This document shows, one piece after another, positions 1-64,000 of a stretch of DNA of 64,000 bases (the stretch's first letter is position 1; each line of letters starts with the position of its first letter). The notes under the pieces were generated by a model. That model made no database searches. It saw nothing but the letters and a program-made list of their open reading frames with translations, and had not been told where the DNA came from. The DNA lies in the NCBI RefSeq assembly GCF_947495625.1, contig NZ_CANLZW010000003.1, positions 1 to 64,000 on the forward strand, given 5' to 3'. This DNA is from an uncultured Cocleimonas sp. GTDB taxonomy: Bacteria > Pseudomonadota > Gammaproteobacteria > Thiotrichales > Thiotrichaceae. The position numbers and the translations under genes are program-made.

Positions 1-54
1 CCGAATATATGGAAGCAAATCTATCCCTGTCAAAACGGTTGAATATTATTTTGC

Positions 55-87
55 AAAAATGGAGGAGACCATATATGGGGGGTGACC
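55..87 (+). repeat. G6 repeat, divergent copy 1
   Basis: A-tract followed by GGGGGGTGACC. The segment between them is longer than usual and the usual AAGTA before the G run reads ATAT. It lies just beyond the 3' end of the decayed DUF2189 gene. Confidence 0.5.
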
Positions 88-107
88 TAAAGTTATAACA
101 GAAAGAC

Positions 108-132
108 ATAACCCCGCTGAAACGGGGTTATG
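108..132 (-). terminator. Hairpin terminator of the DUF2189 locus
   Basis: Inverted repeat CATAACCCC / GGGGTTATG with a short loop, 3' of the minus-strand DUF2189 pseudogene. It is followed on the minus strand by a weakly T-rich stretch (TCTTTCTGTT). Stem seen directly; terminator role inferred. Confidence 0.55.
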
Positions 133-152
133 TGCTCAAAAACTAAGAATAA

Positions 153-980
153 TTATTTCTTTTCATCTTCCACTAAATCGCGATATGCGTGCCAGCTTGC
201 ATAAGAAATCAGTGGCATTAAAATGATAAGCCCGACGAAGAATGAAGCGATTCCAAGTCCGATAATTACAGCGATGGTTAACGCCCGCCCAGGCTGCCAT
301 ACCTACAGGGTTTTTCATAACGGCTCTGATACTCATGCTAGTCGCAGTTACTATGTCTACTTTTTTTGTCCATCAGCATTGGTAATGTTGCGACACCAGT
401 AATAAATGCGACAATGGCAAAAACCAGTCCAACGGCAAATAATCACAAGACAAAAAGTGCTCCCTGATCCATAGAAATTAAGCTTTGAAACAATGCGATG
501 TAGCCCTGATCTGTAACAATAGTTTCATTGAACAAAAGACCGACAATAAGCTTTGATAAGCGCACCCAGATGGATATTATGAAACCGAGCGTAATTCCAT
601 AGAGTCCTATGTGTACCAAGTTACGATTTATTGAGTTCACAGACTGGCTCAAAGATGGATCTTTTTTTTTCAGTTAGTCTGCTTATTGCATAGAGCCCAA
701 TTGCTAAAAATGGCCCGATTAATAAAAAACTGGCAGTAATGGATGCTACAAAAACAGGGTTTTCCCTTGCGATTATGCTTAATCCTATCCCCACCATTGC
801 AAATAAAAATCCGTAAATCGTACTAAACATAGGATTGCTCTTTAAATCAGCCATGCCTTTTGAAAGCCATTTTTTGATATCAGTTATTTCTACCTTATTT
901 ACTTTATAACTTTGAAATAATTCCACGGAAGTAGGCGGCGAACTAACAGGCTCTGTATGTTTGGCGACGTATGAATTTAT
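153..980 (-). pseudogene. Decayed DUF2189 membrane protein
   Basis: Joining three frames on the minus strand restores a DUF2189-like integral membrane protein: an N-terminal block around LSKGMADLKSNPMFSTIYGF, several hydrophobic segments, and a C-terminus ending RDLVEDEKK. Lesions seen: one extra A in an A9 run (662-670), an in-frame TGA (443-445), one extra A in an A7 run (361-367), and one extra G in a GGGCGGGCG stretch near 281-290. A good Shine-Dalgarno (about 988-995) is followed by ATA (978-980) rather than ATG; an internal GTG at 924-926 is the only other start. Family role unknown (multipass membrane protein). Single-base homopolymer lesions could partly be assembly errors, but the TGA and the ATA are not of that type. 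Confidence 0.75.
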
Positions 981-1374
981 CTTTTACTCCTTCTAGTAAG
1001 ATTGATAATGTTTATCTACAGAAAGTTTCTTTCATAGGCGAATTTTCTCGGATGTCAATTGATACCCTTTTTAGGTTAAGTACTATAGGAGTCTTTGAAA
1101 TATTTATTGTACAGGTAAGGTATAAGTATATGGAGTTCTAGCTATAGCTTTTTAATATGGATTGTAGATATGACACATCAATATACTTTTATAAGTTGAT
1201 ATCTCTTTAATCACAGTCATGTATAGGTTGTGGGTAATATATTAATTATGAAAGCGTGATGTTATGTTCTCTGTCTTCATATAGACTCTGCGATCAAAAT
1301 CTTGCTGATTAAATGATTTCAAGTAATACGTTTAACTAACAATTCAATTTTTCCTAAAAAACAACACACAAAAA
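981..1374. other. AT-rich spacer, no gene seen
   Basis: Intergenic DNA between the DUF2189 locus and the MYG1-family gene. AT-rich in both strands with stop codons in all frames. I see no repeat element, hairpin or RNA gene; it presumably holds the promoter of the downstream gene. Confidence 0.5.
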
Positions 1375-2244
1375 ATGACTGATAAAACGATAGCAACACA
1401 CAACGGTAATTTTCATGCGGATGATGTTTTTAGTGTCGCGGCACTTAAGACTATTCTTCCACCTTTTACCCTTATTCGCACACGTGATTTAGAGAAGATC
1501 GACAAGGCAGATATCGTGATTGACGTCGGCGGTGTATATGATGCGGATGCGGGTCGTTTTGATCATCATCAGCGTGGTGGTGCAGGAGCGCGTGAAAATG
1601 GTATTCCCTTTTCATCTTTTGGTTTGATTTGGCAAAAGTACGGTGTCGAAATCTGTGGTGGCAATAAAGATGTTGCACATGCGGTTGATTCGGGGCTTGT
1701 TTCAACGATTGATGCAATAGATTGTGGCCATGTCGAAGGTGTTTCTGAAGGTATTAGTCTGAGCCAAACGATTTCAATGTTTAACCCAACGTGGCAAGAA
1801 GATGCGCACTTTGATGATTGTTTTGATGAAGCGGTTGAGTTTGCATCACGCCTGTTAACCCGTTTTATTGCATCCGCAAACGGTGGTATTAGTGCCAGAG
1901 AAATTGTGGCTAAAGCGATTGAAAATGCTGAAGACCCGCGAGTCATTGTATTAGAAAAATATACCCCGTGGAAAAGAACGGTTCACGACTTATCGGAACG
2001 AGCGTTGTATATGGTTTACCCTTCTCAAACCGGCCAATGGAGAATACAAACCGTTCCGGTTGAGCCTGGATCATTCGAAGATAGAAAGCCGTTGCCTGCA
2101 CCATGGGCTGGATTATCTGATAAAGAGCTTCAAGCAGCGACGGGTATTGATGATGCTATGTTCTGCCACAATGGTTTATTCATTGCGGGTGCAGAATCAT
2201 TTGAAAGCACAATGAAAATGGCAACGATGGCGCTTCAGGATTAA
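1375..2244 (+). CDS. MYG1/UPF0160 family metal-dependent hydrolase
   Basis: 289 aa, the normal length for the MYG1 (UPF0160) family, related to DHH phosphoesterases. The N-terminus carries the family signature HNGNFHADD (residues 9-17), followed by VIDVGG and FDHHQRG, which supply the metal-binding aspartates and histidines. The eukaryotic member is a 3'-5' RNA exonuclease; bacterial members are largely uncharacterised, so the substrate is unknown. No signal peptide, so probably cytoplasmic. It is a stand-alone gene with an A-rich leader and no strong Shine-Dalgarno before the ATG. Family assignment is confident, biochemical role is not. Confidence 0.85.
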   Translation: MTDKTIATHNGNFHADDVFSVAALKTILPPFTLIRTRDLEKIDKADIVIDVGGVYDADAGRFDHHQRGGAGARENGIPFSSFGLIWQKYGVEICGGNKDVAHAVDSGLVSTIDAIDCGHVEGVSEGISLSQTISMFNPTWQEDAHFDDCFDEAVEFASRLLTRFIASANGGISAREIVAKAIENAEDPRVIVLEKYTPWKRTVHDLSERALYMVYPSQTGQWRIQTVPVEPGSFEDRKPLPAPWAGLSDKELQAATGIDDAMFCHNGLFIAGAESFESTMKMATMALQD

Positions 2245-2321
2245 TAAAAGCGCTACCAAAAAACAGTAGTTAACATACTTTGTTATTCATAACAGAGTGC
2301 TAAAAATAAAGGAAAGTAGTT

Positions 2322-2570
2322 TTGATAAATACGATTAGAAATTTGCCATGGTTAGTGCTGATTCTAGGGTCATTAACACTTGGGCTAGCGCCTTTTACTC
2401 CTCAGCCGCACCTTTTTGAAAAAATTCAAATGCTCGTTAATGGTCAGTTATCTCAGGGCATGGATATTTTTGATCTTTTATTGCATGGATTATTTCCGTT
2501 GTTGTTGATAGTTAAAGCAGCTGTAACGCTTATTCCTGCTAATGAGGATAGCAATAAAGATACCGAATAA
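2322..2570 (+). CDS. Small two-helix membrane protein
   Basis: 82 aa with two hydrophobic segments (about residues 8-25 and 48-70) and a charged tail ending SNKDTE. It resembles the short proteins often annotated loosely as RND transporter-associated, but nothing shows a transport function. The start is TTG at 2322, preceded by AGGAAAG at good spacing, which supports this unusual start. It lies 41 nt before the DUF1499 gene in the same direction and could be cotranscribed with it. Likely an inner membrane protein of unknown role. Confidence 0.65.
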   Translation: MINTIRNLPWLVLILGSLTLGLAPFTPQPHLFEKIQMLVNGQLSQGMDIFDLLLHGLFPLLLIVKAAVTLIPANEDSNKDTE

Positions 2571-2611
2571 ATTATTTAACGCAGCCTCTTAAAATTTGAA
2601 AGTTATAAAAT

Positions 2612-3082
2612 ATGAAAACAGCACTCATTATCGTTTTAGTACTTATCGCATTAGCTATCGCCTCTTTTTTCATTCTTGGGAAATACTCACAAAAAGGGCA
2701 AGCTCCTGGTTTAGTCAATGGCAGTCTATCGAAGTGCTCTGAAAAGCCTAATTGTGTTTGCAGCGAATATAAGGATGATGTTGATCATTATGTTTTGCCT
2801 CTAGGTATCGATAGTTCAGAAAGTCAGTTTATGGCTAAAGTAGTATCCATAATTAAGGATATGAATGGAGTCATACAGACCGAAAAAGATCATTATGTAG
2901 CTGCTACTTTTGCATCATCAATTTTTGGATTTGTTGATGATTTTGAAATTAGAATCGATACAAATTTCGATGAAAATAAAAGCACATTTCATTTTCGATC
3001 AGCATCACGAGTTGGATACAGTGATGCTGGCGTTAATAAAAAACGTGTGGAGCAGTTTAAAACTTTATACAGCGAGAATTAG
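2612..3082 (+). CDS. DUF1499 family membrane-anchored protein
   Basis: 156 aa. One N-terminal hydrophobic helix (about residues 4-23) acts as an anchor, followed by a DUF1499 domain recognisable from LSKCSEKPNCVCSEY, the central VVAATFASSIFGFVDDFEIR-type strand and RSASRVGYSDAGVNKKRVE near the end. DUF1499 proteins are small periplasmic or membrane-attached proteins of unknown function. The ATG at 2612 is preceded by an A-rich leader with weak ribosome binding. Same direction as the small membrane protein upstream. No abnormality seen. Confidence 0.8.
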   Translation: MKTALIIVLVLIALAIASFFILGKYSQKGQAPGLVNGSLSKCSEKPNCVCSEYKDDVDHYVLPLGIDSSESQFMAKVVSIIKDMNGVIQTEKDHYVAATFASSIFGFVDDFEIRIDTNFDENKSTFHFRSASRVGYSDAGVNKKRVEQFKTLYSEN

Positions 3083-3302
3083 AAGAGTCAGACTTAAGTC
3101 ATTACCTTGGTTAGAATATTAATCTAAGATGCTTCATCTATGACCTGACGACAAAGTTGAATCTTTTTTGCGGCAATGCAATTATGTTACTGGTTAATCC
3201 GCTCAACTGTATTTATCTATATGTATTCAAAAGATATTTCAGTCTGCTTTTAATAAACCGCAGATAACATAAAGATGATATTAGAAGGTACAGAATACTA
3301 AA

Positions 3303-4067
3303 ATGAGGCAGTCAATTATCATCAAAAAACTGTTCTATGTCTTGTTGATAGTTGTAATATCAAGCACGAGATCTGTAAAAGCGGACGAAATTCTTATAGC
3401 TGTAGCCAGTAATTTCAAAACTGCTATGGCAGAAATCGCCAAAGAGTTTGAAGAAAATACAAACCACAAAGTCACTCTAATCTTTGGTTCTACGGGAAAG
3501 CATTATGCGCAAATTAAGAATGGTGCGCCTTTTGATGCTTTTTTCTCCGCTGATAGCAAACGCCCTGAATTACTCGAGAGCGAAGGTTTAATCATCCCTG
3601 ATAGTCGCTTTACCTATGCCTTGGGAAAACTCGTTTTATGGAGCCCGCAAGATAAACTTGTCGATAAGAAAGGGCAGATTTTAAGCGAAGGAGAATTTCA
3701 ACGCCTAGCAATGGCACATCCAAAACTAGCTCCTTATGGCAAAGCTGCTTTTGAAGTATTGGACAATAAAGACTTATGGGATGATTTAAAGGTAAAAGTA
3801 GTTCGCGGTGAGAATATCGGACAGACTTTTCAGTTTGTAAAAAGCGGCAATGCTCAGCTAGGGTTCGTCGCATATTCCCAGTTAAAACAGAAAAACCATC
3901 CTATAACTGGTGCCTACTGGGATATACCTCAATCGCTTTATTCTCCTATTACGCAACAAGCCGTGCTGTTAAAAGATAATGAAGCTGCACGAGATTTTAT
4001 GGCAAGCATGACAACAGAGTCATCACGCGCAATTATCCGTGATTTTGGCTATGGAAATGCACCATAA
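3303..4067 (+). CDS. modA: Molybdate ABC transporter, substrate-binding protein
   Basis: 254 aa with a signal peptide (hydrophobic core about residues 9-21, cleavage probably after VKA). The mature N-terminus starts EILIAVASNFKTAM, the ModA signature, with FGSTGKHYAQIKNGAPFDAFFSAD forming the oxyanion site. It binds molybdate (or tungstate) in the periplasm and delivers it to ModB. First gene of modABC: its TAA overlaps the modB ATG by one base, so translation is probably coupled. No convincing ModE box was seen upstream. Molybdate from this system would feed cofactor synthesis for SoeA, encoded about 43 kb away. Confidence 0.92.
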   Translation: MRQSIIIKKLFYVLLIVVISSTRSVKADEILIAVASNFKTAMAEIAKEFEENTNHKVTLIFGSTGKHYAQIKNGAPFDAFFSADSKRPELLESEGLIIPDSRFTYALGKLVLWSPQDKLVDKKGQILSEGEFQRLAMAHPKLAPYGKAAFEVLDNKDLWDDLKVKVVRGENIGQTFQFVKSGNAQLGFVAYSQLKQKNHPITGAYWDIPQSLYSPITQQAVLLKDNEAARDFMASMTTESSRAIIRDFGYGNAP

Positions 4068-4747
4068 TGTTGAGTGAAGGTGATTTCAATGCGCTTATCA
4101 TTACACTCAAGCTCGCGGCTGTCTCTACCATTATTCTGCTACTGCTGGGAACGCCACTAGCTTGGTGGTTGGCACGGACTCGCTGGCGCTATAAATTTCT
4201 GATTGAAGCAATGGTTGCACTACCTCTGGTGTTGCCACCCACGGTATTAGGCTTTTATTTACTAATCACTCTTGGGCCACATGGGGCAGTCGGCGGTTTG
4301 ATGAATTGGCTAGGCGCAAAACCACTCGCATTTACTTTCAGTGGTCTGGTGATTGGATCAGTCGTCTATAGCCTGCCATTTGTAGTACAACCATTACAAG
4401 GTGCTTTTGCAGCCATTGGAACTCGCTCGCTAGAAGTAGCATCGACTTTACGTGCCTCGCCTTTGGATCGATTCTTTACAGTAGAAATACCACTCGCACG
4501 ATCCGGTTTTCTCACCGCTGCAGTGCTGGGTTTTGCACATACTGTTGGTGAATTCGGCGTTGTGTTAATGATCGGTGGGAATATCCCTGGTCAGACTCAA
4601 GTCCTTTCAATCGCCATTTACGATCATGTAGAAGTACTCGAATATAGTCAGGCTCACTGGTTGTCGGGCGGCTTATTAATCGTCTCTTTTCTAATGCTAA
4701 TGGTAGTGTATGCACTCAATCGCCGTTTTCTGGTTACACAGCCGTGA
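4067..4747 (+). CDS. modB: Molybdate ABC transporter, permease
   Basis: 226 aa, typical ModB length, with about five transmembrane helices and the binding-protein-dependent permease loop EVASTLRASPLDRFFTVEIP that contacts the ATPase (EAA motif region). It forms the inner membrane channel for molybdate. The start overlaps the modA stop by one base, and modC begins 16 nt after its stop with a Shine-Dalgarno-like AAGGA in the gap. Everything about it is ordinary for the family. Confidence 0.92.
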   Translation: MLSEGDFNALIITLKLAAVSTIILLLLGTPLAWWLARTRWRYKFLIEAMVALPLVLPPTVLGFYLLITLGPHGAVGGLMNWLGAKPLAFTFSGLVIGSVVYSLPFVVQPLQGAFAAIGTRSLEVASTLRASPLDRFFTVEIPLARSGFLTAAVLGFAHTVGEFGVVLMIGGNIPGQTQVLSIAIYDHVEVLEYSQAHWLSGGLLIVSFLMLMVVYALNRRFLVTQP

Positions 4748-4763
4748 TCAAGGATAACTGCTG

Positions 4764-5831
4764 ATGAGTATTCAGGCTCGTTTCCGTGTTGATCGTCAAG
4801 ACTTCGCTCTGGATGTTGATCTAATAATTCCTAACAAAGGTGTGACCGTAGTATTTGGCCCTTCTGGATGTGGCAAAACAACATTGTTACGCTCTATTAG
4901 TGGTTTAGAGCGCTGCCCCGATGGTTTTTTAAAGGTTGGTGATTCTGTATGGCAAGACGACAAACACTTTATCGCACCACATAAACGCCCCCTGGGTTAT
5001 GTCTTTCAGGAGGCGAGTTTATTTGCTCACCTAAACGTAAAGGCTAATCTCGAATACGGTATGAAGCGTGTTCCCGTTTCTGCTCAAAAAGTTTCTCTGG
5101 AAAGGGCCATAGAATTATTGGGTATTGGTGCATTATTAGAGCGTAGGGCAGATCAACTTTCTGGAGGTGAACGTCAACGCGTTTCAATTGCACGAGCCTT
5201 GGCAGTTAGTCCTGAACTTTTGCTTATGGATGAGCCTCTGTCATCACTGAACCTTGAACGTAAGCAAGAAATCATGCTTTATCTTCAGTCGCTACACAAT
5301 GAACTCGATATCCCCATCATCTATGTTAGTCATTCATTGGGAGAAGTCGCACGACTCGCCGATCATATGGTGTTGCTAGATAATGGCAAAGTCAGGGCTA
5401 CAGGTGATGTTACAGAACTATTTTCACGACTCGACCTGCCTATAGCACAGAGTGATAAGGCAGCCGCATTTATTCAGGCGACCATCGTTGAGCACGATGA
5501 AGAATTCGGATTAACATATCTCGACTTTGCAGGTGGTCGCTTATCCGTCATCCGTCAAGATATGCAGATAGGAGCCACTGTCAGATTAAGAATTGTCGCG
5601 CGTGATGTGAGCCTGACACTCGAACGTCAAACGGGTACGAGTATTCTGAATGCTTTCCCTGTCGTTGTTGAAGAAATAATTTCCGAAGGTGTTTCCCAGC
5701 TAATGATAAGACTAATGGCTAATGGTGTGCCGATACTGTGCAGAACGAGTCTGAAGTCGGCAACATTACTCGACTTAAAACCGGGAAAGCGGGTGTTCGC
5801 ACAGGTTAAGACGGTAGCCTTGTTGTCTTAG
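4764..5831 (+). CDS. modC: Molybdate ABC transporter, ATP-binding protein
   Basis: 355 aa. Walker A GPSGCGKTT at residues 32-40, signature LSGGERQR, Walker B LLLMDEPL and the H-loop in YVSHSLGEV. The C-terminal about 65 residues form a TOBE/Mop-type molybdate-binding domain, which separates ModC from other importer ATPases. It energises ModB. Last gene of modABC; a G6 repeat copy lies 15 nt after its stop and no ordinary terminator is visible there. Confidence 0.92.
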   Translation: MSIQARFRVDRQDFALDVDLIIPNKGVTVVFGPSGCGKTTLLRSISGLERCPDGFLKVGDSVWQDDKHFIAPHKRPLGYVFQEASLFAHLNVKANLEYGMKRVPVSAQKVSLERAIELLGIGALLERRADQLSGGERQRVSIARALAVSPELLLMDEPLSSLNLERKQEIMLYLQSLHNELDIPIIYVSHSLGEVARLADHMVLLDNGKVRATGDVTELFSRLDLPIAQSDKAAAFIQATIVEHDEEFGLTYLDFAGGRLSVIRQDMQIGATVRLRIVARDVSLTLERQTGTSILNAFPVVVEEIISEGVSQLMIRLMANGVPILCRTSLKSATLLDLKPGKRVFAQVKTVALLS

Positions 5832-5846
5832 ATTATTAGCTCCTTG

Positions 5847-5874
5847 AAAAAGTGCCTGTAAGTAGGGGGGTGAC
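5847..5874 (+). repeat. G6 repeat, short form (copy 2)
   Basis: AAAAAGTGCC, short spacer, then AAGTAGGGGGGTGAC and CTTT-like T-rich end. Sits 15 nt downstream of the modC stop, before the next same-direction gene. Confidence 0.85.
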
Positions 5875-5949
5875 TTTCTTCCAAGAATGCATCTGTAGTT
5901 AACAGAACACCGTAAATGTAAGTGATTTTATAACAAGATAAATATAATT

Positions 5950-6756
5950 ATGATTAAACCATTCTATTTCCAAAGCTTATCAGCACTAGCGATCTGTACA
6001 GTCAGCTCATTATTTTTAACCGCTCAAATAACTGCCGAAACGCTGCCAAAAACTGATTTACCAGATTCGTTTGTCACTTCTGTTACGGCTAAAAGTGGCA
6101 TTAAAACCGCCTGGTATGACGATGCAACGACACGTTATGCGCATGGCGTATTGGGTGATGAGATAGAAGCTGGGGCACTTTATGCTAAAACAATGGAAGG
6201 CAAAATAGTGTCGGTTTCACTGGAAGCGTCACAGGTGTTTGAAGATATCCATCCGCGCTTAACGGATTTAGATGGTGATGGTCGAAATGAAATCATCACC
6301 ATTCGCAGTCACAATCAAAAAGGCGCGCAAATAGCGGTTTACGGAATCACCAAGGAGTCACCGAATACACTCTCACTTGTTGCTAGCACGCCTTATATTG
6401 GCAGTTCTCATCGTTGGTTAGCCCCTGTCGGTATTGCGGATTTTGACAATGATGGAACAATGGATATCGCCTATATTGATCGCCCACACCTGGCAAAAAT
6501 ACTACGGGTTTGGAGTTACCGCGATGGAGGACTCCAGCAAGTCGCTCAAAAACAAGGCTTAACCAATCACAGTATCGGACATAACTTCATCACCGGTGGT
6601 GTTCAAAAGTGCGGAAATAAATCATCAATGATTACTGTCGATTCTAATTGGAAACGACTAATCAAAACCTCACTTCAAAACGGCAAGTTAACGAGTGAGG
6701 ATATAGGTCCTTATACGGGAACCGCAAGTGCTGATGCAGCGCTGAATTGTAACTAA
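5950..6756 (+). CDS. Exported FG-GAP/VCBS-like protein
   Basis: 268 aa with a signal peptide (hydrophobic residues about 10-26, likely cleavage near TAE). Two calcium-binding-type FG-GAP motifs are visible: DLDGDGRNEI and DFDNDGTMDI, each followed by a beta-rich segment, suggesting a partial beta-propeller in the periplasm. No catalytic motif is recognised, so function is unknown. It stands alone between modC and creA with a G6 repeat upstream. The end (SADAALNCN) looks natural and not truncated. Confidence 0.7.
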   Translation: MIKPFYFQSLSALAICTVSSLFLTAQITAETLPKTDLPDSFVTSVTAKSGIKTAWYDDATTRYAHGVLGDEIEAGALYAKTMEGKIVSVSLEASQVFEDIHPRLTDLDGDGRNEIITIRSHNQKGAQIAVYGITKESPNTLSLVASTPYIGSSHRWLAPVGIADFDNDGTMDIAYIDRPHLAKILRVWSYRDGGLQQVAQKQGLTNHSIGHNFITGGVQKCGNKSSMITVDSNWKRLIKTSLQNGKLTSEDIGPYTGTASADAALNCN

Positions 6757-6976
6757 AGCATAGTGTTTTTTTTAGGATAACGAAGCGCCTAAAAGTCCAT
6801 ATTGTTAGTTTAATTGTGAAGACAGGTCGAGTGCACATAGCGAAAATCCGGCAATGTCCCCATGATGAATATTGATATAGTCATCGACGTGAAGTGAGCG
6901 TTACAATACTTATGCGTGATTACTAAATGGCGTCTTTGACAATCACAATCAATATAAAAACCAGCGAGGAATATCT

Positions 6977-7471
6977 ATGATTAAACTACATGCTGCGGTA
7001 CTTCCAATCTTTACAATCCTAGGGCTTTCTCTTTTGGCTTTTTCGTCTTTTGTGAAAGCAGAAGAGGTCGGTGACGTGAATGTGGACTGGTTAGGTAGTG
7101 ACATCAAAGTTGAAGCGATTGAAGACCCTAAGGTTCAGGGCATCACTTGTCATGTTTCATACTTTGACCGTGGACTTATCGAGCGTGTCCGCAATGGTCA
7201 GGTTTTTAGTGACCCCTCTAACTCATCGGTGGCTTGTAGCCAAACAGGTCCTATTGTTATTGGCGATATTGAAAAGGATGATGGTGGTGAAAGCGTTTTT
7301 TCAAAGCGGACATCACTTGTCTGGAAATCTCTAAAAGTGACTCGCATTTACGATGAGAAACATCAGACAATGATTTATCTTTCTCATGCCACTCAGGTTC
7401 AAAACGGTTCTGCGAAAATGGATATTTCAACGGTTCCTCTGTTTGGACAAAAAGTGACTTGGAGTAAATAA
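6977..7471 (+). CDS. creA: CreA family periplasmic protein
   Basis: 164 aa with an N-terminal signal peptide (cleavage near VKA). The mature part matches the CreA family: VGDVNVDWLGSDIKVEAIED, then CHVSYFDRG, a second cysteine in SVACSQTGPI, and a C-terminus ending in a PLFGQKVTW-type strand. The two cysteines could form a disulfide. CreA is a conserved periplasmic protein of unknown function; the name in E. coli comes from the creABCD locus, but no creBCD genes are present here. A GAGGA ribosome-binding site precedes the ATG. A G6 repeat sits between this gene and the convergent lysine-rich gene. Confidence 0.85.
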   Translation: MIKLHAAVLPIFTILGLSLLAFSSFVKAEEVGDVNVDWLGSDIKVEAIEDPKVQGITCHVSYFDRGLIERVRNGQVFSDPSNSSVACSQTGPIVIGDIEKDDGGESVFSKRTSLVWKSLKVTRIYDEKHQTMIYLSHATQVQNGSAKMDISTVPLFGQKVTWSK

Positions 7472-7522
7472 ATTAGCTTTGGGAATTATCTTGTTCTCTC
7501 AAGTCATTTTAAACAGCAAAAT

Positions 7523-7550
7523 AAAAAAGCCCTTAAAGTAGGGGGGTGAC
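7523..7550 (+). repeat. G6 repeat, short form (copy 3)
   Basis: AAAAAAGCCCTT then AAAGTAGGGGGGTGAC. Lies between convergent genes (creA and the lysine-rich protein gene). Confidence 0.85.
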
Positions 7551-7600
7551 CTTCAATTGTTTATTAGCATCCCTTAGTTAAATTAGCGTTAACTCTGGAT

Positions 7601-7966
7601 TTAATCTGGCCAGACACGACTGCCATCAGGGAATGGCGTATTGTGGCTAATCGTGATCGCTTCTTTGATTCTTGTTTTGTTGTTTGCAACAGCAGGACTC
7701 TTGGTTTTTTTCTTGGCAGCCACTTTAGGTGTAGTTTTCTTTTTGGCTACCGCAGTCTTTTTAGCTACTGGAGCTTTTTTAGCTACTGGAGTCTTTTTTG
7801 CGACTGCAGTCTTTCTGGGCTTTAGTGCAGCACTCGTTTTGGATTTAGTTGCTTTGCTTGCTGTCGTCTTCTTTTTCGCAGTTTTGACTGCGGCAGTATC
7901 TGATCCTGCTTTGGTTTTACGAATTGAGGCAACTAATTTATTGCCTGTTTTTTTTGTATCACTCAT
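7601..7966 (-). CDS. Lysine/alanine-rich histone H1-like protein
   Basis: 121 aa, extremely basic. Residues about 13-95 are low-complexity K/A/T/P with repeated units of the type VAKK(T/A)(P/A), resembling histone H1-like C-terminal tails that bind DNA nonspecifically. The last 25 residues (KEAITISHNTPFPDGSRVWPD) are not basic and look like a defined interaction peptide. Its ATG overlaps the end of the upstream parA-like gene by four bases (ATGA), so the two are almost certainly translationally coupled. In the usual ParAB layout a ParB would be here; this may be a partner that ties a cargo or the nucleoid to the ATPase. Function inferred only from context. Confidence 0.75.
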   Translation of the reverse strand: MSDTKKTGNKLVASIRKTKAGSDTAAVKTAKKKTTASKATKSKTSAALKPRKTAVAKKTPVAKKAPVAKKTAVAKKKTTPKVAAKKKTKSPAVANNKTRIKEAITISHNTPFPDGSRVWPD

Positions 7967-8589
7967 GTATCTAGTACCTCAGCTATTAATTGATTAATTT
8001 CGTTGGCGGCTATTTCGCCGGGGCGTCCCATCTGACTAACACTTTTTCCTTCCAGTATGCTCGAACGATAAACCACACGACGGTTTAAAGTTGTCGAAGC
8101 AACCGGAGTATCCAGTTCACTAATGGCATCAAGAACCAGACGAGATAATTTTGTTCGTGGCTCCAATTGGTTAATCACCAACAACGCTTTTAAATCGGGA
8201 TTCTTCTTTCGTGCTGCTTCAATAGCCTCACTGACGGCAACTGTAGCCCAAATGTCCAGTGGTGAAGGTAATACGGGAATCACCGCGATATCGCAAAGTT
8301 TTAGCGCTGCCTGTGTTTGTTCTGAATGAAGCTGTGGCGGGCAATCTATCAAAAGATGCTCTGTCTGATCCCGATGCTTTTTAACGGCCTTGGCAACACC
8401 ACCAGTTGCGTCAAAAATGGCTGGCATACTCTCGCTATCAATCATATCTGCCCAATGCAGCGTTGACCCTTGTGGATCAGCATCCAGCAGCGATGTGGGG
8501 CTTGTTTGATTAAGCATAGTAGCGATATTGATCGCCAAGGTGGTTTTACCAACACCCCCTTTGTTTCCGATGAAAGCAATAATGGCCAT
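7963..8589 (-). CDS. ParA-like ATPase (orphan, cargo-positioning type)
   Basis: 208 aa, the short ParA form without an N-terminal DNA-binding domain. Deviant Walker A KGGVGKTT at residues 10-17, LLDADPQGS, and LLIDCPPQ as Walker B. Such ParAs move on the nucleoid and position plasmids, carboxysomes, chemoreceptor arrays or storage granules. No ParB or parS-like repeats are seen nearby; the only partner is the overlapping lysine-rich protein. In an autotroph a McdA-like carboxysome role is possible but nothing carboxysomal is present in the window. The ATPase assignment is firm, the cargo is unknown. Confidence 0.85.
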   Translation of the reverse strand: MAIIAFIGNKGGVGKTTLAINIATMLNQTSPTSLLDADPQGSTLHWADMIDSESMPAIFDATGGVAKAVKKHRDQTEHLLIDCPPQLHSEQTQAALKLCDIAVIPVLPSPLDIWATVAVSEAIEAARKKNPDLKALLVINQLEPRTKLSRLVLDAISELDTPVASTTLNRRVVYRSSILEGKSVSQMGRPGEIAANEINQLIAEVLDT

Positions 8590-8713
8590 TAGTTATGGTT
8601 CTTTATGAGTCGACAGATTAAGTGAAATTATTGTAACTGAAAATCAAATACTTACAATTAGAAAAACTTATAATTTGAGATTTAAGTGTATCTTAGCTTA
8701 TTTTAGGTGGGAT

Positions 8714-9667
8714 CTAATCGGTATGTCGAACACTACCAGGAGACACACCAAACTCTCGTTTGAATGCCCGGCAAAATGCGGCTTCTGATTGATAGCCGTG
8801 TCGGTCAGCCAGAGTTGCGAGGGTATCAGTGGTTTCTTTTAATTGTACACGGGCAAGTTGCATGCGCCAGTTGGTAAGATAACGTTTGGTTGATTCGCCA
8901 ACCAGTTGAGTAAATCGTGCTGAGAAACCTGAGCGTGACATTCCCACTTCTTTAGCCAGTGAATCCACAGTCCAGTATTTTTCAGGTTCACGATGAATCG
9001 TTGCGAGTGCCCTTCCAATATGTTTATCGCGCAAAGCAGCGAGCCATCCTTGTTTAGCTTCAGGCGCTGAGTCAATCCATGTCCGAATCGCCTGAATAAT
9101 GAGAATATCTGCCAAATGTGTAATAACCGTTTCTCCACCAGGGCGCAGCTCTCTTGCTTCGCGGGCAATGAAACGTAAGGTGCTTTGCAACCAGCTATCT
9201 TCTTCATCTCGCCAGCTATCAATCTGTAAGACTTTTGGTAACTGCGCGATCAGTTGTTGTCCAGCTATATGATCGAAGCTCACCACACCGCAGGTCAAAT
9301 GGGTTAATTCACCATCACCGCCATAGCGCATGATTTCATAGCGCTCGCTGACCTTCTCAAGAGGGATATCAAACAGCGGTGTGGTATCTACTGAAAGACT
9401 ACTGCGAATCCTGTGTCCGATGCCATGGGGCACAAGAGTCAGACTACCTTGTTGAAGCAGGCGTGGTTCTTCTCCTTCAATCTCTAGCCAGCAGTGCCCC
9501 GCAGTGACAACATGAAACATCATATAGTCTTCAAACGGAGGCATATCAATGCCCCATGGCGCAGTTAACTCGGATCTACAATAAAGGGTTCCATTGAGCC
9601 GCAGCAGATGAAGGGTTTCGCCAAGCGGATCGGTAAAACTGGGGATGTCTCGTTGTTCTGGAATCAT
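8714..9667 (-). CDS. AraC family regulator with cupin-type sensor domain
   Basis: 317 aa. The N-terminal two thirds form a cupin-like ligand domain (HVVTAGHCWLEIEGEEPRLL, VPHGIGHRI). The C-terminal about 100 residues are a double helix-turn-helix of AraC type (SLAKEVGMSRSGFSARFTQLVGE and AFCRAFKREFGVSPG). It is divergently oriented to the NmrA-like gene with a 169-nt shared promoter region, the usual layout for a regulator controlling an oxidoreductase next to it. Ligand unknown. Members of this cupin-AraC class often respond to reactive aldehydes or aromatic compounds, which is only suggestive here. Confidence 0.85.
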   Translation of the reverse strand: MIPEQRDIPSFTDPLGETLHLLRLNGTLYCRSELTAPWGIDMPPFEDYMMFHVVTAGHCWLEIEGEEPRLLQQGSLTLVPHGIGHRIRSSLSVDTTPLFDIPLEKVSERYEIMRYGGDGELTHLTCGVVSFDHIAGQQLIAQLPKVLQIDSWRDEEDSWLQSTLRFIAREARELRPGGETVITHLADILIIQAIRTWIDSAPEAKQGWLAALRDKHIGRALATIHREPEKYWTVDSLAKEVGMSRSGFSARFTQLVGESTKRYLTNWRMQLARVQLKETTDTLATLADRHGYQSEAAFCRAFKREFGVSPGSVRHTD

Positions 9668-9836
9668 GGTCTTGATTTTCTCTTGAATTCTAACTAAGTG
9701 TCTAGCTAATTAGACGAAAAGTACATAATCATAGACGCACAATCATTTTTTATCCAGTTAGGGTTCTTCATAATAGACATTAATGACAAGCAGAGCTGTT
9801 TGTTCATCACATTAATTATTACGAAGGAGAATCATC

Positions 9837-10682
9837 ATGAAACAGTCACCCATACTAATTATCGGTAAAAACGGCAAAACAGGGGCTAGGGTAAACCAGC
9901 GTTTACAATCACTAGGTTACAAAACACGAGCTGTGTCGAGGTCAACAAGTCTATCATTTGATTGGGAGAACTCAGACACGTGGCGACCAGCCATTGAAGG
10001 CACGCATTCTGCCTATGTCACCTATCAGCCCGATCTGGCGGTACCTAGAGCAGAAGCGACGATTAAGGAATTCGTGCAACTAGCCAAAGATGTTGGACTG
10101 GAACATATCGTTCTTTTATCAGGTCGAGGTGAAGATGGCGCACAGCGGGCAGAAGAAATACTTAAGACCAGTGGACTTTCATGGAATATCGTTAGAGCCA
10201 GTTGGTTCGCTCAGAATTTTAGTGAAAGCTTCATGTTGGAAGGCATTCTGGATGGCGAACTGGTACTTCCCGCTGGAGACATCGCAGAGCCTTTCATTGA
10301 TGTGGATGATATTGCCGATGTGGTAGTTGCTGCGCTGACTGAAACTAGCCATCGAAATAAGCTATTCGAAGTCACGGGTCCACGTGCTTTGACCTTTGCT
10401 CAATGTATCGATGAGATTTCTGATGCTATTGGTCACCCGCTTAAATTCACCAGTATTCCAGTTGATGCATACATTAACGCTTTAAACGAACAGGGTGTGC
10501 CAAAAGAGATGCAGTGGTTGCTGCGTGAACTCTTTACCGTGGTATTTGATGGCAGAAACTGCGAAGTGATGTCAGGTGTAGAAGAAGCACTTGGTCGACC
10601 TGCAACTGATTTTAAAACCTACATTCATAAGGCGATTGAATCTGGTGTCTGGAATCCTCTCATGCAGAAGAAATCTGCCTAA
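9837..10682 (+). CDS. NmrA-like NAD(P)-binding Rossmann protein
   Basis: 281 aa atypical short-chain dehydrogenase of the NmrA/QOR2-like group. Rossmann motif GKNGKTGARV at residues about 10-19 near the N-terminus, then an HIVLLSGRGEDGAQ segment and a substrate-domain WFAQNFSE motif common to this group. No canonical YxxxK catalytic pair is evident, so it may be a redox sensor or a quinone/aldehyde reductase. Good ribosome-binding site (GAAGGAG) before the ATG. Divergent from the AraC regulator and followed by the DUF4345 gene, probably as a two-gene operon under that regulator. Confidence 0.8.
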   Translation: MKQSPILIIGKNGKTGARVNQRLQSLGYKTRAVSRSTSLSFDWENSDTWRPAIEGTHSAYVTYQPDLAVPRAEATIKEFVQLAKDVGLEHIVLLSGRGEDGAQRAEEILKTSGLSWNIVRASWFAQNFSESFMLEGILDGELVLPAGDIAEPFIDVDDIADVVVAALTETSHRNKLFEVTGPRALTFAQCIDEISDAIGHPLKFTSIPVDAYINALNEQGVPKEMQWLLRELFTVVFDGRNCEVMSGVEEALGRPATDFKTYIHKAIESGVWNPLMQKKSA

Positions 10683-10747
10683 ATCATTATCTACGCGGGT
10701 CACTGCTCCCCAGCTATGACCCGTTCAATATAAAAAGGATACGTAAA

Positions 10748-11155
10748 ATGAAAAATTTAAAAGTGCTAAAAATAGTATTATTTATTTCCGGACTAATAGC
10801 TGCAGCAATTGGAGGCGCCATTGTGGTAATACCTATAGCTTTCTATTCGACTTACAGCATTGAACTTGGCGGTAACGTCGCGTTGTTAAATGAAATCAGG
10901 GCATCTGGAGGTGCTTTACTAGTAACTGGAATATTGATTATCTCAGGAGCTTTCTTTACCAGAATGACTTTTACTTCGATCGTGATTTCGACTTTACTGT
11001 ATCTATCCTATGGCTTATCCAGAATGCTAAGCATGGTAATTGACGGTATGCCGTCTGAGGGATTTGTGCAGTCAGCTGCTTTGGAAATAGTTATTGGATT
11101 AGTTTGTGTGTTTTACCTTGTAAAATACCAAGCTAGAACAAAAGAGAGTATGTGA
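10748..11155 (+). CDS. DUF4345 membrane protein
   Basis: 135 aa with four predicted transmembrane helices (about residues 8-28, 50-70, 74-92, 108-126), matching DUF4345. The conserved polar stretch NEIRASGGALLVTG sits before helix 2. Function unknown. It lies 65 nt after the NmrA-like gene in the same direction and is probably cotranscribed. AGGAT precedes the ATG as a weak ribosome-binding site. Confidence 0.75.
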   Translation: MKNLKVLKIVLFISGLIAAAIGGAIVVIPIAFYSTYSIELGGNVALLNEIRASGGALLVTGILIISGAFFTRMTFTSIVISTLLYLSYGLSRMLSMVIDGMPSEGFVQSAALEIVIGLVCVFYLVKYQARTKESM

Positions 11156-11282
11156 TGTCCTCATTAACAGTAATCATTTGTTAGAGATGATGATAACCAG
11201 CAAAAGCATCACTCGTCTGATGAAATTGCGTTTTGAAATATCACAGGATGAGGCATAGTTTTTGTGTTCTATTATTCGGTTT

Positions 11283-11310
11283 AAAAAAGTGCCCAAAAGT
11301 AGGGGGGTGA
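11283..11310 (+). repeat. G6 repeat, short form (copy 4)
   Basis: AAAAAAGTGCCC then AAAAGTAGGGGGGTGA; the closest match to the inferred consensus. Lies between the convergent DUF4345 and EamA genes. Confidence 0.85.
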
Positions 11311-11376
11311 TAAAATAATTAATGAGAGGGTTAGTCTTACTCTAACCATTATCCGATTTGCTGGCACATTCCTCTA

Positions 11377-12261
11377 TCACCCTCGACGAATGATAAATAA
11401 GCCCGTAACTATCAATGTGAGAGAGACTAATACATTGAGTGTTAGTTGCTCGTCCAGAAAGATCGCGCCGAGCATTACGCCGAATACGGGAATCAGATTT
11501 AATCCTGTAGCAAAAGCAGACATACCGATGGTTTGAATTAAGTGATAACGCAATATATAACCCAGTGCGGTTGGGAAAATGCCTAAGTAAATTAAACCCA
11601 TCCACGTATCCTGCTGATAGGACGCCTTTGGAATACCTTCAAATAAAATCGTGATTGTCAGCAAACTGATAGAGGCTAAGCCGAGAATAAAAGCTGAAAG
11701 TTGAATCGGGGGAAAGCGACCTAATCTGCGGATAATTAAACCCGAAGTGACATAACACGCCGAGCCTAAAATTGCTGCACCTTGTCCGAGTAAATTATCA
11801 CCTAAACCTCTCGCAGCATCCCAGCCAACCAACACCAAAATGCCTGAAAATCCCAAGATTGCGCCGATCAGTTTGTTTGTTGAAATACGATCATCTTGAG
11901 TGGTGAAGTGACTGCCGAGCAAAGCCATAAAGGGCCCAACACCCATTAACATCGATGCCATGCCCGCATCAATTTTTGTTTCAGCCCAGGAAATTAAGAA
12001 AAATGGGATTACGACATTTAACGCCATCACCAGCATGACCAATTTCCATTCACGAATCGTGGACGGCCAAACAAAGCCTTTATAAATAGCAAAAGGGAGC
12101 AATACAATAAACGCAACAACAACGCGGATAGTGGCTAACCAAAGCGGCCCTGTGTCTACAACGACAACCTTGATAGCAAGAAATGCAGACGCCCATATCA
12201 ATGCTAGTAGTATCAGTAAGCTTAGATCGGCTGTTGTGGGTTTTCTGATACTGGCTTGCAT
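11377..12261 (-). CDS. EamA/DMT family transporter
   Basis: 294 aa, ten hydrophobic helices arranged as two EamA repeats (about residues 12-140 and 155-290), typical of drug/metabolite transporter superfamily exporters. First repeat signature LIWASAFLAIKVVV, second repeat around LGSACYVTSGLIIRRLG and YLGIFPTALGYILRY. Substrates of this group include amino acids, nucleotides and drugs and cannot be read from sequence. Single-gene unit, preceded on its 5' side by a long-form G6 repeat. Confidence 0.82.
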   Translation of the reverse strand: MQASIRKPTTADLSLLILLALIWASAFLAIKVVVVDTGPLWLATIRVVVAFIVLLPFAIYKGFVWPSTIREWKLVMLVMALNVVIPFFLISWAETKIDAGMASMLMGVGPFMALLGSHFTTQDDRISTNKLIGAILGFSGILVLVGWDAARGLGDNLLGQGAAILGSACYVTSGLIIRRLGRFPPIQLSAFILGLASISLLTITILFEGIPKASYQQDTWMGLIYLGIFPTALGYILRYHLIQTIGMSAFATGLNLIPVFGVMLGAIFLDEQLTLNVLVSLTLIVTGLFIIRRG

Positions 12262-12395
12262 AGAGGCACCAAGACAAAGCGACGTATTATTGGGGTAAGA
12301 CTAAAATCTATACAAGCAATATATTCTATTGCTAAAAACTATTTTTGTTGATGGTTAATTAAAAAGTACCAAGCCCTGTATAAGCCCTGTCGGCG

Positions 12396-12478
12396 AAAAA
12401 ACAGCTGAGCTCTGCATAAATTCTATTTACGTTTTAAAAAACAAAAACGTAATATCATTCATAAGTAGGGGGGTGACC
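12396..12478 (+). repeat. G6 repeat, long form (copy 5)
   Basis: A-tract, then a module with GAGCTCTGCATAAATTC and an internal hairpin TTACGTTTT / AAAACGTAA, then ATAAGTAGGGGGGTGACC. Nearly identical to the copy at 41081-41164. Its last base is inside the stop codon of the minus-strand YidD-like gene. Confidence 0.85.
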
Positions 12479-13275
12479 TAAAACAATTCCCATTTCTGTT
12501 TAATCGAGTATTCAAACATCTGACCCGCACCTTTCTTCTGCGGATTCGGGATAGACTCAAGCACTTTACTTCTGGTTAATTCTTTATTCACAATAACCAT
12601 CCGCGAAATATCAGTTAAATAAAATGATCCCTGAGTCTTCAGACTAATCCAGTTTTTGGCGGATTTATTTTTGAGTGTATTGGTTCTGGCCAAGCCATTT
12701 ATCAAATCGAAGTTAATCTGATAATCAGGCTGCTGAGAACCGAAGATCTTAGCTATTGCGCCGCTATCGCTTGTTTCTTCAATATCTTCTTTAAGGCGGA
12801 TATCAACCGATTCAATCTGACGTCCGATAAAATAATAATACAAGCTCGCAGAGATGATAACGATAATAAGCAAGGCTATCAGTAGCCTGATGAAATTACG
12901 CTTTGTCATATCAAAGGAGGAAGCACAGTCAAGACCATAACATCCACCTGAGCCGCCAGAGGACGTTGATCCACCACCGCCACCACCTCCTAAATCACAA
13001 CTACTGACATCGCAGCCACTTAAACCCAAATCGCAATCACCACGTTGAGAAATTGGAGGACGTTGGTTAATGGTAACTGCTGCATCACGACATTCATTGA
13101 AGCGTTGCCTTACTGTTTTTATGCTAGCTAAAAGCCCTTTTTCCAGAATTTGTTTCTTAGTGTATTCCGAACACGAATCGCCTTTATGTAAGCCTCTATG
13201 GGCGCAGATGAATCCTTTGTGGGGTGAAATTCTTGTTTGGTAAACGGAGATCAAAAAGGCGAAAAACGTTCTCAT
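12478..13275 (-). CDS. YidD-like protein with Gly/Cys-rich linker and membrane helix
   Basis: 265 aa. Residues about 5-65 match the YidD (membrane insertion efficiency factor) fold: SVYQTRISPHKG, a cysteine pair, then SCSEYTKKQILEKG. After this comes a cysteine-rich stretch (DCDLGLSGCD), a G7 run in a Gly/Ser linker, and further cysteines (GCYGLDC), then a transmembrane helix at about 125-152 and a C-terminal domain of unknown type. True YidD is only about 70-100 aa and lacks the linker and helix. A shorter paralogue lies at 33238-33663. Neither gene is next to yidC or rnpA, so it is not the housekeeping copy. Function unknown. Confidence 0.7.
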   Translation of the reverse strand: MRTFFAFLISVYQTRISPHKGFICAHRGLHKGDSCSEYTKKQILEKGLLASIKTVRQRFNECRDAAVTINQRPPISQRGDCDLGLSGCDVSSCDLGGGGGGGSTSSGGSGGCYGLDCASSFDMTKRNFIRLLIALLIIVIISASLYYYFIGRQIESVDIRLKEDIEETSDSGAIAKIFGSQQPDYQINFDLINGLARTNTLKNKSAKNWISLKTQGSFYLTDISRMVIVNKELTRSKVLESIPNPQKKGAGQMFEYSIKQKWELF

Positions 13276-13596
13276 AGGCTAAAGCTAGATAATTAATGTC
13301 GAAAATAATTATAGCTTTTATGAAAAGTAATTAACGAGGATAAATGAAATTTATTTGGCGTGTATATATATCAAATCCACTGGGTTTGGATTTAAATCGT
13401 TACAAATAATTTAATCAAAAGGAATTGGAGTAATGGAGTGAAGGAAGCCCGCTAGTACTTTGCTAAAGCAACCTTCATTCCAATCCATTATTTCTGTAAT
13501 ATTCATCGCTCGAAATGGAGCTTTGAAAAAATACTATATTTAAAAAAAGTGCCCATAAGGTGGGGGGGTGACTTTATAACAAGTCGAATTAAAAGC
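13276..13596. other. Spacer with hairpins and a G6 repeat
   Basis: No gene. Contains an inverted repeat AAATCCA / TGGATTT near 13373-13395, another TGGAGTGAAGG (13434-13444) with CCTTCATTCCA (13472-13482), and the G7 copy at 13542-13572. No start or RNA gene recognised. Confidence 0.5.
13542..13572 (+). repeat. G6 repeat, short form with G7 (copy 6)
   Basis: A7 tract, GTGCCCATAAGG, then TGGGGGGGTGACTTT. The segment before the G run reads AAGGT instead of AAGTA. Lies 3' of msrA. Confidence 0.85.
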
Positions 13597-14223
13597 TTAG
13601 TGGGTTGCTTTATCACCCCAGATATCTTTGAGACGTTTGTCGCGACCACAGCTATAACGGTAGTATTTGTATTTTAATGGGCTTTTCTTGTAATAATCCT
13701 GGTGGTAACTTTCTTTTCCTTTGATAGGCCAGAAAGTTGAAGCATTTAATATTGGAGTAACGATTTTCTTTGATCCGAATTGAGCTTGAATATTCTTCTT
13801 AGACTCTTCGGCTATTTTCTTTTCAGTCTCGTTAGCGACAAAAATAGCGCTGAGATATTCAGATCCTTTGTCACAAAATTGGCCACGGGGATCGAATGGA
13901 TCGATATTCACCCAGTAGTAATCTAAAATTTCTTTGTAAGTCACAACTTTAGGGTCATACGTGATTTCAACCACTTCGTAGTGACCTTGATGGTCGCCAT
14001 TATAGGTTGGGTTCTTTGATGTGCCTCCGCTAAAACCAGAAACAACATCAGTCACGCCTTTTAGTTTTTCAAAGTCTGATTCCATACACCAGAAACAACC
14101 ACCAGCCAATACGGTTTTATCGGCAAAAGCGCTGGAGGTACCAAAGAGAGAAAGGGCTATGGTAGCCAATAGAGTCGTAGATAGCGCAATTCGAGGTATT
14201 AAAGCACCCAGTGTTTTCTTCAT
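13597..14223 (-). CDS. msrA: Peptide methionine sulfoxide reductase A, exported
   Basis: 208 aa. The N-terminal 34 residues are a signal peptide (hydrophobic core LALSTTLLATIALSLFG-like, cleavage near AFA), so this is a periplasmic MsrA. The catalytic motif GGCFWCMESDF follows directly, with the family blocks GHYEVVEITYDP and DPFDPRGQFCDKGSEY. It reduces methionine-S-sulfoxide in proteins or free form; further cysteines near the C-terminus (SCGRD) probably resolve the disulfide. Single-gene unit in the minus direction with a G7 repeat copy just beyond its stop. Confidence 0.92.
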   Translation of the reverse strand: MKKTLGALIPRIALSTTLLATIALSLFGTSSAFADKTVLAGGCFWCMESDFEKLKGVTDVVSGFSGGTSKNPTYNGDHQGHYEVVEITYDPKVVTYKEILDYYWVNIDPFDPRGQFCDKGSEYLSAIFVANETEKKIAEESKKNIQAQFGSKKIVTPILNASTFWPIKGKESYHQDYYKKSPLKYKYYRYSCGRDKRLKDIWGDKATH

Positions 14224-14374
14224 AGTTTAAACCTATAGATTAGTGATGAACTGTATACGCTACTTTAATAAATATAGATGCATACAGTAAGTATTTTCGA
14301 CAACAGATGCTTGGAATAAGTTTCGCACAAGGTCATTCGCTCAGTAGTAAGTATCTAGATGCTAACTAATTCCG

Positions 14375-15256
14375 CTAATTAAATATATTCTTAATCCATT
14401 CTTCAAAAAGTCTGGCGCGCAATGACCGTTTTTCTGGTTTATCTGATAATAAATAGTAGCTATCGAGTTCGGGGATGGTTTTATCCAGTAACTTAATTAA
14501 TCGTCCTTCGAGTAAATCTTGCTGGACTTCCAGGCGGTTGCAGAGCGCAATGCCATATCCGTCTCTGGCGGCACTGAGTGTAAGATTGGTGTTAAAAAAA
14601 TGTATATTTTTAGTGTTTTCTGGTGGCGTAATATTCATGCTGGAAAACCATCGAGACCAGTTTTGTAAACCTTCATGAAGTAAGGGGAAGTTGGTTAAAT
14701 GTTTCGGTTTACTAATGGCGTTTTTTTTGTGCACCAGTCGAGGGCTGCACACGGGAAAAACATGGAGAGAGGTTAGTTCTTCAACTAAGCGATTGTTTTC
14801 GATAGGTTTGCCATAACAGATAGCGACATCTATCTCTCTTGGGATTTCTTTTTGTTGTGGCTTTATCTCCACCGTATGAATATCAATAAGCGGGTAGCTT
14901 TGATGAAATTCACCGATTATTGGTGCTGCCCAGTTAGCGCCTGCGGTTTGGGTGCAGCCTATGATAAGCCTTCCAGATAAACTATCAGAATCCAGATGTT
15001 GTGCACCATCCAGAATACGATCAAATCCTTCTGTAACTGCCTTGAGTAATCGTTCTCCTGAGTCAGTTAACTGTAAGCGATTGTTCGAACGAGTGAACAA
15101 CTTCACACCTAATTCTTTTTCTAGTGCGCGAATATGATGGCTGATGGCACCTTGAGTTACGCCAAGGTCTTCGCCTGCCTGTCCCATGTGTAAGCGGTGG
15201 CCAGTACTCTCGAAAGCTCTGAGTGCCGAAAGTGGCATTGTTCGTTTATCTAGCAA
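14375..15256 (-). CDS. LysR family regulator
   Basis: 293 aa. N-terminal winged helix-turn-helix (LSALRAFESTGHRLHMGQAGEDLGVTQGAISHHIRALE-type, residues about 9-65) and a C-terminal effector domain. The sequence around MPLSALRAFE and GCTQTAGANWAAP resembles the GcvA-like LysR subgroup. It is divergent from gabT with 210 nt between the genes, containing an inverted repeat that could be its operator, so it probably controls the aminotransferase. The ligand may be GABA or a related amino acid, by context only. Confidence 0.85.
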   Translation of the reverse strand: MLDKRTMPLSALRAFESTGHRLHMGQAGEDLGVTQGAISHHIRALEKELGVKLFTRSNNRLQLTDSGERLLKAVTEGFDRILDGAQHLDSDSLSGRLIIGCTQTAGANWAAPIIGEFHQSYPLIDIHTVEIKPQQKEIPREIDVAICYGKPIENNRLVEELTSLHVFPVCSPRLVHKKNAISKPKHLTNFPLLHEGLQNWSRWFSSMNITPPENTKNIHFFNTNLTLSAARDGYGIALCNRLEVQQDLLEGRLIKLLDKTIPELDSYYLLSDKPEKRSLRARLFEEWIKNIFN

Positions 15257-15273
15257 GTGACTATTCCTATGAG

Positions 15274-15322
15274 AAATATTAGTAGTAAAGGTTAAAATAA
15301 CTCATTTGCTACTAAAAATATT
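15274..15322. promoter_or_regulatory. Operator-like inverted repeat between LysR and gabT
   Basis: AAATATTAGTAG (15274-15285) is mirrored by CTACTAAAAATATT (15309-15322), with a 23-nt spacer, in the divergent promoter region. Position and symmetry fit a LysR-type binding region; not proven. Confidence 0.4.
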
Positions 15323-15466
15323 GATCACTATACTGCTTTAAATAGGATGGTACAAAGTACGAACTATCATTAAGTACTTATTCTCTGCAAATTAATTTAA
15401 AGATCTATTTTTTAATAACTATGAGTTCAACTCTAGTTGCTAAATCTACTGACAATGGTAAATACA

Positions 15467-16765
15467 ATGACTACAAATAGTGAATGGCAAGCGCGTAAAG
15501 AAAAAGCAATGGCAAGGGGTCAAGGTACCCTTGCGCCTGTATACATAGAGCGAGCAGAGAATGCTGAATTATGGGATGTCGAAGGCAATCGCTATATTGA
15601 TTTTGGGTCTGGTATTGCAGTAACAAATACAGGGCATTCCAACCCTAAAGTTAAAGCAGCAGCTATCGAACAAATTGAAAGATTCAGCCACACTTGTGTG
15701 ATGGTTACACCTTATGATTCGGCAGTTCTACTGGCTGAACAATTAAACGAATTAGCACCTGGCAATACTCCTAAGAAAACAATCTTTGTCACAACAGGTG
15801 CAGAAGCGGTAGAAAACTGTGTGAAGATTGCACGTGCGCATACTGGGCGTCGTGGACTCATCGCATTTAACGGTGGCTTCCATGGCAGAACCAATATGAC
15901 CATGGCGTTGACGGGTAAAGTAGCCCCTTACAAAAGTAAATTTGGTCCGTTTCCTGCCGAGATTTATCATGCTCCGTTCCCAAATGAGTATCACGGTATA
16001 TCAGTAGAAGACTCATTAAAGGCACTCGAATTGCTCTTTAAAGTAGAGATCGAAGCATCAGACGTTGCGGCAATTATCGTAGAACCTATTCAGGGTGAAG
16101 GCGGATTTTATATTGCCCCTCCAGAATTCATGCAAGCTATAAGAGCATTATGCGACAAGCATGGCATCGTTATGATTGCCGATGAAATTCAAACGGGTTT
16201 TGGGCGTACGGGTAAATTCTTCTGTAGTGAATACTCAGATGTAGAGCCAGACCTTATGACCACAGCAAAAGGCATTGCGGGTGGTTTCCCATTAGCTGCC
16301 GTTGTTGGTAAAGCAGAAATCATGGATGCACCGTTACCAGGTGGTCTTGGTGGCACTTATGGTGGTTCTCCAGTGGGTTGTGCCGCAGCACTTGCCGTTA
16401 TCGAGGTAATGAAAGAAGAAAATTTGGTCCAGCGTTCGAATCAAATAGGCGATAAATTCATCGAGAACATGAAAAACCTCCAGCAGCAATACCCAGATAG
16501 AATCGGAGATGTGCGTAACAGAGGCGCAATGATCGCGATTGAACTTGTGCAAAACGGTAGTGCTGATGAGCCAGATGCTGACTTATGTAAGGCGCTTGTT
16601 GGTGCGGCAATGGAAAGAGGCTTGGTGTTACTTTCTTGTGGATTGTACGGTAACGTTATTCGTTTCTTACCACCTTTAACGATATCTGATGAAATCATTG
16701 AAGAAGGCTTGGGAATCATTGCTGAGTGTTTTGAAGAATTGGTTGCAATGCATCAAGCCGCTTAG
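15467..16765 (+). CDS. gabT: 4-aminobutyrate (GABA) aminotransferase
   Basis: 432 aa class III PLP-dependent aminotransferase. Family blocks: FGSGIAVTNTGHSNPKV, TTGAEAVENCVKIARA, GFHGRTNMTMALTGK, IIVEPIQGEGGF, IADEIQTGFGRTGKFF and TTAKGIAGGFPLAAVVG, where the last lysine binds PLP. It transfers the amino group of GABA to 2-oxoglutarate, giving succinate semialdehyde. I place the start at ATG 15467 (MTTNSEWQ), matching the family N-terminus; ATG 15455 and TTG 15437 are in frame upstream. No gabD is adjacent. Followed by a strong terminator and a G7 repeat copy. Confidence 0.88.
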   Translation: MTTNSEWQARKEKAMARGQGTLAPVYIERAENAELWDVEGNRYIDFGSGIAVTNTGHSNPKVKAAAIEQIERFSHTCVMVTPYDSAVLLAEQLNELAPGNTPKKTIFVTTGAEAVENCVKIARAHTGRRGLIAFNGGFHGRTNMTMALTGKVAPYKSKFGPFPAEIYHAPFPNEYHGISVEDSLKALELLFKVEIEASDVAAIIVEPIQGEGGFYIAPPEFMQAIRALCDKHGIVMIADEIQTGFGRTGKFFCSEYSDVEPDLMTTAKGIAGGFPLAAVVGKAEIMDAPLPGGLGGTYGGSPVGCAAALAVIEVMKEENLVQRSNQIGDKFIENMKNLQQQYPDRIGDVRNRGAMIAIELVQNGSADEPDADLCKALVGAAMERGLVLLSCGLYGNVIRFLPPLTISDEIIEEGLGIIAECFEELVAMHQAA

Positions 16766-16818
16766 TTTTATTGGTATTTAAACACGGTGTTTGAACAAGA
16801 TATCTAAATAAAGCATAC

Positions 16819-16850
16819 AAAAAAGCCCGATTTATATTCGGGCTTTTTTA
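16819..16850 (+). terminator. Rho-independent terminator after gabT
   Basis: AAAAAGCCCGA / TCGGGCTTTTTT hairpin with a T run. The G7 repeat copy at 16879-16907 lies directly beyond it. Confidence 0.85.
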
Positions 16851-16878
16851 TGTCTGTGATGTTAGAAAATTTAAGCAT

Positions 16879-16907
16879 AAAAAAACGGCTTAAAGTGGGG
16901 GGGTGAC
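16879..16907 (+). repeat. G6 repeat, short form with G7 (copy 7)
   Basis: A7 tract, CGGCTT, then AAAGTGGGGGGGTGACTTTT. Between the gabT terminator and tex. Confidence 0.85.
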
Positions 16908-17007
16908 TTTTTTATGTTACTCTCCCCAAATTATTGTATTCCCAAATATATTCCTATTTATAATACGCACAATTTTTCTCTAATTTATTCATTTATTTAA
17001 AAACTCT

Positions 17008-19431
17008 ATGTCTATTACTCTGCCACGTATCATCTCAACTATTGCCAAAGAACTTTCTACGGTAAAGCCAACCAAAGAAAGCCAGGTACAAGCCGCTATC
17101 GAGCTGCTTGATGATGGCGCAACCGTTCCGTTTATTTCTCGTTATCGAAAAGAAGTCACAGGTGCGTTAGATGACACACAGCTGCGTCAATTAGAAGAGC
17201 GTTTAAAGTATCTGCGTGAGTTAGAAAAACGCCGTGAAGCGATTCTTAAAAGCATTGAAGAACAAGGCAAACTCACGGATGAACTAACACTCTCGATACA
17301 ATCGGCTGAGACTAAAACCACCCTGGAAGACTTGTATTTACCTTACAAACCTAAGCGTCGTACCAAAGCCACGATAGCGATAGAGTCTGGCTTATTACCG
17401 CTAGCTGATGCGCTTTACGAAAACCCAAATCTTGACCCAGAAGTTGAAGCTGAAAAATACCTGTCAAACAGCGAAGAAAATCCAGTTGCTGACGTAAAAG
17501 CTGCTTTGGAAGGGGCGCGTTATATTTTAATGGATCGCTTCAGTGAAGATGCCGCCTTACTTGCCAGAACGCGTGAGTACATGGAAAACAATGCATTGGT
17601 AATTGCCAAAGTCGCTAAAGGGAAAGAGCAAGAAGGCATCAAGTTTAAAGATTATTTTGATTACCAGGAACCTTTCAAAAAAGTACCTTCGCACCGTGCA
17701 CTCGCTATTTTTAGAGGCAGAAACGAAGGCATTTTATTTGTCACCTTAGACGTTGAAGCACCGGGCGAATTTGGGTTTACCAAACCGATGGATCACCCCT
17801 GTGAAAGAATGATCGCAGGCCATTGGAATATTTCAGATAATGGTCGTCCTGCCGATGCATGGTTATTACAAGTTGCAAGCTGGACCTGGAAAATCAAAAT
17901 GCATATGCACATCAGCGGTGATTTGATGAACCAATTACGCGAACAAGCAGAAACAGAAGCAATTCGTGTTTTCTCTTTAAACTTAAAAGATTTATTGCTA
18001 GCTGCCCCTGCTGGCCAAAAAGCAACTATCGGCTTAGACCCCGGTTTACGCACCGGAGTAAAAGTTGCGGTGGTCGATTCAACCGGTCAATACCTGGACC
18101 AAGGTACCATCTACCCACACGCACCTAAAAATCAATGGAATGAGTCAATTGCCACGATTGGCGCATTAGCTAAAAAGTACAAAGCAGAATTGATTGCAGT
18201 AGGTAACGGTACCGCCTCACGTGAAACTGATAAGTTGGCGGGCGATATCATCAAGCAATATCCTGATTTACGACTTACCAAAGTCATGGTCAACGAAGCA
18301 GGGGCTTCGGTATATTCTGCATCAGAATTTGCCGCCAAAGAATTCCCGGATTTGGACGTAACCATTCGTGGCGCAGTCTCGATCGCCAGACGTTTACAAG
18401 ATCCATTGGCTGAGCTAGTTAAGATCGAGCCAAAATCCATCGGTGTCGGGCAATATCAGCACGATGTGAATCAATACCAGCTCACAGACTCATTAGAAGC
18501 CGTCATAGAAGATTGTGTAAATGATGTCGGTGTTGACCTGAATACTGCATCCATGCCGTTGCTGAAGCAAGTGTCTGGCCTTAACGAAACCTTGGCGAAT
18601 AATATTGTCGATTTTAGAAATGAACATGGCAGCTTTACCAGCCGAAAAATGCTAAAAGAAGTTCCTCGTATGGGTGCTAAATCGTTTGAGCAATCAGCAG
18701 GCTTTTTACGCATCATTTCGGGTAGTGAAAACCCATTAGATGCCTCTGGCGTTCATCCTGAAGCCTATTCTGTGGTAAAAGCAATCGCTACAAAAACAGG
18801 CAAAAAGATCAACGATATCATCGGCGATACTCAACTGTTGAAATCACTAAACCCAGCGGACTATGTCACCGAGAAATTTGGTTTACCAACAATCACAGAC
18901 ATTATTGCAGAGCTTGATAAACCAGGCCGTGATCCACGACCAGAGTTTAAAACAGCGAGCTTGAAAGACGGCATCGAAAAAATTAGCGACCTAAAAGAAG
19001 ACATGATTTTGGAAGGTACGGTAACTAATGTGACCAACTTTGGCGCATTTGTAGATGTTGGCGTACATCAAGACGGACTGGTACACATCTCATGCCTGGC
19101 AGATAAGTTTATCGATGATCCGCATAAAGTCGTTAAAGCAGGGCAAATCGTTAAAGTAAAAGTGCAAGAAATTGACCTTCAACGCAAACGAATCGCTTTA
19201 ACCATGCGACTCACTGACAGCGCTAAAGACAAGCAACAGTCAGGTCAGAATGCTGGAGATAAGAAACCATATAGTGCGGGTAAACCGAGTCCTAAAAAGC
19301 CAGGCGCTAATCAAAGCTCTAATAAAAAATCTAATCAAAGCCAGCGTGGATCAAAACAAGCAGCAGTGTCAAACAATGCCTTAGCGGATCAGCTGAGCGC
19401 GGCATTGAAGGGCGGGAATTTTAAGAAATAG
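17008..19431 (+). CDS. tex: Tex family transcription accessory protein
   Basis: 807 aa. Tex N-terminal helical region (about 1-190) with the conserved [15 protein letters not shown], a YqgF/RuvC-like nuclease-fold domain ([16 protein letters not shown], about 340-470), tandem helix-hairpin-helix segments (LNEALANNIV-type, [19 protein letters not shown]), and an S1 RNA-binding domain at about 665-735 ([16 protein letters not shown]). The tail is low-complexity K/S/Q. Tex binds nucleic acids and affects transcription and RNA turnover. The last 16 codons are echoed in a separate fragment at 32346-32396. Confidence 0.93.
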
Positions 19432-19589
19432 AATTTTAATGTGTGTTTTATAGCAATATAGAAAACCAATTCACCCTTGATGCAAATCAATCTTCATTGC
19501 CTGGGTTTGCCTTAAAGTGACTCGTGGAATATTTCCGTGCAATAATCTCGTACATCCAATTCGACCATTAATGAAAGGCGAACAGAATC

Positions 19590-20129
19590 ATGAGAACGAA
19601 TACCAAACCTCGTATCGCAGCAGTGGTATATGAAGATGGGGCTGCTCTAAATCAAGTGTTTTCAGAAGTCGTCGAATCGTTACGTGCTCGCGGAATCCGT
19701 CTTGGTGGTGTCATCCAGAATGCAATGCCAAACCATGTGGCAGGAAAATCTGCGTGCTGTGGGGGATTGGGTCTTGAAGATTTGTCCCTTGGTGAAGATG
19801 TGGCCGTTACCCAAAATCTCGGTGAAGGTGCTACAGACTGTCATTTAGATGCCAACGCATTAGCGCAAGTAGCAAAGTCACTGACCAATCAGCTAACAGC
19901 ACCAGACTTGTCCATTGATTTATTTATCATAAACCGCTTCGGGCTGTCTGAAAGTGAAGGGCACGGTATGTTTGATGTATTTTCCGAGGCGCTCATGCAA
20001 GAAATTCCTGTATTAACTGCTGTAAAAAAAGATCACCTGGAGTCTTGGGAGAATTGGCATGGGGGCATTGCACAAAGTTTGGCGCAAGATAAACACGACA
20101 TACTCGAATGGTGTTTGTCTGATTCTTAA
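19590..20129 (+). CDS. DUF2478 protein (molybdenum-associated)
   Basis: 179 aa matching DUF2478, a P-loop-related fold without a clear Walker A here. Recognisable blocks are GIRLGGVIQNAMPNH, LFIINRFGLSESEGHGMFDVF and EIPVLTAVKKDHLESWENW. DUF2478 genes are often found with molybdate transport or molybdopterin enzymes, which would fit modABC and soeABC in this window, but the function is unknown. Two adjacent cysteines (ACCGG) in the N-terminal half might bind metal. Stand-alone gene, with AAAGGCGAAC as a plausible ribosome-binding site. Confidence 0.7.
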   Translation: MRTNTKPRIAAVVYEDGAALNQVFSEVVESLRARGIRLGGVIQNAMPNHVAGKSACCGGLGLEDLSLGEDVAVTQNLGEGATDCHLDANALAQVAKSLTNQLTAPDLSIDLFIINRFGLSESEGHGMFDVFSEALMQEIPVLTAVKKDHLESWENWHGGIAQSLAQDKHDILEWCLSDS

Positions 20130-20163
20130 TGTTTACCCGCAGAGAAGGCAGGCGTAGTAACAT

Positions 20164-20191
20164 AAAAATTACTTAAAAGGTGGGGGGTGTC
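20164..20191 (+). repeat. G6 repeat, short form (copy 8)
   Basis: AAAAATTACTT, then AAAAGGTGGGGGGTGTC. Belongs to the AAGGT/TGTC variant also seen at 29884 and 32222. Confidence 0.8.
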
Positions 20192-20351
20192 ATTTCTAGT
20201 AATTTCATGGTGTATAGAAGTTAATATTTATTTAGATCAAACCGTTTAACCAAAGATAAGTTTTAATATTGAACTTACTTTTTACTTATATCTACAGAAA
20301 GCCATAACAACAAACTATTTAAACTAAAAATAAAAATAAAGAAGCTAAAAA

Positions 20352-20705
20352 ATGAAAACTACTAAAATACTTGCATCAGCATTCATTTTCTTTGCATTAA
20401 GCGTAAATTCTTTTGCAATGGATACATCGGATAATCTTTCTAACACTATTAAAAAAAATGCAAATGATATTGCATCTATTTTGATTAAAAGCGGTAGAAA
20501 TAATAACTTAAGAACGACTCAAGATAACTTAGCTCTTCAATTCACGGCTAACCAAAGTAATAATGTTCTGTTCACAGCAATTATGCCTAAAGGTCGTAAT
20601 TTAGAGGTTATTGATAGTAATAAAGAAAATAGTCCTTCTTTTGCTACATCTGCTAAATCGGGACGCAATAATAAAATGCTTAATGAATTGATATCAATGA
20701 ACTAA
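20352..20705 (+). CDS. Small secreted protein with repeated KSGRNN motif
   Basis: 117 aa. Signal peptide in residues 1-22 (cleavage after SFA). The mature protein is polar and rich in Asn, Ser and Lys, and carries the hexamer KSGRNN twice (LIKSGRNNNLRT and SAKSGRNNKMLN), about 55 residues apart. I recognise no family. It is 33 nt upstream of an anti-sigma-like membrane protein in the same direction, suggesting a two-gene operon. AGAAGC before the ATG is a weak ribosome-binding site. Function unknown. Confidence 0.65.
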   Translation: MKTTKILASAFIFFALSVNSFAMDTSDNLSNTIKKNANDIASILIKSGRNNNLRTTQDNLALQFTANQSNNVLFTAIMPKGRNLEVIDSNKENSPSFATSAKSGRNNKMLNELISMN

Positions 20706-20753
20706 TTTCTTGTAAAAGCGACTTAATAAATAACAGAATTGAAAAAATTTAAT

Positions 20754-21515
20754 ATGAAAACTAACAACACAACTAATATACCTGAAGAGGTTTTACAACT
20801 GGTTCCATGGTTCGCCATTGGAAAACTTTCAGAAGAGGATAAAGCATTTTTTGAAAATGCATTGCTATCCTATCCCTCACTTCAAGAGCAACTAAACCTA
20901 GAGAAACAAATGATTGATTTGGTCTCTGAGGATAGCGTTTTACTCAATTATGCTGATGGCTCTCTAGTCGATAAAAGTGTGATTGCAGCTCCAGAAGAGC
21001 GCTTGAAAGCAGTTTTTAATGTCATCGATAATTTAGAGCCAGCAACTAAAGCTCAGCGTCAATCGGATGCAACAGGTTCTCTGGTAGAAAGACTTAAAAA
21101 CGCATTTGACTCACTGATTCCGAATTTGGGTATTAAGCCGCAATATGCACGCTTTGCTAGTGTAAGTGTGTTGGCATTATCGGTAGCGGTTATAGCCTCT
21201 ATAGTGATTCCATCAAAGACAGAAACAAGCGATTTTACTACTGCTTCAGCTGTTACTCAGCCAATTGATAATCAAGAGAAATTAGCAAGCACTACAAAGA
21301 TCGTTTTATTAGTTGGCTTCAACGGTACTTCAGAAGAACTAAGCAATAATGATGTATTAAAGGGTAAGCAAATAAAAATTGGCAGCCCGGCAGATAATAA
21401 TGGCTTTTATAAAATCAGCTTTAAAGACTCAATGACTGCAGATGAAGTAAAACAAACCATAGATGCATTGCTCGCACAAAAAGAAACAATATGGTTTGCT
21501 GGTGAAGCGTTTTAA
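20754..21515 (+). CDS. Anti-sigma factor-like single-pass membrane protein
   Basis: 253 aa from the ATG chosen here; an in-frame TTG at 20739 would add five residues. The N-terminal about 60 residues (PEEVLQLVPWFAIGKLSEED, then a helical block) resemble the cytoplasmic domain of RskA/anti-sigma proteins but lack a zinc-binding HxxxCxxC. One transmembrane helix follows near residues 136-155 (VSVLALSVAVIASIVIP), then a periplasmic domain. No ECF sigma gene is adjacent, so if it is an anti-sigma its partner is elsewhere. Probable operon with the secreted KSGRNN protein. Confidence 0.6.
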   Translation: MKTNNTTNIPEEVLQLVPWFAIGKLSEEDKAFFENALLSYPSLQEQLNLEKQMIDLVSEDSVLLNYADGSLVDKSVIAAPEERLKAVFNVIDNLEPATKAQRQSDATGSLVERLKNAFDSLIPNLGIKPQYARFASVSVLALSVAVIASIVIPSKTETSDFTTASAVTQPIDNQEKLASTTKIVLLVGFNGTSEELSNNDVLKGKQIKIGSPADNNGFYKISFKDSMTADEVKQTIDALLAQKETIWFAGEAF

Positions 21516-21652
21516 GCTAACTATCTTTTTCATTTTATTTATCAGAAAGCTAGCCTCAAAAATGTCAGCCGAAACTGATAGAAATAACGTTGGAGTTTAG
21601 TGGCTAACCTAAAGCCCTTGTCTCTCTTTGCTTGATACGTTTCAAGCTAAAT

Positions 21653-22666
21653 TCATTCCTTGTCAGCTGTATACAGGCCTTTGCGCGCCAGACTATTCAT
21701 TTGCGCGCGTTTCAGCAAGGCTTGCTGCATGGCCTCACGATTTTCATCTTTACCACACCATGCCTGCAAAGCCGGTTGTTGCAAAGCGCGTCCATAGGAA
21801 ATACTAAGTTGCCAGGGAGCGTTTCCTTTCAATTGGTTAATGGCATTTAGATTTTCGGTAGCCTCTGTAGGTGTTTGTCCACCAGAGAGGAAATTAATAC
21901 TGGGAACCGCCGCAGGGACAGTTCGTTTGAATACTTTCAGGGTTTCTTCAGCAACTTCCTCAGGGCTCGCGCGACGACGTTCTTTACCGGGAAGTACCAT
22001 GCTAGGTTTCAGAATCATATTCTCCAGCTGCACGTGATGTCGGCGTAAGGCACTAAATACTTCAGCGAGTACCGCCTCGTTGACTTCGGCAAAGCGTTCG
22101 ATAGTATGATCGCCGTCCATCAATACCTCAGGTTCTACGATGGGTACAATACCTAGTTCCTGACATACCGCCGCATAACGAGCCAACATCTCTGCATTCG
22201 CACTTATGCCTAAAGGAGTGGGATTGCTATCGCTGACGGAGTAAACCTCGCGCCACTTGGCAAAACGTGCTCCTTTTTGTTTGTATTCAGCCAGACGTTC
22301 AGCCAGTCCATCTAAGCCTTTAGTGATTAAATCACCTTGTCCACCGGGAAGTAATGCTGTGCCCTTGTCGACCTTAATTCCTGGAACGATTTTCTGATTC
22401 CAGGCAAGTTGGGGAAGAAGAACACCATCGTCGCTGTTTTGATCCAATGTCTCCTCAAACAGGATTACGCCTGAAATATAGTCACCCAGGTCAGGTGTTG
22501 AAAGTAGCCACGAGCGATATTTACGACGACTCTCCTCAGTTGATTCGGTATTAATCGCATCAAACCGTTTCTTAATGGTCGGCGTACTCTCATCAGCAGC
22601 TAAAATGCCGCGCTGATCATCCACCATATCGGTGATCGTTTGTTCAAGCTCTTGCAAAATTGTCAT
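21653..22666 (-). CDS. Fructose-bisphosphate aldolase, class I (eukaryotic type)
   Basis: 337 aa from the ATG preceded by GGGAG at good spacing; an upstream in-frame start at 22708 lacks a ribosome-binding site. Class I signatures: GILAADESTPTIKKR near the N-terminus, FAKWREVYSV, GIVPIVEPEVLMDGDH, and ENMILKPSMVLPGK carrying the Schiff-base lysine. It catalyses reversible cleavage of fructose 1,6-bisphosphate in glycolysis, gluconeogenesis or the Calvin cycle. The last residue of vertebrate enzymes, Tyr, is not present here (ends TADKE). Monocistronic. Confidence 0.92.
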   Translation of the reverse strand: MTILQELEQTITDMVDDQRGILAADESTPTIKKRFDAINTESTEESRRKYRSWLLSTPDLGDYISGVILFEETLDQNSDDGVLLPQLAWNQKIVPGIKVDKGTALLPGGQGDLITKGLDGLAERLAEYKQKGARFAKWREVYSVSDSNPTPLGISANAEMLARYAAVCQELGIVPIVEPEVLMDGDHTIERFAEVNEAVLAEVFSALRRHHVQLENMILKPSMVLPGKERRRASPEEVAEETLKVFKRTVPAAVPSINFLSGGQTPTEATENLNAINQLKGNAPWQLSISYGRALQQPALQAWCGKDENREAMQQALLKRAQMNSLARKGLYTADKE

Positions 22667-22753
22667 GAGAAACTCCCTAAATAAGTTCAAATCCTTGAAT
22701 ACGTTCAAATGTGATTGTTAGTATCAGTTTAGTACATTCCTATTTGTGTAACG

Positions 22754-22829
22754 AAAAAACAACGAGCTATGCATAAATTCCAAGGTCGCTTTTACACTAC
22801 AAAAACCAGTTGTCATTCAAAAGAGGGTC
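22754..22829 (+). repeat. Degenerate long-form G6 repeat (copy 9)
   Basis: Same order as the long form: A6 tract, GAGCTATGCATAAATTCC, a decayed hairpin, GTTGTCATTC, then AAAAGAGGGTCGC. The G6 core has been lost. Lies between the aldolase and the Rrf2 genes and may contribute to the Rrf2 promoter region. Confidence 0.65.
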
Positions 22830-22831
22830 GC

Positions 22832-22861
22832 ATTTAACTGCGTCATGAAGTTTTTGTATAA
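22832..22861 (+). promoter_or_regulatory. Candidate sigma-70 promoter of the Rrf2 gene
   Basis: A perfect TATAAT at 22856-22861 with a poor -35 (TTTAAC at 22832-22837), 18-nt spacing, about 100 nt before the Rrf2 ATG. Confidence 0.4.
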
Positions 22862-22959
22862 TATTTGTAGGTTATTTGTATAGTTTTAACATTTATTTCA
22901 CATATACTCTTATATTCTTGTAATTAGTTTATGAGGTAAATAACAGAGAGGATATAAAA

Positions 22960-23433
22960 ATGAAAATATCTACAAAAGGACAATACGCAATAAAAGCCAT
23001 GATTCATTTGGCGGCTAATTTCAATAACCCAGTATCATTAATCGAACTGTCCGGTTCTCAAACTATTTCTGTATCATATTTAGAACAAATTTTTTCAACA
23101 CTTAGACGTGCAGGACTAGTAGACGGAGTTCGCGGCCCAGGTGGTGGATATCGATTAGGTAAAGCACCTGATTACATTACTATTGCAGATATCCTTCTAG
23201 CTGTTGAAGAATCAGCCAAGGATTCCAATCCAAACGCTAATAACGGTGAAAACTTTTTAGCCAATAGATTATGGAATGGCTTTAGTGCGCAGTTATCAGA
23301 TTATTTAGACTCGATAACTTTAGCGGATATCCTCAAGGATGAAATTGTTGTAAAAAGCCAATTTCACTTAGACGAGACAACACGTCGGATTTCAACCATG
23401 TTTCCAGTAAGCGATAAAATGAAGGCAGCGTAA
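22960..23433 (+). CDS. IscR-like Rrf2 regulator lacking Fe-S cysteines
   Basis: 157 aa. N-terminal winged helix (MKISTKGQYAIKAMIHLA, YLEQIFSTLRRAGLVDGVRG, PGGGYRLGK) is clearly of the Rrf2/IscR type, and the following ITIADILLAVEES and LDSITLADILKDE blocks match IscR. Between them IscR has three cysteines that hold a 2Fe-2S cluster; here the segment reads KDSNPNANNGENFLANRLW and the whole protein has no cysteine. It therefore probably acts in a cluster-independent way, like apo-IscR, or senses something else. No isc genes are adjacent. GAGAGG precedes the ATG. Confidence 0.85.
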   Translation: MKISTKGQYAIKAMIHLAANFNNPVSLIELSGSQTISVSYLEQIFSTLRRAGLVDGVRGPGGGYRLGKAPDYITIADILLAVEESAKDSNPNANNGENFLANRLWNGFSAQLSDYLDSITLADILKDEIVVKSQFHLDETTRRISTMFPVSDKMKAA

Positions 23434-23460
23434 TAGCTTTTTCCAGGCTCCCCAGGAGTT

Positions 23461-23540
23461 AAAAACCCAGTATCTACGTTATAGTCAGTTGCAAGGCAGT
23501 AAACATTCCTGCATGACTATGCCTTGATTCTGGGTTTTTT
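23461..23540 (+). terminator. Structured terminator after the Rrf2 gene
   Basis: Outer stem AAAAACCCAG / CTGGGTTTTTT encloses a second stem ATAGTCA / TGACTAT (23481-23487 with 23514-23520) extended by TGCAAGG / CCTGCA. The outer 3' arm ends in a T run. A small structured RNA is also possible, but the position 28 nt after the Rrf2 stop favours termination. Confidence 0.65.
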
Positions 23541-23604
23541 GCGTTGCCAGAATAAATAGGACTTAATAGAGGCTGTGAATTCAAGTAGCAACTGGGAAAT
23601 CAAA

Positions 23605-23982
23605 ATGAATCCAACTGAACTAGCAAAAATTTATATGAAGTCTTTCTTTGGGGAAAAGCCCTTAGAGGATCTGAGTTCAATCTTGAGTGAAGATCTTAAA
23701 TTTGCGGGTCCTTTTTATACATTCAATACGGGTGAAGAATATATTGAGTCCCTGCGGGAGAGTATGCCAGCTGATGCAATATCGTATGAAATACTTCAGG
23801 AAGTTGAGAAAGGAAACTCTTGCTGTTTAGTGTATCAATCTAAGCGGCATGGTGTATGTGGGGTAGATGAAATCATGGCTCAGCTATTTGAAGTAAGCAA
23901 TAATCAAATAATCAGAATAAGGCTTATCCTTGATGCAGCTAAGCTACTAAAGAATAATAATCCTGACTATAAACCTAACTAA
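23605..23982 (+). CDS. SnoaL/NTF2-like small protein
   Basis: 125 aa from ATG 23605, which has GGGA eight bases upstream; a GTG at 23575 is an alternative. The pattern of an N-terminal helix pair (ELAKIYMKSFFGEKPLEDLSS-type), LKFAGPFYTFNTGEEYIE, then strands ending in QIIRIRLILD is that of an NTF2-like (SnoaL) alpha+beta cone, which often carries small-molecule binding or isomerase activity. No catalytic residues can be assigned. Stands alone; function unknown. Confidence 0.6.
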   Translation: MNPTELAKIYMKSFFGEKPLEDLSSILSEDLKFAGPFYTFNTGEEYIESLRESMPADAISYEILQEVEKGNSCCLVYQSKRHGVCGVDEIMAQLFEVSNNQIIRIRLILDAAKLLKNNNPDYKPN

Positions 23983-24085
23983 GGTGTAGATTTAATGTTG
24001 TTTTGCGATAATCATGTTTTCTATCTAAATCGCGTTCTTTTCATTTATCACCAAGCATTTGCATATATTCGTTACAATATCTAGC

Positions 24086-24607
24086 ATGAACAAACAGACC
24101 TTTATTTCCCTACTGAAGAAGCTAAAAGAATCACACTGGCAGGCTATTGTTGATGGAGAAGCTTTGCAAATGGTGGATGATCTTCGTTTAGAAATTGGCG
24201 CTTTGAATCTAAGCAATATCATTCTGGATTCTTCCTCAGGATTAGATGCAGTCTCCTTACGTGAAAAAACATTGGAACAAGCGGATGAATTGCTTAGTAG
24301 CTATTACCTTACACACCCTCTGACGCGCAAAGGCTTTACTATTCAAGCGAGAGCTTTGGTTGAACAGTATGGCGGGCTTGATTTTGCGGCACCGCTGGGT
24401 TCCTTCCCAGAGCGAACATTATTTGTGGAAGGAGGCGAATTAATTGCAGAGAATCGAGACAGCCCACGTCACCGTTACGGTGCCTTCTGTGAGCTAGAGA
24501 ATACGTTTGATAATGCTACGATACTTGTTCTAGTAAATAAGTGGATAGAGAGCGGAGCGGCTCACGAGCGTTATCTGGAGATGAATGTTTGCCGCTATTC
24601 CTGCTGA
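24086..24607 (+). CDS. Hypothetical protein
   Basis: 173 aa from ATG 24086; a TTG at 24059 is in frame. I do not recognise the family. It looks soluble: an N-terminal helical region (FISLLKKLKESHWQAIVDGE), a middle segment YLTHPLTRKGFTIQARALVEQYGG, and a C-terminal strand-rich part ending ERYLEMNVCRYSC. No signal peptide or membrane helix. The Cys-containing tail ends only 9 bases before a G9 run, so the 3' end could have shifted by slippage in related strains. No operon partner is evident. Confidence 0.55.
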   Translation: MNKQTFISLLKKLKESHWQAIVDGEALQMVDDLRLEIGALNLSNIILDSSSGLDAVSLREKTLEQADELLSSYYLTHPLTRKGFTIQARALVEQYGGLDFAAPLGSFPERTLFVEGGELIAENRDSPRHRYGAFCELENTFDNATILVLVNKWIESGAAHERYLEMNVCRYSC

Positions 24608-24630
24608 GTTTTAGCAGGGGGGGGGTTCTA

Positions 24631-24645
24631 GGCTCCCTAGGAGCC
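24631..24645 (+). repeat. Short palindrome GGCTCC-cta-GGAGCC
   Basis: Six-base arms with a three-base loop, after a G9 run and before the att-like operon. A related GGCTCCCCAGGAG is seen near 23443-23455. Could be a weak terminator or a short repeat. Confidence 0.35.
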
Positions 24646-24817
24646 ATAAATGACAAGTCGAATAATTATTCGGCTGTGCTTCACCTCTCCGGAGCCAGCT
24701 AAACGCGAAGTGGTGTAACTATTTGCCGTAGCCTCTTTATCCTCATTGCCTAAAACAATGCCACATAGCACTATGTAATTAATGTTACTCTGCTCATAAT
24801 TATTGGATGCCTTTTTT

Positions 24818-25504
24818 ATGCTTGCCCTTAAAAATTTACAGAAAAGTTATACCGATGCGGGTGAGAAACACACCATTCTCAATAATATAAATTTAACCAT
24901 AAATGCTGGTGACAGCATCAGTATCCAAGGTGCCTCAGGCTCGGGTAAATCAACGCTTTTGCATCTTTTAGCGGCACTCGATAAACCAGACAGTGGCGAA
25001 ATATTATTAAACAGTTCTTTAGATGAGACGCAAACTGAAAATCAAGACATCACTCAGTTCACAGAAAGGCAAGCAGACCAATATCGCCAATTCCAGGTGG
25101 GGCTTATTTTCCAAAAATTTAATTTGATCGATTGTATTACGGTAATGGAAAATATTATGTTGCCTGCCAAAATAACCGGCAAAGTAGAACATGAATATAT
25201 CCAGGAACTCCTCAATGCTCTGGGTATTAAGAGTCACATCAATAAACTGCCGAACCAACTTTCTGGTGGCGAGCAACAACGAGTTGCCATTGCGCGCGGC
25301 TTATCGCATCAACCACCATTGTTACTGGCCGATGAACCTACGGGTAATCTAGACAGTAAAAATTCGGACCTGGTAAGTCAACTGTTGGTCGATACTTGCA
25401 AGCAGCTCAATACCGCACTGGTTATGGTCACTCACAGCAGAAAAGTGGCTATGTTAACTCAACAACAATGGTATTTAGACGACGGCAGCTTGACTCGAAT
25501 TTAA
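24818..25504 (+). CDS. attE: ABC transporter ATP-binding protein, AttE-like
   Basis: 228 aa from ATG 24818 (an upstream TTG at 24803 is less likely). Walker A GASGSGKST, signature LSGGEQQRVAIARG, Walker B LLLADEPTGNLDS, and the H-loop in MVTHSRK. This is the MacB/LolD-type ATPase class that drives mechanotransmission by FtsX-like permeases. It is one base apart from the FtsX-like permease and is followed by a lipocalin-like AttH gene, the arrangement known as AttEFGH. Substrate not established; export or extraction of lipophilic molecules is the usual suggestion. Confidence 0.82.
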   Translation: MLALKNLQKSYTDAGEKHTILNNINLTINAGDSISIQGASGSGKSTLLHLLAALDKPDSGEILLNSSLDETQTENQDITQFTERQADQYRQFQVGLIFQKFNLIDCITVMENIMLPAKITGKVEHEYIQELLNALGIKSHINKLPNQLSGGEQQRVAIARGLSHQPPLLLADEPTGNLDSKNSDLVSQLLVDTCKQLNTALVMVTHSRKVAMLTQQQWYLDDGSLTRI

Positions 25505-25505
25505 T

Positions 25506-28088
25506 ATGAGCAATATGAAATACTGGCCGTTTCTCTCCGTTTTATTGAAAAGCTATCGCAATAGCAAATTTAGCCTATTCATGTTAATGGCATCGTTGAT
25601 TATTGCAGCGGCGGGCTTGAGTGCCGTATTGGTGATCAACAGTAGCGCTAAACAAAGCTACAGTAGCGAGCAACAATTTCTAGTTCCAAACGTTACGCAA
25701 ACGATCACTTCCAACTCATCCAATCTAAAACTCACCAAGCAAGATTATTCTGTACTCAGAGTAAAAGGCTTTAGCCAATTGATTGCAGTGGCGCAAACCA
25801 AGCAGCATATTTATACAAATAATCAAGCTGCTACTCAAGCTAGTGAAACTACCAAAGTTACCCAAAGGCGTATCGATTTCACCGGCATCGATACTTTTTC
25901 ATTGCTTAGCTTGCCTGATTTTTTAAATCCAGTAGCTTTGTCAGAGCAGTCAAATGTGGCGGCAAAAACCATTAGTAGTGCTTCGGATGATAGCAATCAA
26001 CTTATCAGGCAATTAGGCTTTGGAGAGCCCATAGCCATCTTGCATCCCCAGTTACTCGAACAGCTGCTAGGGCAATTACCCGATCAGCAGCTAGAGCCAT
26101 TTACAACCGAAGCAGGAACACCCTTACCAAAGTTCAATACTTTTGAAAGTGCAGCATTGGGCAATGACATCATTATGGATATTGCTGATCTATATCGCCT
26201 TTATCCAAATGCCGAATTATCGATGCTGCTAGTGGTTGGCGAGTTATCAAAAGCTAAACAGGACAGACTTCAAGAATCACTACCAAACCACCTTCAACTG
26301 ACAAATGCCAAAGGCGCTGAGCAAGATTCCGAACTCACCAGCAGCTTTCACTTAAACTTAATGGCAATGGCCTTGTTGATGTTCGTGGTGTGCCTTTTTA
26401 TTGTGGTCAACGCCGTTAACTTACTATTAAATTCAAGACTAAGCTGGCTGAAAATTTGTCGACAGTTAGGCATCTCAAGACTGCAATTGTTTGTCGTACA
26501 GTTGCTTGAAATTATATTACTTACCCTGTTGGCTAGTTTTATTGGTGTTGTGCTAGGTATTGAATTAGCAAAACTAGCCTCTCCCACCGTCCAGGCAACG
26601 CTTGAAAATTTATACTCTGTAGAGGTGGGCTTTGGAAAAGTATCAATTATCGGACTGCTCATCCAGGTATCCGGTATTAGCCTAGTCGGCAGTATTTGCG
26701 CCACGTTTATTCCGTTAAATAAATTAAACCATCAGTTGGCGCAAACCAAAGATGTACCGTTGTCGCTTGTTCAACAACGTTTTTGGAAGCGCATAATTTG
26801 GCTTAGTTTTGTGGTTTTTGCAGCTGCCGCCTATATAATATTAAACCACGCGCAAGCACTCTGGTTGCTACTGATTGCGACCGCATTAGTGATTTTATCC
26901 GGTTGTAGTTTGCTGCTCGCCAATTACCCCGGCATGTTGGCATTAATTCAACGCTTTATTCCTGCTCGTTTCCCCTTATTGCAAGTTAGCTCCAAACAAA
27001 GTTTAGCCTTATCAGGAAAAACCAAAATAGCCTGCTGTGCGTTTTTTATTGCAGCTACCAGCAATATTGGTATGAACTTGATGGTAGATAGTTTTCGCGG
27101 AGCAACAGTAGGATGGCTAGAGCAACGTTTGGTAGCTGACTATTATATTTATCACAATGGAGAACCAAATCTTAGTGATTTAGCGAAAGACACCGGTGTG
27201 AATGTAAAACAACGCCTAGAAAATACAATTCCTTTTCAAGGCAAACAAGTCCAGCAATTTAGCTATCCGACAGGCGAGTTGTACCAACAGGCCATGGCTT
27301 TTTATGACAAAAGCAAAGATGAAAATTTATGGAGCGAGTTTGCCTTGGGTAAAGGCGTGTTAGTTAATCAACAGTTTGCCTTCGGCTTTGATTATAAGAT
27401 TAATGATGTTGTCGAACTTCCTCATCCAGCCACAGGCGAAATCTCGTCGTACAAAATCCTGGGCATTATTTACGATTTTGGCAGCCCTTATAAGCAGGTA
27501 TTGATGCCACTAGAGATGTTTGATTTATCAAAATCGACATGCTGTATGTATGCAGTGCAAGGAGCAGAGAGTAATATTGATTTGTTACGAGAAAAAATGC
27601 TGACCGCAGGACTAGACCCTGAAGGGAAGTTACTAAAAACCGAAGAGCTGCTCGCAATATCGATGCAAGCATTTGACGACACATTTATTATCACCGATGG
27701 ACTGAATGTGGTCACACTGCTGGTAGCTGCATTGTCACTAGCGTGCGCTATTATTGTGCTGATGAATGATGTTCGTCCACAAAATATGTTGATCCGAAGT
27801 ATGGGTGTGTCTGCATTAAAAACACAGCTACTCGCCTTATTTCAATACTTATTGTTATGTTTTGTCGCCTTAATCTTTGCGACGCCTTTCGGTATTTTAT
27901 TAAGTTGGGTTTTAATTAACGATATTAATTATCAAGCGTTTTCATGGACCTATCCACTGATTATTAGTCCGATGAAGATTCTACAAATCTATGCCACCAG
28001 TTTACTGGTTGTGACCGTGGTGATTATTATTCCCATTATTCGCGCCGGTAGAAGGCCGCTCATTGAGGATATCCGATGGGTAAATTAA
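25506..28088 (+). CDS. FtsX-like permease, AttF-AttG type in one chain
   Basis: 860 aa. One helix near residues 22-45, a large periplasmic domain, three or four helices at about 280-420, a middle pair of helices (about 435-480), another periplasmic domain and a last set of helices (about 735-850). This is a duplicated FtsX/MacB-like layout, which suggests that the usual separate AttF and AttG permeases are carried on one polypeptide here. Starts one base after attE and overlaps attH by 13 nt, so the three genes form a tightly coupled operon. No breakage seen. Confidence 0.8.
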   Translation: MSNMKYWPFLSVLLKSYRNSKFSLFMLMASLIIAAAGLSAVLVINSSAKQSYSSEQQFLVPNVTQTITSNSSNLKLTKQDYSVLRVKGFSQLIAVAQTKQHIYTNNQAATQASETTKVTQRRIDFTGIDTFSLLSLPDFLNPVALSEQSNVAAKTISSASDDSNQLIRQLGFGEPIAILHPQLLEQLLGQLPDQQLEPFTTEAGTPLPKFNTFESAALGNDIIMDIADLYRLYPNAELSMLLVVGELSKAKQDRLQESLPNHLQLTNAKGAEQDSELTSSFHLNLMAMALLMFVVCLFIVVNAVNLLLNSRLSWLKICRQLGISRLQLFVVQLLEIILLTLLASFIGVVLGIELAKLASPTVQATLENLYSVEVGFGKVSIIGLLIQVSGISLVGSICATFIPLNKLNHQLAQTKDVPLSLVQQRFWKRIIWLSFVVFAAAAYIILNHAQALWLLLIATALVILSGCSLLLANYPGMLALIQRFIPARFPLLQVSSKQSLALSGKTKIACCAFFIAATSNIGMNLMVDSFRGATVGWLEQRLVADYYIYHNGEPNLSDLAKDTGVNVKQRLENTIPFQGKQVQQFSYPTGELYQQAMAFYDKSKDENLWSEFALGKGVLVNQQFAFGFDYKINDVVELPHPATGEISSYKILGIIYDFGSPYKQVLMPLEMFDLSKSTCCMYAVQGAESNIDLLREKMLTAGLDPEGKLLKTEELLAISMQAFDDTFIITDGLNVVTLLVAALSLACAIIVLMNDVRPQNMLIRSMGVSALKTQLLALFQYLLLCFVALIFATPFGILLSWVLINDINYQAFSWTYPLIISPMKILQIYATSLLVVTVVIIIPIIRAGRRPLIEDIRWVN

Positions 28089-29338
28089 ACAAGGTTTCTA
28101 GATTAGCTGTTTTTGTCATTGTGCTTGCTTTGCTTATAGTGGCAAGTAGGGCGCTACTTTTTGCCCCAAAAAGTGATCACTTAAGTAGCTCAGATGCTAC
28201 TGCTACTTCATCACAATCTTTTGGTAGAGGTTTTAGCAATACCAACCCAGAACTTTTAGGCGAAGTTGCCGACCCAAACTATAAAATAAGATTTCCCAAA
28301 GACCATTATTCCCACGATTCATTTGATATCGAATGGTGGTATTTGACTGCAAACTTGCAAGATGATGAAGGCAACGTTTATGGCTTGCAATGGACGCTGT
28401 TCCGCTTTCGAAACCCAAATGTTGCAAGTGAAAATCAAAGTATTGCTAGTGAGAACTCAATATCAGATTGGAGCAACGAGCATATTTATATGGCGCATGC
28501 TTCTGTGCACAGCGCATCACAACATTGGTTTTCAGAGAAGTTCGCACGTGGCAATGTGGGTAATGTAGGTAATGTAGGTAATGTAGGAGTAGAGCAAACG
28601 CCGTTTAAGTTATTTATTGATGATTGGCAATGGTCAAGCGCTACTACTGGTTTGTTGCCTGCGCAGTTGATCTTTAATACCAAGTTGATCAGCACCGGCG
28701 AAGAAGATTCTAAAGTGGCTGATCATCTAAACGTCCAACTAAATTTATCGAATACGGGTTCTTATGTTCTGCAAGGAAAAGACGGTTACAGTATAAAATC
28801 AGCGAATAGTAAACACGCTTCACATTATTATAGTGCGCCGTTTATTAATGTGAATGGAACCTTCACCATAAGCGAGGCGCTAACAAATTCTACCCCCAGC
28901 AACTTAGAAAAGCAGATTGCAGTTAAAGGCAACGCCTGGTTTGATCAAGAATGGACATCACAGTTATTTGACCAGGCAACATTGGGTTGGGACTGGTTTT
29001 CACTACATCTTGATAATGGCGATAAAATTATGGCATTCCGCATGCGCTTACAAGGCCAGACTGATTACATCACTGGTACATACATTGAATCCGATGGCTC
29101 AACAACAATGCTTATGCCGTCAGAGTTAGAATTGAATGCTAATGAATTAACTGCGGTGGGTAACAAAGAACTGCCCTTAAACTGGCAATTAAAAATCGAA
29201 AGCAAGGGCATAGACGTAAGCATCAAAGCGACAAAAAAGGATCAATGGAATCCTGCATCAATAGCGTATTATGAAGGAACTGTCGCTGTTAGCGGGACGC
29301 ATAAAGGCAAAGGTTTTCTGGAACTAACCGGCTATTAA
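28076..29338 (+). CDS. attH: AttH/CrtC lipocalin-like exported protein
   Basis: 420 aa. An N-terminal hydrophobic segment (about residues 9-24) serves as signal or anchor. The motif FPKDHYSHDSFDIEWWYLTANLQ and the later NAWFDQEWTSQLFDQATLGWDWFSLHLDNG pair identify the AttH / carotenoid 1,2-hydratase-like (two-lipocalin) family. In AttEFGH systems this periplasmic protein is thought to receive or deliver a hydrophobic ligand; catalysis is not shown. Residues about 160-171 contain NVGNVGNVGNVG encoded by four 9-bp tandem repeats. Confidence 0.82.
   Translation: MGKLNKVSRLAVFVIVLALLIVASRALLFAPKSDHLSSSDATATSSQSFGRGFSNTNPELLGEVADPNYKIRFPKDHYSHDSFDIEWWYLTANLQDDEGNVYGLQWTLFRFRNPNVASENQSIASENSISDWSNEHIYMAHASVHSASQHWFSEKFARGNVGNVGNVGNVGVEQTPFKLFIDDWQWSSATTGLLPAQLIFNTKLISTGEEDSKVADHLNVQLNLSNTGSYVLQGKDGYSIKSANSKHASHYYSAPFINVNGTFTISEALTNSTPSNLEKQIAVKGNAWFDQEWTSQLFDQATLGWDWFSLHLDNGDKIMAFRMRLQGQTDYITGTYIESDGSTTMLMPSELELNANELTAVGNKELPLNWQLKIESKGIDVSIKATKKDQWNPASIAYYEGTVAVSGTHKGKGFLELTGY
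28553..28588 (+). repeat. In-frame 9-bp tandem repeat in attH
   Basis: Four copies of AATGTRGGW encode Asn-Val-Gly four times. Copy number could vary without a frameshift. Confidence 0.9.
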
Positions 29339-29530
29339 TAAACAATACCTTAAGCCTATTCAAAGTTGATAAAACCCAGAGCCCTAGCTAGAGTCGATGT
29401 TAGAGGAACAGTGAGATAAAATGCTCACCCGAAAAACTCAAGTGATATCCATTCTGCTCTGACATTGATTACCGACAATTATCGACCCTGGTTGTTGAAA
29501 CTCAGCAAATAAAACATCTGGTTTTTAAAT

Positions 29531-29812
29531 ATGCATATATTACTGATTAAACTCAAACTGCAAATACCTAATTCACACTCGTTGAAGGACAAGCGACGTC
29601 AGATCAAAAGTTTAAAAGATCGACTAGGCAACCGGTTCAATGCTTCCATAGCCGAAATTGATGCCCTAGACAGCTGGCAACAAGCAGAGCTAGGTGTGTG
29701 TATGATCAGTAAGGATAAATCCTATCTGGATAAGCAGTACAGCCTGGTAGAAGCACTCGCTCTTGAATATACGGAATTGGAGCTGATCAATATGTCGCGG
29801 GAATGGTTGTGA
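29531..29812 (+). CDS. DUF503 (YlxP-like) protein
   Basis: 93 aa. The blocks HSLKDKRRQIKSLKDRLGNRFNASIAEID and WQQAELGVCMISKDKSYL match DUF503 well, with normal length. YlxP-like proteins are small and often near ribosome maturation genes (rbfA, truB), though not here. Function unknown, possibly RNA- or ribosome-linked. The ATG is preceded by an A/T-rich leader with weak ribosome binding. Convergent with the AbiE-like locus, with a long-form G6 repeat between. Confidence 0.85.
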   Translation: MHILLIKLKLQIPNSHSLKDKRRQIKSLKDRLGNRFNASIAEIDALDSWQQAELGVCMISKDKSYLDKQYSLVEALALEYTELELINMSREWL

Positions 29813-29855
29813 GATTAAATTGCAGCTTTACTTATCTTGTTGTCAGTGTGTCCGT

Positions 29856-29900
29856 GTTTTATCTGGATTTGTATGATTAAAATGACACCCCCCACCTTTT
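29856..29900 (+). repeat. Left 45-bp direct repeat of the AbiE island
   Basis: Base-for-base identical to 32194-32238. It begins GTTTTATCTGG and ends within the G6-repeat core (CACCCCCCACCTTTT on +). The two copies bracket the AbiE-like genes. Confidence 0.9.
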
Positions 29901-29966
29901 GAATGACAACTCGTTTTTGTTTTCTAAAAACGATATTGGAATTTATGCTTTGCGAGGCGGTTTTTT
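29884..29966 (-). repeat. G6 repeat, long form (copy 10)
   Basis: On the minus strand: A6 tract, CCGCCT, module GCAAAGCATAAATTCC with hairpin TCGTTTTT / AAAAACGA, GTTGTCATTC, then AAAAGGTGGGGGGTGTC. The 54-nt module is at 29901-29954 and is missing from the otherwise matching copy at 32222-32249. Confidence 0.9.
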
Positions 29967-30007
29967 GATAATTGATCCTAATGATGTCTTACTTGTAACT
30001 ACTGAAA

Positions 30008-30871
30008 TCAGCCCACTTTTAAAAAGGAATTTTTGAAAATAATGAAAAGTTCTTCGCATTGTGTGAAATTTTTATGAGTATTCCTTTCCATGTCTCTTAC
30101 AAATTGTTCTTTTTTTGCATCATTATTAAATAACTCTGTTTCAAGAAAAGCTTTTGTTTCAATGGATGCAATTTCAGATACATCATTAGCTAGCTTCATA
30201 GTGCTAGCCTTAATTTCATCCCATTCTTGCGCCTCCATGTAGCCTTGATCATACAATGCATCGAATATTTCTGGGATTTTGCTATAACTTTCAATGAGGT
30301 ATTCAAAATCAGAGGCGTCTTTTGGTCTTAACTCAATATTCCTATCGAGCCATGAAATTAGCTTAAGTAAACAAATTCCAGCAGGAGAAGCAACGGGTAT
30401 AGTTATTTTTGGGTTTTCGCTGATTTGTACTTATAATGCATCTGAAAGCGCCTCCAGAAAACCCTGCACATTCATTACTAAGTCTTGTCCAGGAGGCCAA
30501 TAAATATTGTTCTGATTATCAGCAATTTCGCCAAAAGGTATAATATCAATTTCCCAGTCTAGGCCTTCATTACTTTCTGTGTAGTGCAAGCGATGTTCTA
30601 TCTTTGCGTCTGCTTTGTAACCAGCGTCAAGTAAACAGTTTTTTAAAGCATTGAATTCATCCCAGCTTGCTACATTAATTCCAAAATCTATATCTTTTGT
30701 ACCCCGCTCTATTTTGGAACCAAAACCATGAACTAAGACTAAATCTCTTGCCATTGCGCCTATGACTAGAAAATCAATATCCAAAGCTTGAGCATGCTTG
30801 CTGATATCGACATATATTTCCACTAACCCCAGCGGAAGCTTGCCAATAATATTAACGAATGTATTTTTCAC
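30008..30871 (-). pseudogene. AbiEii-like nucleotidyltransferase toxin with in-frame stop
   Basis: One continuous reading frame of 287 codons interrupted by a single TAA at 30431-30433; the frame is the same on both sides. The first part has the nucleotidyltransferase motif GFGSKIERGTKDIDFGI (GS then DxD). After the stop it continues VQISENPKITIPVASPAG, then LKLISWLDRNIELRPKDASD, matching the rest of AbiEii-type toxins. AbiEii toxins transfer nucleotides to tRNA acceptor ends or similar targets. Here the toxin is probably inactive unless the stop is read through or the 146-aa N-terminal fragment is active. Its start lies 20 nt inside the antitoxin-like gene. Confidence 0.75.
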
Positions 30872-31919
30872 GAAGCCTCTTCGCTGTATCTAAGTTGCGT
30901 GCATCACCTGTTTCTATTAGGTCAGCATAAGTAATAATAGGTGGTGCTAAATTCGCCTGCTCAGTAGTTTCAATGTAATTTGTATCGGTTATCTTTTTAT
31001 TCCAAAATGGCTCTACTAGCTCTATTCGTATATTAGCTCTCTCATGAGGTTCTGGTTTTTTTAATCGAGCTGCTTGAAGTAGATCCTTCACATTTTCCTG
31101 ATTGATATACACAATTGCATCTTTAGGGTTAAGGTAATTATTATATTTCGCTGCTGCGATTTCCCCACCCCATTGAGCATCAAATTTTTCAAGGTTTATT
31201 GTCTCCCACCAGTAAGGATTATCCGTGGTGAACACACCTATTTTGTATTTTTCTTTTAGTTTGTAAGGATAGTCTTCTACCCATCTGTTTAATAGAAGAG
31301 CAAAGTCAGCAAGTTTGCGTTGTTTCTTATTTATCCCTTCAAGAATATATCCTTGTGCGATTAGGTCACGAATTACCCAACCCACAGCTCCCAATGCTAC
31401 CTGAGCCTGATCAGCAATTTCCCGATAGGGAGCGTTAATTAGCTCTTTATTTCTAAGAAAAGCAAAAATTATCTTCATACCCGTGGGTTGAAAGGCTTTA
31501 CCCGTTTTAGGTTTATTATCTGTTGTAATGTCTTTTTGTGGTTTATTGCCCTTAATATAAATGTAGATAGGTCTTTGGTTGATATACGCATTACCAACAG
31601 TATCAATAAACTGAATATCCGCCTCTTTTAAACGTTCGCCCATTTTAGGGTTTATATAATCAGCTACTAGCAGGCCATGGTTAGGTTCGGCAATATTTTT
31701 GACTTGGTTGATAATAGCGCCATAATTTGCTTGAGTTGCCCATTTTTTTATTTCTACATACAGCTTTATACCGTTGTCGGGCATCTGGATTAATGCATCT
31801 ATCCGTTTATCGTACTTGCTTACGTCACGATCTATAATATTCAGTTGCAAATCTGTCTCACGATAGATTGCACCAATGGCTTTATCAAGTATGTCGTATT
31901 CTTTTGTTAATAGGTCCAT
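30852..31919 (-). CDS. AbiEi-like antitoxin/regulator with nuclease-fold N-terminus
   Basis: 355 aa. N-terminal restriction-endonuclease-like region with D41 and E56-x-K58 (YVEIKK), LLVADYINPKMGERLKEADIQFIDTVGNAYIN, then a central helix-turn-helix (YREIADQAQVALGAVGWVIRDL) and a C-terminal domain. This matches long AbiEi-family antitoxins of type IV toxin-antitoxin systems, which neutralise AbiEii indirectly and repress their own promoter. It is intact, unlike the toxin gene that overlaps it by 20 nt. Repeated TGTTCAATATT sites lie just upstream. A nuclease function of the N-terminal domain is possible but unproven. Confidence 0.68.
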   Translation of the reverse strand: MDLLTKEYDILDKAIGAIYRETDLQLNIIDRDVSKYDKRIDALIQMPDNGIKLYVEIKKWATQANYGAIINQVKNIAEPNHGLLVADYINPKMGERLKEADIQFIDTVGNAYINQRPIYIYIKGNKPQKDITTDNKPKTGKAFQPTGMKIIFAFLRNKELINAPYREIADQAQVALGAVGWVIRDLIAQGYILEGINKKQRKLADFALLLNRWVEDYPYKLKEKYKIGVFTTDNPYWWETINLEKFDAQWGGEIAAAKYNNYLNPKDAIVYINQENVKDLLQAARLKKPEPHERANIRIELVEPFWNKKITDTNYIETTEQANLAPPIITYADLIETGDARNLDTAKRLREKYIR

Positions 31920-31966
31920 GGCGCTTTTATCTCTTTTCTCATACTGCTTTTATTTGGCAGTATATT

Positions 31967-32019
31967 TGTTCAATATTGTAGCATGTTCAATATTAATGAA
32001 CACTTAATTATATTGAACA
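31967..32019 (-). promoter_or_regulatory. Operator-like repeats upstream of the AbiEi-like gene
   Basis: TGTTCAATATT at 31967-31977 and again at 31984-31994 (17-bp period), and an inverted TATATTGAACA at 32009-32019. They start 48 nt before the gene, a position suited to autoregulation. Confidence 0.55.
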
Positions 32020-32193
32020 TAAGAGGCATTGAAATACATTTCCGATAGCGTTATCACTATAGTGCGCGTCAATTACTTATTAACAGAACAAAATTAACAA
32101 GTGTAAAGTGCCGAAACTATGCAAAACTAACCAATTCAGTTTAATAAGAATTGCCCTAGAGTAGAGCAAAAAATATTTTGTGATTGTTGGAAC

Positions 32194-32238
32194 GTTTTAT
32201 CTGGATTTGTATGATTAAAATGACACCCCCCACCTTTT
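32194..32238 (+). repeat. Right 45-bp direct repeat of the AbiE island
   Basis: Identical to 29856-29900. Recombination between the two would delete about 2.34 kb with both AbiE-like genes. Confidence 0.9.
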
Positions 32239-32249
32239 AGGCGGTTTTT
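32222..32249 (-). repeat. G6 repeat, short form (copy 11)
   Basis: On the minus strand AAAAACCGCCT joins directly to AAAAGGTGGGGGGTGTC. Same flanks as the long copy at 29884 but without the 54-nt module. Confidence 0.9.
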
Positions 32250-32267
32250 CAGATAATTGGATTAAGT

Positions 32268-32296
32268 AAAAAAGTGGCTATAAGTAGGGGGGTGAC
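32268..32296 (+). repeat. G6 repeat, short form (copy 12)
   Basis: A6 tract, GTGGCTAT, then AAGTAGGGGGGTGAC. Only 18 nt from the oppositely oriented copy 11. Confidence 0.85.
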
Positions 32297-32345
32297 TTAA
32301 AACAGTCGACTAAAATAAGGTCAATGGAGTCTAACCCCTTAGATG

Positions 32346-32396
32346 TATAGCGGATAAGCTGAGTGCGGCATTGAAGAGTGATAGTTTTAAGAAGTA
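32346..32396 (+). pseudogene. Fragment of a tex 3' end
   Basis: About 50 bp closely match the last codons of tex (19384-19431). Translation in frame gives ADKLSAALKSDSFKK and a stop, against [15 protein letters not shown] in the intact gene. The reading frame and stop are kept although the rest of the gene is gone, so this looks like the tail of a second, lost tex-like gene rather than a recent copy. Confidence 0.7.
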
Positions 32397-32418
32397 AGGA
32401 TGTCTTCTTAATTGATTG

Positions 32419-32502
32419 GTAGGTCGGATAAACATAGTGCCATCCGACATGACCATGTGTGATCGGGTACAAATGTCGGGTGGCGTTCCTTATCCGACCT
32501 AC
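32419..32502. repeat. Inverted pair of REP-like elements
   Basis: GTAGGTCGGATAA, a loop and CATCCGACAT, then the same in reverse (ATGTCGGGTGGC ... TTATCCGACCTAC). Each half has a GTAG head and a GTCGGAT stem like enterobacterial/pseudomonad REPs, and the two together form a BIME-like hairpin. No REP-associated transposase is in the window. Confidence 0.8.
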
Positions 32503-32536
32503 CGCGTTATTTTAAAATAGAAAAGAGATGAGCTAA

Positions 32537-33157
32537 TTAACGCTTTATTAATAGTTTTGCCATCTCTCGACCTAATAAACGGTGTGACTGTGCACTAAAA
32601 TGAACACCATCGACTGGGCTCGATTCAATAACACTACCAACATCGAAAAACTCACAGCCTAGTTCATCTGCTATTTGTGAATAACAGGCTGTGAAAGCAC
32701 GCGACTTTTCATAACCGTTTTGCCGTAACCCCAGACCATCTATGCCTTTTTCAGTTGGAGGTGGAGCCATCAAGATTACCTCAGGTGCTTTGCCCTCTAT
32801 TCCAGCATCACTTGCCTGAATCATCTGTACTAAGCGTCCCGCTGATTTCGCAATTTCCGCTGCTGAAACACAAAACCGATCTTTTAGATCATTTGTTCCC
32901 AACATCAGCAGCACTATATTCAGAGGCTTTTGTGAAAGTAGGCACGGCCTTAAATAAGAAAGACCACTCATTAATCCATCTACGGGATCATCCCAAACGG
33001 TCGTGCGACCATTCATTCCCTCTTCAACGATTTCATAATCTGCACCTAGTTCGCTTAACATCACTTGCGTCCAGCGGGTTTTATTATCAAACCGTTGAGA
33101 TGTTTCGGGATCATATCCCCAGGTATTAGAATCGCCAAAACAGAGTATTCTGATCAT
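32537..33157 (-). CDS. SGNH/GDSL hydrolase (arylesterase-like)
   Basis: 206 aa, no signal peptide. Block I ILCFGDSNTWGYDP carries the catalytic serine, block III LMLGTNDLKDRF the oxyanion asparagine, and block V SPVDGVHFSAQSHRLLG the Asp and His of the triad. The WG after the GDSN and the VVEEGMNGRTTVWDDP segment place it with the arylesterase/thioesterase-like SGNH proteins acting on small esters or acylated molecules. Natural substrate unknown. Flanked on both sides by G6 repeat copies. Confidence 0.85.
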   Translation of the reverse strand: MIRILCFGDSNTWGYDPETSQRFDNKTRWTQVMLSELGADYEIVEEGMNGRTTVWDDPVDGLMSGLSYLRPCLLSQKPLNIVLLMLGTNDLKDRFCVSAAEIAKSAGRLVQMIQASDAGIEGKAPEVILMAPPPTEKGIDGLGLRQNGYEKSRAFTACYSQIADELGCEFFDVGSVIESSPVDGVHFSAQSHRLLGREMAKLLIKR

Positions 33158-33168
33158 TGTTGCTCCTT

Positions 33169-33195
33169 AAAAGTGCCTGAAAGTAGGGGGGTGAC
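33169..33195 (+). repeat. G6 repeat, short form (copy 13)
   Basis: AAAAGTGCCTG then AAAGTAGGGGGGTGACT. Begins 12 nt upstream of the SGNH hydrolase ATG and so overlaps its leader or promoter. Confidence 0.85.
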
Positions 33196-33237
33196 TATTA
33201 AATGTTACTCATCCACGCTTTATCCCAGTAGCTATGC

Positions 33238-33663
33238 TTATTTGAAATAAAAATAGGAAATTATTAATATAATAACAACGAAAAATATTATCCATGAATC
33301 TCTTCTACGATTTTTTTTGTCGGAATGAAAAAAATCACAGCTACTACTCAAACAATCATACGGTAAAGAATTTTTACCGCTCATATCGCAAGAGTCACAA
33401 CCGCTCAAACCAAGGTCGCAATCACCACGTTGAGCAAGAAGTGGACGACGTTGTTGAATTATATCTGCTGCATCTCGACATTCATCGAAGCGTAGTCTTA
33501 TATCTTTAATACTCGCAAACACACCTTTTTCATGTATTTGCTTTTTAGAGTATTCAGAACACGAATCACCTTTATGTAGTCCACTGTGGGCGCAAGAAAA
33601 TCCTTTATGTGGAGAAATTCTTTTTTGGTAAAAAGAGATTAAGTAGACGAAGAGTTTTCTCAT
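33238..33663 (-). CDS. YidD-like cysteine-rich membrane protein (short paralogue)
   Basis: 141 aa, paralogue of the protein at 12478-13275: it shares FYQKRISPHKGFSCAHSGLH, GDSCSEYSKKQIHEKGVFAS and RGDCDLGLSGCDSCD. After the cysteine-rich linker it has a single transmembrane helix at the C-terminus (about 121-140) and stops, lacking the C-terminal domain of the longer protein. Genuine YidD has no such tail. The two genes may have arisen by duplication; both lie next to G6 repeat copies. Function unknown. Confidence 0.68.
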   Translation of the reverse strand: MRKLFVYLISFYQKRISPHKGFSCAHSGLHKGDSCSEYSKKQIHEKGVFASIKDIRLRFDECRDAADIIQQRRPLLAQRGDCDLGLSGCDSCDMSGKNSLPYDCLSSSCDFFHSDKKNRRRDSWIIFFVVIILIISYFYFK

Positions 33664-33768
33664 AGAGATATATTTATTTTAGGCTTTATTATTATTTGTC
33701 AGTGTTATTATTATATTGTGTACTAGATTAATGAGAGCTGAGCTTTAGAGAGCTAGTTTCGGATTATT

Positions 33769-33796
33769 AAAAAGTGGCTAAAAGTAGGGGGGTGAC
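33769..33796 (+). repeat. G6 repeat, short form (copy 14)
   Basis: A5 tract, GTGGCT, then AAAAGTAGGGGGGTGACC. Confidence 0.85.
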
Positions 33797-34084
33797 CTTT
33801 AAAATAGAATTGAGAAGGTTTTCGCTGCCTTGTGGCTGTTTCTTTTCCTCGGATTGATGAGAAGGGCAACGAGATACCTTTTTATCTACAGCAATAAAAA
33901 CGTATCCCAAAAAGTGCCGCCCAACAGATAAGCCGCAAGCGGTCCCCTCACTACTCAAAAATTGTCGCGATTTTCGAACTCGCTCTGCTCAAACAACGAA
34001 AACCTTAATCGACAATTTTCTACGTGGCTCGGCATATCTGAATGGGATTTAACAACAGCGCTAGATTCAACTAATGGTGAGATG

Positions 34085-34112
34085 AAAAAGTGCCTGAAAG
34101 TAGGGGGGTGTA
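34085..34112 (+). repeat. G6 repeat, short form (copy 15)
   Basis: A5 tract, GTGCCTG, then AAAGTAGGGGGGTGTA. The final GAC is replaced by GTA. Confidence 0.85.
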
Positions 34113-34469
34113 TTAAAAAATACTGAAGGAGCTAGAAAACTAGCCCCAACAGGTTAAGATTTATAAAGTGAAGATACAATATATTAAAAGCGATAATGCT
34201 CTCAATATTGCGGCAACATCTATATTAATCTCGATTTTCCGTGCCTTATAAGTAAACATTGTAATGTCTTCCTAATAATACTCGGGTCGACCCAGAGTGT
34301 TTCTGAGTGATTTAACGTGCTTGACGACACGCCATACATGAAGATTGCGTCCTCAAATATGGATTTTTGCCAGTAGTACTAATACTAGCAGCGGGATGTA
34401 GTACCAAATTAAAGTTGTTATGATCCCTAGCACCGCTAGGTAACGCAACCATAATGTGCATCCCTCACT

Positions 34470-34505
34470 GCAAGTAGGTTTGCCGACTCCGTCGGGGCTA
34501 CTTGC
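34470..34505 (-). terminator. Hairpin 3' of nrdB
   Basis: GCAAGTAG / CTACTTGC outer arms with an inner CCGAC / GTCGG stem, 42 nt beyond the nrdB stop. There is no long T run on the minus strand, so termination is inferred from position. Confidence 0.5.
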
Positions 34506-34546
34506 GTGTTCTTTTATATATTACGTCTATCATAGAGACATTTTGG

Positions 34547-35875
34547 TTAACCCCAATCAAGCGCCCCACCAGTCTGATACTCAGTCACACGAGTTTCAAA
34601 GAAGTTCTTCTCTTTCTTCATATTCGCTTGCTCGTCTAACCATGCTGAGCGATTCTGAGCGCCTGGGAAAGGTTCTTCCATGCCTAGCTGGCGTGCGCGA
34701 CGATTGGCGATAAAGCGGAATTGCTCGATGTGGTCTTCGGCTGTGTAGCCTAGGATTGGATTCTTTAAGATGTAATGAGAGTAGGCTTGTTCTGCCGCTT
34801 CGGATTCATCCCACATTTCACGAATGGCTTTTGGGTCTAGCGTTACGTTGTTTTCTAGCATGATCTGCTTTACAACGCGGATACCGAATGACGCATGCAT
34901 GACTTCGTCACGCATGATGTATTGCAACTGCTCTGATGTACCTTTCATTAAGCCTCGACGTTGTAGCGAGAAGATTGGTGTAAAGCCGTTGTAGAACCAT
35001 GTGCCTTCGAAGATGCCTGCGAAGAAGGTGTACGCCATAACAAACTCATTAAGGTCGTCTGGGTTCTTTAAGTTCATGTCTGAACGCATCACTGAATCTA
35101 AACGACGATTAGCCAATTGGATTTTGCCATTGATCGCTGGTACGACTCTGTAGCGATTGTAGATTTCACCCTGGTCGAGACCGATGGTTTCGATACAGTG
35201 CTGGTATGTCCATGTGTGCAGTGCTTCTTCGTACACTTGACGCGCTTGGTATATCTGTAGCTCTGGCGCTGTCATTTTTTCCATAACCGCTAGGCCGATG
35301 TTACGCATCGCGAGTATGTCTGATGTAGTCAGGTAGGCTAATACATTGGTGTAGACGTGTTTTTCAGCATCGTTAAGCTTGTGCTGATAATCTTGTACGT
35401 CTTGCGCCATGTTGATGTCTAATGGCGTCCAGTGATTTTTGTTGGCGTTTAGGAAGTATTCCCACGCCCACGGGTATTTGAACGGTGCAAGCTGGTTTAC
35501 GTCTGCTTCGCCATTGATAACACGCTTGTCGCTGGCTTTTACTGGCGCAATTGAATCCGCAATTTCAGCCTGATCGCGCTCGATACCTTCAATCGCTTGT
35601 TCCGCTAATTTAGCATCAGCAGGCGTCGGTGCAGCCGCTTCTGGCGTTGAACCAGGAAGTACCACACCTTTTTCTTCTAGTGAAGAACCGTCAAAGTCCA
35701 TACCGCCAAGTACACCGCTTGCTGCATAAGATGCCGCTAGTGATTGTGGCTCAGCTTCATGTAATGGAGCTTCAGCCGATAATGCTTCTGCCGATAATGT
35801 ATCAGCTGATGGTGGTATTGATGCCGTTACCGCTGATGGTGTCGTCTTGCTTAGTGGGTCGTCCCAATTGAGCAT
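34547..35875 (-). CDS. nrdB: Ribonucleotide reductase class Ia, beta subunit
   Basis: 442 aa. Metal ligands and radical site are all present: D186, E217-x-x-H220, tyrosyl radical Y224, E290 and E324-x-x-H327. The C-terminus (TRVTEYQTGGALDWG) is the tail that binds NrdA. The first about 115 residues are Ala/Ser/Pro/Glu-rich and poorly ordered; such an extension is usual in the Pseudomonas-like NrdB group that pairs with a two-cone NrdA. It makes dNTP precursors with NrdA, encoded 540 nt upstream in the same direction. A small basic ORF with a strong ribosome-binding site overlaps its start. Confidence 0.93.
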   Translation of the reverse strand: MLNWDDPLSKTTPSAVTASIPPSADTLSAEALSAEAPLHEAEPQSLAASYAASGVLGGMDFDGSSLEEKGVVLPGSTPEAAAPTPADAKLAEQAIEGIERDQAEIADSIAPVKASDKRVINGEADVNQLAPFKYPWAWEYFLNANKNHWTPLDINMAQDVQDYQHKLNDAEKHVYTNVLAYLTTSDILAMRNIGLAVMEKMTAPELQIYQARQVYEEALHTWTYQHCIETIGLDQGEIYNRYRVVPAINGKIQLANRRLDSVMRSDMNLKNPDDLNEFVMAYTFFAGIFEGTWFYNGFTPIFSLQRRGLMKGTSEQLQYIMRDEVMHASFGIRVVKQIMLENNVTLDPKAIREMWDESEAAEQAYSHYILKNPILGYTAEDHIEQFRFIANRRARQLGMEEPFPGAQNRSAWLDEQANMKKEKNFFETRVTEYQTGGALDWG

Positions 35876-35957
35876 TATATGTTCTCCGTTTCTGACGTAC
35901 TTTACTAGCCCGTGCTGTTGTTGTTTTTGTAGGGCGGTTTGATTTCATCTTAGCCAT
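35802..35957 (-). CDS. Candidate small basic ORF overlapping the nrdB start
   Basis: 51 codons starting MAKMKSNRPTKTTTARASK and continuing with KVRQKRRTYNAQ, strongly basic in the first half. The ATG follows AAGGAAGGAAG, a much better ribosome-binding site than the one before nrdB. It runs out of frame through the first 72 bases of nrdB, so ribosomes finishing it could restart on nrdB or interfere with it. No family recognised; the second half may not be under coding selection. Confidence 0.4.
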   Translation of the reverse strand: MAKMKSNRPTKTTTARASKVRQKRRTYNAQLGRPTKQDDTISGNGINTTIS

Positions 35958-36415
35958 ACCGCTTCCTTCCTTTGATGTTTATCGCACCTAACAAATGCAA
36001 TAAGTTTAAAATAGTTGCTTCTCTGTTAAAGGGGAGAAGCATTCCCTTCGATGTTTCTTTGATCTAACTAATGCGCTTTTCACCCATCTGCTGCGTTGTC
36101 CTGCGACTTCCGTTGCTCACGTACTTAATGTACGCTGCGCTCCGGCTTCTCAGACGCCTTGCTTATGGTCGTAAATCACATCATTAGACGCAATAAATAA
36201 TTCTTTCTAAAAACAGCCCTAAAGTAGGGGGGTGTCTTTTTTAAACTATACAACCGTAATCTGGTTATTTATTTGTCTTTAACACTGTTACTGGCGCCTG
36301 AATTTGTATTGTTAGCTAGGCGCAAGGTTCTCGAAAGCTGGGAGCATACAATGTGTATGTGACCAGTTTGAGAGGTCCTTGCAACAACGCTAACGATGCA
36401 AAGTCAGGTGTCAGA
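35958..36415. other. nrdB-nrdA spacer with two long palindromes
   Basis: No gene. Contains a long imperfect hairpin centred on GTACTTAATGTAC (about 36092-36165), a G6 repeat copy, and another imperfect hairpin GCAAGG ... CCTTGC centred on CATACAATGTGTATG (about 36321-36382). Similar CACGTACTTAATGTACGC palindromes are, to my recollection, common between genes in gammaproteobacteria. Confidence 0.6.
36209..36236 (+). repeat. G6 repeat, short form (copy 16)
   Basis: A5 tract, CAGCCCT, then AAAGTAGGGGGGTGTC. CCCT and AGGG flank AAAGT and could pair. Confidence 0.85.
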
Positions 36416-39331
36416 TCACTGACACGCGTCGCAATCTGGGTCTAGGATGGAGCATGCGGCTGGCGCTGCTGATCCAACTGCCTCAGGCGCTTCTGGTGCA
36501 GTCTTAGCCACATTACTGCTGCTTTCCTGTGTCTTCTCCATCGCTGTCGCACCCATCGAACGTAAGTAGTAAGTAGTCTTAAGACCACGAACCCATGCTA
36601 ATTTGTAGAGGTTGTCGAGTTTAGCGCCCGATGGCTCTTGCATGTATAGGTTCAATGACTGACCCTGGTCGATCCATTTCTGACGACGACTTCCTGCTTC
36701 AATCAACCAGCGTGAATCAACTTCAAACGCGGTTGCGTATTTCGCTTTAAGGTTCTCTGGAATACGGTCAATCTGTTGTACGCTGCCGTCGAAGTATTTA
36801 AGATCGTTGATCATTACTTCGTCCCAAAGACCTAGGTCTTTAAGCTCGTTAACCATGTATGGGTTAATCACGGTGAACTCGCCAGAGAGGTTCGATTTAA
36901 CAAACATGTTCTGGTAAGTCGGCTCGATTGACTGACTGACGCCACAAATATTCGAGATAGTCGCTGTCGGTGCAATCGCCATGGTGTTTGAGTTACGCAT
37001 GCCGTGCTCTTTTACATGCTCGCGTAGTGAGGTCCAATCCAGACTGGTTGATTTATCTACCTGGTAGTATTCGCCACGTTGCTCTTCCATTAGCTCGATT
37101 GAGTCAATCGGCAAGATGCCCTGGCTCCATAAAGAACCTTCGTAGCTTGGGTAGGTGCCACGCTCTTTTGCAAGATTAGATGATGTCTGGATGGCGTAGT
37201 AAGAAACCGCTTCCATACTGCGATCAGCAAACTCTACTGCTTGTTGTGATGCGTATGGAATGTCTTGCTTGTATAGCGCATCCTGAAAGCCCATCAAACC
37301 TAAGCCGACTGGACGATGCTGCATATTAGAGTTACGCGCTTGCGGTACACTGTAGTAGTTGTACTCGATGACGTTATCTAGCATGCGCATTGCAGTGGTA
37401 ATGGTTTTCTCAAGCATTTCCATGTCGATGCCATCAGCATTGGTGTGCTTGGCAATATTGACTGAGCCCAGGTTACATACCGCGATTTCGTCATCGTTGG
37501 TGTGTAGCATGATTTCAGTACAAAGGTTTGAGCTGTGTACCACGCCAACATGCTGGTTGCTGTAACGGATGTTACAAGGATCTTTAAAGGTGATCCATGG
37601 ATGTCCTGTTTCGAACAACATGCCTAGCATTTTGCGCCATAGGTCTACGGCTTTGATTTTCTTGAATAGGCTCATGTCACCGCGTGCGGCTTTTTCTTCA
37701 TAACCTTCGTAAGCTGCTTTGAATGCTTTACCTGAAAGGTCGTGTAGGTCTGGCACTTCTTCTGGTGAGAATAGTGTCCATTCGCCTTCTTCTGCAACAC
37801 GTTGCATAAATAGATCAGGAATCCAGTTCGCTGAGTTCATGTCGTGGGTACGACGGCGCTCATCACCGGTGTTTTTACGTAGCTCGATAAACTCTTCGAT
37901 GTCTACGTGCCATGTTTCTAGATATGCACAGATTGCGCCTTTGCGCTTGCCACCCTGATTAACTGCAACCGCAGTATCATTGGTCACTTTCAAGAAAGGT
38001 ACAACCCCCTGAGATTTTCCGTTTGTGCCTTTGATATGAGACCCTAGACCACGCACACGCGTCCAGTCATTCCCTAAACCACCGGCGTACTTGGAGAGCA
38101 ATGCATCATCTTTAATAGAACTATAAATTCCATCGAGACTATCAGGCACGGTAGTAAGGTAACAGGAGGAGAGTTGAGGACGACGCGTTCCTGAATTAAA
38201 CAGGGTTGGCGTGCTACTCATAAAGTTAAAACTGGAAAGGAGGTTGTAAAACTCGATTGCACGTTCTTCGCGGTTGACTTCATTAATCGCCAAGCCCATC
38301 GAAACGCGCATAAAAAATATTTGAGGTAATTCAAAACGCACGTCGTTATCGGTGTGGATAAAGTAACGATCGTAAAGGGTTTGAAGACCTAGGTAGGTGA
38401 ACTGATGATCACGTTCTGGTTTAAGCGCAGCACCAAGCTTGGTTAAGTCGTAACGTGTTAGTTCTTCGTCGAGTAGTTCTAATTCAACCGCTTGTTTAAT
38501 ATATTTCTTTAATGTCGCAGGGTAGCGTTTAGCCATCTCTGCCTGTGTTGCTTCTGTATGACGACCGTTTAGGTAGGTGAGTGCTTCACTACGTAAATTG
38601 TCTAATAACAAGCGCGCCGCCACCATCGAATAATTAGAATCTTTATCGATGTTGACGCGCGTTGCCATTACTAACGCAGAACCGACATCCTCTTCCGGGA
38701 TGCCATCAAATAAATTCCGCAATGCCTCTTTTTCGACAGTCTCCTGATCAACGCCGTGTAAGCCCGAAACGGCTTCTGCGATTACTTTACGCAGACGGTT
38801 TCTATCGAGTGGCTTGGTGTCCCCATTTGATGTGGTAATGTTTATAGACTCTTTCTTGGAAGTCTTTGTAGGCTCAGATTGCTCAGCCTTTTCAGCACGC
38901 GCGTGGGCGCGATCTTCGCGGTAGATAACATAAGCACGTGCTACTTTACGCTCACCAGAACGCATCAGTGCCAATTCTACCTGGTCTTGGATATCTTCAA
39001 TATGGACAACACCGCCATCAGGCATGCGACGGAATAGGTTGTCGTTAACTTGTTGTGCCATCACTCTAACAGTGTCGTGAATACGTGATGATGCGGCTGC
39101 TACGCCACCTTCGACACCAAGGAATGCTTTGGTCAGTGCTACTTCAATTTTGCTACGGTCGAAAGGAGTCACTTTGCCATTACGACGGACTACTTTATAA
39201 ACAACATCTTCCTGTGCAGAGGTTCTTTGCATCGTTTCATCGATAGCATCGGTTAACATGGATTTTTTTGTTGGGTCTTGTGATTCGTCGATGATGGAAT
39301 TTGCGAAATTATCGTTAGAGCCTGATTGCAT
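36416..39331 (-). CDS. nrdA: Ribonucleotide reductase class Ia, alpha subunit
   Basis: 971 aa from ATG 39331, which has AAGGA eight bases upstream; the frame extends to 39358. Two ATP-cone domains are visible (VVRRNGKVTPFDRSKIEVAL and ITTSNGDTKPLDRNRLRKVI), as in the Pseudomonas-type enzyme. The catalytic core includes STPTLFNSGTRRPQLSSCYL and NLCTEIMLHTNDDEIAVCNLGSVN. The C-terminus CSILDPDCDACQ supplies the redox-active cysteine pair. It reduces ribonucleoside diphosphates with NrdB. Two NrdR-like boxes and a DnaA box lie about 320-410 nt upstream. Confidence 0.94.
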   Translation of the reverse strand: MQSGSNDNFANSIIDESQDPTKKSMLTDAIDETMQRTSAQEDVVYKVVRRNGKVTPFDRSKIEVALTKAFLGVEGGVAAASSRIHDTVRVMAQQVNDNLFRRMPDGGVVHIEDIQDQVELALMRSGERKVARAYVIYREDRAHARAEKAEQSEPTKTSKKESINITTSNGDTKPLDRNRLRKVIAEAVSGLHGVDQETVEKEALRNLFDGIPEEDVGSALVMATRVNIDKDSNYSMVAARLLLDNLRSEALTYLNGRHTEATQAEMAKRYPATLKKYIKQAVELELLDEELTRYDLTKLGAALKPERDHQFTYLGLQTLYDRYFIHTDNDVRFELPQIFFMRVSMGLAINEVNREERAIEFYNLLSSFNFMSSTPTLFNSGTRRPQLSSCYLTTVPDSLDGIYSSIKDDALLSKYAGGLGNDWTRVRGLGSHIKGTNGKSQGVVPFLKVTNDTAVAVNQGGKRKGAICAYLETWHVDIEEFIELRKNTGDERRRTHDMNSANWIPDLFMQRVAEEGEWTLFSPEEVPDLHDLSGKAFKAAYEGYEEKAARGDMSLFKKIKAVDLWRKMLGMLFETGHPWITFKDPCNIRYSNQHVGVVHSSNLCTEIMLHTNDDEIAVCNLGSVNIAKHTNADGIDMEMLEKTITTAMRMLDNVIEYNYYSVPQARNSNMQHRPVGLGLMGFQDALYKQDIPYASQQAVEFADRSMEAVSYYAIQTSSNLAKERGTYPSYEGSLWSQGILPIDSIELMEEQRGEYYQVDKSTSLDWTSLREHVKEHGMRNSNTMAIAPTATISNICGVSQSIEPTYQNMFVKSNLSGEFTVINPYMVNELKDLGLWDEVMINDLKYFDGSVQQIDRIPENLKAKYATAFEVDSRWLIEAGSRRQKWIDQGQSLNLYMQEPSGAKLDNLYKLAWVRGLKTTYYLRSMGATAMEKTQESSSNVAKTAPEAPEAVGSAAPAACSILDPDCDACQ

Positions 39332-39653
39332 GTTTTTTCCTTTGGTGATGTATGACAACGTTAAAATCTGATGCGTATATTGATTTTTTGACGTTGCGTA
39401 TATATGTTTCTTATGGTGTATAGGTAATGCTTTTTGTCGCTCTTGATTGGCGCCCTATTAAAGTCGTTTAATCAGCCTGTATAGTTCATCTTAAATCTAA
39501 TCTTTACGTTGACTATGTGTGGAGAATTTTTTAGCAAAAACATTTCCTTTTTCTATTGAGTCAGCTGCTTAATAATCGACCGGTTTGTTTAAAAATGACC
39601 AGTGAATGAATCTGTTCACAGCTTTTAATTTAGTACTTCAATAAAAAGTTGTA

Positions 39654-39669
39654 ATACTATAGAGTGTGG
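39654..39669 (-). promoter_or_regulatory. NrdR-like box, distal
   Basis: ATACTATAGAGTGTGG matches about 12 of 16 positions of the ACACWATATATWGTGT-type NrdR consensus as I recall it, and is 32 bp from the better box at 39686. Confidence 0.45.
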
Positions 39670-39685
39670 TGCGGGTGATCGTCAA

Positions 39686-39701
39686 GCACAACATATTGTG
39701 T
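39686..39701 (-). promoter_or_regulatory. NrdR-like box, proximal pair member
   Basis: GCACAACATATTGTGT, about 14 of 16 matches to the NrdR consensus. The 16-bp gap to the other box gives the three-helical-turn spacing expected for NrdR pairs. NrdR represses ribonucleotide reductase genes when dATP is high. Confidence 0.6.
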
Positions 39702-39729
39702 TTAAGCTTGTGGAAAGGTGTATATAAAC

Positions 39730-39738
39730 TGTGGATAA
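39730..39738 (-). promoter_or_regulatory. DnaA box near nrdA
   Basis: TGTGGATAA, the exact complement of the consensus TTATCCACA. DnaA is known to regulate nrdAB in E. coli, so a site next to the NrdR boxes makes sense. Confidence 0.55.
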
Positions 39739-40033
39739 GTTGGGCAAAAGTCCCTATTGTCAGCACAGACGCCTTGTGCTGGCGATGTGGCTCTTGAAAT
39801 AAAAATATAAATTATTTTTTTTGCGTTAGAATTCAACCCTGATATCGCAAAATAAAGCGATTTAACAGTGATGAAATATTGAAATAAATAGCCATAGGGT
39901 TTTACGGTTTTCTTCATAAAAATGAGAGGAATAGCTATGCTTATTCATCGAACTTTTAGGGAGGAAATGGGTTAATTCAAGTTTTTTTATAATCGATATT
40001 TTTTCTCACAATTAGATCTCAAATACAGGAATA

Positions 40034-41065
40034 ATGGTAAATATGTCATATAAGGTTACTTTGCAACCGAGTGAACACACGTTTGAAGTTGAAGAAAATG
40101 AGCTGATTCTGGATGCAGCATTGCGCCAGGGAATTGGTCTTCCTTATGGTTGTCGTAGTGGCTCTTGTGGCACCTGTTTGGGAACGGTTGTTTCCGGTGA
40201 AATAGAATATCCGCAAGGTTTGCCGTTGACTGTCATGGAACATGAACACGAACAGGGTAAAGCGGTATTTTGTGTGTCTATCGCTAAATCTGACCTGGTG
40301 TTAGATATCAAAGAAATTAGCAGTTCCAGTGATATAGAAATCAAATTGTTACCTGCGCGTGTTATTTCATTGAGAAAATTAGCCGATGATGTTATGGAAA
40401 TGCAGTTGAAATTGCCAGACTCAGAGCGTTTGGCTTTTCAGGCGGGCCAGTATATTGAATTCATCCTACGCGATAAAACCCGACGCGCATTTTCAATCGC
40501 AAATTCTCCTTCTAATGATGAATACCTGGAATTACATTTGCGCCATGTGCCAGACGGTAAATTTACCGATCATGTATTCAATGATATGAAAGAAAAGGCA
40601 CTGGTAAGAATAGAAGGTCCTTACGGTACTTTTCATGTGCGCGAAAATTCAAACAGACCATTAATTCTTGTGGCAGGTGGTACTGGTTTTGCGCCAATCA
40701 AAGCAATGGTCGAGCAATTGATTGAGCAGGCCGATACGCGTCCTGTGCATTTGTACTGGGGAGCTAGAGCCAAAGCGGATTTATATCGAAACGATTTACC
40801 CGAGAAGTGGGCTTTCCAGTATCCGCATATTGAATACATTCCTGTGTTATCAGATCTCGGAGAAGACAGTGACTGGGAAGGTAGAACGGGTTATGTGCAT
40901 AATTCTGTGGTAGAAGACTTTGCTGATTTATCCGGTCATGATATTTATATGGCAGGTCCGCCAATTATGATTGATGCCGCTAAAGAAGCATTTGCTAAGC
41001 AGGGATTACCCGAAGATCAATTATTCTCAGATGCATTCGAATACGCAGCTGAGAAAGATGCGTAA
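40034..41065 (+). CDS. Ferredoxin-FAD/NAD reductase (CDP-6-deoxyglucose reductase type)
   Basis: 343 aa in three parts: plant-type 2Fe-2S ferredoxin (residues about 1-95, cysteines in CRSGSCGTC and a fourth in VFCVS), FAD-binding barrel (RRAFSIANSP) and NAD-binding domain (LVAGGTGFAPIKAMVEQ, YMAGPPIMIDAA). It passes electrons from NAD(P)H through FAD and the cluster to an unknown acceptor. Homologues are annotated as CDP-6-deoxy-delta-3,4-glucoseen reductase (AscD-like) or flavin reductase; no deoxysugar genes are nearby, so a general electron-transfer role is as likely. AGGA precedes ATG 40034. Confidence 0.85.
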   Translation: MVNMSYKVTLQPSEHTFEVEENELILDAALRQGIGLPYGCRSGSCGTCLGTVVSGEIEYPQGLPLTVMEHEHEQGKAVFCVSIAKSDLVLDIKEISSSSDIEIKLLPARVISLRKLADDVMEMQLKLPDSERLAFQAGQYIEFILRDKTRRAFSIANSPSNDEYLELHLRHVPDGKFTDHVFNDMKEKALVRIEGPYGTFHVRENSNRPLILVAGGTGFAPIKAMVEQLIEQADTRPVHLYWGARAKADLYRNDLPEKWAFQYPHIEYIPVLSDLGEDSDWEGRTGYVHNSVVEDFADLSGHDIYMAGPPIMIDAAKEAFAKQGLPEDQLFSDAFEYAAEKDA

Positions 41066-41080
41066 ACAATAAACGAAATG

Positions 41081-41164
41081 AAAAAATGGCCTAGCTCTGC
41101 ATAAATTCTATTTACGTTTTCAAAAAACAAAAACGTAATATCATTCAAAAGTAGGGGGGTGACC
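41081..41164 (+). repeat. G6 repeat, long form (copy 17)
   Basis: Best-preserved long form. A6 tract with TGGCC, then a 55-nt module (TAGCTCTGCATAAATTC, hairpin TTACGTTTT / AAAACGTAA, ATATCATTC), then AAAAGTAGGGGGGTGACC. Lies between convergent genes. Confidence 0.92.
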
Positions 41165-41207
41165 TTCTAATTAGTAGGAAGGTTTAGTAATAATCTAAAA
41201 CAGATAT

Positions 41208-41250
41208 AAAAAAGCCTCGGTACTCATTTAATAGTACCGAGGCTTTTTTG
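41208..41250. terminator. Bidirectional terminator between reductase gene and prkB
   Basis: AAAAAAGCCTCGGTACT / AGTACCGAGGCTTTTTT, a long perfect stem with A and T runs on both sides, between convergent genes. Confidence 0.9.
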
Positions 41251-41270
41251 TATCTTGATTTATTCTTTAT

Positions 41271-42173
41271 TTAGGCTGATTTTGCACTATTGATTAAGCG
41301 GTGAATAATCGGTGCCAGAATAATTTCCATCGCCATGCCCATTTTTCCGCCAGGTATAACAATGGTATTACGGCGTGTCATAAATGAATCGTGCAACATA
41401 TTGAGCAGGTAAGGGAAGTCGATCATGAATTTGTTCGGATCTTTAAAGCGAATAACCACAAAGCTTTCATCGGCTGTTGGAATGTCACGCGCAATAAAAG
41501 GGTTTGATGTATCAACGGTTGGAACACGCTGGAAGTTAATATCTGTTTGAGAGAATTGCGGTGCTATGTAATTTACATAGTCAGGCATGCGACGCAGGAT
41601 GGTATCTACAATCACTTCTTCGTCATAACCACGCTCTGAGTGGTCACGATGGATTTTTTGAATCCATTCCAGATTTACGCTAGGTACAACGCCTACGCCT
41701 AAATCTACATATTTGGGTGAATTGATGTCGTTTGCTTTATCGACAACGAGTCCATGTAAACCTTCGTAGAAGAGCAAGTCACTGCCAGTTTCAATATCTT
41801 CCCAGGGTGTGAATTCGCCTGATTCTTTACTACAACCCAAGCGCTCATTTTGTAAATCCGCTTCGCTAGGGTTGTGTAGGTAGTATCGTTTTTTGCCTGA
41901 ACCTGATTCACCATAGTCTTTAAAGGTTCTTTCAATCGCGGCAAAATCATTCGCTTCTGGACCAAAATGACTGAAATGGTTATTGCCATTTTCAGACGCT
42001 ATTTTAAGATGCTCGCCAAAATCTTTTCGGCTCAAACTATGTAAACTGTCACCCTCTACGATTGCCGGGTTTATCCCCTCACGTAAAAAAATGTTTTCGA
42101 AAGCACGTTTAACGAAGGTAGTGCCGGCGCCAGACGATCCGGTTACGGCAACAACAGGGTGTTTTTTTGACAT
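41271..42173 (-). CDS. prkB: Phosphoribulokinase
   Basis: 300 aa, proteobacterial class I phosphoribulokinase. P-loop GSSGAGTT near the N-terminus, EGDSLH, FSHFGPEAND, LLFYEGLHG (Walker B region), NLEWIQKIHRD, and INFQRVPTVDTSNPFIARDIP. It would phosphorylate ribulose 5-phosphate to RuBP in the Calvin cycle. Similar PrkB proteins exist in heterotrophs such as E. coli, and no RuBisCO gene is in the window, so carbon fixation is inferred from this gene together with sat and soeABC. Ends against a strong bidirectional terminator; upstream is a 940-nt spacer with a 13-bp inverted repeat. Confidence 0.88.
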   Translation of the reverse strand: MSKKHPVVAVTGSSGAGTTFVKRAFENIFLREGINPAIVEGDSLHSLSRKDFGEHLKIASENGNNHFSHFGPEANDFAAIERTFKDYGESGSGKKRYYLHNPSEADLQNERLGCSKESGEFTPWEDIETGSDLLFYEGLHGLVVDKANDINSPKYVDLGVGVVPSVNLEWIQKIHRDHSERGYDEEVIVDTILRRMPDYVNYIAPQFSQTDINFQRVPTVDTSNPFIARDIPTADESFVVIRFKDPNKFMIDFPYLLNMLHDSFMTRRNTIVIPGGKMGMAMEIILAPIIHRLINSAKSA

Positions 42174-42484
42174 AGAGCTCTTCTCAGGTTTGTAATCTGG
42201 TTTTTAGCTAGATAGGTTAGTCATTCAAAAATAATCAGTATTTCTTTCTCTGTATTTGGAAGTGATCTCAATATTAATCAATATTTCTAGCGGGTAACTG
42301 TTCAACAAATATTAGTTAATAGAATAAATATGCAATACGGACTTCCGAAAGGTAGAGTGTATTTTGTAATATTTCATCTGTAAGCGAAACTAAGTATTAA
42401 GTGTTTCTAATATAAGCAATGCTTATGTTTTCTTCAGTATGGATAAAAGTATTACTATTTTAATTTTAAACGACCTGAAAAGAT

Positions 42485-42520
42485 TCGAATATAGATAGGA
42501 AGTGATATATCTATATTCGA
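42485..42520. promoter_or_regulatory. Perfect 13-bp inverted repeat
   Basis: TCGAATATAGATA (42485-42497) and TATCTATATTCGA (42508-42520) with a 10-nt spacer. It is about 310 nt upstream of prkB and 600 upstream of rimO, not at a 3' end, so a protein-binding site is more likely than a terminator. Confidence 0.55.
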
Positions 42521-42779
42521 TAATAGGTACACCTATCATTCTCTAAACTTTTCATTTGATGAAGATCGGAGGTGAATTAACGGCTTTTTATAGCCATTCA
42601 CTTCAGAAAATATCAACTTGGTTTTAGCTGGTCTTATAAGATTTGCGAGTTGTTTATCTATTCAAGTTTAAAGAAGAGTCCGTAAATACCTGATACTTAT
42701 CATTAAAAAACGAGGATGGTAAGCGTAGATTTTTTTCGGTTTATTAGATCAAAATGCTTGACATATTTTTTTAATAAAC

Positions 42780-42802
42780 TTGTCCACATTATCTGTGGAT
42801 AA
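42780..42802. promoter_or_regulatory. Inverted pair of DnaA-box-like sites
   Basis: TTGTCCACA (one mismatch from TTATCCACA) at 42780-42788 and TGTGGATAA (exact) at 42794-42802, facing each other with 5 nt between them, 312 nt upstream of rimO. Confidence 0.5.
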
Positions 42803-43113
42803 CTCTGTTGATATGTCCGATATTTGCCTCTCTAAGCCGCATTTTATTAGGTATTTTTACAAATTGCTTAATTTTTAATCAGTTTATATATGTTGTTATA
42901 TATCAGATAGATACGAAGGTTTTTTGCGTGTCTTGAGTAAGAAATCACATTAGGTGTCAAATTTTGTCTACAAAATTTCGGGGAAGTAAACAATTGTGCA
43001 TAAGAGTAAACAGAATTATCATATACTGATTCGACTTAAGTCCTTGTTTAATCGTTGTTAAGTTAAGGTTAAGTTAAAAAAGTAATTATTTACAGTAAAA
43101 CAGGTGTAAAGAA

Positions 43114-44460
43114 ATGGATATTAATCAGCCTAAAGTTGGTTTTGTAAGTTTGGGCTGTCCGAAAGCTCTCGTCGACTCAGAAAGGATTTTGACTCAGCTC
43201 AAAACCGAGGGTTATGGAATTGTTCCAGATTATGATGGTGCTGATGTGGTTGTCATCAATACCTGTGGTTTTATCGATAGTGCAGTCAAAGAATCACTGG
43301 ATACGATTGGTGAAGCATTACAAGAAAACGGAAAAGTTATCGTAACCGGTTGTCTCGGTGCAGATGCAGACAAGGTGCTTGAAGCACATCCGGGTGTTCT
43401 GGCAGTAACAGGTCCTCACGCTTATGAAGCGGTTATGGGTGCTGTGCATGATCAGCTGAAACCGCCACATGACCCTTATCTTGATTTGGTGCCACCACAA
43501 GGTATAAAACTCACACCAAAACATTATGCCTATCTGAAAATATCGGAAGGTTGTAATCATCGTTGTACTTTCTGCATCATTCCTTCATTGCGTGGTGATT
43601 TAGTGAGTCGTCCCATCGGCGATGTTATGCAGGAAGCCGAGAACCTTGTTAACTCAGGTGTTAAAGAGCTATTAGTGGTATCGCAAGACACCAGTGCTTA
43701 CGGTATCGATACCAAATACCAGACAGGCTTCTGGAATGGTAGACCAGTTAAATCTCATATCCAGCAGTTGTCAGAGTCATTAGGTGAGTTGGATGCGTGG
43801 GTGCGTTTGCATTATGTTTATCCCTATCCTCATGTGGATAAGCTGATACCTCTTATGGCTGAAAATGCGGAGAACAAAGGTATTCTTCCTTATCTGGATA
43901 TACCGTTCCAACATGCAAGCCATCGTATTTTAAAAGATATGAGACGTCCTGCTCATGCAGAGAAAGTACTCACTCGAATTGCTGCATGGCGAGCCATGTG
44001 TCCGGATATTACGATTCGTAGTACTTTTATTGCGGGTTTCCCTGGGGAGACTGAGGAAGACTTTGAGACATTATTGTCTTTCTTAAGAGAAGCGCAACTA
44101 GATCGCGTTGGTTGTTTTGCTTATTCTGAAGTAGAAGGTGCTGTTTCTAATGATTTACCTAATCACGTACCTGAAGATGAAAAGCAATATCGCCTCGAAC
44201 GTTTTATGGAAGTGCAGGCAGAAATCAGTGCGAATAAATTAGCTGCTAAAGTAGGCAAGCGTATGACGGTACTCACCGATGATACTCAGCAAGGCGATAC
44301 CGAAGCAGAAGATATCACCATTGCCAGAAGCAGTGCTGATGCACCAGAAATAGATGGTGCTGTATATATAGAAGGTGAATTATTGGAGCCTGGTCAGTTT
44401 GCGGAAGTAGAAATTACACATTCTGATGAGCATGATTTGTGGGCCAAACTCGTCGATTGA
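43114..44460 (+). CDS. rimO: Ribosomal protein S12 methylthiotransferase
   Basis: 448 aa. N-terminal UPF0004 domain with cysteines in [13 protein letters not shown] and VINTCGFID, radical SAM domain with [15 protein letters not shown], and a C-terminal TRAM domain. It methylthiolates Asp88 of ribosomal protein S12 using two 4Fe-4S clusters. AGGTG lies ahead of the ATG. Single gene followed by a G6 repeat copy and a strong terminator shared with convergent sat. Confidence 0.95.
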
Positions 44461-44467
44461 TCAGTGT

Positions 44468-44495
44468 AAAAAATGCCCTAAAGTAGGGGGGTGGC
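44468..44495 (+). repeat. G6 repeat, short form (copy 18)
   Basis: A6 tract, TGCCCT, then AAAGTAGGGGGGTGGC. Starts 8 nt after the rimO stop, before the terminator. Confidence 0.85.
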
Positions 44496-44567
44496 TTAGG
44501 TTGTTGAAATCAACAGTCGGATTAGCCATTTTTATTAAAAACGTTTATTAATAATCCTTTATTAAAT

Positions 44568-44596
44568 AAAAAAGCCGGGAAACTCCCGGCTTTTTT
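44568..44596. terminator. Bidirectional terminator rimO / sat
   Basis: AAAAAAGCCGGGA / TCCCGGCTTTTTT, between convergent genes. Confidence 0.9.
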
Positions 44597-44622
44597 GTGT
44601 CACAGATATCTCTTAGACAGAA

Positions 44623-45816
44623 TTAGTCATTCTGGCTTTGATAGTATTCAATCAGAATCTGAGCGACTTCAGGACGTGAAAATTCCTTAGGTGGCGCAAT
44701 ACCCTGTCCCAGCATTTCGCGAACCTTAGTACCAGACAACAGCACAAAATCATCTTTTTCGTGGTCAGGCGCTTCAGACATCATCACAACCTTATCCAGC
44801 TTCTTAGAATAAGCCGTGTGATCAGCGCGGAAAATTTCAATCTCTAGCGCACCTGCAGGAACTTCATCGTCGAAAATGGTTTGTGCATCAAAAGCACCGT
44901 AGTGATCGCCAACACCCGCGTGATCACGACCAATAATAAAGTGGGTAGCTCCCATGTTCTGGCGGAATAGCGCGTGTAGTACGCCTTCTTTTGGTCCCGC
45001 ATATAACATGTCAAAACCATAACCGGTAACCATCGCGCTGTTTTCAGGGAAGTACAGCTCAACCATTTTGCGGATTGCTGCATCACGAACATCAGCAGGG
45101 ATGTCACCTTTCTTCAACTTACCAAGCAACATGTGAATAACCAGACCATCACAGCCAAGTCTATCCATCGCCATATGGCAAAGTTCTTCGTGTGCCAGAT
45201 GCATCGGATTGCGTGTCTGGAAGGCTACTATTTTTTTCCAGCCACGATCAGCAATTTCCTGACGAATTTCAACAGCGGTCTTGAAAGTGCCTTCAAATTC
45301 TTTTTCGAAGTAAGAGTAGTTAAGCACTTTGATTGGGCCTGACAGACATACTTTACCTTGAGAGTTAAAGGTGTCGACACCAATATGCTCTTCACCTTTC
45401 GCAGGACGGTAAATAGACTGGGTCATGGTTGCCATTTCTTCGTCGGTAAATTCTTCAACCGCTTCCACATCCATTACGGCCAGAACCGGGTTGCCATCGA
45501 CATTGGGATCTTTCAGTGCAATGCGATCACCCGCTTTGATATCACCAGCGTCTTCAACAAGGTTGAGAACAGGTGTCGGCCAGAACAGGCCTGAAGCAGT
45601 ATGCATATTATCCGCAACAGAAAGTGCATCAGCCTTATTCATATAGCCAGTGAGTGGGTTAAAGTAACCGCCAGCCAACATGACAGCATTCGCTGCTGTG
45701 GCAGAACTTACGACAATAGAAGGTAATCCTTGTGCTTCTTGTTGCAATGCTTCTCGCTCTGCAGCGTCAGATACGTACAGTGGATTAAGTTCATCGGAAC
45801 CATGTGGTTTTATCAT
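44623..45816 (-). CDS. sat: ATP sulfurylase (sulfate adenylyltransferase)
   Basis: 397 aa from ATG 45816, preceded by GGGAGA at good spacing; the frame runs on to 45873 but without a ribosome-binding site. PUA-like N-terminal domain and a catalytic domain with QTRNPMHLAHEE and GRDHAGVGDHYG, the nucleotide-binding histidine motifs. This homo-oligomeric Sat form (not CysND) is typical of sulfur-oxidising bacteria, where it makes ATP and sulfate from APS. The matching APS reductase (aprAB) is not in the window. With soeABC this gives two alternative routes for sulfite oxidation. Confidence 0.93.
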   Translation of the reverse strand: MIKPHGSDELNPLYVSDAAEREALQQEAQGLPSIVVSSATAANAVMLAGGYFNPLTGYMNKADALSVADNMHTASGLFWPTPVLNLVEDAGDIKAGDRIALKDPNVDGNPVLAVMDVEAVEEFTDEEMATMTQSIYRPAKGEEHIGVDTFNSQGKVCLSGPIKVLNYSYFEKEFEGTFKTAVEIRQEIADRGWKKIVAFQTRNPMHLAHEELCHMAMDRLGCDGLVIHMLLGKLKKGDIPADVRDAAIRKMVELYFPENSAMVTGYGFDMLYAGPKEGVLHALFRQNMGATHFIIGRDHAGVGDHYGAFDAQTIFDDEVPAGALEIEIFRADHTAYSKKLDKVVMMSEAPDHEKDDFVLLSGTKVREMLGQGIAPPKEFSRPEVAQILIEYYQSQND

Positions 45817-46371
45817 GCTTATCTCCCGAAAATATTTGTGGCACCATGCCAAAACCGTACAAGATACCCGCATTGCCTTATCAAGTACAGATAGAAAAAT
45901 TTGCTTTTAAATAAATTATTTTTATATGACTAAATATTAAAAATAATTTGCTGGCTTATCAGAAGCTCAAAAATAAGTCGACTCAAAGCGGCTAAAGTTC
46001 TTGAGGAGAACCTGATTAAGTCGATTAAATTTACGCGCAGAAAAAACTGTCGCTATTTTTCATGAAGTGAGTCGTAATAGTCATTTTATTGCGGCGATCT
46101 TCAGGGAAAATATCGGTAGTTTAAGCTAGTTTAAAATAATTGGACATGATCAGGATCTCCTTATGAGTACTACGCAAGTATTGCAGATCAAGAGGAGGTA
46201 GAGTTAAGGTATAGATTAAACTGTCAGGGCATTCTGTCAAAAATAAACTTCGATAGAAGTTTGAATTTAGGATAGCAACAATGCTAGTCTGCTTCTTTGT
46301 AATTAGACAAAATCAAACCAATGATTAGCTATAGCTAATGAATAGTCTAAGTGAATGAATAGCCAGAGCCA
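45817..46371. other. Divergent spacer sat / phosphoesterase
   Basis: No gene, no G6 copy. Just before the phosphoesterase start the block AATGAATAGYC occurs two or three times (about 46337-46380), a minor imperfect tandem repeat. Otherwise nothing recognised. Confidence 0.5.
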
Positions 46372-46884
46372 ATGAATAACCAAACGATTACTAAAGTAGC
46401 CGTAGTTTCAGATACACACTCCCATCTTGATCCTCGAATTGCTGATATTGTCCGCGAATGCGATATCGCTGTGCATGCTGGTGATATTTGTGGTGTCGAT
46501 ATTCTGGAGTCGATGCAGCCTAAATCAGGCAAAGTGATTGCTGTCACAGGTAATAACGATCCTTATTGTCATCTGAGCGATACTGAACTGCCTGAAATAT
46601 TAAGTTTCGAGGTGGCAGGTGAGACCATAACGGTAGAGCATGGTCATGTTCATGGTGCGCACAAACCTTCTCATGATTCGTTACGTGAATCACATCCCAA
46701 TGCCAAGATTATTATTTATGGTCATACGCATAAACAAGTAATTGATAAAGAAGCGAATCCGTGGGTGATTAATCCTGGAGCAGCGGGCAAGACGAGAACT
46801 CATGGCGGCCCATCTTGCCTGGTCATTGAATGTGCCGCAGGACAGGAATGGCAGATAAAAAAATATCGTTTCTCTGAAGATTGA
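46372..46884 (+). CDS. YfcE-like metallophosphoesterase
   Basis: 170 aa. Calcineurin-like motifs in order: VVSDTHSHLD, VHAGDI, VTGNNDPY, VEHGHVHG and IYGHTHKQVI, giving the two-metal centre. Related to E. coli YfcE and archaeal MJ0936, phosphodiesterases active on model substrates. Cytoplasmic, biological substrate unknown. No strong ribosome-binding site is visible before the ATG. Followed directly by a reverse-oriented G7 repeat copy. Confidence 0.88.
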   Translation: MNNQTITKVAVVSDTHSHLDPRIADIVRECDIAVHAGDICGVDILESMQPKSGKVIAVTGNNDPYCHLSDTELPEILSFEVAGETITVEHGHVHGAHKPSHDSLRESHPNAKIIIYGHTHKQVIDKEANPWVINPGAAGKTRTHGGPSCLVIECAAGQEWQIKKYRFSED

Positions 46885-46900
46885 TCAATAAGGTTTTAAG

Positions 46901-46929
46901 GACACCCCCCCTACTTTTAAGTGGTTTTT
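46901..46929 (-). repeat. G6 repeat, short form with G7 (copy 19)
   Basis: On the minus strand AAAAACCACTT then AAAAGTAGGGGGGGTGTCC. Lies 16 nt beyond the phosphoesterase stop. Confidence 0.85.
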
Positions 46930-47000
46930 ATGCAGCTGCGGCTTTCTAAGGGCCTGCGTTAAACAAAGAATGATGAGTCCCTTTCGGCTCATTTTAGTCT

Positions 47001-47042
47001 TTTGAAACGTAAATAGCATTTATGCAGAGCTAGGTCTTTTTT
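47001..47042 (-). repeat. Isolated 5' half of a long-form G6 repeat
   Basis: On the minus strand: A6 tract, GACCTAGCTCTGCATAAATG, CTATTTACGTTTC, matching the first half of copy 17; the second half and the G core are missing. Copy 19 follows 70 nt further on in the same orientation. Confidence 0.75.
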
Positions 47043-47137
47043 CTACAATCTTGCACGGTTTCTTCTAAGTCTATATTGATATAAATAATATTAATTTGTG
47101 ATATAAAAATAAATTGTGCATTATCGAGCTAATCTAA

Positions 47138-47161
47138 ATTAGAATCTAATTACATTCTAAT
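47138..47161. promoter_or_regulatory. Operator-like palindrome, distal soeA site
   Basis: ATTAGAAT and ATTCTAAT, perfect 8-bp arms with an 8-nt spacer. Same architecture as the site at 47299. Confidence 0.6.
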
Positions 47162-47298
47162 ATTTATCTGTAATGATTTTACTTTAACTCAGAGTTTTAA
47201 TGAATTTAAAAAAATGAGATGAATTGTCTCATTTATGCGTTTATAGAAATATTGAATTTGAAATATAAAATATTGTTGGGCATTATCCCACGCTCTAA

Positions 47299-47322
47299 AT
47301 TAGAACTTAGTTAAATTCTAAT
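47299..47322. promoter_or_regulatory. Operator-like palindrome, proximal soeA site
   Basis: ATTAGAAC and ATTCTAAT with an 8-nt spacer, 25 nt before the soeA ATG. The preceding GCATTATC and CTCTAA-type flank is also shared with the distal site, 161 bp upstream. Confidence 0.6.
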
Positions 47323-47346
47323 GGTTTACCCAAATGAAGGTTGTTC

Positions 47347-50265
47347 ATGAAAAATATCCCAGTAGTTGTAGAAACTGAAGGCGTAGAAGTTAAAACAACA
47401 ACGTGTTACATGTGTGCGTGTCGTTGTGGTATCAAAGTAACCGTTAAAGACGGTGAAGTTCGCTATATTCAGGGTAACCCAAACCATCCATTAAATAAGG
47501 GTGTGTTGTGTGCGAAGGGCGCTTCAGGAATTATGAAGCAGTATTCGCCAGCGCGTTTGACTAAACCGTTATTACGTAAGCCGGGCACTGAGCGTGGTGC
47601 GGGTGAATTCGAAGAGATTTCCTGGGATAAAGCCTTTGGCATTATGGAAGAGCGTTTAGGAAAACTTCGTGCGGAAGACCCTAAGAAATTTGCATTGTTT
47701 ACAGGTCGTGACCAAATGCAGGCGCTAACAGGTATGTTCGCAAAACAGTTTGGTACACCAAACTATGCAGCTCACGGTGGGTTCTGTTCAGTCAATATGG
47801 CGGCAGGAATGATCTACACCATTGGTGGTTCATTCTGGGAATTTGGTGGACCAGATCTAGAACGCTCTAAGTTGTTCTTTATGATCGGCACAGCTGAAGA
47901 TCATCACTCCAACCCGATGAAGGTTGAGCTATCAAAATTTAAACGTAATGGTGGTCGTTTTATCGCGATTAACCCAGTGCGTACTGGTTATGCTGCAATT
48001 GCAGATGAGTGGGTTCCAATAAAGCCTGGAACGGATGGCGCATTATTACTTGCCATTATTCGTGAAATTATCAAATTAGGTATGTACGACCGAGATTTCC
48101 TCGTCAATTACACTAATTCGGCAGAGTTGATAGATATGACTAGCGATAGTCATAACGAAGGTATGTTTCTTCGTAATGATGAGCCAGTCGAAGAAGGTTG
48201 TTTCGATCCTCAAAATAAGTTCTGGTGGGATCGCGTCAATGATGAAGTCGTACCCATGCGTAAAGAAGGTGTTGATCCATTTCTTACGGGTGAGTTTGAA
48301 CTGGAAGATGGCACGCCTTGTAAACCGGCATTCCAGTTATTAAAAGAAAGAGTTGAAGCTTATACGCCAGAGTGGGCTGAAGGAATCACAGGAATCGATG
48401 CTGATACTATTCGCCGCTTAGCGCATGAGATGGGTATCGTCGCTCGCGATCAAAAAATCGAATTACCGATTCAATGGACGGACGCCTGGGGTAAAGACCA
48501 CGATAGCGTAACGGGTAACCCGGTATCATTCCATTCGATGCGTGGTTTAGCTGCTCACTCTAATGGTTTCCAGACGATCCGTGCACTTAGCATATTAATG
48601 ACATTGTTAGGCACGATTGATCGTCCTGGTGGATTCCGTCATAAAGCACCATTCCCGCGCCCAATTCCTCCCTGTCCTAAGCCACCAACAGGCTGGGATG
48701 ATGTTAAACCAAATACACCATTAAACGGCATGCCTTTAGGTTGGCCTGCAGGTCCTGATGATTTGTTTGTTGATGATGATGGTGAAGCAATTCGTCTTGA
48801 TAAAGGCTTCTCGTGGGAATATCCGTTATCGGTTCATGGTTTGATGCACAATGCGATAACTAATGCCTGGCGTGGCGATCCATACCCAATCGATACCTTG
48901 ATGTTATTCATGGCGAATATGGCGTGGAACTCATCAATGAACACCACTGAAGTTCGTAAGATGCTGGTAGATAAAGATGAAGAGGGTGAATATAAAATCC
49001 CATTCATAATCGTTGCTGATGCCTATCATTCTGAGACAGTAGATTTTGGTGACCTAATTCTACCTGATACTTCGTATCTTGAGCGTCATGATGCGATGTC
49101 GATGTTGGATCGTCCTGTTTCAGAATATGACGGCCCTATGGACGCGGTTCGTATTCCAGTGTTACCACCTAAAGGTGAATGTAAACCATTTCAGGATGTC
49201 ATCGTTGAATTAGGTTCACGTCTGAAATTACCTACATTTACCGATGAAAACGGTAAGCGTAAATTCAAAGATTACCGTGATTTAGTGATTAACTTTGAAA
49301 CGGCACCTGGCTCTGGAATCGGTTTCCTTGCAGGATGGCGTGGCAAAAGTGGCGAAAAATCCATGAAAGGTGAGCCAAATCCTAATCAGTGGGAAATGTA
49401 TAAAAAGAATGACTGTGTATTCCATTATGAAATGCCAAAGTCATTCCAGTACATGCGTAACTGGAACAGAGGTTATTTACACTGGGCACAAGAGCACAAT
49501 ATGATCCGCTATGACGAGCCGATCAATATTCATGTGTACTCGGAAATTCTGCAAAAATTCCGTTTGGCAGCCCAAGGTAAAACCAAAGGTAGACAGCCAC
49601 CCGATCGTTTACGTAAGCGCGTGGAAACTTATTTTGATCCATTGCCTTTCCATCACGAGCCACTAGAGTCGCAATTAACTGATACCCAAAAGTACCCATT
49701 AAATGCACTGACGCAGCGCCCAATGGCGATGTATCACTCTTGGGATTCGCAGAATGCATGGTTACGACAAATTCATACGCATAACTATTTATTCGTTAGC
49801 CCGATTCTTGGTCGCAATAATGGCTTTGAGGATGGTGACTGGGTCTGGGTTGAATCCATGCACGGCAAAGTTCGCTGTATGTGTCGATTCTCAGAATCAC
49901 TAGAACCTGGAACGGTATGGACCTGGAATGCAATTGGTAAAGCGTCTGGTGCATGGGGGCTTGATCCAAAAGCCAACGAATCCAATAAAGGCTTCTTGTT
50001 AAATCACGTTATTTCAGAAGAGTTACCGCCGCATGATGCGGGTGACCATGTTTCTAACTCTGACCCTGTAACAGGTCAGGCAGGTTGGTACGACGTTCGC
50101 GTTCGCGTTTATAAAGCGGGTGATAATGAGGCCAGCCATACTTTGCCGAGATTCGACACAGTGAAGCCTTTGCCGGGAATGGAAAAGAAGCGTAAAAATA
50201 AATGGCAAGGTTTTGTGGCGGGTACGTTCCGCAAAACGCTAGGTAGAAATGGAGGGGTGAAATAA
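47347..50265 (+). CDS. soeA: Sulfite dehydrogenase, molybdopterin subunit
   Basis: 972 aa from ATG 47347, which has GAAGG upstream. DMSO reductase family: N-terminal 4Fe-4S site CYMCACRCGIKV with a fourth cysteine in NKGVLCAKG, then bis-MGD-binding domains and a C-terminal dinucleotide-binding domain. No Tat signal peptide, so the enzyme works in the cytoplasm, which fits SoeABC rather than periplasmic polysulfide or thiosulfate reductases. It oxidises sulfite to sulfate and passes electrons to SoeB. First gene of soeABC; the stop overlaps the soeB ATG by one base. Confidence 0.88.
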   Translation: MKNIPVVVETEGVEVKTTTCYMCACRCGIKVTVKDGEVRYIQGNPNHPLNKGVLCAKGASGIMKQYSPARLTKPLLRKPGTERGAGEFEEISWDKAFGIMEERLGKLRAEDPKKFALFTGRDQMQALTGMFAKQFGTPNYAAHGGFCSVNMAAGMIYTIGGSFWEFGGPDLERSKLFFMIGTAEDHHSNPMKVELSKFKRNGGRFIAINPVRTGYAAIADEWVPIKPGTDGALLLAIIREIIKLGMYDRDFLVNYTNSAELIDMTSDSHNEGMFLRNDEPVEEGCFDPQNKFWWDRVNDEVVPMRKEGVDPFLTGEFELEDGTPCKPAFQLLKERVEAYTPEWAEGITGIDADTIRRLAHEMGIVARDQKIELPIQWTDAWGKDHDSVTGNPVSFHSMRGLAAHSNGFQTIRALSILMTLLGTIDRPGGFRHKAPFPRPIPPCPKPPTGWDDVKPNTPLNGMPLGWPAGPDDLFVDDDGEAIRLDKGFSWEYPLSVHGLMHNAITNAWRGDPYPIDTLMLFMANMAWNSSMNTTEVRKMLVDKDEEGEYKIPFIIVADAYHSETVDFGDLILPDTSYLERHDAMSMLDRPVSEYDGPMDAVRIPVLPPKGECKPFQDVIVELGSRLKLPTFTDENGKRKFKDYRDLVINFETAPGSGIGFLAGWRGKSGEKSMKGEPNPNQWEMYKKNDCVFHYEMPKSFQYMRNWNRGYLHWAQEHNMIRYDEPINIHVYSEILQKFRLAAQGKTKGRQPPDRLRKRVETYFDPLPFHHEPLESQLTDTQKYPLNALTQRPMAMYHSWDSQNAWLRQIHTHNYLFVSPILGRNNGFEDGDWVWVESMHGKVRCMCRFSESLEPGTVWTWNAIGKASGAWGLDPKANESNKGFLLNHVISEELPPHDAGDHVSNSDPVTGQAGWYDVRVRVYKAGDNEASHTLPRFDTVKPLPGMEKKRKNKWQGFVAGTFRKTLGRNGGVK

Positions 50266-50999
50266 TGACTCAGTTAGCGCTAGTTATAGACTTAAATGTT
50301 TGTGTTGGCTGTCATGCCTGCGTGACCTCTTGTAAAGAGTGGAATACCTCGGGCGAAGCTGGCCCAATGGTTGATAAATACGCTTATGGAGAAAACCCGA
50401 CGGGTACTTTCTTCAATCGTGTTCAATCGTTTGAAATTGGTACCTACCCACAAACCGAAACGGTACATTTTCCTAAAAGCTGTTTGCATTGTGAAGAACC
50501 ACCGTGTGTTCCGGTTTGTCCAACAGGCGCGAGTTACAAACGCGAAGAAGATGGTATCGTACTGGTAGATTACGATAAGTGTATCGGTTGTAAGTATTGC
50601 TCTTGGGCGTGTCCTTATGGCGCACGTGAGATCGACGAAAAACAACGCGTAATGAAGAAGTGTACGCTGTGTGTCGATCGAATCTACGACGAAGCATTGC
50701 CAGTCAGTGAGCGCAAGCCTGCTTGTGTAATGTCTTGTCCAACCAGTGCTCGTTTGTTTGGCGATGTTCACGATGAAAACTCCGAAGTATCAAAAGCAAT
50801 TCGTGAGCGTGCGGGTTATCAGTTGATGCCAGAGTGGGGAACCAAGCCTGCAAATCATTATTTACCGCGTCGTAAAACAGAAATCAAGATTCATAAAGAT
50901 GAGCTTGAGCGTGTTGATAATCCATTGAGTAAAGAAGAGCGTCTAAGACACAATGAGCCAGGTAAAGGTCCATCGCTCGACGATATGAGTAATTGGTAA
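50265..50999 (+). CDS. soeB: Sulfite dehydrogenase, iron-sulfur subunit
   Basis: 244 aa DmsB-like ferredoxin with four 4Fe-4S clusters: CVGCHACVTSCKEWN, CLHCEEPPCVPVCPTGASY, CIGCKYCSWACPYGA and CTLCVDR with CVMSCPTSARLFGD. It carries electrons from SoeA to the membrane subunit SoeC. Starts at the soeA stop (one-base overlap) with GGAGGGG as ribosome-binding site. The gap to soeC is 157 nt and carries a G6 repeat copy and a strong hairpin. Confidence 0.9.
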   Translation: MTQLALVIDLNVCVGCHACVTSCKEWNTSGEAGPMVDKYAYGENPTGTFFNRVQSFEIGTYPQTETVHFPKSCLHCEEPPCVPVCPTGASYKREEDGIVLVDYDKCIGCKYCSWACPYGAREIDEKQRVMKKCTLCVDRIYDEALPVSERKPACVMSCPTSARLFGDVHDENSEVSKAIRERAGYQLMPEWGTKPANHYLPRRKTEIKIHKDELERVDNPLSKEERLRHNEPGKGPSLDDMSNW

Positions 51000-51057
51000 T
51001 AGAGGGCTGAGAATTCGATGATAATTAAGTCATCAAACACTCAACCCTAGTTGTTTT

Positions 51058-51085
51058 AAAAACCCCCTATAAGTAGGGGGGTGTG
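51058..51085 (+). repeat. G6 repeat, short form (copy 20)
   Basis: A5 tract, CCCCCTAT, then AAGTAGGGGGGTGTG. CCCCC and GGGGG can pair across the TATAAGTA. Lies inside the soeB-soeC gap of an apparent operon. Confidence 0.85.
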
Positions 51086-51093
51086 TTTTAAAG

Positions 51094-51131
51094 TTGTTAA
51101 TCAGATCTGTTGTTACAGATCTGATTAACAA
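51094..51131 (+). promoter_or_regulatory. 17-bp perfect hairpin in the soeB-soeC gap
   Basis: TTGTTAATCAGATCTGT is exactly complementary to ACAGATCTGATTAACAA, with a TGTT loop. There is no T run after it, so it is more likely an mRNA stability or processing element, or a dyad protein site, than a terminator. Confidence 0.7.
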
Positions 51132-51156
51132 AACAAAAAATTATTAGGTAAAAATT

Positions 51157-52137
51157 ATGCATCCAGCATTTTCGGTAATATTTTTAACAACATTGATTGG
51201 CGCAGGTCAGGGCTTGTTTCTGGCTTTGTTTACAGGTCAGATTTTTTCTCAATTTAAAATGATGCCAGCACAACACGATGTTAACTTTTTCATTTGGGGA
51301 AGTGCTCTGGCTATTTTGCTTTTGTGTGTGGGTCTGCTTGCATCATTCTTCCATTTGGGTCACCCAGAAAGAGCCTGGAGAACGGCAACTAAATGGCGCA
51401 CATCATGGTTGTCACGCGAAGTAATTGCATTGCCAGCTGCGATAGTCACCATAGCAGCTTATGGTGCGGCACATTACTTTGGATGGACTGCACCAATATT
51501 TACTATGCCTGGCGGCACAGGGATTGATGCAACCTTATTGCTTGGTTTGGCCGCGACTGTTGCTACTTACGCTTTGTTTATATGTACGGGTATGATTTAT
51601 GGTTGTATCAAGTTTTTGCAGGAATGGCACACACCATTGACGGTGATTAACTTTATCTTATTGGGTACCGCGTCTGGCTTTACTGTTGCAACGGCTTTGT
51701 CTGCATATTTACAAACAGGTCTTGTATCTTTCTATGCAAATTGGGCGATCCTCTTTACCGTAGCGGCGCTTATTTTTCGTATAGCTTCAATGGTGCGTAA
51801 CCGTAATATTAACCCTAAATCCGACCTGAGATCTGCTATTGGTATTAACCACAATAACATCAGGCAAATGGCTCAGGGCTCTATGGGTGGGTCATTTAAT
51901 ACACGTGAATACTTCCACGGAAAATCTAAGTCTTTCGTGAAAAGCATCAAGTACATATTCTTAGTGTTAGCTTTTTTGATACCTATCTTATTTTTGGTAT
52001 TGAGTTTGAATAACCCGGCTTACTTCATTCCGTTAATCGCAGTTGCGGTGCAATATGTGGGTCTGATTGCTGAGCGTTGGTATTTCTTTGCGGATGCTAA
52101 TCATCCTCAGAATTTGTATTACCAGCAGATTTCTTAA
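51157..52137 (+). CDS. soeC: Sulfite dehydrogenase, membrane anchor
   Basis: 326 aa, eight or nine transmembrane helices, DmsC/NrfD-like quinone-interacting subunit. Recognisable parts are PAFSVIFLTTLIGAGQGLF at the N-terminus, LASFFHLGHPERAWR between helices and ISQERWYFFADANHPQNLYY-like AERWYFFADANHPQN at the C-terminus. It hands electrons from SoeB to the quinone pool. Same direction as soeAB; the unusual 157-nt gap may allow separate expression control. Followed by a strong terminator. Confidence 0.87.
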   Translation: MHPAFSVIFLTTLIGAGQGLFLALFTGQIFSQFKMMPAQHDVNFFIWGSALAILLLCVGLLASFFHLGHPERAWRTATKWRTSWLSREVIALPAAIVTIAAYGAAHYFGWTAPIFTMPGGTGIDATLLLGLAATVATYALFICTGMIYGCIKFLQEWHTPLTVINFILLGTASGFTVATALSAYLQTGLVSFYANWAILFTVAALIFRIASMVRNRNINPKSDLRSAIGINHNNIRQMAQGSMGGSFNTREYFHGKSKSFVKSIKYIFLVLAFLIPILFLVLSLNNPAYFIPLIAVAVQYVGLIAERWYFFADANHPQNLYYQQIS

Positions 52138-52162
52138 TAAGCAGATTTAGATTAGAAATTTA

Positions 52163-52200
52163 CCAATAAAAAAGCCTCTAATCGGAGGCTTTTTTATTGG
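52163..52200. terminator. Bidirectional terminator soeC / pabB fusion
   Basis: CCAATAAAAAAGCCTC / GAGGCTTTTTTATTGG, a 16-bp perfect stem between convergent genes. Confidence 0.9.
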
Positions 52201-52246
52201 GTGTTAGAAACGAGAATTAACGAGTAGTTTTAGCAGTGGGTATTTC

Positions 52247-54448
52247 TTAAAACCAGGAGTTGCTTCTATCAACCTCAACGCCTAATTCTCGTATACCCTC
52301 GATTCCGCTTTCGATAAAACATGCATCAATTCCCTCAGAGAGTAGGCGTTCTGTGACACTTTCACTAATACTTCTGCCGTGTACACAATAGACGACGACT
52401 TTTTGATCTTTGGGGATGGTATCGATCCATTTCTCTATTTTTAGAGGGTCCTTCCACTCAGAATTAGGCAAGGTGAATTCTGAGTCTTCGTAATCTCGTT
52501 GTAGGCGAACATCCAGAATAATGACATCATCTTTTTTAGATAGCGCAACGTACTCATCTAAATTAATTGAGTGTGCAGATTCTCCCAGGCCTTGTGTGAC
52601 TGGTTTATCTTTTTCCAGAATGACTCTAACTTCGCCTCTGACAGAGTTGGTGAGTATAATCTCTTCGCAGTGTTGTAACTGATCCAGGGTTAAGAATTTT
52701 TCGACGGCTTCTGTTTTTTGTTTAAAATCTTGACGTTCAATGCCATCTAAAATACCGGCTGAAAGTGGGGGGGTGTACCATTTACCCTGTCTTTTTACGA
52801 AGATATTGTGGCGGCAGGCTTCTGCTATTTCATTGTGTTCATTGAAGATAATCGCTTCGTAATGACCCTCTTTAATGGCTTTATCATATTCTTCGTTATA
52901 AATCTCACGGCGTGATGTTTTGTGGTATTGAAAGATTGATTTACTATTTATCTTGCGACTACTGATCATGATGGTTTTTATTTTTCCATCATCTTCAGGG
53001 AGCAATTCGTGGGTGAGTTCAATATCACCACTGTGAAAGGCAGTGAGTCTCACTTTGTATGATTTATTTTCGGATGACAATGTCGCTTTTAAATCAGAGA
53101 GCTTTTCCTGCATCGCGCGTTGTTTCAGCACAAAGCCAAAATAACTGGCTGAATAATTGAGTCGTTCAAGGTGTTTTCTAAGGTTTTTATAATCCTGTTT
53201 TTCTCCATCAAATTTCATGGTTTCGATGAGATAAAACTTATTATTAATACCGGTTAAAAAATTCGCTTTTAATAGGCACTCTTCGTATTCAGCTTGTGGG
53301 TTACTTTCATAAATAATGCCACTGCCAATACCCATTTCGCAGCGGTTATCTTTGCCGATATCTATGGTTCTAATGGGGACGTTGAAGTAGAAATCATCAT
53401 TAGGCAGCAGGTAACCAATCGCTCCTGTGTAAACGCCGCGTGGTTCGGCTTCTAATTCATTAATAATTTCCATGGTTCGAACTTTGGGTGCACCAGTAAT
53501 CGAGCCACAAGGGAACAGTCCATGGAGTAATTCTGATAAATGAATTTCCGGTTTTAGTTTGCCTTTAATGGTGGAGATCATCTGGTGGATTGTTTTAAAG
53601 GTTTGTATTTCAAACAGATTTTTTACGGTAACGCTTCCTGTTTCGCAGATTCGTCCGAAGTCGTTACGAATCAAATCAACGATCATCACATTCTCGGAGA
53701 GTGTTTTAGGATCGTCTTTCAAAAAATCCAGAATGAACTCATCTTCTTTGGTATTTCTACCGCGTTTCGCTGTGCCTTTCATGGGTTTGGCGTAAATCAT
53801 GCCATCTTTTTTCTTAACAAAAAGCTCGGGTGATAGGGAAACGATATTAGAATTAGGAAAGTTTAGAATAGCGCCAAATTCAACTGGCTGGCTTTTACGC
53901 AGTGCCTTGTAGAGCGAAATTGCATTACCCAATAAATCAAATTTGTATTTGATCGTATAGTTAATCTGGTAGGTGTCGCCGGCGATAATGTAACGTCTAA
54001 TTTTACGGATGGCTTCCAAGTAAGTGTCTTTGGCGACACTCATTGAAAAATTATGAGGACAAAGGTCAGCTTCCGGGTAGGTATTTATTTCGGCAAAGCT
54101 ATTGTCTAATTCTTCTCTACTAATGATTTCCAGTTTATTAAAAGCGACAAAGTAGAGTAGCGGTTGTGTCGGGTGATTGGGTAACCTTTTTTTAATGGGT
54201 TTATCGATAAAATGAAAGCCAGCTTCGTAAGACAGATAGCCGCAAAGGTACAACCCTTCGCTTTTCAGTGCTTCAATTTTCTCTATAGCACCTGGGAGTT
54301 CTTCTTCACTCCAGGCGATAATGAGTTCTTGAGCATCGGTAAACAGCAGGTTTTTAGAGTCTTTGTCATCAGACTTAGAATCTTCTAATAAGGCGTAAAT
54401 TTCATCGTCTTCTGAACCGCCGCATAGTATGTTTGATAGCTCTTCCAT
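52247..54448 (-). CDS. PabB-PabC fusion with C-terminal rhodanese domain
   Basis: 733 aa with three domains. Residues about 1-400: chorismate-binding aminodeoxychorismate synthase component I (PIRTIDIGKDNRCEMGIGSGI near its end). About 411-610: class IV aminotransferase fold, aminodeoxychorismate lyase, with PLP lysine in FQYHKTSRREIY and WYTPPLSAGILDGIER. About 630-733: rhodanese domain with Cys688 in VVYCVHGRSIS. PabB and PabC make p-aminobenzoate for folate; the PabB-PabC fusion is known, but the rhodanese addition is unfamiliar to me. The codons for TPPLSAG resemble the G6 repeat core. No pabA is adjacent. Confidence 0.85.
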   Translation of the reverse strand: MEELSNILCGGSEDDEIYALLEDSKSDDKDSKNLLFTDAQELIIAWSEEELPGAIEKIEALKSEGLYLCGYLSYEAGFHFIDKPIKKRLPNHPTQPLLYFVAFNKLEIISREELDNSFAEINTYPEADLCPHNFSMSVAKDTYLEAIRKIRRYIIAGDTYQINYTIKYKFDLLGNAISLYKALRKSQPVEFGAILNFPNSNIVSLSPELFVKKKDGMIYAKPMKGTAKRGRNTKEDEFILDFLKDDPKTLSENVMIVDLIRNDFGRICETGSVTVKNLFEIQTFKTIHQMISTIKGKLKPEIHLSELLHGLFPCGSITGAPKVRTMEIINELEAEPRGVYTGAIGYLLPNDDFYFNVPIRTIDIGKDNRCEMGIGSGIIYESNPQAEYEECLLKANFLTGINNKFYLIETMKFDGEKQDYKNLRKHLERLNYSASYFGFVLKQRAMQEKLSDLKATLSSENKSYKVRLTAFHSGDIELTHELLPEDDGKIKTIMISSRKINSKSIFQYHKTSRREIYNEEYDKAIKEGHYEAIIFNEHNEIAEACRHNIFVKRQGKWYTPPLSAGILDGIERQDFKQKTEAVEKFLTLDQLQHCEEIILTNSVRGEVRVILEKDKPVTQGLGESAHSINLDEYVALSKKDDVIILDVRLQRDYEDSEFTLPNSEWKDPLKIEKWIDTIPKDQKVVVYCVHGRSISESVTERLLSEGIDACFIESGIEGIRELGVEVDRSNSWF

Positions 54449-54496
54449 GAGCGCATTGTATCAATAAAGCACAACGTTGTAGTAAAAGAAGCGACC

Positions 54497-56908
54497 TTAT
54501 TGTGGATACTGAAACGCTTTCTTATCCATCGGCGAATCATCATCTGTTTTGGCAAAGCGTTGATTTTTATCTTGTAAAATCAGCTGACCAAATACGCGTG
54601 GGTTTTTCCATGCCTGATCGATAGTGGCGTTCCATGAGATTTTTGCATCGCGTGCATCACCATTGTCATCGTCATTGATTTGAATATCAAAACCGATAGC
54701 GTGCTCAGCACTTGGTTGTATATTTAATGTGCTCCACGGGATAGCCGCCTCTAGTTGGTAACCGGTTGGTAATTGTCTAGTGGTGTATTTAATATCTTTT
54801 AGTCTATCCAGAGGTGTTGTGCTACCCGCTGTGATTTCAGACTTGCCTAAACTAAAGCTTAAGTGGAAATCATTGAACTGGTCATAGGTTTCGCCACGGC
54901 TGGCATCAGCATCGATATAGATTTCGATGGAATCATCAGCCCACGATTCTTTAGAATCACTCACATGCACTTCGTCAATGATGCCAACCCAAACGTAGAG
55001 ATTATTATCATCCCAGTTTGCGCGCCATCTTGCGGTTAAATCACGAGGGTTCTCGATGGTGCCTTGAATAACCGTACCAATGAATTCCGCTTTCGCCTGA
55101 TGCAGCGTGCGTTGTCCCGGTGGTTGTTTTTGTATTGCTACGTATTTAGCTGAGCTCTCGTCCTGTTTTCCAGACACTAAATGCTTTGCAATAATCGTTG
55201 GTTTTTGATGACGAACAATTTTTCCGCCACGACAGCTTTCCCACCAGCATGGATTACCATGACTAAAGCCCAGTAATGATCTGTACTTTGGTGCTTGCGC
55301 GGGTGTTTCTGCGATGTGCTCTTTGATTCCCCAGCTACCGTGCCATGTTGAAGGACGAGGAGCGGAAAACGGAATAAACAGTTTTCCACCGAGTTTTTTC
55401 CAGCCTGCAAGGAGCTGGTAGTAGGCTGCACCCATGCGTTTATCTTTATTTGCTTTATATAGGTGCGGAGTTGCGCCCTGAGTCATTGAATGTGTTTTAT
55501 GGTGCACAAGGTGCTGGCCGCCTTCATAAGCGATTAAGTCGACGCCAAAGCCTTTGGTAACCTGCATTTGTTTTTTCACAAAATCAAGCGTGTTGCGAAT
55601 AGAGTAGCGATTGTCCCGCGCATTTAATGCCGTAAAGACATCGTTCACACTTTTGATACCTGCCATTTTGTCCTGTGGAAAATGGAAGTAAGGCGCTACT
55701 GCAATAGCATCGACGTGTTTATAGGCATTCTGAAAGCCCAATAAAGTTTCGGTAAGCTTGGTATTGGTTGTCATACCACCCATTACGCGCACCAATCTAT
55801 CGGTCCCACCAAAAACGCGTTCCCACATTTTGAAAATGTTAACGCTTTGCATTGAGTAGTACTTAGAACCCGCGATATTACGATCTTTATCCAGTTTGAG
55901 TTTATAACCCGTTTGCTTCATATGTTCAGCTTGTGGCACGAAGATGTTGTTCCAGGCTTCGTTGGTGTATTCAAGATACACCCTAAGATTTGGTTTGAGT
56001 TGTTGCTTTACTGTTTGTGCAAAACGATTAATAAAGACGTTATCTGCGTTGTGCGGAATATTAAACCAGGGATCAACATCAAGTATATTGGCCAGCTGAA
56101 TCATCACTTCTATCGGTACGCCGCGCACACCTTCTTTACCACCCCAGGTTGCTTTTTGTAGCGTTGGACGGTCATTCCATGAGCGGATATTGTTACGCGT
56201 AACGCCTGACATATTCATGAAACGCACAACTTTAAAGTCTTTCATGAAATTCAAAAAGTCTGGGTTAAACATCACCTGATTATGATTGTCAGCAAATGAT
56301 TGATAGCTATTGTTGGCACATTGTCTCGCTGTAGTGACACGTTTGAACGGGTCATTTCTACAGATTCCGCCTGGCATCATAATGCGAATATTGCGGATAT
56401 AGTTTTTAGGGTTACTTTCTTTGATAAACATGGTCGCAGTAGCCGTAGGATACATCTCATTTGGCTGTTTCATTGGAACCAGTTTAATAATATCTTTACC
56501 CGGAGAGCGTTTTACAACTTTGGCGCTAGCACCATAATTGATTTTACCTTCGCCTTGATAGAGAACGGTATATTCGCCTTTGGGTAATGCTTCGATAGGA
56601 ATATGGCTGAGGAAACGTGTGCCAGCTTGTCCGCCATTGAGGTTTTTTGGCCAACCATCTTTATCGAAAGAGACATTGCCTTTGGTAAACCAGGGACGAG
56701 CTTCATTAAATGGAAGTGCCAAACGGAAAATATCTGCGAACGGCAAACTGGCATCTACTTCGAGTGCCTCATTGGTATTCATTCCAAGTGGGGAATTTTG
56801 ATTAAACGGAGATGCTTGAGCATCGTTACTTATGCCACTACTCAATAACAATGCCATTAAACTGCTCGCAAGCACTTGCAAGATTGTTACTTGTTGGAAT
56901 TTTTTCAT
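54497..56908 (-). CDS. Exported clan GH-A-like glycoside hydrolase with CBM9-type module
   Basis: 803 aa. Signal peptide (residues about 1-32, cleavage near AQA). A large barrel domain follows with two likely catalytic glutamates: E317 in YLEYTNEAWN and E462 in LIAYEGGQH, spaced and placed as in clan GH-A enzymes. The C-terminal about 200 residues (TARWRANWDDNNLYVWVGIID, DDSIEIYIDAD, YQLEAAIPWSTL) match a CBM9-like carbohydrate-binding module. It may cut or bind extracellular polysaccharide, perhaps the cell's own sheath or matrix. Substrate unknown, and no polysaccharide locus is adjacent. Confidence 0.72.
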   Translation of the reverse strand: MKKFQQVTILQVLASSLMALLLSSGISNDAQASPFNQNSPLGMNTNEALEVDASLPFADIFRLALPFNEARPWFTKGNVSFDKDGWPKNLNGGQAGTRFLSHIPIEALPKGEYTVLYQGEGKINYGASAKVVKRSPGKDIIKLVPMKQPNEMYPTATATMFIKESNPKNYIRNIRIMMPGGICRNDPFKRVTTARQCANNSYQSFADNHNQVMFNPDFLNFMKDFKVVRFMNMSGVTRNNIRSWNDRPTLQKATWGGKEGVRGVPIEVMIQLANILDVDPWFNIPHNADNVFINRFAQTVKQQLKPNLRVYLEYTNEAWNNIFVPQAEHMKQTGYKLKLDKDRNIAGSKYYSMQSVNIFKMWERVFGGTDRLVRVMGGMTTNTKLTETLLGFQNAYKHVDAIAVAPYFHFPQDKMAGIKSVNDVFTALNARDNRYSIRNTLDFVKKQMQVTKGFGVDLIAYEGGQHLVHHKTHSMTQGATPHLYKANKDKRMGAAYYQLLAGWKKLGGKLFIPFSAPRPSTWHGSWGIKEHIAETPAQAPKYRSLLGFSHGNPCWWESCRGGKIVRHQKPTIIAKHLVSGKQDESSAKYVAIQKQPPGQRTLHQAKAEFIGTVIQGTIENPRDLTARWRANWDDNNLYVWVGIIDEVHVSDSKESWADDSIEIYIDADASRGETYDQFNDFHLSFSLGKSEITAGSTTPLDRLKDIKYTTRQLPTGYQLEAAIPWSTLNIQPSAEHAIGFDIQINDDDNGDARDAKISWNATIDQAWKNPRVFGQLILQDKNQRFAKTDDDSPMDKKAFQYPQ

Positions 56909-57049
56909 GATTATTCTTAATTCAGCCGCTGTATTAATATGACAAATCCAACATCAATTGGTTCTATCAATAGCGAATGAAGTAATTAAGCCCCTGTTTT
57001 TTCTAATTATTATTAACCGCCTACCTATTTGTTTCTTTAGCATAGCCCG

Positions 57050-57077
57050 AAAAAGACGTCAAAAGTAGGGGGGTGTA
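57050..57077 (+). repeat. G6 repeat, short form (copy 22)
   Basis: A5 tract, GACGTC, then AAAAGTAGGGGGGTGTA. Lies 3' of pdxH and 5' of the hydrolase gene. Confidence 0.85.
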
Positions 57078-57168
57078 TTATTTATATTTATCTTAACATA
57101 TTAGGGGCTGTTTTTCGATTTCGGTTCACTAATTCCGATAAAGTGTAGAAACCTTAATGTTATATTTA

Positions 57169-57813
57169 TCAAGGTTGTAGGCGTTCGATTTTCCACTCGT
57201 TTAACGCTGTATTTTCCCGGGTATATTCAAAGCGATCGTGCAAACGGCTTTCGCCTCCTTGCCAGAACTCTATCGTTTCAGGGATGACACGGTAACCCCC
57301 CCAAAAATCCGGGAGTGGAATTTCACCATGAGTAAACTTATCTTTGATTTTTTTCAGTTGTCCATCGAGAATTTCACGTGAACTGATAGGGGAGCTCTGC
57401 GCAGATGCCCACGCTCCTAACTGGCTGCCGCGAGGTCGAGAGAGAAAGTATTTGAGTGATTCTGTGGTCGGTATCTTTTCTGCACGACCATTAATTTCTA
57501 CTTGTCTTTCTAGCATTGTCCACGGGAATAGCAGTGAAACATTTGCATTCTCCTGGATCTCTCTGGATTTTTGACTGGAGTAATTTGTAAAGAAGACGAA
57601 ACCTTTCTCGTCGAATATCTTCAGTAATACGGTTCGTTGCGAAGGTTTGCCTGCAGCAGATACAGTGGCTATGGTCATGGCGCTTGGGTCTGATAACTCA
57701 GCATCACTGGCCTGGATAAACCACTTTTCAAACTGTTTAAAGGGAGACTCGCTTAAGTCTTGTCTTTTTAAGCCGCCTTTAGTGTATTCGCGGCGGTAAT
57801 CACCGATATCCAT
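57169..57813 (-). CDS. pdxH: Pyridoxamine 5'-phosphate oxidase
   Basis: 214 aa, normal length. FMN-binding split barrel with [57 protein letters not shown] and the C-terminal [20 protein letters not shown]-type block ending LHDRFEYTR. It oxidises pyridoxamine or pyridoxine phosphate to PLP. AGGAAGG before the ATG supports the start. Monocistronic on the minus strand, upstream of uup. Confidence 0.95.
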
Positions 57814-57860
57814 GTTGTTTTAACCTTCCTGTTAACTTAGGTTTTTAACTACTAAAATCG

Positions 57861-59768
57861 CTAGGCTTCTAGTTCTTCCCAGCGATCGTATTTCTCTTTA
57901 AGTATAGTCTGAGACTGCTGTAATTCGTCAGTAATTGCGGAGACTTTTTTATGTTCTTGAGAAAAGAAATCCGGCTCACTCATCAGGACTTCTAATTCTG
58001 CGATACGATCTTCTAACTTTTCAATTTCAAGGGGCAGGTTTTTAAGTTCATGCTGCTCATTAAAGCTAAGCTTTTTAGTTTCACTGGCCTCAGATTGTGT
58101 CTCTTTAGTAGGTGCTTCAACGGGTGTTTCTTTCTTTTTCGCTGATTTTTGTGCTTTAGTAGGTGCTTTTACTGCAGGTTTTTGACGCAACCAATCATCG
58201 TAACTGCCGACGTACTCGCTGATTTGACCTTCGCCTTCAAACACATAACAACTAGTCACAAGGTTGTTAATAAACGCACGATCATGACTGACGATAAGCA
58301 CTGTGCCAGTATAGTTTAGTAAGAGTTCTTCCAGTAATTCGAGTGTATCAACATCCAGGTCATTGGTAGGCTCATCGAGTACTAATACATTGGCTGGTTT
58401 GATGAAAAGTTTCGCCAGTAATAGTCTGTTTCGCTCACCACCTGAAAGTGCGTTCACGGGTGAGTTGGCACGTTCTGGCGAAAACAAGAAATCCTGTAGA
58501 TAGCTGATAACGTGTTTTTCATTTCCATTAATGATGACTTTATCGGCGCCACGATCAAGGTTGTCTTTTACTGAGCGATTCTCATCAAGCTGGCTTCGAA
58601 GTTGATCGAAGTAGGCTACTTGAAGGTTTGTCCCTTCGATAAGTTTTCCAGAATCGGGTTTTAATTCACCCAATAACACTTTAAGTAAGGTTGTCTTGCC
58701 CACACCGTTTGGACCGATTAAGCCAATTTTGTCGCCACGCTGAACCAATGCAGAAAAGTCATCAATCAACACACGTCCATTCGGTAGGGTGTAATTAATA
58801 TGTTCAACTTCAACTACACGCTTACCTGTTTTCTGTCCCGCATCGACTTGGATATTGACTTGTCCTTGCTGTTCTCTGCGCTCACTGCGTTCGTTACGCA
58901 TTTTTTCTAATGAACGCACACGTCCTTCGTTTCTGGTACGTCGGGCTTTGATTCCCTGACGAATCCAGACTTCTTCCTGTGCCAGTTTCTTATCGAAACG
59001 CGCATTTTCTAATTCTTCAGCGTGTAAAGTTTCTTCTTTGCGACGTAAGAAGTTTTCATAATCACCCGGCCAGCTTGTTGCTTGACCACGGTCGATTTCA
59101 ATAATATGTGTCGCTAAGCGTCGCAAGAAAGAGCGATCATGGGTGATGAAAACTAATGAACCATTAAAGCTGAGTAGGAATTCTTCCAGCCAGATAATCG
59201 CCTCAATATCCAGATGGTTGGTCGGCTCATCAAGGAGTAATACATCTGGCTCCTGAACTAACGCGCGTGCGAGTAATACGCGACGTTTGATACCACCAGA
59301 TAATTGGCCAAAATCAACATCCGCATTTAACTCTAGTTTGGAAATAACGGTATCGATGGTATTTTGGAAATGCCAGCCATTGCAGGATTCTAATTTATGC
59401 TGGATGCGCTCAAAACGTTTCATCCAGTCTTCAGAGCCGATATCGTCCTCTTCATTCATCGCATGAAAAGCACTTAATAGTTCGCCCGTTTCAGCGAGCC
59501 CTGATGCGACGACTTCATAAACACTGCCGCTCATATCCTGAGGGACTTCTTGCTCTAACTGAGCAATGACAGCGCCTTTCTCAACGATGATTTCGCCCGA
59601 ATCTGCTTTTATTTCGCGATTCAGAACTTTCATTAAGGTTGACTTGCCTGCGCCGTTTCGGCCAATCAAACAAATGCGTTCACCAGCATCGATCGTTAAG
59701 CTTAGTTGATCAAGCAGGGCAGGGCCGCCGAAGCTGACTTGGATATTTTTAAGTTGGATCAATGACAT
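57861..59768 (-). CDS. uup: ABC-F ATPase Uup
   Basis: 635 aa with two ABC domains: GRNGAGKST with LSGGIKRRVLLARAL, then GPNGVGKTT with LSGGERNRLLLAKLF, joined by a basic linker (RRTRNEGRVRSLEKMRNERSERR-like). The C-terminal about 80 residues form a coiled coil (PLEIEKLEDRIAELEVLM), the Uup-specific DNA/RNA-binding domain, after a K/P/A-rich stretch. ABC-F proteins act in the cytoplasm on ribosomes or branched DNA; Uup affects transposon excision and ribosome function. No membrane partner, as expected. Confidence 0.92.
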   Translation of the reverse strand: MSLIQLKNIQVSFGGPALLDQLSLTIDAGERICLIGRNGAGKSTLMKVLNREIKADSGEIIVEKGAVIAQLEQEVPQDMSGSVYEVVASGLAETGELLSAFHAMNEEDDIGSEDWMKRFERIQHKLESCNGWHFQNTIDTVISKLELNADVDFGQLSGGIKRRVLLARALVQEPDVLLLDEPTNHLDIEAIIWLEEFLLSFNGSLVFITHDRSFLRRLATHIIEIDRGQATSWPGDYENFLRRKEETLHAEELENARFDKKLAQEEVWIRQGIKARRTRNEGRVRSLEKMRNERSERREQQGQVNIQVDAGQKTGKRVVEVEHINYTLPNGRVLIDDFSALVQRGDKIGLIGPNGVGKTTLLKVLLGELKPDSGKLIEGTNLQVAYFDQLRSQLDENRSVKDNLDRGADKVIINGNEKHVISYLQDFLFSPERANSPVNALSGGERNRLLLAKLFIKPANVLVLDEPTNDLDVDTLELLEELLLNYTGTVLIVSHDRAFINNLVTSCYVFEGEGQISEYVGSYDDWLRQKPAVKAPTKAQKSAKKKETPVEAPTKETQSEASETKKLSFNEQHELKNLPLEIEKLEDRIAELEVLMSEPDFFSQEHKKVSAITDELQQSQTILKEKYDRWEELEA

Positions 59769-59893
59769 TTTGAATTAGGCTTCTTGGGTAGTTATTCTTG
59801 AAAACGCTGGTTTTTAAAGGTAGTTGTTTAAAGCTAGGTTGAAAGTTACTTATCAATAAGAACATTGTTAATAAAAACAAGCTTGATAAAAAC

Positions 59894-60442
59894 TTAGGCT
59901 CTTATAATTTCGCCGCTGATACTATCACGTATCTCGGTTGGAGTGAGTAAATCTCCTGTTTCACCGTCAAGTATTGCATCAATTTTATTGTGAAAAACTG
60001 AATCTACCCCAGCGCTACTTCGAGCAGGTTCCTGACCGCTGAGGTTTGCGCTGGTTGAGACCAGTGCGGAATCAAGCGTTGAACATAGCTCTTGAATGAT
60101 TGCCAATTTGCTAATTCTAACCGCAAGTGAGTTGAAATTACCCGTGAGCCATTTTGGCGCAGTATCTCTTGCAGGATAAATGTAAGTGGTCTGACTTGGT
60201 TGAATGAATGCTAATTGGTCTTGGTTGAGGGGCTTCAAATACTTTTCAACTTGTGAGAAATCCGAAGCAATAAGAATAAGTCCTTTGCCGACAGAGCGTT
60301 GCTTTAATTCAAGAATCTGGTTTACGGCTTGTTCGTTATCTGGATCACAACCTAGTCCATAAACCGCTTCCGTCGGATAAGCGAATACTCCGCCGTTGCG
60401 AAAAATATTGATTAATTCTTGTGGTTTCTGGGTAATTAACAT
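59894..60442 (-). CDS. tsaC: Threonylcarbamoyl-AMP synthase
   Basis: 182 aa from ATG 60442 (a TTG lies two codons upstream). YrdC/Sua5 domain with GGVFAYPTEAVYGLGCDPDN, LKQRSVGKGLILI, and VSTSANLSGQEPA. It makes threonylcarbamoyl-AMP for the t6A modification of ANN-decoding tRNAs. The short form without a C-terminal Sua5 domain is the usual gammaproteobacterial one. A very stable hairpin made of two opposed G6 copies ends 20 nt upstream of its ATG. Confidence 0.93.
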   Translation of the reverse strand: MLITQKPQELINIFRNGGVFAYPTEAVYGLGCDPDNEQAVNQILELKQRSVGKGLILIASDFSQVEKYLKPLNQDQLAFIQPSQTTYIYPARDTAPKWLTGNFNSLAVRISKLAIIQELCSTLDSALVSTSANLSGQEPARSSAGVDSVFHNKIDAILDGETGDLLTPTEIRDSISGEIIRA

Positions 60443-60460
60443 GTGCAATCTTTAGAAAAT

Positions 60461-60489
60461 GCACCCCCCCACTTATAGCCTGTTTTTTT
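60461..60489 (-). repeat. G6 repeat, short form with G7 (copy 23a)
   Basis: On the minus strand A7 tract, CAGGCTAT, then AAGTGGGGGGGTGCA. Faces copy 23b. Confidence 0.85.
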
Positions 60490-60492
60490 ATG

Positions 60493-60520
60493 AAAAAGAG
60501 CTTATAAGTGGGGGGGTGTG
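60493..60520 (+). repeat. G6 repeat, short form with G7 (copy 23b)
   Basis: A5 tract, GAGCTTAT, then AAGTGGGGGGGTGTG. With copy 23a it forms a perfect 16-bp palindrome, CACCCCCCCACTTATA / TATAAGTGGGGGGGTG, spanning 60462-60518. Lies 4 nt beyond the topA stop. Confidence 0.9.
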
Positions 60521-60523
60521 TTA

Positions 60524-63220
60524 TTACTTTTTAACAGCAGCCTTCTTCTTTGGTGCGGCTTTCTTCTTGGCAGGTTTCTTTTTCGCTGCTTTTTTAGCAG
60601 GTACTTTTTCTACCCATTTACCGTCTTCAAAACGTGCTGACCATCCTGTTGCTTTACCGTCTTTATCGGTTCTAACATAATGTTCTTTGGTTTTGCGATC
60701 AAAGCGGACTGCTGCTTTATTACCGTCAGGGTCAGTTGCTGGTGCATCCGCGAGATAATAAAACTTTTCAGAAATACGATCTTTGAAACGATTTAATTCT
60801 TCAACCAAAGGTGCACGGGTTTCACGTGATTTCGGATAGGTACTAGCTGCAAGGAATAAACCTGCTGCACCGTCACGTAAAATGAAGTAAGCATCAGACT
60901 TTTCACATTCTAATTCAGGAATGTGAACGGGGTCTTCGCGTGGTGGTGCGACTTCGCCATTGCGCAGAATTTTACGGGTGTTTTTACATTCATCTTCATT
61001 GCTACACTTCATATATGGGCCGAAACGACCCGTAGTAAGGTGCATATCATGACCACATTTTTCACATTCAACCACAGGGCCTTCGTAGCCTTTTAATTTG
61101 AAAGTGCCTTTTTCGATTTCGTAACCATCACATTCCGGGTTTTCACCACACACATGTAATTTAGTGGTTTCGTCGATGAAGTAGCTGTCCATTGCTGAAT
61201 CACATTTTTTACAGCGATGCTTTGCCATCAGTGCTTCAGTTTCAGCGTCTTCGTTATTTACATCGATAGACTCTTCAGCAGGTACAAGGTTAATGGTTGT
61301 TTTACAGCGTTCTTTAGGTGGAAGATTGTAACCATCACAGCCCAAGAATACACCGGTTCCCGCAGTACGGATACCCATATTACGTCCACAGGTAGGACAT
61401 TTAATCTCAGTCATGACCATTTCATTGGTCTTCATTCCACCCTCTTCAGGTGGCGCACCGGCATGTTCTAAATTGACTTTAAAGTCTTTGTAGAAATTAT
61501 CGAGAACGTCTTTCCATTCCAATTTGCCGTCTGCAATTTCATCCAGCTCTTTTTCCATCTCGGCTGTGAAGTCGAAATTCATTAGTTCTTCGAAACTACC
61601 TACTAGGCGTTTGGTGACGATCTCACCCATTTTCTCTGCAAAGAAGCGTCTGGAATCTACTTTAACGTAACCGCGATCTTGAATCGTTGAAATGATTGAT
61701 GCGTAGGTAGATGGGCGGCCAATGCCGCACTTTTCCAGTTCTTTAACTAGCGATGCTTCCGTGTAACGTGGAGGCGGCTTAGTAAAGTGCTGTTGTGGGT
61801 CGAGCTCGACCAAGTTGAGCACATCACCCTGACTTAGATCAGGTAGATCAGGCGTATCTTTTTTGCTCAATGGCGGCAGAGCTTTTGTCCAACCCGGGAA
61901 GCGCAAGGTGCGACCCGAAGCATTTAAATAGTATTGGCCAGCTTGTACGGTCAAACGTGTTGAATCGTATTTAGCAGGCACCATTTGACAGGCAACAAAC
62001 TGACGCCAGATAAGCTCGTATAGCTTTTTCGCATCATCACCCATGTCTTTTAAGTCACTCATCATGACTTTTACATCAGACGGACGAATCGCCTCATGGG
62101 CCTCTTGTGCGCCACTCTTGGCACCGTAATGATTTGGCGCTTCAGGTAGGTATTCTTTACCGTATTTTTTGCCGATGTATTCGCGCACACTTTCCAGTGC
62201 ATCTTTACTCAAATTGGTTGAGTCGGTACGCATATAGGTGATGTAGCCACCTTCGTAAAGGCGTTGAGCTAAGCCCATGGTGCGTTTTACGCCATAGCCA
62301 AATCGAGTACTTGCAGCTTGCTGCAACGTTGATGTAATAAAAGGTGCTTTGGGTTTGCTGCTAGTTGCTTTGTCTTCGCGTTTAAGTAATGAATAGTCGG
62401 CATCTTTCAGTTTTGCGACGGCATCCATTGCCTGCTTTTCATTAACAGGTTTAAACGCCTCACCATTGTCTTTGGTAACTTCCATGCGCAAGGCTTCGCC
62501 AGCTTTGGTAGCAAGATCAGCATGTATGTCCCAGAATTCAACAGGGTTGAATGCATTGATTTCGTGTTCTCTATCAACGATCAAACGCACAGCAACTGAC
62601 TGTACTCGACCCGCAGAAAGACCACGTCCAATTTTCGACCATAATAAAGGCGAGACCATAAATCCCACAACACGGTCTAGAAAACGTCTGGCTTGTTGAG
62701 CATTAACACGATCTACATCCAGTTTTGAAGGTTCTTTAAAGGCTTCCTGAATAGCTGTTTTGGTGATTTCATTAAACGTTACGCGCTCAAAGCGATCATC
62801 ATCTCCGCCGATAACTTCTTTTAAATGCCAGGCAATGGCTTCTCCCTCTCTATCCAAATCGGTCGCGAGATAGACTTTATCGCCTTTGGCTGCCAATTTT
62901 TGTAATTCGGCAACTACCTTCTCTTTGCCTGGGAGTATTTCGTATTGAGCTTGCCAGTCATTATCAGGGTTAATTCCCATACGACGAACAAGGTTGTCAT
63001 TATCGCGTTTCTTCTTAAAAGCCGCTTTTTTGACTTCACTCATACCTTTCGTCAGTTGGGCGAGTGTTGGTGCTTTTTTCTTTCCAGTTTGGCTTCCGCC
63101 GCCTTTTGGCAAGTCACGAATATGACCTACACTCGATTTCACAATGTATTCTTTGCCTAAGTATTTGTTGATGGTTTTCGCCTTTGCTGGCGACTCCACA
63201 ATGACTAGTGATCTGCCCAT
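60524..63220 (-). CDS. topA: DNA topoisomerase I
   Basis: 898 aa. Toprim domain at the N-terminus ([32 protein letters not shown]), active-site tyrosine in [14 protein letters not shown], and three C-terminal zinc-finger-type modules ([32 protein letters not shown]). The tail is a run of K/A/P, which enhances processivity and DNA binding in other species. It relaxes negative supercoils during transcription. Ends just before the inverted G7 repeat pair. Confidence 0.95.
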
Positions 63221-63469
63221 AATACGTTATATCGTGCCTTATTAAATGTCTGTGAAATGATTAAAAATCGATATTTTAATCGGGATCTTGTTGGGAAATT
63301 GGTGGCAACAATACACTGGAATGTTCATTTTAGTAAAGGATGAAATTTTTCTAATTAGCGATTTAGTGCGAAATATAGGCATTTTTGAGAGCCTTAGATG
63401 TAATCTAAATTAAATACTATAAAGCTAAATTTAATGACAAATAAAAATCACTGAGGTTCACGATTCTTC

Positions 63470-63498
63470 AAAAAAGTGCTCAAAAGTAGGGGGGTGAC
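63470..63498 (+). repeat. G6 repeat, short form (copy 24)
   Basis: A6 tract, GTGCTC, then AAAAGTAGGGGGGTGACTTTT. AAAAGT and ACTTTT at the two ends can pair. Confidence 0.85.
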
Positions 63499-63551
63499 TT
63501 TTCGTTTAAAGAGCAAAGAATTGATAGAATTTCGTTTACGTCAAAAATGAG

Positions 63552-63577
63552 AAATGGCCCTAAAAAGGACCATTTTT
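63552..63577 (-). terminator. Terminator 3' of smg
   Basis: AAATGGCCCT / AGGACCATTT with one mismatch. On the minus strand it is the last structure before the spacer, 38 nt after the smg stop. Confidence 0.6.
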
Positions 63578-63614
63578 AAATCTGTTTGTATTGTTAGCAG
63601 TGTTAAATCATAAA

Positions 63615-64000
63615 TTAATGATAAACGGGGGATTCTTCTCCAAGTGCCACGTCATCCATCCAGATGTATTCAGCTTCAGTGTCTGGCTGGTTGAGTAATA
63701 GCATCAAAATCACCCACTTAAGGCGATTAATATCAAATTCCTTATCGCCTAACGTTAAAATACGATCGACCGTGCGTTCAAACATCTCAGAACTTAGAAC
63801 ACCTGTCTGGCGAAGAGAGAACATATAGTTCTGACATTCCTGATCTAGCCAACGTGCTTCGTATTTTGAAAATTGACGAATTGATTGTGCTTTAGGCTCT
63901 GAAATATAAATTTTGTCATCATCAGCAAGACTTTCTAGCCAATCAAATGCTTTAGTAATTCTGGTCTTGGGGAAACCAGCATCTTTAAGTTCACCATGAA
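63615..64000 (-). CDS. smg: Smg/DUF494 family protein, 5' part outside the window
   Basis: The minus-strand frame is open from 64000 to a TAA at 63615, about 128 codons, and its N-terminus lies beyond the window. DUF494 features are DAGFPKTRITKAFDWLESLAD, then RQFSKYEARWLDQECQNYMF, and the C-terminal RLKWVILMLLLNQPDTEAEY. Smg is a small conserved gammaproteobacterial protein, often next to dprA and topA as here, of unknown function. The order dprA-smg-topA is usual, so dprA probably lies just beyond the end. Confidence 0.85.
   Translation of the reverse strand, partial: HGELKDAGFPKTRITKAFDWLESLADDDKIYISEPKAQSIRQFSKYEARWLDQECQNYMFSLRQTGVLSSEMFERTVDRILTLGDKEFDINRLKWVILMLLLNQPDTEAEYIWMDDVALGEESPVYH

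Follow-up and report, generated by a model that had tools for sequence, protein, structure and literature searches.

The window, a stretch of 64,000 nucleotides from the genome of an uncultured Cocleimonas species, carries on its reverse strand a single ORF in which a chorismate-binding (PabB) domain is followed by a class IV aminotransferase (PabC-like) domain and a C-terminal rhodanese (Table 1). All three domains of this 733-aa product exceeded their Pfam cut-offs, which confirms the three-domain architecture put forward in the original prediction. The proposal that the motif CVHGRS represents the rhodanese active-site loop was likewise borne out, as C688 aligned with a cysteine in all 13 unfused ChrE-type relatives. 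On the same strand, positions 54497-56908 encode an 803-aa protein whose sole Pfam match is a C-terminal CBM9_1 domain (residues 610-780). Convergent with the fusion gene, the forward strand holds at 47341-52137 a row of genes for a molybdopterin oxidoreductase, a 4Fe-4S protein and a DmsC/NrfD-like protein, a set that resembles a sulfite dehydrogenase of the SoeABC type. A promoter scan, with 3 found against the 7.4 expected, was uninformative.

Table 1. Parts of the fused gene and their coordinates in the window.
Feature	Position	Strand	Remarks
PabB-PabC-rhodanese ORF, 733 aa with stop codon	52247..54448	-	ATG start; same ORF in C. flava
Chorismate_bind (PabB), residues 140-394, PMKGT at 222-226	53267..54031	-	Pfam E 7.2e-82
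Aminotran_4 (PabC-like), residues 407-609, K510	52622..53230	-	Pfam E 3.2e-36
Linker, residues 613-623	52580..52612	-	Alignments: end of unfused PabBC to start of stand-alone rhodanese
Rhodanese, ChrE type, residues 631-720	52289..52558	-	Pfam E 4.9e-07, 30.6 bits, cut-off 22.2
Active-site loop CVHGRS, residues 688-693, C688 at the catalytic position	52370..52387	-	Alignments with relatives

The PabB part passed the TIGR00553 pabB model (364.8 bits, cut-off 328.4) and missed the cut-off of its best-scoring model, PRK07508 (398.8 of 452). Its PMKGT motif aligns with PIKGT in the ADC synthase structure 8hx6, and K224 was invariant across 18 aligned rows; a lysine within the motif P-[IM]-K-G-T is typical of ADC synthase. 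The middle part scored 125.7 bits with Aminotran_4 (cut-off 28.5), and K510 (in HKTSRR), which we take to be the PLP lysine, showed the same invariance across the 18 rows. Among the 25 matches listed, no NCBIfam model scored over its cut-off for the PabC part, the best being NF005731, a hypothetical protein model (106 of 189 bits), and the part is called an ADC lyase because it is fused to PabB. The genome encodes one other chorismate enzyme, of 495 aa, which adjoins the only TrpG/PabA over cut-off, and two other class IV aminotransferases, one of which passes a D-amino-acid transaminase subfamily model and the other of which was identified by eye as IlvE. From this set of enzymes, the fused protein probably serves as the genome's sole PabB and as its main ADC lyase. 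Caution is called for, as a mycobacterial enzyme is described that doubles as ADC lyase and D-amino-acid transaminase (PMC8105722).

The rhodanese domain retains 15 of the 16 columns that are invariant among the 13 unfused relatives, D646, R648, C688 and G691 included, and carries a serine at the otherwise invariant G714. Modelled alone, it was predicted to adopt a rhodanese fold (pLDDT 80.4), with 65 PDB matches at E values up to 0.001; the 50 listed include GlpE (1gmx), YgaP (5hbo) and a persulfide dioxygenase-rhodanese fusion (5ve3). In the full-length model, residues 614-639 had pLDDT values under 50 and much of the rhodanese, covered by only 2 of the 14 alignment rows, was of low confidence, so that this model does not define how the domains are placed relative to each other and gives no interface information. 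The conserved residues and the predicted fold suggest that the rhodanese is likely to be catalytically competent.

To establish how widely the fusion occurs, the tail (the PabC end plus the rhodanese) and the full protein were used as queries against 63 genomes of the order, where the fusion was found only in the window's genome and in Cocleimonas flava. Among 12 genomes of the genus, G005, G006, G009, G010 and G011 encode PabBC proteins of 609-646 aa that terminate at the PabC end, share 55-61% identity with the fused protein and have no rhodanese. By eye, the CBM9-type neighbour is retained beside PabBC in G009-G011, so that these are syntenic orthologues without the rhodanese. Genomes G002, G003, G004, G007 and G008 each gave one chorismate-enzyme match of TrpE-like size and score, with no bearing on the fusion. 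The tail query found matches in 26 of 369 genomes of the class and 91 of 398 of the phylum, the window's own counted, and besides the window's own no frame in these sets spanned the PabC end and a rhodanese; three genomes of the order of G220 yielded no further fusion. The PabBC part was matched at E 1e-65 or better in 110 of the 398 phylum genomes, PabB-only proteins included. Besides the window's own, none of the 12 phylum frames of at least 700 aa in this search ended in a rhodanese, and two further long frames from the phylum tail search (G703 and G655) contained no rhodanese. A 727-aa PabBC frame (L105:955-3135) carries another C-terminal extension, of about 115 aa with a run of MEKG repeats, which is not a rhodanese. 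A scan over 84,980 species, with sensitivity limited to close relatives, returned C. flava as its sole find. The order, class and phylum sets overlap, in some genomes a fraction of the first-look candidates was scored (e.g. 3 of 4 to 11 in the phylum search with the PabBC part), and sampling was confined to one phylum; within this range the fusion apparently is rare and lineage-limited. The architecture, for which the original prediction knew of no precedent, is not common, with two genomes among the sets scanned, and the open-licence PMC literature searched (titles and abstract starts) contained no description of it.

In C. flava DSM 24830, a sulfur oxidiser, the ORF also encodes 733 aa, is 94.3% identical without a single indel, and has diverged at synonymous sites; its contig measures 795 kb. 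This indel-free recurrence in a second, independent genome rules out that the fusion is an error of assembly or sequencing, an explanation in favour of which nothing was found and which we regard as practically out of the question. Within the rhodanese, the two species differ by 40.5 synonymous differences over 58.8 sites and by 19.5 non-synonymous differences over 211.2 sites, corresponding to a dN/dS of 0.053 that is only rough because synonymous divergence (1.87) is near saturation. Non-synonymous changes account for 20 of 60 in the rhodanese, against 78% expected under neutrality (binomial p ~1e-13). Amino-acid identity between the species is 83.3% in the rhodanese versus 97.5% in PabC, the rhodanese changing faster. 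Together, the 15 of 16 retained invariant residues and the dN/dS of about 0.05 indicate, at the level of sequence comparison, that the rhodanese domain is maintained by purifying selection.

Synonymous divergence from C. flava is uneven over positions 47341-57813 of the window, ranging from about 0.02 to about 2 over short distances (0.02 where the CBM9-type gene ends, 0.09 for a PNP-oxidase gene and 1.11 for the DmsC/NrfD-like gene), which we read as recombination patches between both lineages. Separate origins of the fusion in the two species, hinted at by the 1.87 of the rhodanese, were rejected since divergence is patchy throughout the region. The G+C content of the rhodanese part was 0.419 versus 0.394, and no foreign base composition was seen in this comparison.

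The best NCBIfam model for the rhodanese was rhodan_ChrE (NF033833), with 65.1 bits under a cut-off of 120. ChrE of C. metallidurans passes this model (207.3 bits), and L004, a stand-alone relative adjoining ChrA, also falls under its cut-off (70.0 bits). The best matches to the rhodanese in the order were seven stand-alone frames of 108-168 aa from genus g8, 41-44% identical, and a ChrA match was present at every one of these seven loci. In a tree of 41 domains (the 2 fused, 21 others from this genome and 18 ChrE-type relatives), the fused pair fell within the ChrE group (99/98), in a Thiotrichaceae subgroup that also holds L067 and the sequences from g8 (100/98), and had L067 as its neighbour (96/88), its own branch being long (1.76); the weakest rhodanese match of the genome (C15:79408, 23.5 bits) was left out. 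A ChrA match was found in the fetched stretch for 14 of the 18 relatives, that of L070 being weak (27% identity); L069, L074 and L110 had ChrC-type superoxide dismutase or ChrB-type matches only and no ChrA, and the fetched stretch of L067 had neither a ChrA, a ChrC-type superoxide dismutase nor a ChrB-type match. By sequence and tree, the fused rhodanese is kin to the ChrE-type rhodaneses of chromate clusters. The ChrA of this genome is located on contig C14 and the fusion on C3, the fused rhodanese lying outside any chr cluster. That the fused domain arose recently as a local copy of the rhodanese at the genome's chr locus (C14, 32% identity) is disfavoured, since the latter falls elsewhere in the ChrE group, though on a long branch of unsure placement.

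Alignments reach the start codon of the stand-alone rhodaneses and the end of the PabBC relatives, with some 11 residues (613-623) between them as a linker, from which it appears that a whole chrE-like gene joined a whole pabBC; alignment A3, which mixed PabBC with stand-alone rhodaneses, was unreliable and was discarded. Several other rhodanese arrangements were observed along the way. The window's 4.6-Mb genome has 23 rhodanese matches, four of them within one 533-aa frame on contig C35, and beside ChrA on contig C14 a 278-aa protein (L107:2502-3335, reverse strand) has a rhodanese-type N-terminal domain (54.9 bits with the ChrE model, under cut-off) and a second half that by eye resembles ChrB. 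Frames L069:1468-2409 and L082:1468-2382 each encode a ChrC-type superoxide dismutase with a C-terminal ChrE-type rhodanese.

The reading we favour, with a probability of roughly 0.6, is that an ordinary pabBC and a complete ChrE-type rhodanese gene were joined in frame in a limited lineage, and that the rhodanese is a tethered, working and independent sulfurtransferase. PabBC, with a shared glutaminase (PabA/TrpG), would convert chorismate to p-aminobenzoate, its PabB and PabC parts working like their unfused relatives, and the chrE-like gene would have been added 3' to pabBC through the short linker. C688 would take up sulfane sulfur, donated by thiosulfate or a persulfide, to form a persulfide of its own and would hand this sulfur to a cytosolic thiol, an activity independent of the folate enzyme, tethered to it and made along with it. 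The synthesis of p-aminobenzoate is not known to include a sulfur step, and orthologues in the same genus lack the rhodanese, which makes independent, tethered activities the simplest reading; the independence of PabBC and rhodanese is assumed here. The evidence base for the fusion, two genomes, is thin.

Against an active rhodanese count its faster amino-acid change, the branch of 1.76, the G714S replacement and the missed ChrE cut-off. The faster change, the serine and the long branch would also be in keeping with a domain that was added by chance, has no catalytic activity and persists as a structural tail or relic because an essential gene cannot easily shed part of its frame. Such a tail would not be expected to show a dN/dS near 0.05 despite high synonymous divergence, nor to keep C688, D646, R648 and G691 in both species, and the preserved active-site loop argues against a dead appendage, which we therefore hold to be unlikely. 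Control in cis, which takes up the sensing and persulfidation roles raised in the original prediction, is a different proposition, in which the rhodanese would sense sulfane sulfur or thiol stress and, through C688, persulfidate or guard the folate enzyme at C314, C9, C594 or C710. Three of these cysteines are exclusive to the two fused proteins (C9, C594 and C710, where none of 10, 16 and 13 unfused rows, respectively, has a cysteine), although in two related sequences they may have arisen by chance. C314 (in FPCGS) is invariant in 18 rows, but equally in 16 of 16 enzymes without a rhodanese. Purifying selection on a rhodanese inside what is probably the sole PabB of the genome would fit such control, whereas the domain placement left undefined by the full-length model, a pathway with no known sulfur step, and the unfused orthologues within the genus weigh against it, and we consider it quite improbable. 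If true, p-aminobenzoate would be supplied in step with the cell's sulfane-sulfur or oxyanion status.

The fusion represents a rhodanese type of chromate clusters that has become stably incorporated into a folate enzyme, in an architecture that is new relative to the open-licence PMC literature searched. With this protein it can be tested simply if a rhodanese influences the enzyme it is fused to or is only tethered there; the reach of the finding is small, comprising two known genomes of one genus.

Compared with known systems, the protein has the same domain order as bifunctional PabB-PabC fusions, and PabBC frames of about 580-690 aa without a rhodanese occur in many genomes of the phylum; unlike the window's protein, the other PabBC frames that were opened (5 genus orthologues and 14 long frames) have no rhodanese. 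The ChrE-type rhodaneses are nearest to the fused domain by sequence and tree, and the fused domain has all but one of their invariant residues. It differs in being carried by a folate enzyme outside any chr cluster and in scoring below the ChrE cut-off. According to one source, ChrE has no clearly defined function, which may have to do with complexes of chromium and glutathione (PMC10581121). A NirA-rhodanese fusion has been reported in 19 halobacterial proteins (PMC11237513). This fusion, the superoxide dismutases with a ChrE-type tail (L069 and L082), and the persulfide dioxygenase-rhodanese and CoADR-RHD found among the PDB matches likewise have a single rhodanese joined to an enzyme. The partners in those fusions are enzymes of sulfur, thiol or redox-stress metabolism or sulfite/nitrite reductases, whereas here the partner is an enzyme of folate-precursor synthesis.
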